From: Acidimicrobiales bacterium
Lineage (GTDB): Bacteria; Actinomycetota; Acidimicrobiia; Acidimicrobiales; SZUA-35
DNA: 33,680 nt
Assembly (NCBI GenBank): GCA_020630065.1
Contig: JAHDCC010000011.1
Span: forward strand, 1 to 33,680
Direction of reading: 5' to 3'
The notes under the pieces are model-generated. The model was not told the origin of the DNA. It did no database searches and saw only the letters and a program-made list of their open reading frames with translations. This document shows, piece by piece, positions 1-33,680 of the stretch (positions are counted from its first letter, which is position 1; each line of letters starts with the position of its first letter). The position numbers and the translations under genes are program-made.

Positions 1-55
1 AAGAATCTTCCAGCAACTACATTGTTGCCTTCAGAAGGAAAACTGTATGGGGGGG

Positions 56-235
56 TTACTCAGAAGCTCCGGGGATCTTGTCGGTGACCTCTCCAGCTTT
101 GTCAGCCAGACCCGAGACCTTGTCGCCCATGTCGCCAGGAAGCTTGTCGGCATGTTCGCCGGCTACATCTTTTGCTTTGTCGGCTGCGTCAGTAGCTTTT
201 GACGCCATGTCTTTTGCGTTATCCATTAAACCCAC
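56..235 (-). CDS. MT0933-like small helical antitoxin-family protein
   Basis: The product is 59 residues, very rich in Asp, Lys and Ala, with repeated Lys-Ala/Asp-Lys blocks (for example DKAKDVAGEHADKL) and no membrane segment. This composition matches the MT0933/Rv0909 antitoxin-like family of Actinomycetota, short soluble helical proteins of uncertain function. I chose the GTG at 235 because AAGGAG-like sequence (GGAG at 242-245 on the plus strand as ctcc) lies 6 nt upstream. The ATG at 226 would place the same ribosome site 15 nt away. The open frame extends upstream to 430 but that part has no coding character. No START/cyclase-type toxin partner, as found next to Rv0909, is visible nearby, so a toxin-antitoxin role is not supported here. 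Family assignment is by composition and motif only. Confidence 0.6.
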   Translation of the reverse strand: MGLMDNAKDMASKATDAADKAKDVAGEHADKLPGDMGDKVSGLADKAGEVTDKIPGASE

Positions 236-461
236 GAAAGGCTCCTTCGTTGCTGGTTGGTGTAGCTCGGGGTGGTTTCCACCACGGAGCCACGTTGTTA
301 ACAAATGTATGACGCACACATCGGCAGAAAAGTCGCGATCTAAAGCGAGAATCTGCCGAAACGTTGGACATGCATCATCCTTGAGACCTGTTTGTTGTCC
401 GCCGATTTCAAATCGACCCGGAATACACACTGGGCTTCAACGGGCCGGTACGATAGGTCCG
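236..461. promoter_or_regulatory. Divergent intergenic region with two stem-loops
   Basis: This is the gap between the divergent MT0933-like gene and the GtrA gene. Two inverted repeats stand out. At 265-290 there is GGTGG/CCACC around a 3-nt loop (271-283), flanked by GCTC/GAGC. At 321-359 there is an 8-bp perfect repeat TCGGCAGA/TCTGCCGA enclosing a smaller TCGC/GCGA pair (333-336, 345-348). They could be leader structures or operators. No convincing -35/-10 pair was found, and the functional reading is inference. Confidence 0.35.
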
Positions 462-932
462 ATGGGTATCCCACCTCGTATTTTGGGGCTTTTCACTTCT
501 AAAGGCGCAAAGATGGCGAAGTACGTCTTTGTCACGCTCATAAACATCAGCATCAATCAGATAGTGCTCTATATCGCAAACACCCGGTTTGGGTTATCTG
601 GTGGTTGGGCGAGCCTGGTGGCTGCCCTGATTGGAACTGGACCGGCATACGTTTTGTCTCGACGGTGGGTTTGGGAACGTAAAGGGCCGCATAGTCTTAA
701 AGGTGAAGTAGCTCCATTCTTAGCTATAGCGTTGCTCGGGTTAGCGATCTCAGGCGCATTAGCCGAACTAGCTGGTCGGGCATTCGGGGCGGGCCTTGCC
801 GTCAACGCTGGGAATCTACTGGGTTACTTCATTGTCTGGGTAATCAAATTTGCACTACTCGATCGGTTGTTCACGTCGACCGAATCTACTGAGGAGACTC
901 ATCCAACAAATGAGCCGGTTACTGCCACCTGA
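462..932 (+). CDS. GtrA-like family membrane protein
   Basis: The 156-residue protein has four predicted hydrophobic helices, with a short polar N-terminus followed by YVFVTLINISINQIVLYI. The central ALIGTGPAYVLSRRWVW block matches the conserved AY-LNR-WVF region of the GtrA family (PF04138). GtrA-like proteins sit in the cytoplasmic membrane and are linked to flipping or handling of polyprenyl-phosphate sugars for cell-surface glycosylation. The ATG at 462 leaves the usual 15-20 residues before the first helix; an alternative ATG is at 513. The frame is open much further upstream, but that part is antisense to the MT0933-like gene and is not coding-like. The 3' end overlaps the next gene by 23 bp, suggesting translational coupling. 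No glycosyltransferase partner is adjacent. Confidence 0.75.
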   Translation: MGIPPRILGLFTSKGAKMAKYVFVTLINISINQIVLYIANTRFGLSGGWASLVAALIGTGPAYVLSRRWVWERKGPHSLKGEVAPFLAIALLGLAISGALAELAGRAFGAGLAVNAGNLLGYFIVWVIKFALLDRLFTSTESTEETHPTNEPVTAT

Positions 933-1578
933 GGAAAATTCGGACGACACTGCCCCGGGGTTTCTGCCACTGGCTGAAGGTGCTGCGTTGGTCGAAGCAG
1001 CCACTGCGGCCACCGCTTCGTTAGGGCCGTTCCTTGAAGTCGGTAGTTATCGTGGGAAATCGGCGAGCTACCTAGGTCCGGTAGCGCGACAACTCGGTAC
1101 CGTTCTGTTCTGTGTCGATCACCACCGAGGTCCTACCGCCGAGGTAAAACCAATCGGCTGGGACGGGCAAATCCCGGAAGTGGCGGACGAAGCAGTTACA
1201 GACACGCTTCCCACTTTTCGACAAACCATCCTCGACGCCGAACTCGAAGAAACCGTAATTGCGGTCATTGGTTCATCATCGGTGGTAGCTGACTATTGGA
1301 GTCGCCCGCTTTCGTTGTTGTTCCTGAACGGCAGCCACAACGAGGACGAACTCCGCTCCGATTTTGAAGGATGGGTTAGTCAGGTCGCGATCGGCGGGTT
1401 GTTGATTATTCACGGAGTTTCGATCGACCCCGAAGAAGGCGAGTCGGCTCCGTACAAACACCTCTATTCCCCAGTGTTGGAGATGGGGGAGTACGAAGAA
1501 ATTAAAGCGGTTGGGTCTCTTCGGATACTGAGGCGTTTCGAGGTGGCACCCGCTTCGGCCCACCCCATTCGGGGTTAA
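910..1578 (+). CDS. Class I SAM methyltransferase-like protein (Methyltransf_24 type), altered active site
   Basis: This 222-residue protein has the Rossmann motif I FLEVGSYRGKSASYL (residues 41-55) and the motif II acidic position at VDHH (D70). A downstream block corresponds to the family pattern FIDGDH...GGLLALHDV. In that block this protein reads FLNGSH (N140, G141, S142, H143) and IIHGV (G169), so the two Asp residues often used for metal or substrate contact are replaced. It may be an inactive or re-purposed methyltransferase. The ATG at 910 lies within the end of the GtrA gene, with GAGGAG at 891-896 as a rather distant ribosome site. The pairing suggests a shared role in modifying a surface glycan or small molecule, but the substrate is unknown. 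Confidence 0.7.
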   Translation: MSRLLPPEENSDDTAPGFLPLAEGAALVEAATAATASLGPFLEVGSYRGKSASYLGPVARQLGTVLFCVDHHRGPTAEVKPIGWDGQIPEVADEAVTDTLPTFRQTILDAELEETVIAVIGSSSVVADYWSRPLSLLFLNGSHNEDELRSDFEGWVSQVAIGGLLIIHGVSIDPEEGESAPYKHLYSPVLEMGEYEEIKAVGSLRILRRFEVAPASAHPIRG

Positions 1579-1601
1579 AGCTCACATTCGGGTGACCACA
1601 G

Positions 1602-1982
1602 TCAGTCAAGCTTGGCAGTTATCTCGATTTCGAGTTTCATTTCAGCGTCGAGAAGTCCTGCTACCACGACTGTTGCCGCAGGTTTAGAGACTGAAAGGTA
1701 CTTGCGGAATACGTCCCAGCAAGGCTCAAAATCGTCGCCGTTAGGGAAAATGTACCGAACTCGGACCGCCTGGTCGAGGCTGCTTCCCGCTTCGGTAAGG
1801 GCTTTTTCGATGTTGGCGAAACACTGATCGGCCTGCTCTACGACATCGTCGGAAATAGTCATCGTGTCGTAGTTGTAGCCGGTGGTTCCAGACACAAAAA
1901 CGTAGTCGCCATCGACCACTGCTCGGGAATAGCCGATCTTTTCTTCGAACTCGGATCCGCTAGAAATCAGTCTACGGTTCAT
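1602..1982 (-). CDS. Rid-family (YjgF/YER057c/UK114) protein lacking the catalytic Arg
   Basis: At 126 residues this is the normal length of a Rid subunit, a family that forms barrel-shaped trimers. The N-terminal GDYVFVSGTTG, the middle QADQCFANIEKALTEAG and the C-terminal MKLEIEITAKL blocks are typical. Archetypal RidA hydrolyses reactive enamines/imines made by PLP enzymes and needs an Arg in the sequence PARS (R105 in E. coli). Here the matching sequence is PAAT (A103), so deaminase activity of the RidA type is not expected. The protein more likely belongs to one of the Arg-less Rid subfamilies, whose functions are mostly unknown. Its ATG overlaps the lnt stop codon as ATGA, making it the last gene of the hemE-hemY-lnt operon. 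Confidence 0.85.
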   Translation of the reverse strand: MNRRLISSGSEFEEKIGYSRAVVDGDYVFVSGTTGYNYDTMTISDDVVEQADQCFANIEKALTEAGSSLDQAVRVRYIFPNGDDFEPCWDVFRKYLSVSKPAATVVVAGLLDAEMKLEIEITAKLD

Positions 1983-3460
1983 GGAAATCTCCTACGTATA
2001 GGTTTGATGGTTGACGATGATACAGCCGTCCAGACGATACCGGCCGCACCCAGAATGAGTATTGGCCATGGCCCGACGATGCTGGCTAACGTTCTGCCTT
2101 CTCGGCGGCTCACCGTGTCGATGAGCAGCGCCCGATCTTCGAGGCCGGTGCGTTGAATGATGTTGCCGTCAGGGTCGATGAATGCTGACATCCCGGTCGG
2201 GGCAACCTGCATAACCCACCGGTCGGTTTCAATAGCTCGAAGCTGGTTTGAGGCAACCTGTTGAGTTTGTACTTGGGTTAACCAGTACGAAGACCCGTTC
2301 GTGGGGTTGATGATTATTTCGGCACCGTTATTGACCGCGTCTCGGTATCGATGCTCAAAGTAGCCTTCCCAAGAGATCGCGACCCCGACCTTCCCGACTG
2401 AGGTGTCAAGCACCGGTTCGACTGTCCCGACTCGAACGTCCCTCCCTGGGATTTCGTCGTTGACGAGTTCGATGATTGAGCGCAAGGGAACGAATTCGCC
2501 GAATGGGACGAGTCTGACTTTGTCGTAACGGTCGGTTTCGGTTCCGTCGGGGTTGATGACGGAATGGTAGTTCACGGTTTCTGTGTCTGAAACAGCGTAG
2601 AACCATCCTGCCAGCACCGGTGCGTCTTGGGCGGTTGCGATATCTCTGACGAGTTGGTCAGCGTCTTGCCGGTTGAGAAGACTGCCAGGGTTAACAACGT
2701 TTTCTGGCCACACAATGAGGTCGACTGGTTGGTCGAGTTGTTTGGTTGTTTCGATATGTCGAGCGAGCACGACGGGTTCTTGGTCGGCGGATGCTCTGGT
2801 CCGTTGCGGTCCCCCGCCTTGGGCTAACGCAACATCGATCTCGTCGATGTTGGTTGCCCGAGGGTGAGCGTAGGCGGCGAGTATGGCTGCTAAACAAACC
2901 GCTGCCCCTATCCCAGATGCCTTCCATTGTTTGTCAGCTAGGGATGAAAGCGCCTGGCCGACGACAACCACGAGCATGACAACAAGAAGAGGCCCGAGAA
3001 CTCGTGCGGTTTGCCCTAACGGTGAGTTGACTTGGCCGAGGGCGATATGGGCTAGAGGAACCCCGCCAAAGGGCCAAGACCACCGCGCCCATTCTGCGAG
3101 CGCTATGGCGCCGGGAAGTAGTAGTCGTCGAGTGGTGGTGCTGGGGGTTAACGCTGCGACCGTTCCAAAGTAGACGCCAAAGAACGGGACAACGGCGACA
3201 TATCCGGGAGCGGTGAGATCAAACATCCACAACATGGCTGGGTACATCCAGGCGATGGTTACTAGCCACATCCGTCCGAAACGAGCTTTAGCCGAGGCCC
3301 CTTTGAGCAGCTGATCTACCAGAGCAAACCCAACAAATGCTAGTGGCCACCAACCCCACGGAGGAACAGAGGCTGCGATGGCGAACCCTGCGGCGATGGC
3401 GAGAGGTATTGTTTTTGACAGCGAGCTGATCGCCGGTTTTTGTTCGGTCGTGGTGGTCAA
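1979..3460 (-). CDS. lnt: Apolipoprotein N-acyltransferase, Cys-to-Ser at the catalytic position
   Basis: The 493-residue integral membrane protein has about seven hydrophobic helices in its first 200 residues, a nitrilase-like C-terminal domain facing outside, and a final helix. Lnt attaches the third acyl chain to the N-terminal Cys of lipoproteins. The nitrilase triad can be followed: Glu in VWPENVVN (E253), Lys in RYDKVRLVPFGEFVPLR (K314), and the third position in GVAISWEGYF. That third position carries Ser (S363, codon TCT) where E. coli Lnt has Cys387 in ICYE. The TTG start at 3460 overlaps the upstream stop codon as TTGA, with AGGG 5 nt before it. If the lineage does use Ser here the enzyme may be slow, altered or inactive; an alignment is needed to tell whether this is general in the clade. 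Confidence 0.85.
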   Translation of the reverse strand: MTTTTEQKPAISSLSKTIPLAIAAGFAIAASVPPWGWWPLAFVGFALVDQLLKGASAKARFGRMWLVTIAWMYPAMLWMFDLTAPGYVAVVPFFGVYFGTVAALTPSTTTRRLLLPGAIALAEWARWSWPFGGVPLAHIALGQVNSPLGQTARVLGPLLVVMLVVVVGQALSSLADKQWKASGIGAAVCLAAILAAYAHPRATNIDEIDVALAQGGGPQRTRASADQEPVVLARHIETTKQLDQPVDLIVWPENVVNPGSLLNRQDADQLVRDIATAQDAPVLAGWFYAVSDTETVNYHSVINPDGTETDRYDKVRLVPFGEFVPLRSIIELVNDEIPGRDVRVGTVEPVLDTSVGKVGVAISWEGYFEHRYRDAVNNGAEIIINPTNGSSYWLTQVQTQQVASNQLRAIETDRWVMQVAPTGMSAFIDPDGNIIQRTGLEDRALLIDTVSRREGRTLASIVGPWPILILGAAGIVWTAVSSSTIKPIRRRFP

Positions 3461-4893
3461 CCTGGCCCTGCCTGTAGTAGTTCTTGTGCTGAGCGCTGCC
3501 CGCTTCGGATGCAGGCTGGGATGCCAATGCCATCGTATGCTGCGCCTGCGAGTCTAATTGTCGGATGCGAGTCTTGCAGAGCCGACTTGGCATGTTGTAT
3601 TCGATCGGTGTGGCCGGGGGTGTAGGCGGGGAAGGCGCCGACCCAGCGTTGTACCCGAACTGCTGTTGCCGGTTGGTTGATGTTGATTACGGTGCCGAGG
3701 TCTTCTAAGAGTTGGGCGATCAGTTCGTCGTCGGTCATGGTGGCCGATCGGAGATCATCGGCCCGTCCAGAAGATACCCGGATGAGAACCTTGTCGGCGG
3801 TGTTGTAATGGTCCCATTTGGTGCTTAACCATGTGGCGGCTGTTGCCACTAATCCATCGACTCTTGGGAAGAGAATTCCGGAGGCGTCGAGGACAGGGTC
3901 GGTGGCGGATCGGTTGAATTCAAACGTTACCTGAGACACCGACGTGTAGTCGATGGTCGCCAGTTGTTGAGAAGCTTCTTGGTTGATGGATTTGAGGAGG
4001 CGGGATGACACCGGTGCCGGGCAGGCGAGAACGATTTGTTGGGTGTCTAGTTGGCGCAGGTCGGAAATCGGGCTGTCGAGATGAAGGCGGACGGGGGTGA
4101 AGTTTGGGTTAGCTGGGTGCTCGAGCCGTTCGACGAGCCGGTCGATTATTCGAGCTACTCCGCCTGGAAGCGAGTAGAAAACCGGTGGTGCGGTCGAGGG
4201 TTTACCGGCAGTAGTTGGTTTTGTCGATCCGAGTGTCGCTCCGACCGACTTTTGGTGAGCACGCAGACCCTCGACCAGGCTCTTGGTTGTCTTGGCGATA
4301 GTTGCGAGGGCCGGGAATGCGGATTCGAGACTCAAGTTGTCGATGTTTGAGGCGTTTATGCCGCCGAGCAGTGGGTCGACGAGACGCATTGTGACCTCGT
4401 CGCCGAGACGTTGCCGACAGTACCATCCCAACGAACAGTCGTCGGTGTAGGTTGTCTCGGGGAGGACTAAATCTTGGCGGGCACGCGCTAAACCTTCAGA
4501 AGAGACGAGGCCCGATGCGGCGACGGCGTCGAAATCGGTTGGTATCCCGAGAATTGTCCCGGAGGGTAACGGTAAGAGCTTGCTGTCTCGGTGAATGTAT
4601 GCCGGTACGGCTGCGACCGGAGCCACTAGCTCGTCGGCGAGATCTAACTTTCGGCATAGCTCGACCCCTTCGGCGGCTCGGGCGAGGAACGTATCGGGTC
4701 CGGCGTCGACCATCCGGTCTCCGACCGGTGTGGTTTGGATCTTGCCGCCCCAACGGTGCGACGCTTCGTAGACGTCGACGATGGCCCCGGCCGTTTGTAG
4801 TTCGTATGCGGCTACCAGTCCAGCGATTCCGCCGCCGACTACTGCTATACGGTTGGGCTCGGTGGTGTGGTTGGGGGAGTTATTGCTCGACAA
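3457..4893 (-). CDS. hemY: Coproporphyrinogen/protoporphyrinogen III oxidase, HemY/CgoX type
   Basis: This 478-residue FAD flavoprotein oxidises coproporphyrinogen III (or protoporphyrinogen IX) by six electrons using oxygen. The dinucleotide-binding motif IAVVGGGIAGLVAAYEL is at residues 16-32, followed by YEASHRWGGKIQT and DAGPDTFLAR, all family signatures. Monoderm Actinomycetota normally use the coproporphyrin-dependent pathway, so CgoX is the likelier role; cpfC and chdC are not in the window. The start is TTG at 4893, 14 bp inside the end of hemE; there is no ATG or GTG between it and the FAD motif. The gene is followed by lnt with a 4-bp overlap. Confidence 0.9.
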   Translation of the reverse strand: MSSNNSPNHTTEPNRIAVVGGGIAGLVAAYELQTAGAIVDVYEASHRWGGKIQTTPVGDRMVDAGPDTFLARAAEGVELCRKLDLADELVAPVAAVPAYIHRDSKLLPLPSGTILGIPTDFDAVAASGLVSSEGLARARQDLVLPETTYTDDCSLGWYCRQRLGDEVTMRLVDPLLGGINASNIDNLSLESAFPALATIAKTTKSLVEGLRAHQKSVGATLGSTKPTTAGKPSTAPPVFYSLPGGVARIIDRLVERLEHPANPNFTPVRLHLDSPISDLRQLDTQQIVLACPAPVSSRLLKSINQEASQQLATIDYTSVSQVTFEFNRSATDPVLDASGILFPRVDGLVATAATWLSTKWDHYNTADKVLIRVSSGRADDLRSATMTDDELIAQLLEDLGTVININQPATAVRVQRWVGAFPAYTPGHTDRIQHAKSALQDSHPTIRLAGAAYDGIGIPACIRSGQRSAQELLQAGPG

Positions 4894-5941
4894 CTGGTTC
4901 GCTTTGCTGATAGCTGGTGCCTATTTCATGGACCAGTTTAACAACGCGTTCGAGAGTCTCCGGGTTGGTGTTGGGCAGTACGCCGTGTCCAAGATTGAAT
5001 ATGTAGCCAAGATTGCCGTCGTTGTCGGCGAGGACTCGTTTAACTTCGTTTTCTACGACTTCCCATGGCGCTAAACAAATAGCGGGGTCGAGGTTTCCTT
5101 GTAGGGCGACACGGTTCTTGGTGCGTTCACGGGCTGACGAGATCGATGTGTGCCAGTCGACACCTACAACGTCGGGTCCGACGTCGGCGAATTGGTCTAG
5201 TAGCTCGCCGCTGTTTATCCCAAAGTGGAAGCGAGGTATGTCAAGTGAGGCCATGGCATCAAAAATTTTGGCGCTGTGGGGGGCGACAAATCGGCGGTAG
5301 TGGTCTGGGTGGAGGGCTCCCGCCCACGAGTCGAAGAGTTGTATGGCTTCGGCTCCGGCCTCTACCTGAGAAGTTAGGGTGCAGATAGCCAGTTCGGCTA
5401 GACGGTCACATAAGGAATGCCATAGTTTCTCATCGCTCATCATGAGTGTCTTGACTTTATCGTACGTGCGTGACGGACGACCTTCGATCAGGTAGGCGGC
5501 CAAGGTAAACGGGGCACCAGCGAACCCGATGAGTGGCACGTTAAGCTCTTCGACGAGGATTTTGATGGCGTCGGTTTGAAACGTCAGGTCTTGGTCGGGG
5601 TCTAATGGGCGTAGCCGCTGCAGGTCGTCAGCACCCGTGAATGGTTTGTCACATTCTGGGCCGACACCTGGGGTGATGTCTATCCCAAACCCTGATGCCC
5701 AGATAGGTGTGACGATGTCGGAGAACAAGATGGCGGCGTCGACGTCGTAGCGGCGAACGGGTTGGAGCGTGATCTCGGCTGCTCGTTCTGGCACTGAGAT
5801 GGCGTCTAGAATTGAGCCGTCACCTCGTACCGGGAAGTATTCGGGTAGCGACCTTCCGGCTTGCCGCATGAACCAAACGGGTACTCGACTGACCGGCTGT
5901 TTTCGGGCGGCTTGTAGGAGGTTTTTGTTCTGGTTTGACAT
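4880..5941 (-). CDS. hemE: Uroporphyrinogen decarboxylase
   Basis: The 353-residue cytosolic enzyme removes four acetate carboxyls from uroporphyrinogen III to give coproporphyrinogen III. Both family signatures are present: PVWFMRQAGR at residues 21-30 and GFAGAPFTLAAYLIEG in the middle. The Asp in ILFSDIVTP and the C-terminal FNLGHGVLPNT histidine region are also conserved. The frame is open to 6022, but ATG at 5941 has AGGG 6 nt upstream and gives the normal length. It is the first gene of the operon hemE-hemY-lnt-rid, transcribed away from the divergent helicase gene. The 138-bp gap to the helicase must hold both promoters. Confidence 0.95.
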   Translation of the reverse strand: MSNQNKNLLQAARKQPVSRVPVWFMRQAGRSLPEYFPVRGDGSILDAISVPERAAEITLQPVRRYDVDAAILFSDIVTPIWASGFGIDITPGVGPECDKPFTGADDLQRLRPLDPDQDLTFQTDAIKILVEELNVPLIGFAGAPFTLAAYLIEGRPSRTYDKVKTLMMSDEKLWHSLCDRLAELAICTLTSQVEAGAEAIQLFDSWAGALHPDHYRRFVAPHSAKIFDAMASLDIPRFHFGINSGELLDQFADVGPDVVGVDWHTSISSARERTKNRVALQGNLDPAICLAPWEVVENEVKRVLADNDGNLGYIFNLGHGVLPNTNPETLERVVKLVHEIGTSYQQSEPVVEQ

Positions 5942-6079
5942 GGTCACCCTATTACAGTAACCGAGCGGTTCTCCGATGCCCCAACTCGGTGGCAAGCTGT
6001 CTACACTACGAGTTTGCCTCATTCCGGTTTTTGTCTCGGTTGGGCAGTCGCGCCGTCGTTAATTTTGGAGTGTTCCCTG

Positions 6080-8209
6080 TTGGCTGATTCTCATCCCGAG
6101 CTCGAAACCGAACAGGCCCATGTCGACCATGCGTATCGCCGTTTGGAGGAAGCTCGAACTGAGGCGATCCGGCTTAAAGGAATGGTTGAGGTTGGCAAGG
6201 GCGGCACGAATCAGGCCCGGTGGGAACGAGAGATCTTCTATCAAAATATTGCCGAGCGTCTACGTCAGCTCGACATTGGTTCTCAGTCGCTTTGCTTTGG
6301 GCGTATAGATCAAACCGAAGAGGCCGGTGCCGGGGCGTACCATATCGGGCGTCTGGCTATTGCGTCTGAAAGCCAAGACCCGTTAATTGTGGATTGGCGG
6401 GCGCCGGTGGCCGAGGCTTTCTATCGTGCGACTGGCGCCGACCCGGTTGGGTTGGTGCGTCGACGTCATTTCACCTCTCGTGGTCAAGAGCTTTTGGCTC
6501 TAGAAGACGAATTTTTCGGTGAGGCAACTACCGGCGATGGTCCGGTCATAATCAACGGACGTGAGCTGCGAGGAGAGGGCGCTCTCATCAATGCTCTGAC
6601 CGAAAGCCGGACGGGTCGGCTGGGTGACGTGTTGGGCACCATACAGGCTGAGCAGGACGAAATTATTCGGGCCGAATTGCCAGGGGTTTTGGTTGTTCAG
6701 GGTGGACCCGGTACTGGTAAGACCGTTGTTGCCCTGCACCGAGCTGCCTATTTGCTCTATACCCATCGTTTCCCGCTTGAGGGTCAGGGTGTGTTGGTGA
6801 TTGGGCCGAATCGGGTGTTTCTCAGTTATATCGAGCAGGTTTTGCCATCGTTGGGCGAGTCGGGTGTCGAGGTTTCTGTGCTGGCCGATCTGGTCGCCGG
6901 GGTGCGGGTGTCGGGTCGCGATAATTACCGGGCAGCTCGAATCAAGGGTGATTTGCGGATGGCGAAGGTGGTGGAGCGAGCGGTTTTGGACCGTCAGCGT
7001 CCCCTTCGATCAGACCTCGTTGTCGGTTTTGGTGCCCGTCGTCTTAGGTTGACGGTTGCCCAGTCAGCGGCAATTGTGCAACAGGCTCGTCGGAGATTTT
7101 CGACGCATAACCGCGGTCGTAAGTTTGTTGAGTCGGAGGTGTTCGCTGCTTTGGCTGCAACTCACGGCGACGACATCGACCCGCAGGCGGTTCGAGAGCA
7201 AGTGTCTGGTCACCCCGATGTTCGTGAAGCGTTGCTGTGGATGTGGCCTAAACTTCGCCCCGCTCAGCTTCTTTATGATCTCTATGGGTCCCGGTCGTTG
7301 TTGGCATCTGCGGGGCGAGCTCTTACCAGTGACGATCGGGAAGCCCTTTATCGACCCTGGAGGGAAGATAAGCGACTGGATAAGGTCATTTGGACCGTCG
7401 ACGATGTTCCCGTCTTGGATGAGGCCCGAGAAAAGTTGGGTGCACTTCCCAGGGCGAGGAAACGTCCGATCGATGACGAGTTTGCTGATCAGATCCCCGA
7501 AACTGACGACGAGGTGCGGACCTATGGCCACATCGTGGTTGATGAGAGCCAGGATTTGTCGCCGATGCAGCTGCGGATGTTGTGCCGTCGTTCGTTAAAT
7601 GGTTCGATGACGATTGTCGGTGATATCGCTCAGTCGACGGGTGCGTGGGCTCATTCGAACTGGGATGAGATTCTCGAACATTTGCCTGAGCGGCGTCCGT
7701 CTCGGATGGCAGAGTTGACGGTTGGTTATCGCATCCCGGCTCCGATTATGGAACTGGCGAGTAAGGTGTTGGTCGAAGCTGGACCGGGGCTGTCCCCACC
7801 GGTGTCAGTGCGATCTGAAGGCGATAAACCGTGTATTGTTCCGGTTGACCAAGAGCAGTTTTTGGTGAAACAGCTGGTTGAGACTACGGCGGCCGAGATT
7901 GAATTGGCAGGCTCTGGAAATGTGGCCCTTATCTGTCCACAGAACATGTATCAGGCGCTGGTTTTGGGGTTCCAAACAGCGGGGGTCGATTTTGGGCGAG
8001 GTGATCATCAGGGGCTTGAGCAGCAGCTCACTATCATGCCTATTCACCTTGTTAAGGGTTTGGAGGTCGACACGGCGATCGTGGTCGAACCGTCTCTTAT
8101 TTTTAGTGAGCAGACCCAGGGTGCTCGTTCACTTTATGTAGCATGCACGAGAGCAACCAAGCGGCTGCTGCTCGTGCATACGCACCCTCTCCCCGAACTT
8201 ATCCGCTGA
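6080..8209 (+). CDS. HelD/HelR-like UvrD-family helicase (RNA polymerase recycling ATPase)
   Basis: About 709 residues with a SF1A helicase core. The N-terminal 100 residues (for example EQAHVDHAYRRLEEARTEA) are helical and fit the secondary-channel arm of HelD proteins. The next block, IVDWRAPVAEAFYRATG, is a HelD/HelR hallmark. The P-loop GGPGTGKT is near residues 208-215, the Walker B VDESQDLSPMQ near 487, and motifs V and VI are HLVKGLEVDTAIVVEP and YVACTRATKRL. HelD/HelR frees stalled or drug-bound RNA polymerase from DNA; actinobacterial HelR can lower rifampicin sensitivity. I chose TTG at 6080 with GGAG (6067-6070) 9 nt upstream; CTG at 6077 is possible. The longer frame from 6014 would run into the hemE promoter region. 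A TACACT -10-like box lies at 6002-6007. Confidence 0.85.
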   Translation: MADSHPELETEQAHVDHAYRRLEEARTEAIRLKGMVEVGKGGTNQARWEREIFYQNIAERLRQLDIGSQSLCFGRIDQTEEAGAGAYHIGRLAIASESQDPLIVDWRAPVAEAFYRATGADPVGLVRRRHFTSRGQELLALEDEFFGEATTGDGPVIINGRELRGEGALINALTESRTGRLGDVLGTIQAEQDEIIRAELPGVLVVQGGPGTGKTVVALHRAAYLLYTHRFPLEGQGVLVIGPNRVFLSYIEQVLPSLGESGVEVSVLADLVAGVRVSGRDNYRAARIKGDLRMAKVVERAVLDRQRPLRSDLVVGFGARRLRLTVAQSAAIVQQARRRFSTHNRGRKFVESEVFAALAATHGDDIDPQAVREQVSGHPDVREALLWMWPKLRPAQLLYDLYGSRSLLASAGRALTSDDREALYRPWREDKRLDKVIWTVDDVPVLDEAREKLGALPRARKRPIDDEFADQIPETDDEVRTYGHIVVDESQDLSPMQLRMLCRRSLNGSMTIVGDIAQSTGAWAHSNWDEILEHLPERRPSRMAELTVGYRIPAPIMELASKVLVEAGPGLSPPVSVRSEGDKPCIVPVDQEQFLVKQLVETTAAEIELAGSGNVALICPQNMYQALVLGFQTAGVDFGRGDHQGLEQQLTIMPIHLVKGLEVDTAIVVEPSLIFSEQTQGARSLYVACTRATKRLLLVHTHPLPELIR

Positions 8210-8363
8210 CCTACAGCTGGGGGGTTCTCCCTAATTACTGTAGATAATGTAGTTCTCGTTGGCTAGGGATTTTTGCTAATCGATCGGTCATGAGGATAGG
8301 TTGACGGGTTCCCATATCTGGCTGATATCTCCGAAGGGTAGGGACGGCCCCTGCCGACGCTTC
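8210..8363. other. Convergent intergenic spacer
   Basis: This 154-bp gap separates the 3' ends of the helicase and PGPGW genes. Apart from the palindrome at its right edge (8359-8374) I see no gene, repeat or convincing factor-independent terminator. Confidence 0.4.
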
Positions 8364-8720
8364 CTATAGGAAGCTCTTCAGCCAGTCGAAGACGATGTCG
8401 CCATACAGGATGCTCAAAACGGTTGTGGCGGCGAAAAAAAGGGCGCCAATAGCGAGATACCGCTTAGGTACGGCGCCATCTTCGGGAATGCCCGGTACTT
8501 TTCGTCGAATCCATCGGACAATAAAGTTGTCGGGCTTTATAAGGTTGAGACCTACCAATGCGGTCAAGACGCCGGGTCCCGGTATGACCATCATTGCGAG
8601 TCCGGCAATTACTAAGAGAACTCCGGCCCCGATTTGCAGAAGACGACGTACCCCCATTTGTTGCTCGTCGGCGGAGATGCCGGGTTTAAGGTCGTCGTAT
8701 TCGATATCCAGATCCATCAT
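8364..8720 (-). CDS. PGPGW-motif (TIGR02611-like) membrane protein
   Basis: 118 residues with a polar N-terminus, a hydrophobic helix containing MMVIPGPGVLTALVGL, a basic stretch (IVRWIRRKVPG), and a second hydrophobic segment (YLAIGALFFAATTVLSILYG). The PGPG element within a helix is the family signature of small transmembrane proteins of unknown function common in Actinomycetota. Start is ATGATG at 8720/8717 with AAGGA upstream. A perfect 16-bp palindrome (8359-8374) covers the stop codon and could act as a short hairpin at the 3' end, though no T tract follows. The gene converges with the helicase gene and is divergent from the SPFH operon. Confidence 0.75.
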   Translation of the reverse strand: MMDLDIEYDDLKPGISADEQQMGVRRLLQIGAGVLLVIAGLAMMVIPGPGVLTALVGLNLIKPDNFIVRWIRRKVPGIPEDGAVPKRYLAIGALFFAATTVLSILYGDIVFDWLKSFL

Positions 8721-8800
8721 GGCCGTCCTTGGGCGGCTTGTCCCGCGGTGGGTGAGGTGCGGGGTATGTGCCCAGTTTAGTAGATGGTCGATGTGGTTGT

Positions 8801-8848
8801 TTGACGGGGAGGCAGAGGAGGTTATTTATGATATAAAAGTGATATCAT
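8801..8848 (+). promoter_or_regulatory. Candidate promoter and operator of the SPFH-RHH operon
   Basis: TTGACG at 8801-8806 is a good -35 candidate, with AT-rich TATTTATGAT (8823-8832) as the -10 region. A perfect inverted repeat ATGATAT/ATATCAT (8828-8834 and 8842-8848, 7-bp spacer) overlaps it and contains an 8-bp palindrome TGATATCA (8840-8847). Such a short symmetric site suits a ribbon-helix-helix dimer pair, and an RHH gene is the second gene of the operon, so autoregulation is a reasonable guess. The ribosome site TTGGAGGAGA follows just before the SPFH start. Confidence 0.5.
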
Positions 8849-8878
8849 ATTGATAGCTCAATTTGGAGGAGATATTCA

Positions 8879-9787
8879 ATGACTTCGGTTTCTACTTTTG
8901 AGGGCCAGTCACGGTCAGGGCTTACCGCACTTGTTTTTATCGGGGCAGCGGTGGCGCTAAGTTTAGTGATGGCGGTGGCAGGGGGTTTGATCACTGACTC
9001 CTCAGGCGCAGCCGGGTTTACCCTGGTTGCGGCAGGACTAGTCCTATTTATCGGAGCTATTTGTGTTGCTACCGGTCTCTATATGCTGCAACCAAACAAG
9101 GCGGCGGTCTTTACACTTTTCGGCGACTATAAAGGCACTGACACCCAGCCGGGACTACGCTTTGCCAACCCGTTGTACCGCAAACGTCGAATCTCGCTTC
9201 GGATCAGAAACTTCACCACCCAACGTTCGAAGGTGAACGACGCTAACGGCAACCCGATCGAGATCGCCGCCGTTGTTGTATGGAAAGTATCCGATACAGC
9301 CCTGGCAGTGTTTGGTGTCAATGATTGCGAAAACTACGTACACATTCAATCGGAGGCTGCGGTCCGGCAACTGGCCCGTTCTTATCCGTACGACAATTTT
9401 GAAGATACCGAGACGATGACGCTGATCGGCGAAACTGAGGAAGTTAATCGCCACCTTAAGGCAGAGCTGCAAGAACGTGCGGATGAAGCAGGCGTGCAAA
9501 TTTTGGAAGCGCGTATCACCGACTTGAGTTACGCAGCTGAAATCGCCGAAGCCATGTTGAAACGGCAACAGGCGTCTGCCATTGTGGCGGCTAGAACCAA
9601 GATTGTCGAAGGGGCGGTCCTGATGGTTCGCGACGCGATCGAAGCACTCGAAGATGGCGGTGAAAATGGCGATCCGATAGTTTTGGATACAGATCGAAAA
9701 GCTACTTTTGCCTCCAACCTAATGACGGTGATTGCCAGCGACACGCCGACGAACCCAATCGTCAACGTCGGTACATTGAACCGATAG
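8879..9787 (+). CDS. SPFH/Band 7 (PHB) domain membrane protein
   Basis: The 302-residue protein has two hydrophobic helices near the N-terminus (about 17-37 and 46-68) and then the SPFH domain. Typical blocks are QPNKAAVFTLFGDYKGT, PGLRFANPLYRKRRISLRI, IEIAAVVVWKVSDTALAVF and the helical LQERADEAGVQILEARITDL. SPFH proteins form large oligomeric membrane assemblies that organise lipid domains or regulate membrane proteases. The ATG has a strong GGAGGAG ribosome site 8-10 nt upstream. It is followed 46 bp later by an Arc-type RHH gene. The SPFH-RHH pairing recurs in Actinomycetota; its purpose is not established. Confidence 0.9.
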   Translation: MTSVSTFEGQSRSGLTALVFIGAAVALSLVMAVAGGLITDSSGAAGFTLVAAGLVLFIGAICVATGLYMLQPNKAAVFTLFGDYKGTDTQPGLRFANPLYRKRRISLRIRNFTTQRSKVNDANGNPIEIAAVVVWKVSDTALAVFGVNDCENYVHIQSEAAVRQLARSYPYDNFEDTETMTLIGETEEVNRHLKAELQERADEAGVQILEARITDLSYAAEIAEAMLKRQQASAIVAARTKIVEGAVLMVRDAIEALEDGGENGDPIVLDTDRKATFASNLMTVIASDTPTNPIVNVGTLNR

Positions 9788-9833
9788 GTTCATGAAAGTA
9801 AATAGTCGGATGCCGAGGTAGGAAGGAGGCGGC

Positions 9834-10019
9834 GTGGCTCGACAGCGTAAACAATTTCCACTTCGGTTACCGCCAGAGTTATACGATGCCTACGAAGCAT
9901 GGGCTCAAGACGAGTTCCGTTCGGTCAACGCCCAAATCGAGGCAGTCCTCGTTGACGCCGCCCGAAAATCGGGTCGCCTACGCCGAAAATCTAAGGAATC
10001 TAAGAAATCTACGTCGTAG
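9834..10019 (+). CDS. Arc/HicB-like ribbon-helix-helix DNA-binding protein
   Basis: 61 residues. The N-terminal beta strand [20 protein letters not shown] is followed by the second helix [20 protein letters not shown], the standard Arc/MetJ RHH fold, and then a basic tail ([12 protein letters not shown]). RHH proteins bind DNA as dimers and often control their own promoter. The start is GTG at 9834 preceded by AAGGAGG. Lying behind the SPFH gene, it is the best candidate for the factor binding the inverted repeat at 8828-8848. Although such proteins are often named toxin-antitoxin components, no toxin gene is adjacent. Confidence 0.8.
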
Positions 10020-10114
10020 GTCGGGGTTCGGGTTCGAGATGCCGGTTGGCGATGTAGGCGACTCACCGTACGGCCGGTTGCGGATGCAACAAACAGAGTG
10101 CATATCTGGCACAA

Positions 10115-10148
10115 TGTGCCTTATATGCTAGGAGAGGCGCAAGGCACA
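10115..10148. terminator. Inverted repeat between convergent genes
   Basis: TGTGCCTT (10115-10122) and AAGGCACA (10141-10148) form an 8-bp perfect stem around an 18-nt loop, between the 3' ends of the RHH gene and the minus-strand sigma4-like gene. There is no T tract after it, so a transcription terminator or mRNA 3'-end stabiliser is only a suggestion. Confidence 0.35.
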
Positions 10149-10197
10149 CCACGTCCTGTCGACCATGACGGTGCTCGCTCCACGCCGCGCGGCCCGT

Positions 10198-11523
10198 CTA
10201 CGGTTTCAAACCAATCGTAAAGTTATCGAGCAGATTTGCTTCGCTGCCGCCCGTTATCGACACGAACGTAACTGTCACCGTGTCTGAGTTCGGAGGCACC
10301 AAATAGTCGAACTGATAGGTTCGCCATTCCTGTCCCGTTTCGAGCACCCATGATTGGGCTTCGCCGGAAGCCGGTTGAAACACAACTCGCATCGAGTCCG
10401 TTCCCTTGCGGCCCCGATGGGCGACACTCCACCGCAGTTGACTGTTTGGCGATACCTCGACTTGTGTCGTCATTTCGTTGCGGCCTGTCGAATTCAACTC
10501 GATGTGATGACTTCCCCCGGGGCTTTCAACACCGTTGTGGCCTGTCGCCCAGATCTCGATGGGACGGCTAGCTGTCCAACCCGGAATAGTAGGAAACGAA
10601 GCCCACTTTAAAGCCTCGACCCGGTTGGATTCGAACCCTCCGTTTGGTACGACCGGTTCACGAAACGGAATCGTCGTGGTCGTGGTCTCCTCGTCTGGTT
10701 GCTGGGTAGTTGTCGGTTCCGGAACTGTGGTTTCGGGTGAGGGAGCAACCTCGACGATTGATTCAACCTCATCTGCTTCGTCGACCGGGTCTGAAGGGCT
10801 CCCAACGGTCGTCTCAACTGGGTTAGATGCGGTGCGTAGCGTTGTTGTCGTAGCTTGGCTGGCCTCGTCGGTTTCATTAAGCAGCCAATCCGATCCAGCT
10901 AGTACAACAATGGCTCCGGTCAATATGACCGCAAGTAAACCTGACAACAGCAACAAGAGCCGCCGGGAGCTGGTTCTCTTCCGCTCGGCAGTCTTTACTT
11001 CGGACAAATACGACGTAGATTTTGGCTCCCGTGAAACGCTCGTGGTTAGCGTTGTGGGTTCGGAGCTGATGCCGTTCAATAACGAAGTTTCGAAATCGGA
11101 CACCGCACTCGATTCCGAGTCGACAGAATCAATGTGTTCCTGTAGCCCTGCGATACTTTGACGTTCAGATGATTCCACGCTCTGAACTGAAACGTCTAGA
11201 GCGTCGGCGACGAGTTGTTTATCAAGCCCGAAAAAGACTCTGAGCGCCAAAATTTCATCCTGGGAATCTGAAACGAAATCTAACTTGGGTTCGCCAACCT
11301 TTTTCAACGTGCCCAACGCCGAACGGGCCACAGCTAGTTCTGCTGGCATATCGGCAGTTTCGTACAGTAAATCGGAGGCGCTGCGAAAAATATGGCTCGA
11401 ATCCACCGCCATCGGTGAGACCCCATAGAAGTCACGAAGCTGATCGAGGCTAGACCCGAATTTCGCTTCAAGGGAAGCTGCACTCTCTAAAAATTGTGTA
11501 TCGCCCGCCGCAGGGTTAATCAT
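10198..11523 (-). CDS. Membrane-anchored sigma-region-4-like HTH protein with extracellular DUF642/CBM-like domain
   Basis: The 441-residue protein has clear zones. Residues 1-85 are unassigned. Residues 89-130 (DEILALRVFFGLDKQLVADA followed by LDVSVQSVESSERQSIAGLQ) look like the HTH of an ECF sigma-factor region 4. A basic patch RKRTSSRR precedes one membrane helix (about 188-210), giving N-in/C-out topology. Residues 215-297 are a Thr/Glu/Pro-rich spacer. Residues 298-441 (VVPNGGFESN, IPGWTASRPIEIWATG, GGSHHIELNST) resemble DUF642-like carbohydrate-binding beta-sandwich modules. No sigma region 2 is visible, so it cannot act alone as a sigma factor. It may carry a wall or glycan signal to an intracellular HTH. 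ATG at 11523 is the only reasonable start; its ribosome site is weak. Confidence 0.65.
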   Translation of the reverse strand: MINPAAGDTQFLESAASLEAKFGSSLDQLRDFYGVSPMAVDSSHIFRSASDLLYETADMPAELAVARSALGTLKKVGEPKLDFVSDSQDEILALRVFFGLDKQLVADALDVSVQSVESSERQSIAGLQEHIDSVDSESSAVSDFETSLLNGISSEPTTLTTSVSREPKSTSYLSEVKTAERKRTSSRRLLLLLSGLLAVILTGAIVVLAGSDWLLNETDEASQATTTTLRTASNPVETTVGSPSDPVDEADEVESIVEVAPSPETTVPEPTTTQQPDEETTTTTIPFREPVVPNGGFESNRVEALKWASFPTIPGWTASRPIEIWATGHNGVESPGGSHHIELNSTGRNEMTTQVEVSPNSQLRWSVAHRGRKGTDSMRVVFQPASGEAQSWVLETGQEWRTYQFDYLVPPNSDTVTVTFVSITGGSEANLLDNFTIGLKP

Positions 11524-11712
11524 TAGTGCTAACCGCCGTATACATCGTGTTATCCGTGCTGCTTGATCAGTCTATTCCCGGCTAGGAATAAGCTGTAACT
11601 CTACGTGACATACTTTTATCTGGGTAATTAGTGAACCGCCAGCACCAACGCCAACTCGATTGTAGTCAGAATCGGTTACGATTTAAAGCCGTAAACAGCG
11701 TAGAGACACGCG
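11524..11712. other. Divergent intergenic region upstream of the ABC operon
   Basis: About 190 bp separate the sigma4-like gene from the structured ABC leader. It is AT-richer than the flanking genes and must contain both promoters, but I cannot assign a -35/-10 pair with confidence. No ORF here looks coding. Confidence 0.4.
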
Positions 11713-11766
11713 CTGACCTGCGGGAATGTGGGAAATCGTCCTAAAGGACGAGTTGACGCAGGTCAG
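11713..11766 (+). promoter_or_regulatory. Structured leader (nested stem-loops) before the ABC operon
   Basis: A 10-bp perfect stem CTGACCTGCG/CGCAGGTCAG (11713-11722 with 11757-11766) encloses a second hairpin CGTCCT/AGGACG (11737-11742 with 11745-11750). The inner stem can be extended through AAAT/AGTT with one mismatch, leaving an unpaired purine-rich GGAATGTGGG (11723-11732) opposite two bases. It ends 21 bp before the ATP-binding gene start. It could be a cis-regulatory RNA or a DNA operator. It does not match any riboswitch class I can recall. Confidence 0.5.
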
Positions 11767-11787
11767 AAGTTAGCTAGGTTTGAGACT

Positions 11788-12777
11788 ATGATCGAAGTCG
11801 AAGGGCTCGTGAAGAGCTACGGAAACACTCACGCCGTCAAAGGTATCGATTTGCACGTCGACTCGGGTGAGATCGTCGCCTTTCTGGGGCCAAACGGTGC
11901 CGGCAAAACCACAACCATAGAAATTCTCGAAGGATTTCGAAAAGCTACCTCCGGGACAGTTCGCGTTATGGGTGAAGACCCGACGTCGGCGCCTGCCCAT
12001 TGGAGGGAACGACTCGGAATCGTCCTGCAAGAGTCAGAACCGATCCCTTCGCTGACGGCGCTCGAGACAGTGCAAATGCAGTCCAACTTCTACTCTTTTG
12101 AAGGTCGAACTCGACCGGAACCAACGCAACTACTCAACCTTGTTGGACTGGGCGACGCCGCAGATCAACGAGTCAAAAAGCTTTCCGGTGGGCAAAAACG
12201 TCGGCTCGATCTCGCAAGTGCACTTGTCGGCGACCCCGACCTCATCTTCCTCGATGAGCCGACGACGGGGTTCGATCCGACCGCTCGGCGCGAATCGTGG
12301 AAAATGGTAGAGGCGCTACGAGATCTCAACAAGACGGTCCTTCTCACCACACATTACATGGACGAAGCAGAGCATCTCGCCGACCGGATCGTGGTAATCA
12401 ACGGCGGACTGATAACCGCTCGGGGCACGGCAGAAGAACTAGCTTCAGTCGTAGATGCTAAAACAACAATTTCGTGGACTTGTCGAACCGATGACGTTGC
12501 ACTCCTGACCGATGCCGGCATCGGACGCCGCCCCGGTTCGGAAATCAGCTCAAGCGTGCAATCTGACCAAACCACGACACTATGTGAGATGGAGGCTGTC
12601 GAAGTCATTCCGACTCTGCGGGCGCTTATCGACGCAGCGGAAAACCAATCGATCGACCTTGTTGGACTCCAAGTGATCAATCCAACGCTGGAAGATGTCT
12701 ATCTCAAATTGGTAGCGAACCCGGCAGACCAGCCGGACAATGATGACCGAACGAAGGGCGCCGATGATGGGCGGTAA
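11788..12777 (+). CDS. ABC-2 type exporter, ATP-binding protein
   Basis: The 329-residue ATPase has Walker A GPNGAGKT (residues 34-41), the signature LSGGQKRRLDLASALVGDP, Walker B LIFLDEPTTGFD and the switch His in VLLTTHYMDEAEHLADR. The LSGGQKRRLDLA and FDPTARR features place it with DrrA/ABC-2 drug, antibiotic or polymer exporters. The C-terminal 100 residues form the extra domain common in this subfamily. The frame is open from 11728, but ATG at 11788 fits the family N-terminus MIEVEGLVKSYG; AGG lies about 10 nt upstream. The stop overlaps the start of the permease gene, so the two are co-translated. Confidence 0.92.
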   Translation: MIEVEGLVKSYGNTHAVKGIDLHVDSGEIVAFLGPNGAGKTTTIEILEGFRKATSGTVRVMGEDPTSAPAHWRERLGIVLQESEPIPSLTALETVQMQSNFYSFEGRTRPEPTQLLNLVGLGDAADQRVKKLSGGQKRRLDLASALVGDPDLIFLDEPTTGFDPTARRESWKMVEALRDLNKTVLLTTHYMDEAEHLADRIVVINGGLITARGTAEELASVVDAKTTISWTCRTDDVALLTDAGIGRRPGSEISSSVQSDQTTTLCEMEAVEVIPTLRALIDAAENQSIDLVGLQVINPTLEDVYLKLVANPADQPDNDDRTKGADDGR

Positions 12778-13549
12778 CTGGCTGAAACAACTTAAAACCC
12801 AGACCAAGTTCAACCTGCTGGCGTTTCGCCGCAATCCGGCGGCAACATTCTTTACCATCATTCTGCCGTTGGTGTTCCTGTTTGTTTTCACCTCAATATT
12901 CGGTAACGATGAGATAGGAAACGGTCGCCGGGTAGCAACGCTCTATGTCCCAGCCCTGTTGGCTCTCGCTGTAATCTCGGCAACCTTGGTTAACTTGGCG
13001 ATGACGTTAACGTCTCACCGCGAACAAGGGGTGTTGAAACGGGTTCGTTCAACGCCGCTAAGGCCATGGATTTTTATTGTCGCTCAAGGCCTCGCCGGCG
13101 TTGCCCTGTCCGTCATTATGGCTGTTGTCTTTATCGGCGTCGGTCGAGTGTTTTTTGATGTCACCGTTCAGTCTGTGGGCGTGATCCCTCTAGCGATTAG
13201 CGTCATGGTCGGCGCCGCATCGTTCTCGGCGCTCGGCGTGGCGTTAACCGTTATCATTCCTTCCGAAGAAGCTGCACCGGCAGTAACGAATGCACTGATT
13301 TTGCCGCTCTATTTCATCAGCGATATTTTCATTATTGGCTCCGACGGTGAGTCTGCGGTGGGAGGGGTGCCAGAGTTCATCGCCAACCTGTTCCCGATCA
13401 AACACTTGGGGATAGCGCTAAGCGAGTCGTTCGATCCATTCACGACGGAGATGCCGTTTCCCGTAGAGCATTGGCTGGTCGTATTAGCGTGGGGAATGTT
13501 CGGGCTGGCCGTGTCGGTCTGGAAGTTTCGCTGGGAACCACGTCGCTAA
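12764..13549 (+). CDS. ABC-2 type exporter, permease protein
   Basis: About 261 residues with six predicted membrane helices. The N-terminal QTKFNLLAFRRNPAATFFTI and the SHREQGVLKRVRSTPLRPW cytoplasmic loop are characteristic of ABC2_membrane permeases of the DrrB type. I chose ATG at 12764 because AAGGG (12754-12758) lies 5 nt upstream; ATG at 12740 in the same frame has no comparable site. Either way the gene overlaps the end of the ATPase gene. The substrate is not predictable; drug, lipid or polymer export are all possible. Confidence 0.9.
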   Translation: MMGGNWLKQLKTQTKFNLLAFRRNPAATFFTIILPLVFLFVFTSIFGNDEIGNGRRVATLYVPALLALAVISATLVNLAMTLTSHREQGVLKRVRSTPLRPWIFIVAQGLAGVALSVIMAVVFIGVGRVFFDVTVQSVGVIPLAISVMVGAASFSALGVALTVIIPSEEAAPAVTNALILPLYFISDIFIIGSDGESAVGGVPEFIANLFPIKHLGIALSESFDPFTTEMPFPVEHWLVVLAWGMFGLAVSVWKFRWEPRR

Positions 13550-13593
13550 CGCACAAACATCGCTAAACGAGTCGAGCCAGATCCTGCTAAAAC

Positions 13594-13647
13594 TACCGAG
13601 AGACCAGCGCAGGGCGGGTGGGATTGCGTGCTGCGCTGGTCTCGGTA
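13594..13647 (+). terminator. Long stem-loop after the ABC operon
   Basis: GAGACCAGCGCAG (13600-13612) pairs perfectly with CTGCGCTGGTCTC (13631-13643) around an 18-nt loop. Outer bases TACC/GGTA extend the stem past a 2-nt bulge to about 17 bp. It lies 45 bp after the permease stop. The T tract is weak, so this may be a transcription terminator or an mRNA 3'-end structure. The 11-mer GCTAAAACTAC at 13586-13596 overlaps its left edge and recurs in the hairpin at 17285-17339. Confidence 0.55.
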
Positions 13648-13754
13648 TTGACAAACCCTATGGGTTCGAAATGCGATCCTTTGCGTCGCCGGTCGGTAAA
13701 CCGTCGACAGAGTTGATAGTTGAGGCACTAACAAGCGGAGCGCATACATCTAGG

Positions 13755-13773
13755 AACCGTCGAATCGACGGTT
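13755..13773. terminator. Short GC hairpin near the gmd 3' end
   Basis: AACCGTCG/CGACGGTT forms an 8-bp stem with a 3-nt loop, followed on the plus strand by TTATT. It lies between the convergent ABC operon and gmd and may end plus-strand transcription. A related AAACCGTCGAC is at 13698-13708. Confidence 0.4.
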
Positions 13774-13838
13774 TATTCCCCAATAGGATAAAAATTTTCG
13801 AAATTTGTTTGTCCGCCGGTCGACCAGATGAAACTGGT

Positions 13839-14816
13839 CTAGCCTTCGAGCAGTTTTATTTCGGCGTCCACCATCCGGGTCACCAGCTCAGAAAAAGTGA
13901 CTTCCGGCTTCCATCCGAGCTTGGTGTGAGCTTTTGTGGCGTCGCCCCGCAAGTCGTCAACTTCTGACGGACGGATGAACCGCTCGTCGATGCGCACATG
14001 ATCGTCGGTTCGAAGTCCGACGTGTTCGAACGCAACATCGCAGAACTCGCGGACGGTGTGGCTCTCCCCAGTGGCGATCACATAATCGTCTGCTTCGTCG
14101 GCTTGTAGCATCATCCACATGGCCTTCACGTAGTCTTCGGCATGTCCCCAGTCTCGCTTAGCGTCAAGGTTGCCTAGCATCAAGTGTTCTTGCTTGCCTG
14201 CTTTAATAGCAGCCACGCCTCTAGCGATCTTTCGGGTAACGAAATTCTCGCCGCGACGTTCGCCTTCATGGTTAAACAGGATGCCGCTGCAAGCGAAGAG
14301 TCCGTACGCCTCGCGGTAATTGATGGTCGCATGGTGGGCGGCTACTTTAGCGACCGCATATGGGCTGCGGGGGTGGAGCGTGGTCTCTTCATTCTGCGGA
14401 GCCGGAGTTGATCCGAACATCTCTGAAGATGATGCTTGGTAGAACCTCGATTCTGGCGACCGCTGGCGGATCGCTTCCAGAATCCGAATAGCTCCGGCTC
14501 CTGTGACATCGAATGTGTATTCCGGAACCTCGAACGAAACAGCCACGTGACTCTGGGCGGCCAGGTTATAAATCTCGTCAGGGTTTGTTTCGCTGATCAC
14601 CCGCTCAATGTTGAGCGCATCACTCATGTCCCCGTAGTGAAGATGCAGGTTCCGATGTTTGCTTTCAGAGTCCTGATAAATGGAGTCCAGACGGTTCCGG
14701 TTGAGCGTAGAGCTACGACGCACAACCCCATGAACCTCGTATCCCTTCCCGAGTAGGAGCTCTGCCAAGTGGGATCCGTCCTGGCCTGTAATTCCGGTAA
14801 TCAGTGCTGTCGTCAT
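13839..14816 (-). CDS. gmd: GDP-mannose 4,6-dehydratase
   Basis: This 325-residue extended SDR enzyme converts GDP-D-mannose to GDP-4-keto-6-deoxy-D-mannose, the precursor of GDP-fucose, GDP-rhamnose or GDP-perosamine. It shows the NADP motif [11 protein letters not shown] (residues 7-17), [15 protein letters not shown], the catalytic SSSEMFG and YAVAK (Y153, K157), and [20 protein letters not shown]. The loop usually written NHESPRRGE reads NHEGERRGE here (G185-E186 for Ser-Pro), a local change. ATG at 14816 gives the normal N-terminus. No fcl, rmd or per gene is adjacent, so the final sugar is unknown; it presumably feeds surface glycan synthesis. Confidence 0.93.
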
Positions 14817-14874
14817 AGACGATTTCTAGCAAGAGTCGCCCAGCTGGTCAAGGGTATGTGCCGTATCAGACCGT

Positions 14875-15753
14875 CTACTCTGAAGCGGTTGAAGGTGGGG
14901 GTTCCGTCGCTGGTTCCGGTGATTCTTCAGTAACAGGTGTGGGATCTTCCGTGGCTGTTTCGTCACTGTCAGGCTGATCAGCCGGTTGAGGGGTGTCGGA
15001 TTCTTCAGACGGAACTGTTGTCGGCTCCTCGGCCACCGTCGATGGGGAAGGTTGTGTAGTAGCTACATTTGGTTCTGTTGGTGTCGGCGATGAGCGTTCT
15101 CGTTGAGGCTCAGATGTCGACACCGTAGTCGGTGTGTTTCGTTCGATCGTGGCTTCGCCAAACGGCAGATCCCCAGACGGCAAAATGTCGCCTGGTTGGC
15201 CTTCGATGGTTGAGTCGTCGTTGGTCGGCTTGTCAGCAATGTTGACTGCGGAGGCTACCGCGATCACTACGAGTCCTGCCCCCAATAACGCTAGGACAGT
15301 GAACGCAGTCCCGAAGAGCCATGTTCGTCGGGAAGATTGAGTGGGAGAATTTGTTGGTCGAGCCGACCTGTGGCCGTGACCTGGGTCGCTGATAGCTGGC
15401 ATGCGTTTGGTTTTGGGAACCGCAGGCGCATGGGAAGTTGAGGATGTGTCTGTGGGAAATGGTGAGACAGTTTCGGCAGCCACCGATGGTTTCCGACGCT
15501 CTGGTTGTGGAGCGGAATTCGCTTCCGTCTGGCTGGCCTGCGGTATTACCGAATTTAACCCAGGTGCTGGTGGGATGGGCCGCCGCATTGGTGGGCGATC
15601 CACCGGGGCAATGTTCGGGACCGCTTCTGTGGTTTCGGTGAGGTCGTCGCTTTCGCCGGGAATTCCGTGGTCGGACTGGTCGAAAAAGCGCGCGATTGCC
15701 TGAGACGTGGACGGGCTTTCAGGGCGGTTGGACATCGAGGGCGGGATGTTCAC
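14875..15753 (-). CDS. Single-pass membrane protein with Pro/Ser/Thr-rich ectodomain
   Basis: The 292-residue product has a disordered, Pro-rich cytoplasmic part (1-140), a basic edge QSSRRTW, and one hydrophobic helix (LFGTAFTVLALLGAGLVVIA, about 145-170). An extracellular tail follows that is almost only Thr, Ser, Pro and Glu (for example STVAEEPTTVPSEESDTPQP). I recognise no domain. The architecture resembles wall-spanning or glycosylated stalk proteins of Actinomycetota. The GTG at 15753 is tentative; ATG at 15735 is an alternative and neither has a good ribosome site. It lies 58 bp upstream of gmd on the same strand, and a Ser/Thr-rich tail would suit glycosylation, but that link is speculative. 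Confidence 0.65.
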   Translation of the reverse strand: MNIPPSMSNRPESPSTSQAIARFFDQSDHGIPGESDDLTETTEAVPNIAPVDRPPMRRPIPPAPGLNSVIPQASQTEANSAPQPERRKPSVAAETVSPFPTDTSSTSHAPAVPKTKRMPAISDPGHGHRSARPTNSPTQSSRRTWLFGTAFTVLALLGAGLVVIAVASAVNIADKPTNDDSTIEGQPGDILPSGDLPFGEATIERNTPTTVSTSEPQRERSSPTPTEPNVATTQPSPSTVAEEPTTVPSEESDTPQPADQPDSDETATEDPTPVTEESPEPATEPPPSTASE

Positions 15754-15855
15754 GCCTGGATCTTATGTCAGAGGAAAGCAGTTCGTTTACTATCAACGTT
15801 GAATTACCTAGCTGCGAGAACGCCCGGTTTGCGTTTGTCGAGGTCAACGAATTTC

Positions 15856-16167
15856 ATGGTGAACCAAGGTGGTGATTACACAACCATTGGCATTGTTGAG
15901 GGCGTAGCGTGGTTGGGGCGGGATCTAGCCTGGGCACGTTCAGACAAGAACGTAAAGATAACTATTGTGTTGGCGTGGTTCCAACTCCAAGCAATAGATG
16001 CAGCCGCGGAACTCTTGATATCAACTAGCGACTTCGCATCCATGCGGACTGGCCAACAAAATGGAACACTGCATGCCATGGGATATCACATGCAGTCGGG
16101 TTTGACCACGGTGCAGACAGTCAAGTCTGTGTTGGAGGCTACAGCGGACACCTTTCCCGTTGCATAG
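15856..16167 (+). CDS. Unrecognised 103-residue ORF, possibly a remnant
   Basis: An open frame begins with ATG at 15856 (AGG 12 nt upstream, weak). The product is partly hydrophobic (NVKITIVLAWFQLQAIDAAA) and ends LEATADTFPVA. I cannot match it to a family. The surroundings contain at least two decayed genes, so this may also be a fragment of a larger gene. The longer frame from 15667 is antisense to the neighbouring gene and is not convincing. Confidence 0.3.
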   Translation: MVNQGGDYTTIGIVEGVAWLGRDLAWARSDKNVKITIVLAWFQLQAIDAAAELLISTSDFASMRTGQQNGTLHAMGYHMQSGLTTVQTVKSVLEATADTFPVA

Positions 16168-16218
16168 GCCTCAGAATCAACGCCTGCTACTAGACCCGGA
16201 GTTATCAATGTAAACTAA
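16168..16218. other. Short spacer between remnants
   Basis: No signal was found except an in-frame TAA at 16216-16218 that closes the upstream side of the following open frame. Confidence 0.3.
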
Positions 16219-16569
16219 ACCGATCTTCTCACTAACTATTATTTTCTTGCATACGCCTTCGATCACACAACCAAAGAACGAGTCAACAAAATATCGACCA
16301 ACGGCCTTGACATATCCGACTTTAAAACCGGCAAAGAATATGTTCTCACCGTTGGCCTAGATAGCCGTCTCGAAAATAACTATGGCATTGGCTGGACCGG
16401 CGCGATCCAAAGCATCGACCAAGATGGAACCCTAGTTGCGCTATCTGACGAAGATGGATACGAAGCTCTCGGCATCGACACGATCGAGGACCTTCAAACC
16501 ATCGGTACCGAAGAAAAACCAGAACCAGGTAGTCAACCAAACCTGACCGACCCGCAGTCGACACGATAA
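16219..16569 (+). pseudogene. Start-less coding remnant
   Basis: Reading the frame that ends with TAA at 16567-16569 gives 116 codons with protein-like content, for example TGKEYVLTVGLDSRLENN, YGIGWTGAIQSIDQDGTLVA and LGIDTIEDLQTIGTEEKPEP. There is no ATG, GTG or TTG anywhere in this frame after the TAA at 16216-16218, so it cannot be translated as it stands. It looks like the C-terminal part of a gene whose 5' end has been lost. I do not recognise the family; it is rich in Asp and Gly and ends in a polar tail. Confidence 0.5.
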
Positions 16570-16586
16570 CTACTTCGAACTTTTGT

Positions 16587-16625
16587 ACGCACCCTCAAGC
16601 CGTGATTCACTAGCCAGGGGTGCGT
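16587..16625 (-). terminator. Stem-loop after the RelE-like toxin gene
   Basis: ACGCACCC (16587-16594) and GGGTGCGT (16618-16625) form an 8-bp perfect inverted repeat just past the toxin stop codon. No clear T tract is seen on either strand. Confidence 0.35.
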
Positions 16626-16630
16626 CCAGT

Positions 16631-16906
16631 CTATGGGTGTGGTCCGTAGCCGATGATAACGATTGTGTCCTGTCTAGTTTGACTCCATCGCCACCACAAC
16701 CGCCACGCACCCGGCGTCTGGTTCTCAACGTAAGACTGCCACACATCAAGATTGTGATCATATTTCTTGGTTCGCAAACTTGGATGCCGGGGATCCATTT
16801 CCAACAGCTCGATCGTTTTACGTATTTTTGGTTTCTTCTCAGGATGCTTCTTGATTAACTTCGTCGCTTTAGATATGAAGCTCTTTTCTATGACCACAGT
16901 AGGCAT
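16631..16906 (-). CDS. RelE/YafQ-like toxin
   Basis: 91 residues that follow the RelE/ParE superfamily layout. There is an N-terminal basic helix pair (EKSFISKATKLIKKHPEKKP), a helix ending DPRHPSLRTKKYDHN, a WQSYVENQTPGAWRLWWRW strand region, and the C-terminal TIVIIGYGPHP where related toxins end in I-LL-IG-H. Such toxins cleave mRNA in the ribosomal A site. Start ATG at 16906 with a weak GTGGA site. It faces away from a small AbrB-like gene on the plus strand across a 72-bp gap. This divergent layout is unusual, since most type II pairs are co-directional, but an operator in the gap could serve both genes. Confidence 0.7.
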   Translation of the reverse strand: MPTVVIEKSFISKATKLIKKHPEKKPKIRKTIELLEMDPRHPSLRTKKYDHNLDVWQSYVENQTPGAWRLWWRWSQTRQDTIVIIGYGPHP

Positions 16907-16942
16907 ACTTCCACCCTAACCAGTGGAGGGGTACATCCCACA

Positions 16943-16981
16943 TTGTGTCATATGTTCAATAGGGGTATAATTGAACATATG
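16943..16981 (+). promoter_or_regulatory. Antitoxin promoter with overlapping 12-bp inverted-repeat operator
   Basis: A -35 element TTGTGT (16943-16948), a 17-bp spacer and a perfect -10 TATAAT (16966-16971) place transcription start at or next to the ATG at 16979, so the mRNA is probably leaderless. A perfect 12-bp inverted repeat CATATGTTCAAT/ATTGAACATATG (16949-16960 and 16970-16981, 9-bp spacer) covers the spacer, -10 box and start codon. Binding there would block transcription, as expected for antitoxin autorepression. Confidence 0.75.
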
Positions 16982-17245
16982 GAACAAACATCGATGATCC
17001 GACCCGACTCGAGAGGCCGACTAGCCCTAGGCTCTCTCGTAGACAAAGATCGCTCATACAACGCATCCGTTGGCGAACACGGCGTCGTCACACTGGTACC
17101 GATAGCTGCAATACTCACAGACGAACAACTCCAAGACCTGCAAGCCGACCCACAAGGGTTCGCCGAAATGCTCGCACGAGCCGAAAACGTCGCCGAAGGC
17201 GAAACGTCAACTATCTCCGCAACCGAGTTCCTAGACAACATCTAA
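16979..17245 (+). CDS. Putative AbrB-like antitoxin
   Basis: 88 residues. The N-terminal half, IRPDSRGRLALGSLVDKDRS followed by YNASVGEHGVVTLVP, reads like the swapped-hairpin beta structure of AbrB/SpoVT-type DNA-binding proteins (strand, Gly-Arg turn, Leu, then a second strand). The C-terminal half (ILTDEQLQDLQADPQGFAEM followed by LARA) is helical and acidic, suitable for wrapping a basic RelE toxin. I chose ATG at 16979; an upstream TTG at 16943 in the same frame would place the promoter inside the gene. Pairing with the divergent RelE-like gene is inferred from position, size and the shared control region. Confidence 0.6.
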   Translation: MEQTSMIRPDSRGRLALGSLVDKDRSYNASVGEHGVVTLVPIAAILTDEQLQDLQADPQGFAEMLARAENVAEGETSTISATEFLDNI

Positions 17246-17375
17246 GAACCACCTATTCTGGATAGATAGCGCAGAACCCGGAGGCACCGCTAAAACTACG
17301 GGCTGGCTTGGCTCGCCCCAGCCCGTAGTTTTAGCGGTGTAAAACTCGGAGGCGAGCCAACAGAACCACCCATTC
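17245..17375. repeat. 22-bp perfect hairpin with loop-complementary downstream segment, flanked by direct repeats
   Basis: The arms 17285-17306 and 17318-17339 are perfect 22-bp inverted copies (left arm begins CACCGCTAAAACTACGGG) around an 11-nt loop. Ten loop bases TTGGCTCGCC (17308-17317) are perfectly complementary to GGCGAGCCAA at 17351-17360, so the RNA could form a pseudoknot. The direct repeat AGAACCACCYATTC, one mismatch, flanks the unit at 17245-17258 and 17362-17375. It lies right after the antitoxin stop and may terminate transcription, but its size and symmetry exceed an ordinary terminator and there is no T tract. Confidence 0.8.
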
Positions 17376-17387
17376 GAACGGTTTCGT

Positions 17388-17540
17388 AAGATTATCATCG
17401 GCGCCGGTATCTAAACCTTCGGCCTCATCGTAGGTCCTGCCCTTCGAAGTCACCAACTAGTCGGCGTCCGAGACAAACGCCCACTGGACATTGGGCCGGC
17501 CGGCGTCGGCATGACCATACTGAAGTCTCGCCTGTCGTAG
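17388..17540 (+). pseudogene. Decayed N-terminus of an FAD-dependent monooxygenase
   Basis: The frame reads KIIIGAGI, a TAA stop at 17412-17414, then TFGLIVGPALRSHQLVGVRD and KRPLDIGPAGVGMTILKS, then TAG at 17538-17540. This matches the start of PHBH/UbiH-type FAD monooxygenases, where the GAGIGGL dinucleotide motif is followed by a second strand, an acidic residue and a PxxxIGxGxGI segment. Only about 50 residues remain, with a nonsense codon inside the FAD motif and nothing homologous downstream before the Lhr gene. It is a relic left by a deletion or insertion event. Confidence 0.7.
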
Positions 17541-17556
17541 CCATCACCTACACTAG

Positions 17557-20500
17557 GTGGCTGTGGTAACTGAGCCAAAAAAACCGGAGCCGCAGTCCGA
17601 ACGTCATATTCATCCTGTTCTCGAAACGTTCAGCCAAGCTTCAGCTGAGTGGTTTTCGACCACTTTTGTCGAACCGACCGAACCGCAGAAACAGGGTTGG
17701 CCGGCCATTGCTGCCGGTGATCATACACTCATTCTCGCTCCAACGGGTTCGGGCAAAACCCTCACGGCCTTCTTCTGGGGTCTCGATCAGGTGACGGGCA
17801 ACCCGCCACCGGAAGACAAAAATCACCGGACTCGGATCCTCTACATTTCACCGTTGCGAGCCCTCGCAGTAGACGTCGAAAAAAACTTACAAGCACCGCT
17901 TCAAGGAGTCCGACTTGCCGCCGAGCGGCTTGGCACAACGTTCTACGAACCCGACGTGGCGATCCGCAGCGGGGACACACCCGCCGCCGAACGTCGACGA
18001 CTGGCCTCGCATCCACCCGACCTGCTAATCACCACACCAGAGTCGCTCTACTTGATGTTGACGTCAAAGGTCCGCGAAACCTTGGCCGGTGTCGAAACGA
18101 TCATTATCGACGAAATACACGCCCTCGCCGCCACCAAACGAGGAGCGCACCTATCGACGAGTCTTGAACGACTGGAACGTATATGTGACCGACCTCCGCA
18201 ACGAATCGGACTGTCGGCAACCCAACGCCCGCTAGAAGAAATCGCCCGTTTCCTTGGAGGCTTCGAAGATTCCAAAGCACGGCCGGTCACAGTCATCGAC
18301 GCCGGTATTTCAAAAGAATTAGAAGTCGAAGTTGTTGTCCCCATCGAAGACATGGGCAAACTCGGTGACACCATTGCCCCAGACGTCAACGCCGACCCGG
18401 CCAACCCAGGTCCCAGCCGTCACAGCATCTGGCCATCGATTCACCCACGTCTTTTAGAACTCATCCAAGAGAACAACTCGACAATCGTTTTTGTGAACGC
18501 CCGAAGGCTCGCCGAACGCTTAGCTGTGCGGCTTAACGAGTTAGCGGTCGACGGGCAAAACCGTTCGGCTGAAGCCGAAGGTAAACCACCAGACAATGCT
18601 GGGCAAGAACTCGTGATGGCCCACCACGGTTCGCTCAGCAGAGTGCAGCGTCTCGCCATCGAAGACCGGCTAAAACGTGGAGACCTGAAAGGTCTAGTCG
18701 CAACCTCTTCGCTTGAACTCGGCATCGATATGGGTGCCGTTGATTTGGTAGTCCAAGTGGCGTCTCCCGGAGCGGTAAGCCGTGGATTGCAGCGTGTTGG
18801 TCGGGCCGGTCACCAAGTCGGAGCGCCCAGCCGCGGGAAGTTCTTTCCGAAACATCGCGCTGACTTGCTGGAGATGGCAGTCGTGGTTGAACGAATGGAA
18901 GCTGGTTCAATCGAACAAACCTTCTACCCACGAAACCCTCTCGACGTTCTAGCACAGCAGATAGTGGCCGCCTGCGCCCTAGATGAATGGTCGGTCGATG
19001 ACCTTCGAGAGTGCATGCGAGGCTCAGCGAACTTTAGCGACCTTTCCGACGATGCTTTCTACAACACCCTCGACCTGCTTTCGGGTCGATATCCATCAGA
19101 TGAATTCGCTGAGCTTCGACCTCGCCTGATATGGGACCGGGTAGGTGCAACGGTCAAAGGCCGTCCAGGAGCACAACGTCTAGCGGTTACCAGCGGCGGT
19201 ACTATCCCAGACCGTGGGCTTTACGGCGTGTTCCTTCCCGACGGCACACGCGTCGGTGAACTCGACGAAGAAATGGTGTACGAATCGAGAGTAGGTGAAA
19301 CGTTCCTGCTCGGTGCCAGTACCTGGCGGATCGAAGATATCACTCACGAACGAGTTGTTGTTATTCCAGCCCCCGGTCAGCCCGGAAAGATGCCGTTCTG
19401 GCATGGTGACGGACCAGGTCGACCGCTTGAACTAGGTCGAGCTATCGGCGCGTTTGTACGTAAGATCGGTTCGAAAAAACCGGACCAAGCGCTCGAAATT
19501 TTGACTAGCCAACACCGGCTAGATCCGTTGGCGGCCTCAAACCTACTTTCGTTTATCGACGAACAAAAAGAAGCGACCGGTGGGCATCTTCCAACCGACA
19601 AAACAATCGTTGTCGAACGGTTCAGAGACGAAATAGGCGACTGGAGGGTTTGTGTACTATCACCGTTCGGCTCACAAGTCCACGCCCCATGGGGGATGGC
19701 GCTTCAGCATCGCCTGACCGAACAATGGGGCCTCGATGTCGAACTTATGTGGAGCGACGATGGCATCGTCATCCGACTACCTGAATCGATTGATCAACTC
19801 CCGCTCGACGAACTTATTATCGACCCCGACGACCTCGACGACTTCCTCCTAGCGCAACTGCCTAACTCGGCGCTGTTCGCCGCACGGTTTCGCGAGTGTG
19901 CGGCACGTGCGCTACTGCTGCCGCGTCGACGCCCGGACAAACGAACACCGCTTTGGCAGCAACGGCAAAAAGCGGCCGACTTGCTCGAAGTAGCGAGTAA
20001 ATATCCGAGTTTCCCGATTCTGTTAGAAACCAGCCGAGAATGCCTCAACGACGTGTTCGATGTGCCAGCATTGCGGGGACTCTTATCTGACCTGCGAAGC
20101 CGCAAAGTTAAACTCGTCCCCGTCGATTCCGAAACGTCGTCGCCGTTCGCCCAATCTTTATTGTTTGGTTGGATCGCTCAATACATGTACGAAGGTGACG
20201 CCCCGTTAGCGGAACGCCGCGCCGCTGCTCTTTCACTCGACCGGGAACTCTTGCGCGACATTTTGGGGTCCGAGGAGCTACGGGAGCTGCTCGACGAAGA
20301 CGTGTTGGAAGCGCTCGAAGCTGAACTGCAACGCACCGCCGACAAGTGGAAAGCTCGTCACGTCGACCACGTCGAAGACCTTCTCCGATGGCTCGGTCCG
20401 CTAACTCAAGAAGAGATCGTTCGACGAACCGTTGACGACCTCGATGTCGACACTGCGATCGAACAACTGCAAACCGAACGCAGAATTATCGCTGTAGCCG

Positions 20501-22137
20501 TTACCGGCCAGCGACGATTCGCATCCGCTCAAGACGCATCAAAGCTCAGAGACGCCCTTGGTGTACACCTTCCGCCGGGTTTGCCAGCCGCCTTCACCGA
20601 GTCGGTCAACGACCCGGTTTCAGAGCTAGTTTCGCGGTTCGCTCGCACCCATGGCCCATTTACGACCCGAGACGCTGCCGATGCGTTTGGTCTGCCCGAA
20701 GAGCGGGTGACAACAACGCTTGAAGATTTAGCTCGACAGGGCAGGCTACTCCAAGGCGAGTTTCGTCCCGGAGGTTCGGGTCGGGAATGGTGCCACGACG
20801 ACGTGCTGCGCACGTTGCGGCGACGCTCATTGGCTGCGTTGCGTAAAGAGATCGAACCGGTCGATCAAGTTGTTCTCGCCCGGTTTCTTCCCGCCTGGCA
20901 ACATGTCGGATCCCGGCGTTATGGGGTTGACGGTTTGGCCGAAATCCTCACCACAATGCAGGGTGCTGCTCTGCCCGCATCGATTCTTGAGTCAGACATT
21001 CTGTCCGATCGGCTCAATGGTTATCAGCCCTCAGACCTCGACACATTGCTGACCGCCGGGGAGCTCGTTTGGGTCGGGTCTTCACCACTTGGCAGCAACG
21101 ATGGTCGACTCCGGCTATTGTGGCGAGATCAGGTAGCGGCGTTAGCTCCCGAACCGGGTGATGTTCCCGACGGCAAAATCCATCAAGTGCTCGTAGATCA
21201 CCTCACCACGAGCGGGGCTACTTTCTGGTCGGGCTTAGTTGCCGCTTGTCAACAGGCCGGATGCACCTATACTGATGAGTCTGTGCTGGCAGCGTTATGG
21301 GACCTCGTTTGGAGTGGTCATGTCACCAACGATTCGTTCACCCCAGTCCGGGAACTGATTCGTCGAGGCTCGCCAAAGAAAGGGTCGAAACGACGTCGGG
21401 GAGGTCGCGCCCGCCGACCTAACATGCGGTCATTGTCTCGTACCGGACCGGCCGCCGGAACCGGACGCTGGTCGCTGACATCGGCCCTACGGGAACCAGC
21501 GGTAACCTCCACCGAAGCGTCGGCGAACAAGGCGGCCCAACTCCTTGAACGCTACGGTGTCGTCACCAGAGAAATGGCGCTAGCCGAAGGTGCCGTTGGT
21601 GGATTCGCTGGCGTGTACCCAGTGCTCAAAGAGATGGAAGAACGGGGTCAGGTTCGTCGCGGCTACTTCGTCGAAGGTTTAGGGGCAGCCCAGTTCGCGT
21701 TGGCCGGAGCGGTCGACCGGTTGCGTGACTACCGCGACAGTGGCGAAGGGTTTGTCGAACCCGATGATGAACCTTCGCTCGATAGTCGATGGCTGACGCT
21801 TTCTGCCGGTGACCCAGCCCAGCCATACGGGGCCGCACTTCCTTGGCCTGAAACAAATGGGCGTCCGTCTCGTTCGACCGGAGCGTACGTGATTTCTAGC
21901 GACGGTCACCCGGTTGCCTTCGTTGAACGAGGAGGGCGTAGTTTGGTGGTTTTCGAACCGGGAACCTCCGACTTTGGATGGGTTAGTTCCTTGACTGCTT
22001 TGGTCTCGTCAGGTCGTATCAGAGGTTTGGAGATCCGAACCGTCAACTCTGCCCCTACCGGCGAGAGCCCAGAAATCCGTGACGCTCTTATCGCTGGCGG
22101 GTTTAAGACCGGTTACCGAGGGCCTACGTTTCGTTAG
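17557..22137 (+). CDS. lhr: Lhr-type ATP-dependent DNA helicase
   Basis: A 1526-residue SF2 helicase, the usual size of the long actinobacterial Lhr (core plus C-terminal extension). Motifs: Q-like TEPQKQGWPAI, Walker A APTGSGKT (61-68), Ia ISPLRALAVD, II IIDEIHALA (about 185), III GLSATQRP, and VI QRVGRAGHQ (about 411). The winged-helix and Lhr-specific beta-barrel regions follow (PFWHGDGPGRPLELGRAIG). Lhr is a 3'-5' single-strand translocase that unwinds RNA:DNA hybrids and is induced by DNA damage in mycobacteria. Starts GTG 17557 or 17563 are both possible. No ribosome site is clear, and TACACT at 17549-17554 could give a leaderless transcript beginning near 17563. It stands alone, with no adjacent glycosylase. 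Confidence 0.95.
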   Translation: MAVVTEPKKPEPQSERHIHPVLETFSQASAEWFSTTFVEPTEPQKQGWPAIAAGDHTLILAPTGSGKTLTAFFWGLDQVTGNPPPEDKNHRTRILYISPLRALAVDVEKNLQAPLQGVRLAAERLGTTFYEPDVAIRSGDTPAAERRRLASHPPDLLITTPESLYLMLTSKVRETLAGVETIIIDEIHALAATKRGAHLSTSLERLERICDRPPQRIGLSATQRPLEEIARFLGGFEDSKARPVTVIDAGISKELEVEVVVPIEDMGKLGDTIAPDVNADPANPGPSRHSIWPSIHPRLLELIQENNSTIVFVNARRLAERLAVRLNELAVDGQNRSAEAEGKPPDNAGQELVMAHHGSLSRVQRLAIEDRLKRGDLKGLVATSSLELGIDMGAVDLVVQVASPGAVSRGLQRVGRAGHQVGAPSRGKFFPKHRADLLEMAVVVERMEAGSIEQTFYPRNPLDVLAQQIVAACALDEWSVDDLRECMRGSANFSDLSDDAFYNTLDLLSGRYPSDEFAELRPRLIWDRVGATVKGRPGAQRLAVTSGGTIPDRGLYGVFLPDGTRVGELDEEMVYESRVGETFLLGASTWRIEDITHERVVVIPAPGQPGKMPFWHGDGPGRPLELGRAIGAFVRKIGSKKPDQALEILTSQHRLDPLAASNLLSFIDEQKEATGGHLPTDKTIVVERFRDEIGDWRVCVLSPFGSQVHAPWGMALQHRLTEQWGLDVELMWSDDGIVIRLPESIDQLPLDELIIDPDDLDDFLLAQLPNSALFAARFRECAARALLLPRRRPDKRTPLWQQRQKAADLLEVASKYPSFPILLETSRECLNDVFDVPALRGLLSDLRSRKVKLVPVDSETSSPFAQSLLFGWIAQYMYEGDAPLAERRAAALSLDRELLRDILGSEELRELLDEDVLEALEAELQRTADKWKARHVDHVEDLLRWLGPLTQEEIVRRTVDDLDVDTAIEQLQTERRIIAVAVTGQRRFASAQDASKLRDALGVHLPPGLPAAFTESVNDPVSELVSRFARTHGPFTTRDAADAFGLPEERVTTTLEDLARQGRLLQGEFRPGGSGREWCHDDVLRTLRRRSLAALRKEIEPVDQVVLARFLPAWQHVGSRRYGVDGLAEILTTMQGAALPASILESDILSDRLNGYQPSDLDTLLTAGELVWVGSSPLGSNDGRLRLLWRDQVAALAPEPGDVPDGKIHQVLVDHLTTSGATFWSGLVAACQQAGCTYTDESVLAALWDLVWSGHVTNDSFTPVRELIRRGSPKKGSKRRRGGRARRPNMRSLSRTGPAAGTGRWSLTSALREPAVTSTEASANKAAQLLERYGVVTREMALAEGAVGGFAGVYPVLKEMEERGQVRRGYFVEGLGAAQFALAGAVDRLRDYRDSGEGFVEPDDEPSLDSRWLTLSAGDPAQPYGAALPWPETNGRPSRSTGAYVISSDGHPVAFVERGGRSLVVFEPGTSDFGWVSSLTALVSSGRIRGLEIRTVNSAPTGESPEIRDALIAGGFKTGYRGPTFR

Positions 22138-22160
22138 TTCAAACTCTGACAAGGGCGTCG

Positions 22161-23003
22161 TCAACGTGATCGGAAGTTGGGTTCCCTCTTTTCGATGAAG
22201 GCGTCCATCCCTTCATGGGCTTCGGCGGTATCGAACAAGGCATAGTAGGTTCGTCGTTCGGACAAAACGCCTTCCGCCAAGGTTGTGTGATCGGCCCGAT
22301 CAACGAGTTCTCGAGCAGTCATCGCCGTATGCTTACTGAAGTTAGCAATCTTTGATGCTGTCGACATCGCTACAGTCGCGATGTTTTCGGTTGGCACCAC
22401 ACGCGACACTAGGCCCGAGCTGAGCGCCTCGGAAGCGTCCATCAAACGGCCGGTGAGAATCAGGTCCATAGCTTTTGTTCGCCCGATGAGACGGGTTAGT
22501 CGTTGAGTTCCCCCCATTCCCGGGACGAGTCCGAGGCCGATTTCTGGCTGCCCAAACTTGGCGTCCTCCGACGCGAGGATTACATCACACATCATCGCCA
22601 ATTCGCAGCCGCCACCCAGGGCGTACCCCGAAACGGCCGCAACCTTTGGAGTGCGTAGCGCCGCGAACCGGTCCCAGCCTTCGAAGAAGTTTGAGTCAGA
22701 CATTGAACGGTATGTCTGTTGACGAAGCTCTTTGATGTCGGCTCCCGCAGCGAATGCCCGACGTGATCCGGTGATTAGAAAACAGCCAACAGTAGGATCA
22801 TTGTCTAACGTGCCCAGCACGTCGGTGAGTTGTCGCAGCACTTCAGCGTTGAGGGCGTTTAACGCTTCTGGCCGATTTATTTTAGCTTCGAACACTCGTC
22901 CATGTCGGTTGAACAGTACCGGTGCGTCCCGTTCAGTTAGCGAGTTGTTCGTCTGAGGTTCGTTGGCTTGAGTGTCTATTCGCGGTGTGTTTGTTGGTGG
23001 CAT
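22161..23003 (-). CDS. Enoyl-CoA hydratase (crotonase family)
   Basis: The 280-residue protein has the crotonase fold. The oxyanion-hole segments are SRRAFAAGADIKEL and SGYALGGGCELAMMCDV. The two catalytic Glu of true enoyl-CoA hydratases are both present, in GGGCELAM and FGQPEIGLGLVPGMGG, 20 residues apart as in rat ECH E144/E164. The C-terminus EGMDAFIEKREPNF is also standard. It therefore should hydrate trans-2-enoyl thioesters. The ATG at 23003 shares its A with the stop codon of the upstream flavoprotein gene (TGATG); TTG at 23015 is an alternative. It is the third gene of the adenylation/flavoprotein operon, an unusual place for a hydratase. Confidence 0.92.
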   Translation of the reverse strand: MPPTNTPRIDTQANEPQTNNSLTERDAPVLFNRHGRVFEAKINRPEALNALNAEVLRQLTDVLGTLDNDPTVGCFLITGSRRAFAAGADIKELRQQTYRSMSDSNFFEGWDRFAALRTPKVAAVSGYALGGGCELAMMCDVILASEDAKFGQPEIGLGLVPGMGGTQRLTRLIGRTKAMDLILTGRLMDASEALSSGLVSRVVPTENIATVAMSTASKIANFSKHTAMTARELVDRADHTTLAEGVLSERRTYYALFDTAEAHEGMDAFIEKREPNFRSR

Positions 23004-24466
23004 CACGAGTCCCAAATAGCGCCAAATGCTGGCACCCCAACTCGTTCCATGCCCTCAACCACCAGCCAGGTTAGCTTTTTGTTAGAGATACAGATAACCG
23101 CTTCGGCATCGAATTCTTGGACCGCACGATTAGCTAATTTCACCATGTCGGGTTTGCCATCGGCTTGCGTGTTCCAAATCGTGGCGTGAGGTTGGACAGC
23201 TAAAATCTCATCGACCAACTGGTCGCCGTATGTTTTACGAGGGTCACGAGTCGCCCAAACCAAATGTGCCGGTACTTCTTGTGAAAGTAGATGCGGTAAC
23301 GCTGGGCCGATTCCACTTCCGGTAGCCACCCACACGACCCGTTTGAAAAGTTTGTCTATGTTGCCGACTCCTGCGGTCGGAATGCCTTTGACCCACAAAT
23401 GTGAGGGTGTTTCATCGATAAAGTCGCCGGTCCAGTCTCCGGCGCGAGAGATCGTCAGCCGGTAACCCTCTTTGCCTGGGCTAGGCACGTTGGCGAACGA
23501 ATGCCATTCGGTTAGCGGGCTCCGGCTGACCGCGGTCGATGACCCAGCAAACGGCGTCACTCCGTAGTCGAAGTTGACTAACGCAACATGGTCGGAAGGT
23601 CGTGTGATCTCAACCGGCACTTTTTTCAATTCCAGCCAAGGAAGAACAACACTTGTGGTCACGAGAGCTAGCAGCCAAAACCCGAGTGACCCGATAAGCG
23701 CTGAGAGCACCGAACCGTCAGCATTGTTAGCGGCGGCAAACAAGGCAGTATGGATCCAAAACAGAAGGAGAGATGTCCAGCCGCCGAAACGGTGAACAAG
23801 TTCAAACCTATCGTGATACGCCGCCCTGAATCTCGGGAGCGAGAACCCAATCATTGCTACTAGCAGAGCGAGCAGGGCGACAGAAATCGCGACCAGCGCG
23901 CCCGAAACCCCCGGCAGATCAGCAGCGTAGTGATAGCCAATGCCACCTAAGAAAGCTGCGAACCAGATCGTGCCAGCGATCGCTCCGCCGACATGTATGC
24001 CTCCGAAATGGTAGATCTTTCCGAGTGTCCAACGCACCCTAAGTGGCCAACTTGTAGGTGCCGCGGTTGCGACTTTGAACAAAAGGTTCACGACATGTTG
24101 TTGACGAATCAATATGGCAACTGTCAGATTGACTATTGCCGTGTTGCCGATGGCGGCCAAATTGAAACCGTTGCCGGTCGACCACCAGCTACCAGCTGTC
24201 AGGCCATATGCGGCAACCGCCATATTGCTTACTACAACCAAAACAACTAAACGGTTGTAGGCCATCAATCGACGATCTTTAAACAGTCGACGTATGGTCG
24301 AAATTTGAGGCGGCAGTTCGTCGTTTTCGTACCCGTCAATTACCAGGGGTTCGGTTCGAGCGGTTGATTCTTGGTGCGTGGGAAACGGAGCTGGAGGCGT
24401 TGCGTGGTCGAGTGTTTCTTTACGGGGAGCGTTTGCAGAAGTTGGCGGTGAGAACGTTTTTGTCAT
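23003..24466 (-). CDS. Ferric-reductase-like transmembrane flavoprotein (TmpL C-terminal-like)
   Basis: 487 residues. A polar N-terminus (1-70) is followed by about six membrane helices (72-277) with His residues at 153, 158, 225 and 239 (VHRFGGWTSLLLFWIHT), which could bind haem as in ferric reductases and NADPH oxidases. The C-terminal cytosolic part contains EWHSFANVP (320-328), like the HPF(S/T) FAD motif, and the NAD(P) motif ATGSGIGPALPHLL (381-394). It could move electrons from NAD(P)H across the membrane. The order and its fusion partner elsewhere resemble the fungal TmpL protein, which joins an AMP-binding domain to such a membrane flavoprotein. Its ATG overlaps the stop of the adenylation gene as ATGA. 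Confidence 0.7.
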   Translation of the reverse strand: MTKTFSPPTSANAPRKETLDHATPPAPFPTHQESTARTEPLVIDGYENDELPPQISTIRRLFKDRRLMAYNRLVVLVVVSNMAVAAYGLTAGSWWSTGNGFNLAAIGNTAIVNLTVAILIRQQHVVNLLFKVATAAPTSWPLRVRWTLGKIYHFGGIHVGGAIAGTIWFAAFLGGIGYHYAADLPGVSGALVAISVALLALLVAMIGFSLPRFRAAYHDRFELVHRFGGWTSLLLFWIHTALFAAANNADGSVLSALIGSLGFWLLALVTTSVVLPWLELKKVPVEITRPSDHVALVNFDYGVTPFAGSSTAVSRSPLTEWHSFANVPSPGKEGYRLTISRAGDWTGDFIDETPSHLWVKGIPTAGVGNIDKLFKRVVWVATGSGIGPALPHLLSQEVPAHLVWATRDPRKTYGDQLVDEILAVQPHATIWNTQADGKPDMVKLANRAVQEFDAEAVICISNKKLTWLVVEGMERVGVPAFGAIWDS

Positions 24467-26124
24467 GTCTGGGTTCCTTCTAAAGATGTAGCTTCAGCTG
24501 TCTGTTTCGCCAGATCTAACAGTTTTCGTTTGTCGATCTTGCCTCGTGTTGTTCGAGGGAGTTCGTCGATGGCGTACACGGCGCTCGGTACACAGTAGTA
24601 AGGCAGTGCAGTCGCGACCTGGGCTTGAGCCTGTGCCGGGTCGACGGTACTTGGGGCTACGAACGCGACCAGATGTCGACTGTCTAGTTTGAGCGTCACC
24701 GCCGCTTTGCAGTGATTGACCGATTCAAGAACCGTTGATACCGAATCGAGTTCGACTCTAAAGCCACGAATTTTGACTTGATCGTCGGTGCGTCCATGGT
24801 GTTCCAGTTCGCCGTCCACGGTCCAGCGGCCTAAGTCTCGTGTGCGGAACATCATCTTTCCGGATCCGAGGAATGGGTCCGGCTTGTACCGCTCGGTCGT
24901 TAGCAGAGCGTTGTTGAGATAACCCGATGTTACACAGTCGCCTCCGGCCCACATTTCGCCGACCTCTCCGACCGGTAGCGGTTGTAGATCCTCATCGAGG
25001 ATATAAACAGTGTTGTTCGGAGTCGGTGTCCCAATAGTTAATGTTGCCTCTGCTGGATCGTACCGCTTGATCGTATTGACGATAGTGGTTTCGGTCGGTC
25101 CGCAAGAGTTGTGGAAGGTGGCGAACGCACTCCACGTGTCGGCTAACGGTTGGGGGCAGGGTTCGCCTGCGACGGCGACGATTGAGGCTCGTTGGCAATT
25201 CGCTGGGTTTAGCGACCCGAGGACCGACGGGGTAGCGATGATGACGTCGGCCTGACTGGCCGTCTCTTCGATGTCGCTTCCCCTGATAAGTAATCTCGCT
25301 CCATTGGTGAGCGCCCCCAGTGTTTCCCATGCCGCCATATCGAATGAGATGCTTAGAATTTGGGCGACCGTCATGCCTGGTTCTATGCCGAGGTTGCCGG
25401 GTTTGGTGAGAAGGATGTTGCAGAGGTTTCGGTGTGAAACTCGAACCCCGTTCGGGGCACCCGTTGTACCCGAGGTAAACAGTACGAAACAGTCATCGTC
25501 GGGCATTCCCATCTCATCCAAGGCTGTAGTCGGCTGAACTGAGTTGGAACCCCGAGTGGTGGCGACTGCTGCGTCGATTGGGATCACGACAGTGCTTTCG
25601 ATCGTTGGAACCAGTTTTAGATGTGATGAGGTCGTGAGAATGACGGTGGCTTTGGTCTGTTCAACGACGTGACGTAGCTGCGATTCAGGGGCGACCATCA
25701 CATCTTGTGGAACGTAGGTTGCTCCCGTCTTCAGCGTCGCTAAGATGCCAACCACCATAGGGATGGAACGCCTTAGGAATAGCGCTACGTTGTCTCCTCG
25801 TTTGACCCCTTCGTTGACGAGCACAGCAGCGAGATGGTTTGATTGTTCTTCGAGCTCGGCGTAGGTGATCGACGTTCCGAGATGCTCCACTGCGGTGGCG
25901 GTTGGTTGACGAGCTGCCCAATAGCCAAACGCCCGGTGGATCAATACGTGGTCGGGTTTGGACGATGGGCCGACACCGAATGAGGTGAATAGTTCTTGAT
26001 CTGTGGGCGAAAGGTTCGATATCGAATCGGGCCTTATCGTCAACCCTTGTGAAGGTTCAGTACGGGGATCTGGGGGTGGAGCTGTCATGTCGGTTGTGGG
26101 TGGTGCAGTGCTGGCGGTGATCAT
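24463..26124 (-). CDS. NRPS-like amino-acid adenylation protein without carrier domain
   Basis: The 553-residue ANL-superfamily enzyme has core motifs A3 FTSGTTGAPNGV (216-227), A4 FDMAAWE (261-267), A5 NSCGPTETT (339-347), A7 FRTRDLGRW (426-434), A8 GRTDDQVKIRGFRVEL and A10 RTTRGKIDKRKL with K529. Asp262 at the position of GrsA D235 suggests an alpha-amino acid substrate. My hand-aligned specificity code is D-M-W-A-A-A-S-I-V-K, approximate. Two usually fixed residues differ: Asn225 replaces the A3 Lys, and Arg429 replaces Gly in A7. The protein ends soon after A10, so no thiolation or reductase domain is present. Start ATG 26124 with AAAGAG 5 nt upstream. It heads the three-gene operon. Confidence 0.85.
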   Translation of the reverse strand: MITASTAPPTTDMTAPPPDPRTEPSQGLTIRPDSISNLSPTDQELFTSFGVGPSSKPDHVLIHRAFGYWAARQPTATAVEHLGTSITYAELEEQSNHLAAVLVNEGVKRGDNVALFLRRSIPMVVGILATLKTGATYVPQDVMVAPESQLRHVVEQTKATVILTTSSHLKLVPTIESTVVIPIDAAVATTRGSNSVQPTTALDEMGMPDDDCFVLFTSGTTGAPNGVRVSHRNLCNILLTKPGNLGIEPGMTVAQILSISFDMAAWETLGALTNGARLLIRGSDIEETASQADVIIATPSVLGSLNPANCQRASIVAVAGEPCPQPLADTWSAFATFHNSCGPTETTIVNTIKRYDPAEATLTIGTPTPNNTVYILDEDLQPLPVGEVGEMWAGGDCVTSGYLNNALLTTERYKPDPFLGSGKMMFRTRDLGRWTVDGELEHHGRTDDQVKIRGFRVELDSVSTVLESVNHCKAAVTLKLDSRHLVAFVAPSTVDPAQAQAQVATALPYYCVPSAVYAIDELPRTTRGKIDKRKLLDLAKQTAEATSLEGTQT

Positions 26125-26472
26125 AAGACTCTTTCATAGACGGAGATGAGTAGTTGTGACAGACCAACCAACAGGCAACGGTAGCGACAGCGTTCCGAGT
26201 GCTCGTATTGTTCACCAGCTTGAAAGAGCCATTAACTAGTGCTGAATAATCCCTGTTTTATTTGACAGCAATTCCTAACGTCGAATCCGGGTTTGAGTCA
26301 TGTATTGCGACGCGTAAAACCCCCACCAGGTTGCGGGATCGTCGGGGTATCGGCGAACGAGATAGTTGAAGCGTGCCTATGGCGGTAGCCGTTGACGGTG
26401 ATGTTCGTTCTGGTGAAGGAGAGGGTAAGATCCAGTCGACGATTGATTAGCCTAATTTGGAGGAATTGGCGG
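26125..26472. promoter_or_regulatory. Divergent promoter region, adenylation operon versus RDD gene
   Basis: 348 bp without a credible gene. On the minus strand TTGCTG (as CAGCAA at 26266-26271) and TATTCA (as TGAATA at 26243-26248) are 17 bp apart and could be the operon promoter, leaving a leader of over 100 nt. On the plus strand TTGACA at 26262-26267 is a perfect -35 but has no good -10 partner. I see no strong inverted repeat. Confidence 0.35.
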
Positions 26473-27180
26473 ATGAATTCAACGGGTAGCCCATCTCCTG
26501 GTTGGTACCAAGCTGAAGCCGACCCGCCTGGTACCGAACGGTACTGGGACGGCTCTGTCTGGACGAACGAAAGTCGTCTGTCGGGCACCCCGTTCTCGTT
26601 GCCTGACCTAGTTCAGGGTGCTCCTCAAGGCCAGCATTTCATCGAATCCAATCTCGCAGGGTTAGGTAACCGGGTAGGCGCTCGTGCTCTTGACGTGATT
26701 GTGTGGTTCATCATTGGCTTGATACTGCAAGCGCCACTGTTTTTTATTGTCGGTTCAGAGGCAGTTGACGCCCAGGTCGAAGGTGTGCGTCTACCCCTAT
26801 GGGTTTCGCTGGTGCAGGTGGGTGCGGCCGTGGTGCAGCTGGCCGTAATCGTTGCCTACGAGGCGCTACTAACAAAGATGTATACCTCGACGTTAGGTAA
26901 GAAGGTTACGAGCACCAAGATCGTAAAACTCGACGGGTCGCCGTTAACGTTTGTTGATCACATAAAGCGTTTGTCGCCATATATTGTTGTGGTTCTGATC
27001 GGGACCATCACTTCTAGTTTCGTACCTCAAGACCCGGCAATCGTCGTCGTCTTATCGATCGTTGTTGCCGCAGTGCAGTTTCTTATAGGCGTAGCAGGAA
27101 TTGCCATGGTCGCCTCTGACGACAGTGAACAGGCTCTTTGGGACAAGATTTCAAAGACCACGGTTATTCACAACCGGTGA
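26473..27180 (+). CDS. DUF2510-RDD family membrane protein
   Basis: 235 residues. The N-terminal DUF2510 module is seen in PGWYQAEADPPGTERYWDG followed by SVWT (about 9-31), a small tryptophan-rich domain common in Actinomycetota membrane proteins. The RDD domain follows from about residue 60, with NRVGARALDVIVWFIIG, the second helix after a polar loop, and TLGKKVTSTKIVKLDG before the last two helices. RDD proteins are small integral membrane proteins of poorly known function, some implicated in ion exchange. ATG at 26473 has GGAGG nearby; the frame is open from 26392, but this start gives the complete DUF2510 motif. Confidence 0.85.
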   Translation: MNSTGSPSPGWYQAEADPPGTERYWDGSVWTNESRLSGTPFSLPDLVQGAPQGQHFIESNLAGLGNRVGARALDVIVWFIIGLILQAPLFFIVGSEAVDAQVEGVRLPLWVSLVQVGAAVVQLAVIVAYEALLTKMYTSTLGKKVTSTKIVKLDGSPLTFVDHIKRLSPYIVVVLIGTITSSFVPQDPAIVVVLSIVVAAVQFLIGVAGIAMVASDDSEQALWDKISKTTVIHNR

Positions 27181-27232
27181 GGTCTAGAGGTTCAAGGTTT
27201 GAAGCTGTTCTCTTGAAGTCGAGTTAGACACA

Positions 27233-27274
27233 AACATCCAGGCCGGTTCGGTTCGAACGCGAAGCCTGGGTGTT
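27233..27274. terminator. Bidirectional terminator between the RDD gene and pgi
   Basis: AACATCCAGGC (27233-27243) pairs with GCCTGGGTGTT (27264-27274) over 11 bp including one T-G wobble, with a smaller GTTCG/CGAAC hairpin in the loop. It sits between two convergent genes. GTGTTTAGTGTT follows on the plus strand. Confidence 0.6.
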
Positions 27275-27291
27275 TAGTGTTCAGAGTTGGG

Positions 27292-28884
27292 TTACCGGTT
27301 GTTCTTGTACCACGAGATTAACGAGCTAGTTGAACTGTCGTGATCGCCTGTAGTGTCGTCGGCTAGTTCTCCTGCGATGGTTGTGGCAAGGACTTTACCT
27401 AACTCGACTCCGAACTGGTCAAACGAGTTGACTCCCCAGATGACCCCTTGAACGAATACTTTGTGTTCGTAGAGGGCAATCAATTGCCCGAGCACACGTG
27501 GGCTTAACGTTTCAGACAAGATGGTGGTTGTTGGTCGGTTACCTTCGAACGTTCGGGCAGGGTCATCGTGGTTTTGTCCGAACGCTAATGCTTCGGTTTG
27601 GGCGAAGAAGTTTGCCATTAGTAGATCGTGGTGCTCGCCGATGGGGTCACTTGGTTTAGCGAAACCGATGAAGTCGCACGGAATGAGGCGGGTGCCTTGA
27701 TGGATCAACTGGTAGAAGGCGTGTTGCCCATTAGTGCCCGGTTCACCCCAAATGATTGGGCCGGTGTCGTAGTCGACAACGTCGCCTTCGGCTGTCACGC
27801 TTTTGCCGTTGCTTTCCATGTCGAGCTGTTGAAGGTAGGCCGGGAATCGAGCTAGATGGTCGGAATAGGGTAGAACTGCGTGAGATGCAGCGTCGAAGAA
27901 ATTGGAGTACCAAACCCCTAGTAACGCCATCATGACTGGAGCGTTTTGTTCGAGCGGAGCGGTTCGGAAATGGGTGTCGATGTCGTGGAGCCCGCCGAGG
28001 AATTCTCGGAACTGATCTGGCCCGATCGCCAACATGAGGGATAAACCAACAGCGGAGCCGACGGAGTAGCGTCCGCCGACCCAGTCCCAAAATCCGAACA
28101 TGTTGTTGGTGTCGATCCCGAAATCGGCGACACGCGAAGCGTTGGTCGACACGGCGACAAAATGTTTGGCGACGGCGTCGGCCCCTAACGCATCGGTCAA
28201 CCAGGTGCGGGCTGTGCGAGCGTTGGTTAACGTTTCGATCGTTCCGAAAGTTTTGGAAACGACGATGAACAGTGTCGTCGCCGGGTTTAGATCCCGGACA
28301 GCTTCGGCTACGTCGGTAGGGTCGATGTTTGAAACGAAGCGAACACACAGATCACGGTCGGAGTGGGGGCGAAGGGCCTGATATGCCATCGCCGGTCCAA
28401 GATCTGACCCTCCGATTCCGATATTCACAATGGCTGTTATTTTTTCGCCGGTCGCTCCAACCCACTCGCCGTTGCGTACTGCTGTCGCGAATGTGGCCAT
28501 CTGGTCAATAACGTGATGAACATCGTCAACGACTTCTTGTGGGCCAGATTCGGTGGCGAGGGTGAGTTTATCGGTCGCCGGGCGGCGCAGAGCGGTGTGA
28601 AGGACCGAACGGTTCTCGGTCACGTTTATCGGGTCGCCAGCGAACATTTGGTCGCGTTTCGTTTCGACTCCGGCCTGCTGAGCTAGTTCTGTGAGTGCGG
28701 CGACAACTTCAGGGGTGATGCGGTGCTTGGAGAAATCGATGTGAAGGTCGGCGGCTTCGAACGTGTAGCGGCCTGCTCGTTCACTGTCTGAGGCAAAAAG
28801 GTCTCGTATGTGAGTGGTTTTGTGTTCATCAGCTAGGTTGACGAGGGTTTGCCAGGATGAGAGTTGCGTAGTTTTAGTAGACAT
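27292..28884 (-). CDS. pgi: Glucose-6-phosphate isomerase
   Basis: The 530-residue cytosolic enzyme interconverts glucose 6-phosphate and fructose 6-phosphate. It shows [20 protein letters not shown], the PGI signature 1 region [19 protein letters not shown], the catalytic [11 protein letters not shown] Glu region and signature 2 [15 protein letters not shown]. The length matches the long bacterial/eukaryotic form. ATG at 28884 is the natural start. No ribosome site is evident, and TAATCT a few bases upstream on the minus strand may be a -10 for a leaderless transcript. It diverges from the cyclase regulator gene. Confidence 0.96.
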
Positions 28885-28937
28885 CGAAGATTAGCCTACT
28901 GCCAGAACCAGGTAGCGACCAGTTGGCTGACAAGGTG

Positions 28938-28960
28938 ACAGTTGTCTTTGTTGCAACTGT
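28938..28960. promoter_or_regulatory. Inverted repeat between pgi and the cyclase gene
   Basis: ACAGTTG (28938-28944) and CAACTGT (28954-28960) form a 7-bp perfect inverted repeat with a 9-bp spacer, midway in the 130-bp divergent gap. It could bind a regulator of either gene. TAGGCT at 29002-29007 is a plausible -10 for a leaderless start of the cyclase gene at 29015. Confidence 0.35.
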
Positions 28961-29014
28961 GGTTCATGGTTACTTTGCGTGCCACTGCTTCCTTACTGAA
29001 TTAGGCTGTAGGTA

Positions 29015-32000
29015 ATGACGTGTTCTGCCTGTGGCTCCGAAGTGTCACCTAATGATAGGTTCTGCTCACGATGTGGATCTTCCTTGTCGGTCGCAGACGA
29101 AGAGCGTCGCGTCATCTCGGTTTTGTTTGCCGATATTGTCGGCTTCACCACGTTGGCTGAGCGGTTAGACCCTGAAGAGGTTAAACGCCTGGTCGATCGC
29201 TGGTTTAAGCGCCTTACCGAAGACATTAACTCGTTCGGTGGTGTGGTAGATAAAGTTCTCGGTGATGCCATTGTTGCCTTGTTTGGTGCGCCGGTCGCTC
29301 ACGAAGATGATGCTGAACGGGCGGTTCGGGCTGCTTTAAAGATGCAAAGCTCTCTTCAGGAGTTGGCGGTTGAGTTTGGGGCGATCGAGATGCGGATCGG
29401 TATTAACACCGGTCAGGTCTTAGTTGGGACATCCACCGGCGGCGACTATACCGCTATGGGAGATGTGATGAATTCTGCCGCCCGACTTCAGGGTTTGGCA
29501 GAGCCGGGTCAAATTCTGGTCGGGGCAAACACACATAGCGCCACTAAAGACGCCATCCGCTATGACGCTGCCGGTATGTTAAAGGCCAAAGGGCGGGAAG
29601 ATTTACTGGAAACCTGGATCGCTACCGAGACGACTCGCACTCCGGGCACTCACCGTCAACGCGAAGGGGCCTTTGTCGGTAGGGATAATGAAGTTCAGCT
29701 GTTGATGGCTCAAAGCCGGTTAGCGGTCGAACGTTCACAGGCACAGATGGCGCTGATTTTGGGCGAAGCCGGTTTGGGAAAGACCAGGCTTGTACAACAC
29801 ACCGCTAACTCGTTATCCGAACAATACGATGCCCTTTTAATTCGAGGTCGATGTGTTCCGTATGGGGTCGCCAATGTGTGGTGGCCGCTGGCTGACATTA
29901 CTCGCCAGATTTTCGGATTCGAAATCGACCAGTCGCAAACTCATGTTGAGAAAGAACTAAATAACCAGCTGTCGGCTCGGTTCGGCACTGACCACCCTAA
30001 CTACGACCGATTCTTTACTAGTATTTTGCATGCGTTGGGTTATGACACGGCGCTTCGCGGCGGGTACCGTAACCGCAACCGGTCGGAAGTTTTGTTTGCT
30101 ACGGCGTCACTCTTTTCGAGTTTGTTAGAGGAGCGACCTTTGGTGGTCGTGTTGGCCGACATGCATTGGGCTGCCGACGCTATTTGGCTGCTACTCGACC
30201 ATCTGATGGAGCAGCTGAGCGGGAAGCGTCTGATGGTGTTGTTGACGGCGCGTGAGGTAGAAAGCGACGTGCTGCATTCGGTTCATCGCCGTTTGTCGGT
30301 CACACATCTCGGACCACTCGACGAAGAATCGTCCCGACGCTTGCTTAGCGATTTCGCCCCGGATTTGCCGCCAGCGATGGCTAAAGATTTGGTGCACAGA
30401 GCGGGAGGTAACCCGTTTTTCCTCGAAGAGCTAGCAGGCCTTGTGCGGTCGCAGGGAATGGACGAGAAATCGTTTGCCGTTGGTTCGGGTACGGATCGAC
30501 TGGCCGAGCTTCCTGATTCTCTTAGAGGGATTGTGGCTGCCCGGGTCGATAATCTTAACGCCCGGGAACGTGCTGTTCTTGAGGGTGCCGCCGTGATCGG
30601 AAGTAGCGGCCGTATTCGTCATTTGCAGATCATGTCCGATCAGTCTCACGGTGATGGTGACATTACGCCAACCCTTGAATTGCTGGAACAGAAAGGTCTA
30701 CTTTCGCTCGACGGTAGCCGATACTCATTTAAGTCCGATGTCGTGCGAGATGTCGCATACGGGACGATCACCAAAGCGGTTCGAGCGAAACGTCACTACG
30801 ACTTTGCCGAGCATTTAGCATCGACACAGACCGGTGGCATCAGAAACTCGGTTGTGGTGGCGATCGCAGACCATTATCGAGCAGCAGCTGAACTGTCATC
30901 TGAGCTATCTTCGGTTGGTTCGACCGACCGGCTCGATGCCAAAGAAAAAGCTCTCTTCTGGCTACGTCAAGCGGGTGATCGGGCGTTAGCGGTGGATCAA
31001 CCCGTTCAGGCCGCCAAATGGTTTTCTTATGGGGTGGCGATGGCTACCGATCCGGTTACCGCTGTCGACTTTTTGTACGGTCGGGCGTCGGCTCGTTGTG
31101 AAGTGCACGACATCCGAGGTTCGAAGGCTGATCTTGATCGTCTGGATGAACTAGTTGTTGATCCCAAGATGAAGGCTAAAGTCTTGATGATTCGCGGCGA
31201 CACGGATCGCAAAGCCGGGGATCTTGATCTGGCATCTTCTCGTCTTCGTGAGGCTGCTGATCGACTTGGCGTTCTGGGCAGCTATAACGACCAGGCAAAA
31301 GCTCTTCGTCTGCTTGGGTTGGCTGAAATGCGCCGTCTCGACGGCAGTCTCGCTCATCAGGCGTTGGAGGCTTCACGACGGGTGGCCGCCGACGCTGGGG
31401 ATAAAGGGGGAGAAGCGTGGGCGTTGCAAAGTTTGGCCTGGTTAGCGTTTCGTTATGGCCGCACGATCGAAGCTAAAGGTTTAGTTGACGATGCTATGCG
31501 GGTGTTTGAGGAACTCGGTGATCGAGGTGGCTTGACCCGCACAAAGAGTATCGATGCGTGGGTGGCCTTTCACCAAGGTCGAGCTGGTGATGCCCAGCTT
31601 CTAGTCGATGAGGTTTTGCCCGAAACTCGGCGTCGAGGTGACCCCTGGTCTGAAGGTTTGACACTGAACTTGGCGGCTTCGCTTAAACTGTGGTCAGGTC
31701 AAGCCGCCGATGCCTATGAGCTGGCTCGGCAATCTCAAGAGGTAGCGAAAGACTCTGACGCCCCGAACGTGATCGCTCAGGCCCGAGCGTTGGAAGGCCG
31801 GTCTCTTGTTTCGTTGGGCCGTGTCGCCGAAGGTGTTGAAGTGTTGGAGGCCGCCTACGTTCACGCCGATCGGGTCGATAGTAAAGAAAGTCGACGGCTA
31901 GCGGCAGCCAGTAACTGCGCGTCGGCTGCCCGTTTAGGCGAGCCTGAGCGGGCGTTGCTGTGGGCCAATCGGTACACCGGTATTAGTAAAGCTCCGGCCG

Positions 32001-32497
32001 TGGTCGGTGAGGTTGATTTGACGGTGTCGTGGGCGTTGGCTCTGCTGCAACGAGGTGAACTGGGCGAGGCGATCAAAAAACTCGAATGGGTTGGGTTAGA
32101 GCAAAGCCAAACCGCTGACTACTACGGGCTTGCGACGGCCGCTGTGTTGGAAGCAGCGCAAGGCCATGTCAGCCATGCTGAACGGTATATCGATCAAGTT
32201 TTGATTGGTCGGGCGACGTATCTTGATCGTGTGTTAGCGATGTTGGCGTGGGCGGCGACTAAATACCAGATTGGTGATACCGAGGGCTGTCGAGATGCTA
32301 TTCGCGCCGCCCGAGACGAGGTTAGTGGTACCGATGACAGCACCACACCGTTGATGATTGATTTGGTCGCTGGTGTTTGCGGTTTGCGAGACTTGAAGAC
32401 CGCAGAGCAACAGATGCTTAATAGTGGACTTGAGCCGACCGGCTGGCGTACTGCCTGGGAGTTGGCGACGTCGCATCGCAAAGCCCCGACTGGTTAG
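29015..32497 (+). CDS. Class IIIb adenylate cyclase-AAA ATPase-TPR regulator
   Basis: 1160 residues. A zinc ribbon (C3, C6, C17, C20) precedes a class III cyclase domain with metal-binding D40 and D84, base-contacting K80, and transition-state N153 and R157. All catalytic positions are present. The second base-selecting position is Thr (T146), as in class IIIb cyclases that can respond to bicarbonate. An AAA_16/STAND-type ATPase follows, with P-loop GEAGLGKT (250-257) and Walker B LVVVLADMHWAADAIW. The C-terminal half is alpha-helical TPR-like repeats. The layout suggests a large signal integrator making cAMP in response to ligands bound by the TPR/ATPase part. AGG is only 2 nt before ATG, so the gene is probably leaderless. 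Confidence 0.9.
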   Translation: MTCSACGSEVSPNDRFCSRCGSSLSVADEERRVISVLFADIVGFTTLAERLDPEEVKRLVDRWFKRLTEDINSFGGVVDKVLGDAIVALFGAPVAHEDDAERAVRAALKMQSSLQELAVEFGAIEMRIGINTGQVLVGTSTGGDYTAMGDVMNSAARLQGLAEPGQILVGANTHSATKDAIRYDAAGMLKAKGREDLLETWIATETTRTPGTHRQREGAFVGRDNEVQLLMAQSRLAVERSQAQMALILGEAGLGKTRLVQHTANSLSEQYDALLIRGRCVPYGVANVWWPLADITRQIFGFEIDQSQTHVEKELNNQLSARFGTDHPNYDRFFTSILHALGYDTALRGGYRNRNRSEVLFATASLFSSLLEERPLVVVLADMHWAADAIWLLLDHLMEQLSGKRLMVLLTAREVESDVLHSVHRRLSVTHLGPLDEESSRRLLSDFAPDLPPAMAKDLVHRAGGNPFFLEELAGLVRSQGMDEKSFAVGSGTDRLAELPDSLRGIVAARVDNLNARERAVLEGAAVIGSSGRIRHLQIMSDQSHGDGDITPTLELLEQKGLLSLDGSRYSFKSDVVRDVAYGTITKAVRAKRHYDFAEHLASTQTGGIRNSVVVAIADHYRAAAELSSELSSVGSTDRLDAKEKALFWLRQAGDRALAVDQPVQAAKWFSYGVAMATDPVTAVDFLYGRASARCEVHDIRGSKADLDRLDELVVDPKMKAKVLMIRGDTDRKAGDLDLASSRLREAADRLGVLGSYNDQAKALRLLGLAEMRRLDGSLAHQALEASRRVAADAGDKGGEAWALQSLAWLAFRYGRTIEAKGLVDDAMRVFEELGDRGGLTRTKSIDAWVAFHQGRAGDAQLLVDEVLPETRRRGDPWSEGLTLNLAASLKLWSGQAADAYELARQSQEVAKDSDAPNVIAQARALEGRSLVSLGRVAEGVEVLEAAYVHADRVDSKESRRLAAASNCASAARLGEPERALLWANRYTGISKAPAVVGEVDLTVSWALALLQRGELGEAIKKLEWVGLEQSQTADYYGLATAAVLEAAQGHVSHAERYIDQVLIGRATYLDRVLAMLAWAATKYQIGDTEGCRDAIRAARDEVSGTDDSTTPLMIDLVAGVCGLRDLKTAEQQMLNSGLEPTGWRTAWELATSHRKAPTG

Positions 32498-32521
32498 CCA
32501 GCTGGTCGGCATAAGTAGTTG

Positions 32522-33157
32522 TTATAGGTTAGGTTGTTTGGTGGTTCGTAGGTATGGTTTGACGACTGTGACGTCGCCGTCGAACAGTTCGCTTGCCTCA
32601 TCGTTGCTGAGTGCTGGAGAGACGATAACGTCGTCGCCGTGTTCCCAGTTAACCGGTGTCGCTACTTTGTAGCCGTCGGTTAGCTGTAACGAATCGATCA
32701 CACGAAGGATCTCGTTAAAGTTACGGCCGGTCGACGCAGGGTAGGTCAGGGTGAGACGAACTTTGTTGGCTGGGTCGACGATGAAAACCGATCGTACGGT
32801 CATCGTGTTGTCAGCGTTCGGGTGGATCATTCCGTAGAGGTTGGCTACGGTGCGGTCGGGGTCTCCGATGATCGGAAAGTTGACTGCTGTTCCTTGAGTT
32901 TCCTCAATGTCGGCAGACCAGCCATTGTGGTCGTCGACCGTGTCGACGCTAAGAACAATAGCTTTCACGTTTCGTTTGTCGAATTCCTCTTTTAGTTTCG
33001 CCGTGTACCCAAGTTCGGTGGTGCAAACCGGGGTGTAGTCTTTGGGGTGCGAGAAGAAGACGGCCCACGAGTCTGCTTTCCAGTCGTGGAAGGTTATTTC
33101 GCCTTGAGTGGTTGGTGCGGTGAAGTTGGGGGCAACGTCGCCTAGTTGGATCGCCAT
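32522..33157 (-). CDS. 1-Cys peroxiredoxin (Prx6 type)
   Basis: The 211-residue thiol peroxidase reduces H2O2, organic hydroperoxides or peroxynitrite. The peroxidatic motif P38-x3-T42-x2-C45 is within SHPKDYTPVCTTELG, and the TTE/TELG form plus the long C-terminal arm (TPVNWEHGDDVIV) is typical of the Prx6 subfamily. There is no second conserved resolving Cys. The ATG at 33157 matches the family start MAIQLGDVAPNF; AAGGAG lies at 33167-33172 as ctcctt, somewhat far. The longer frame to 33238 reads through the leader hairpin and is not convincing. It converges with the cyclase gene. Confidence 0.93.
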   Translation of the reverse strand: MAIQLGDVAPNFTAPTTQGEITFHDWKADSWAVFFSHPKDYTPVCTTELGYTAKLKEEFDKRNVKAIVLSVDTVDDHNGWSADIEETQGTAVNFPIIGDPDRTVANLYGMIHPNADNTMTVRSVFIVDPANKVRLTLTYPASTGRNFNEILRVIDSLQLTDGYKVATPVNWEHGDDVIVSPALSNDEASELFDGDVTVVKPYLRTTKQPNL

Positions 33158-33181
33158 AGTAGGTAGTCTCCTTGTTCGGTT

Positions 33182-33209
33182 GCTGGGCGCCGTCACGGCG
33201 GCACCCAGC
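33182..33209 (-). promoter_or_regulatory. Leader hairpin upstream of the peroxiredoxin gene
   Basis: GCTGGG (33182-33187) and CCCAGC (33204-33209) enclose a GCCG/CGGC inner stem. It lies 25 bp upstream of the peroxiredoxin start and downstream of the SDR gene on the same strand. It may be the SDR terminator or part of the peroxiredoxin leader. Confidence 0.4.
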
Positions 33210-33327
33210 CCTGATTGCCTTTTTCTAGAAGCAGTCAAGCTGTGTTGATAAATAACCCTACAATCGTTCTGCTATTCCGAGTGCGATCAAGGTCACAAGC
33301 TTGGCTGGTTTCAGTTGGGTGATGCGG

Positions 33328-33680
33328 CTAGTTTCGCCCGGCGGTGACACCACCGTCGACGGGCAGGATGGTTCCCGTTATCCACGACGCGTCGTCCGAA
33401 GCGAGGAAAAGTAGCGCGTTGACAACATCGGCGGGCTTTCCGTTCCGGCCCAGTGGATGGAGTGACGCGAATTGAGGGAGCGACGCGTCGATTTGTTCTT
33501 GCGTCATGAAGGTGCTGTACACCGGGGTTTCGACTACGGCAGGGGCGACGGTGTTGACCCGAATGTTGTCCGACGCAAGCTCAATCGCCAGGTTCTGTGT
33601 CAGCTGGTGAACGCCTCCTTTAGCAGCTGAGTAGGCGGCTGAAGGTGTTGCCCCGATAGCCTGAATCGCCCACATGGAAC
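33328..33680 (-). CDS. SDR-family oxidoreductase, C-terminal part (cut by window edge)
   Basis: The visible 117 or so residues are the C-terminal half of a classical short-chain dehydrogenase. They include the catalytic YSAAK in SAAYSAAKGGVHQLTQNLA, the IRVNTVAPAVVETP substrate-loop region, and the end LFLASDDASWITGTILPVDGG. The N-terminal NAD(P)-binding half and the start lie beyond base 33680. An internal ATG at 33675 is not the start, as the frame stays open to the edge. The cofactor and substrate cannot be told from this part. Confidence 0.9.
   Translation of the reverse strand, partial: SMWAIQAIGATPSAAYSAAKGGVHQLTQNLAIELASDNIRVNTVAPAVVETPVYSTFMTQEQIDASLPQFASLHPLGRNGKPADVVNALLFLASDDASWITGTILPVDGGVTAGRN

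Follow-up and report, generated by a model that had tools for sequence, protein, structure and literature searches.

The window, a stretch of 33,680 nucleotides from an Acidimicrobiales bacterium, carries an operon of three genes that recurs in five bacterial phyla and encodes a stand-alone adenylation protein (A), a membrane flavoprotein (B) and an enoyl-CoA hydratase or crotonase (C). We hold it to be an even call that this trio corresponds in bacteria, with its genes mostly split, to the fungal proteins TmpL and TmpB, and that its three enzymes form a self-contained pathway on the inner side of the membrane. With somewhat less confidence, we propose a dedicated carrier-free pathway, shared by filamentous fungi and at least five phyla of bacteria, that would convert one particular hydrophobic amino acid to an undescribed small molecule by way of a single-haem step resembling that of NADPH oxidases. 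If true, a metabolite or signal common to bacteria and fungi has so far been overlooked. A preliminary description of the window had arrived at a similar reading, which our analysis supports overall, with corrections on its novelty and on the ferric-reductase likeness of B.

Layout of the operon

All three genes lie on the minus strand, and the overlaps given in the preliminary description, 4 bp between A and B and 1 bp between B and C, were both recovered when the sequence was re-read (Table 1). The trio stands isolated between a convergent ORF on one side (17557-22137, plus strand) and a divergent ORF on the other (26392-27180, plus strand); the former looks helicase-like, judged by eye. Gene C has an alternative TTG start at 23015, giving 22161-23015 and 284 aa. 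A scan for promoters and terminators returned no more sites than were found in shuffled sequences.

Table 1. Position of the three genes and of their junctions in the window.
Feature	Position	Strand	Basis
Gene A, stand-alone NRPS-type adenylation domain, 553 aa	24463..26124	minus	ORF list, Pfam, NCBIfam
Gene B, membrane flavoprotein, 487 aa	23003..24466	minus	ORF list, model, fold match
Gene C, enoyl-CoA hydratase (crotonase), 280 aa from ATG	22161..23003	minus	ORF list, Pfam
ATGA, 4-bp overlap of A stop and B start	24463..24466	minus	read from sequence
TGATG, B stop and C ATG sharing one base	23001..23005	minus	read from sequence

Conservation of the trio

The preliminary description had made its reading depend on the three genes being neighbours in other genomes. 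Using B alone to fetch relatives, we found A, B and C consecutive on one strand in 75 of 80 loci, spread over five phyla. These 80, the best relatives fetched, are those that short conserved patterns of B retained from a total of 199, the other 119 falling outside the count, and they include one locus (L025) scored as having A although its contig begins inside A. Three of the five loci without a full trio are broken by contig ends (L023, L038 and L084); at L089 both A and C are missing beside B, and at L069 no C follows B. Furthermore, B stands alone at four plasmid loci (four of five plasmid B records were fetched), and such solitary copies occur on Pantoea and cyanobacterial plasmids. Every one of the 82 operon copies of C lies downstream of B, on the strand of B and at most 416 bp away.

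Fused versions, for which the preliminary description had suggested a search, do exist: A and B form one protein of 989-1045 aa, in the TmpL layout, in 7 of the 80 loci. The model of a fused A-B protein has a mean pLDDT of 89.4 and a pTM of 0.62.

Residue counts were made on 83 A, 91 B and 82 C rows, after dropping A rows below 300 bits and C rows below 120 bits; two loci that are apparently the same contig (L011 and L032) are both counted in these numbers. The identity matrices of A, B and C correlate with each other (Spearman 0.83, 0.61 and 0.62; 79 rows, uncorrected for kinship). The family is patchy, being detected at E 1e-20 in 3 of 296 genomes of the window's phylum, its own included. 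A quick tree of A and B pairs the window with L032 (98) and separates it from the rest of its own family. We considered horizontal transfer as the origin of the window copy and set it aside: holding all six Acidimicrobiia rows together gives the better likelihood (p-AU 0.82), and transfer is therefore not claimed.

To look for a wider cluster, ORF families common to at least three groups were searched over all loci and again outside the trio (45 largest clusters). Most neighbour families were named by eye or left unnamed, and Pfam was run on eight proteins. Among the clusters listed, apart from the trio itself and frames overlying it, a response regulator lies near the trio in 13 loci (8 groups), a kinase in 12 loci (7 groups), DUF6733 in 8 loci (6 groups) and a mixed ABC-transporter cluster in 20 loci (8 groups). 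The remainder are three small clusters, one of four groups and two of three, and, separately, local Streptomyces synteny. No other gene is widely recurrent nearby among these clusters, and the idea of a larger biosynthetic cluster was set aside.

Gene A has a nearly fixed substrate code

Gene A matches the Pfam AMP-binding family (E 3.5e-65) and NCBIfam TIGR01733 (330.8 bits, cut-off 317.4), and the core motifs are kept across the family rows. Its substrate code reads D262, M263, W266, I296, A317, A319, S340, I348, V349 and K529. The pattern D-M-W-[IV]-A-A-x-I-[VI]-K is found in all 83 A rows, with seven of the ten positions identical throughout. Such a nearly fixed code suggests one substrate, which is probably a hydrophobic alpha-amino acid. 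As the preliminary description had it, no carrier or condensation domain accompanies A: Pfam lists neither in the three proteins, and by this measure the trio lacks the domains that a complete NRPS would have.

Gene B belongs to a membrane flavoprotein family without a name in Pfam or NCBIfam

The model of B comprises six membrane helices and an FAD/NAD(P) domain. Its predicted fold is that of an NADPH oxidase: among the matches listed (a VIA-align list, that is, a second look at Foldseek matches), B resembles human NOX2 and Streptococcus pneumoniae NOX over its whole length, with Z 23.0, 406 aligned residues and 3.7 A against 8wej_B and Z 22.8 against 8qta, identity being 13% in both cases. 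In the structure alignments (A5 and A6), the plasmid rows and most Streptomyces rows are not represented. Sequence searches of the PDB reached a best E of 0.054 with the single B and, with the B profile, a best E of 0.004, to NOX2.

Window B falls in no Pfam or NCBIfam family. Among 57 B family members, Pfam Ferric_reduct (PF01794) gives a weak match in four (best E 2.5e-5), and NCBIfam one weak, chance-like match in one member. Against six PF01794-type proteins, the B family aligns by hhalign with E 3e-7 and a probability of 93%. These six are the clear ferric-reductase types among ten control ORFs, the other four being omitted from this comparison for an unexpected histidine spacing that may reflect wrong frames. 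All ten served for the NAD(P) motif GSGIGP, which is present in 87 of 91 B rows, the window included, and in none of the controls. The FAD motif RLHFD occurs in 0 of 91 B rows; 83 have FD[Y/H/L]GxTPF instead.

The conserved histidines of B are His153 (88 of 91 rows), His158, His218 and His225 (91 of 91). B shares the FAD/NAD(P) domain with NADPH oxidases and ferric reductases but does not keep the second haem-ligand pair of their two-haem pattern, H-x13-H plus H-x12-H: at least 88 of 91 rows lack a His 14 residues after His153, and 46 of 91 have one at position 239. Judged by these histidines, the outer haem site appears to be missing. With one ligand pair kept and the second not, B probably works without electron transfer across the membrane. 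The pairing of ligands is uncertain, as in the hhalign comparison the fifth helix of B, with His225 and His239, falls opposite the third of the controls. The fold alignment of B, unlike this helix offset, spans the whole length.

Of the term 'ferric-reductase-like' used for B in the preliminary description, a distant kinship stands; beyond that, the missing Pfam match of window B, the weak matches in 4 of 57 members and the apparent loss of one haem site speak against it. Ferric reductase as the identity of B was set aside because the second haem pair is not kept. B represents a widespread membrane flavoprotein family to which neither Pfam nor NCBIfam gave a name in these searches.

Gene C is a crotonase with both catalytic glutamates

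Gene C matches Pfam ECH_1 (E 1e-69), EchA8 (3h81_A; 300 bits, both catalytic Glu kept) and PRK05862 (NF004517; 346 bits, under the cut-off of 396). The catalytic residues are intact, as claimed before: Glu138 and Glu158 (284-aa numbering) are present in the window and in 82 of 82 operon rows. The window genome holds seven crotonase matches, C included. Window C was compared with eight genomes, and in every one the operon copy ranks first, with 57-60% identity in seven and 48% in one, the next copy in each having at most 50%. Most operon crotonases (77 of 82) form a branch of their own, for which support is weak (0.49), and the other five belong to another branch. Chance neighbourhood with a housekeeping crotonase was in the main ruled out by the 75 trios among 80 loci and by these eight best matches.

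A proposed pathway and its alternatives

NRPS adenylation domains normally hand their substrate to a carrier protein. In the pathway that we propose, A would activate one particular hydrophobic alpha-amino acid as the adenylate and, having no carrier, would most likely release it as a CoA thioester or pass it directly to B. Electrons would run in B from NAD(P)H through FAD to a single haem of the inner leaflet, and B would either act on the activated compound itself, in one redox step, or make reduced or oxygen species that do so. C may then add water to, or remove it from, an alpha,beta-unsaturated thioester. To our knowledge, no single known reaction would have an NAD(P)H-fed flavoprotein act after an adenylating enzyme and before a hydratase. 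Some of the evidence is at odds with the pathway: loci with B only or without C, the five crotonases of the other branch, the weak support for the branch of the other 77 and the missing RLHFD. The product might be a small amino-acid-derived molecule, either a signal or a redox metabolite, in line with what has been proposed for TmpB in Aspergillus (PMC4804170).

The same proteins might instead constitute a redox-balance device, in which B makes or removes reactive oxygen, A acts as a sensor of amino acid or ATP or as a localiser, C repairs or recycles an acyl-CoA, and there is no small-molecule product. We think this unlikely: the NADPH-oxidase fold of B is in its favour, as are the two-component regulators near the trio in several gammaproteobacteria, in Tenacibaculum and in one Micromonospora, but A has kept its core motifs and code, C has kept both glutamates in all its rows, the outer haem site, which making superoxide across the membrane would require, is apparently missing, and A. 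nidulans tmpB mutants reportedly show no sensitivity to H2O2 or menadione (PMC4804170). Slightly less likely still is that the trio serves an NRPS in trans, with A loading a carrier encoded elsewhere and B and C tailoring the carrier-bound amino acid. A is an NRPS-type domain, and in-trans action of stand-alone A domains has been suggested by Bushley and Turgeon (PMC2823734); contig C67 of the window genome encodes an NRPS with carrier, condensation and adenylation domains, seven carrier matches were found in this genome (the one searched for carriers), and nine of ten trio-carrying genomes searched have a condensation domain. However, the tenth (G054), whose trio is fused and whose genome is 94% complete, yielded none, and G387 gave one short weak match. 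Neighbours common to at least three groups, mostly named by eye, include no carrier-like or condensation-like family, and the A-B fusions, whose length does not exceed roughly that of A and B together, have by this measure no room for a carrier.

Reduction of iron or siderophores, with B as a ferric reductase and A helping to make a chelator, we find improbable. The distant kinship of B to Ferric_reduct proteins noted above and a Pantoea plasmid B about 5 kb from siderophore genes agree with it, yet by sequence the second haem pair is absent, none of the neighbours common to at least three groups looks by eye like siderophore synthesis or uptake, and C would have no role. We give hardly any credence to accidental neighbours, with C a housekeeping enzyme of beta-oxidation. 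Crotonases are indeed common, as the seven in the window genome illustrate, and five loci have one from the other branch; against this stand the trio's recurrence across five phyla, the eight operon best matches and the same neighbour reported for fungal tmpB (PMC4804170).

Comparison with TmpL, TmpB and TmpA

The likeness of the trio to TmpL and TmpB is drawn from published motifs and descriptions of the fungal proteins. The preliminary description had called the system possibly not yet described. Of the bacterial trio itself we found no report among the titles and abstract beginnings listed from the open-licence literature (PMC5561558 is unrelated). The system is not wholly undescribed, since the fungal tmpB/crotonase neighbours and bacterial A domains of ChNPS12 type are both already in print (PMC4804170, PMC2823734); a few stand-alone A domains from bacteria, namely Hahella chejuensis and two Salinispora, were assigned to the ChNPS12 subfamily by Bushley and Turgeon (PMC2823734).

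TmpL of Alternaria brassicicola and Aspergillus fumigatus combines an A domain, six helices and an FAD/NAD(P) domain with GSGIGP, and like the trio has no carrier or condensation domain (PMC2766074). Its order of A domain, membrane helices and FAD/NAD(P) domain is found in the window split over the first two genes, as the preliminary description had claimed; TmpL is a single protein, whereas this is so only for the fused minority of the bacterial relatives. Flavin binding has been shown for part of TmpL, and its RLHFD, called a hypothetical FAD motif by its authors, is the one that the bacterial B rows lack (PMC2766074). TmpL was reported only in filamentous fungi, and the word 'enoyl' is absent from the main text of that paper (PMC2766074). 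TmpA of A. nidulans is a solitary membrane flavoprotein with no A domain attached, comparable in this to the plasmid B copies that occur alone, and its partner is the coumarate-ligase-like AfeA, not an NRPS-type A domain (PMC4804170).

TmpB of Aspergillus nidulans (989 aa) likewise joins an NRPS-type A domain to a TmpA-like membrane oxidoreductase, in one fused gene where window A and B are separate, and an enoyl-CoA hydratase/isomerase gene adjoins tmpB, an arrangement conserved in several Aspergilli (PMC4804170). Its pocket has D238, W242, G309, I315 and K495 at PheA positions and C307 at that of Ala322 (PMC4804170). The bacterial A rows match TmpB at the first five (D, W, I and K in all 83, G in at least 93%), whereas at the Ala322 position, Cys in TmpB, they carry Ser (34 of 83), Cys (27), Ala (18) or Gly (4). 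TmpL and TmpB affect spore formation, and TmpL also redox balance and virulence in fungi (PMC2766074). A compact bacterial operon with the parts of TmpL and TmpB and a nearly fixed substrate code makes this fungal puzzle approachable by ordinary enzymology in bacteria, and its fixed third enzyme indicates that a crotonase belongs to the TmpL/TmpB-type system.

Conservation of the three-gene unit

The genes for an adenylation protein (A), a membrane flavoprotein (B) and an enoyl-CoA hydratase, or crotonase (C), constitute a real, conserved system. In the window they are an isolated unit, and its sequence bears out the overlaps of 4 bp (ATGA, A/B) and 1 bp (one base of TGATG, B/C) given in the preliminary description. 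The large ORFs on both sides are oppositely oriented: a convergent 1526-aa ORF, helicase-like by eye, on the C side and a divergent 262-aa ORF on the A side.

Genes of the three-gene unit in the window
Feature	Position	Strand	Type
gene A	24463-26124	minus	ORF
gene B	23003-24466	minus	ORF
gene C	22161-23003	minus	ORF

Elsewhere in the window, positions 29015-32497 encode a 1160-aa protein that by eye resembles an adenylate/guanylate cyclase domain linked to a large ATPase and repeat region. The same contig also carries genes resembling, by eye, a phage-tail-like contractile injection system (fetched locus L017:7362-13939; G000:C56, about 40-47 kb), including a sheath-like protein at L017:7362-8972.

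A profile of B was searched against one genome per species for 84,980 bacterial and archaeal species. This gave 199 relatives; loci were fetched for the best 80. The co-occurrence on which the preliminary description turned was found in 75 of these 80, with three separate genes in 68 and, as the fused versions it had envisaged, A and B as one protein in seven. Carriers among the best 80 belong to Actinomycetota, Chloroflexota, Bacteroidota and Pseudomonadota, with one cyanobacterium. A precedes B on the same strand wherever both scored, except in the chosen start at L063 and L086, where the automatically picked B start lies 25 bases ahead of the A start; C lies downstream of B on the same strand in all 82 aligned C sequences, at a distance of at most 416 bp. 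Of the remaining five of the 80, the contig ends just past B at L023 and L038 and begins within B at L084; L069, which starts inside B's reading frame, lacks a C over the next 1.85 kb, and L089 has B without A or C.

Near relatives of the window's genome gave a strong B match in 6 of 98 other genomes and a marginal one in three more. Of the six with a strong match, G032, G038, G023 and G034 have the three genes side by side, G054 has a fused A-B plus C, and in G009 the locus is interrupted at a contig end. Among 296 genomes sampled from the phylum, the B family is present in only three, the window's own included. The distribution of fused and split A/B requires at least six changes of state on a quick 52-row tree.

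Adenylation protein

A belongs to the NRPS-type adenylation domains (TIGR01733, 330.8 bits, above the curated cut-off), the nearest solved structures being linear gramicidin synthase and, lower in the ranking, gramicidin synthetase 1. Ten pocket residues, placed by eye on the gramicidin synthetase numbering, read D-M-W-I-A-A-S-I-V-K in the window; seven positions are invariant in the 83 aligned A sequences, two hold either I or V, and S, C, A and G occur at the remaining one. A leading Asp usually marks an alpha-amino acid substrate, and the pocket is hydrophobic, with small residues lining part of it. This near-fixed code suggests that the family most likely shares one substrate. The five trio relatives aligned first are 56-63% identical, against at most 38% for plasmid A domains among the 12 of 206 records listed.

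Membrane flavoprotein

The window's B matched nothing in Pfam or NCBIfam; of 57 family members scanned, four matched Ferric_reduct, with E 2.5e-5 at best, and a weak match to each of two DUF families came from a single member. The AlphaFold model, from which six membrane helices were read, has high confidence (mean pLDDT 89.3, pTM 0.85). Foldseek ranked the NADPH oxidase of Streptococcus pneumoniae first (E 1.3e-12), and VIA-align gave Z 22.8 with that enzyme and Z 23.0 with human NOX2 (406 residues, 3.7 A). Comparing the B profile with six proteins of ferric-reductase type from related genomes (E 3e-7, probability 93%) brought the FAD and NAD(P) motifs into register.

In canonical ferric reductases and NADPH oxidases, two histidines on each of two helices hold two haems for transmembrane electron transfer, and the corresponding H-x13-H and H-x12-H spacing is present in the six control proteins. 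B keeps one histidine close to the cytoplasmic end of the third helix (His153, 88/91 sequences) and one close to that of the fifth (His225, 91/91), whereas at least 88 of the 91 lack the deeper partner on the third helix, and the one on the fifth is His in 46. His158 (23993-23995) and His218 (23813-23815), outside the standard two-haem scheme, are invariant (91/91). We infer that B would hold one haem near the flavin, without transmembrane electron transfer, a reading on which the hhalign register leaves doubt.

Solitary B genes occur on a Pantoea piersonii plasmid (47% identity; L018:9965-11320) and on three cyanobacterial plasmids (about 30%; L019:9878-11170, L020:6475-7767 and L021:7905-9197), paralleling the solitary fungal flavoprotein TmpA. 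At L019 the adjoining ORF matches HlyD-type secretion proteins.

Crotonase

C is an enoyl-CoA hydratase (ECH_1, E 1e-69), with EchA8 as best solved relative (300 bits), and it belongs to the A/B system. In all eight carrier genomes tested the operon copy was the top match to the window's C, at 57-60% identity in seven and 48% in one, versus 32-50% for the next-best crotonase of each genome. When the 82 operon copies were placed in a tree with 27 other crotonases, drawn from those genomes and from that of the window, 77 of them grouped on a single, weakly supported branch (0.49). Because the other five, from Saprospiraceae (L022), Nonomuraea and three Saccharothrix (Nonomuraea/Saccharothrix loci listed: L049, L071, L083, L094), sit elsewhere in the tree, the gene there seems to have been replaced by a different hydratase. 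Both catalytic Glu are kept in 82/82 operon copies, off-branch ones included, as expected of the catalytically intact enzyme first described.

Genomic neighbourhood

Outside the trio no widely recurring gene was found across the loci, most of whose neighbours are unannotated. Genes for a response regulator and a histidine kinase neighbour the trio in 12-13 loci from 7-8 groups (several gammaproteobacteria, Tenacibaculum, one Micromonospora), by Pfam at L034:8794-11127 and L064:2258-4248 and by clustering at L033, L035, L039, L040, L043, L044, L050, L080 and others, which suggests regulated expression, possibly with dedicated regulators. At least one condensation domain was matched in nine of ten genomes tested; none was found in G054, which has the fused trio at 94% completeness. 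The trio appears self-contained.

A DUF6733 protein lies downstream of C (median 20 bases) in eight loci of six Bacteroidota groups, by Pfam at L031:12128-12865 and L030:12199-12933 and by clustering at L024, L062, L022 and L093.

Proposed pathway and probable relationship to fungal proteins

What is observed is the set of genes, the order they keep and how well they are conserved; each chemical step of the most likely mechanism is a proposal. A would activate one hydrophobic amino acid, B would perform a redox reaction through NAD(P)H, FAD and haem on the inner side of the membrane, C would hydrate or dehydrate a thioester, and a small molecule would be released. Since C requires a thioester but the unit lacks a carrier, A must either form a CoA ester or rely on a carrier supplied in trans. 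This need, together with the undefined reaction of B, is the chief weak point of the mechanism.

Kim et al. (PMC2766074) describe TmpL as an A domain, six membrane helices and an FAD/NAD(P) domain, with flavin seen in the spectrum of a partial protein, an NAD(P) motif GSGIGP and an FAD motif RLHFD, and state that it is restricted to filamentous fungi. Bacterial B shares GSGIGP (87/91 sequences, versus 0/10 control ORFs, including six that are clearly of ferric-reductase type) but not RLHFD (0/91). Bacterial A sequences agree with TmpB D238, W242, G309, I315 and K495, and 27 of 83 have Cys at the C307 position; these residues, and an enoyl-CoA hydratase gene adjoining tmpB in several Aspergilli, are reported in PMC4804170. 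Bushley and Turgeon (PMC2823734) place Hahella and Salinispora stand-alone A domains within the ChNPS12 subfamily, some members of which bear a ferric-reductase-like domain.

Judged from these published features, the trio probably falls in the TmpL/TmpB family, and it shows the TmpL domain order initially noted, spread over A and B, which are separate proteins in the window, unlike one-protein TmpL and TmpB. The suggestion that the system was not yet described holds for the operon, on which no paper appeared among those listed in searches of open-licence literature, but not for its parts, which earlier papers treat separately (TmpL, TmpB, ChNPS12-type bacterial A domains) and which the bacterial operon unites. 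As far as these searches show, the trio is new as a bacterial operon, and it is a variant of a known, unexplained fungal system.
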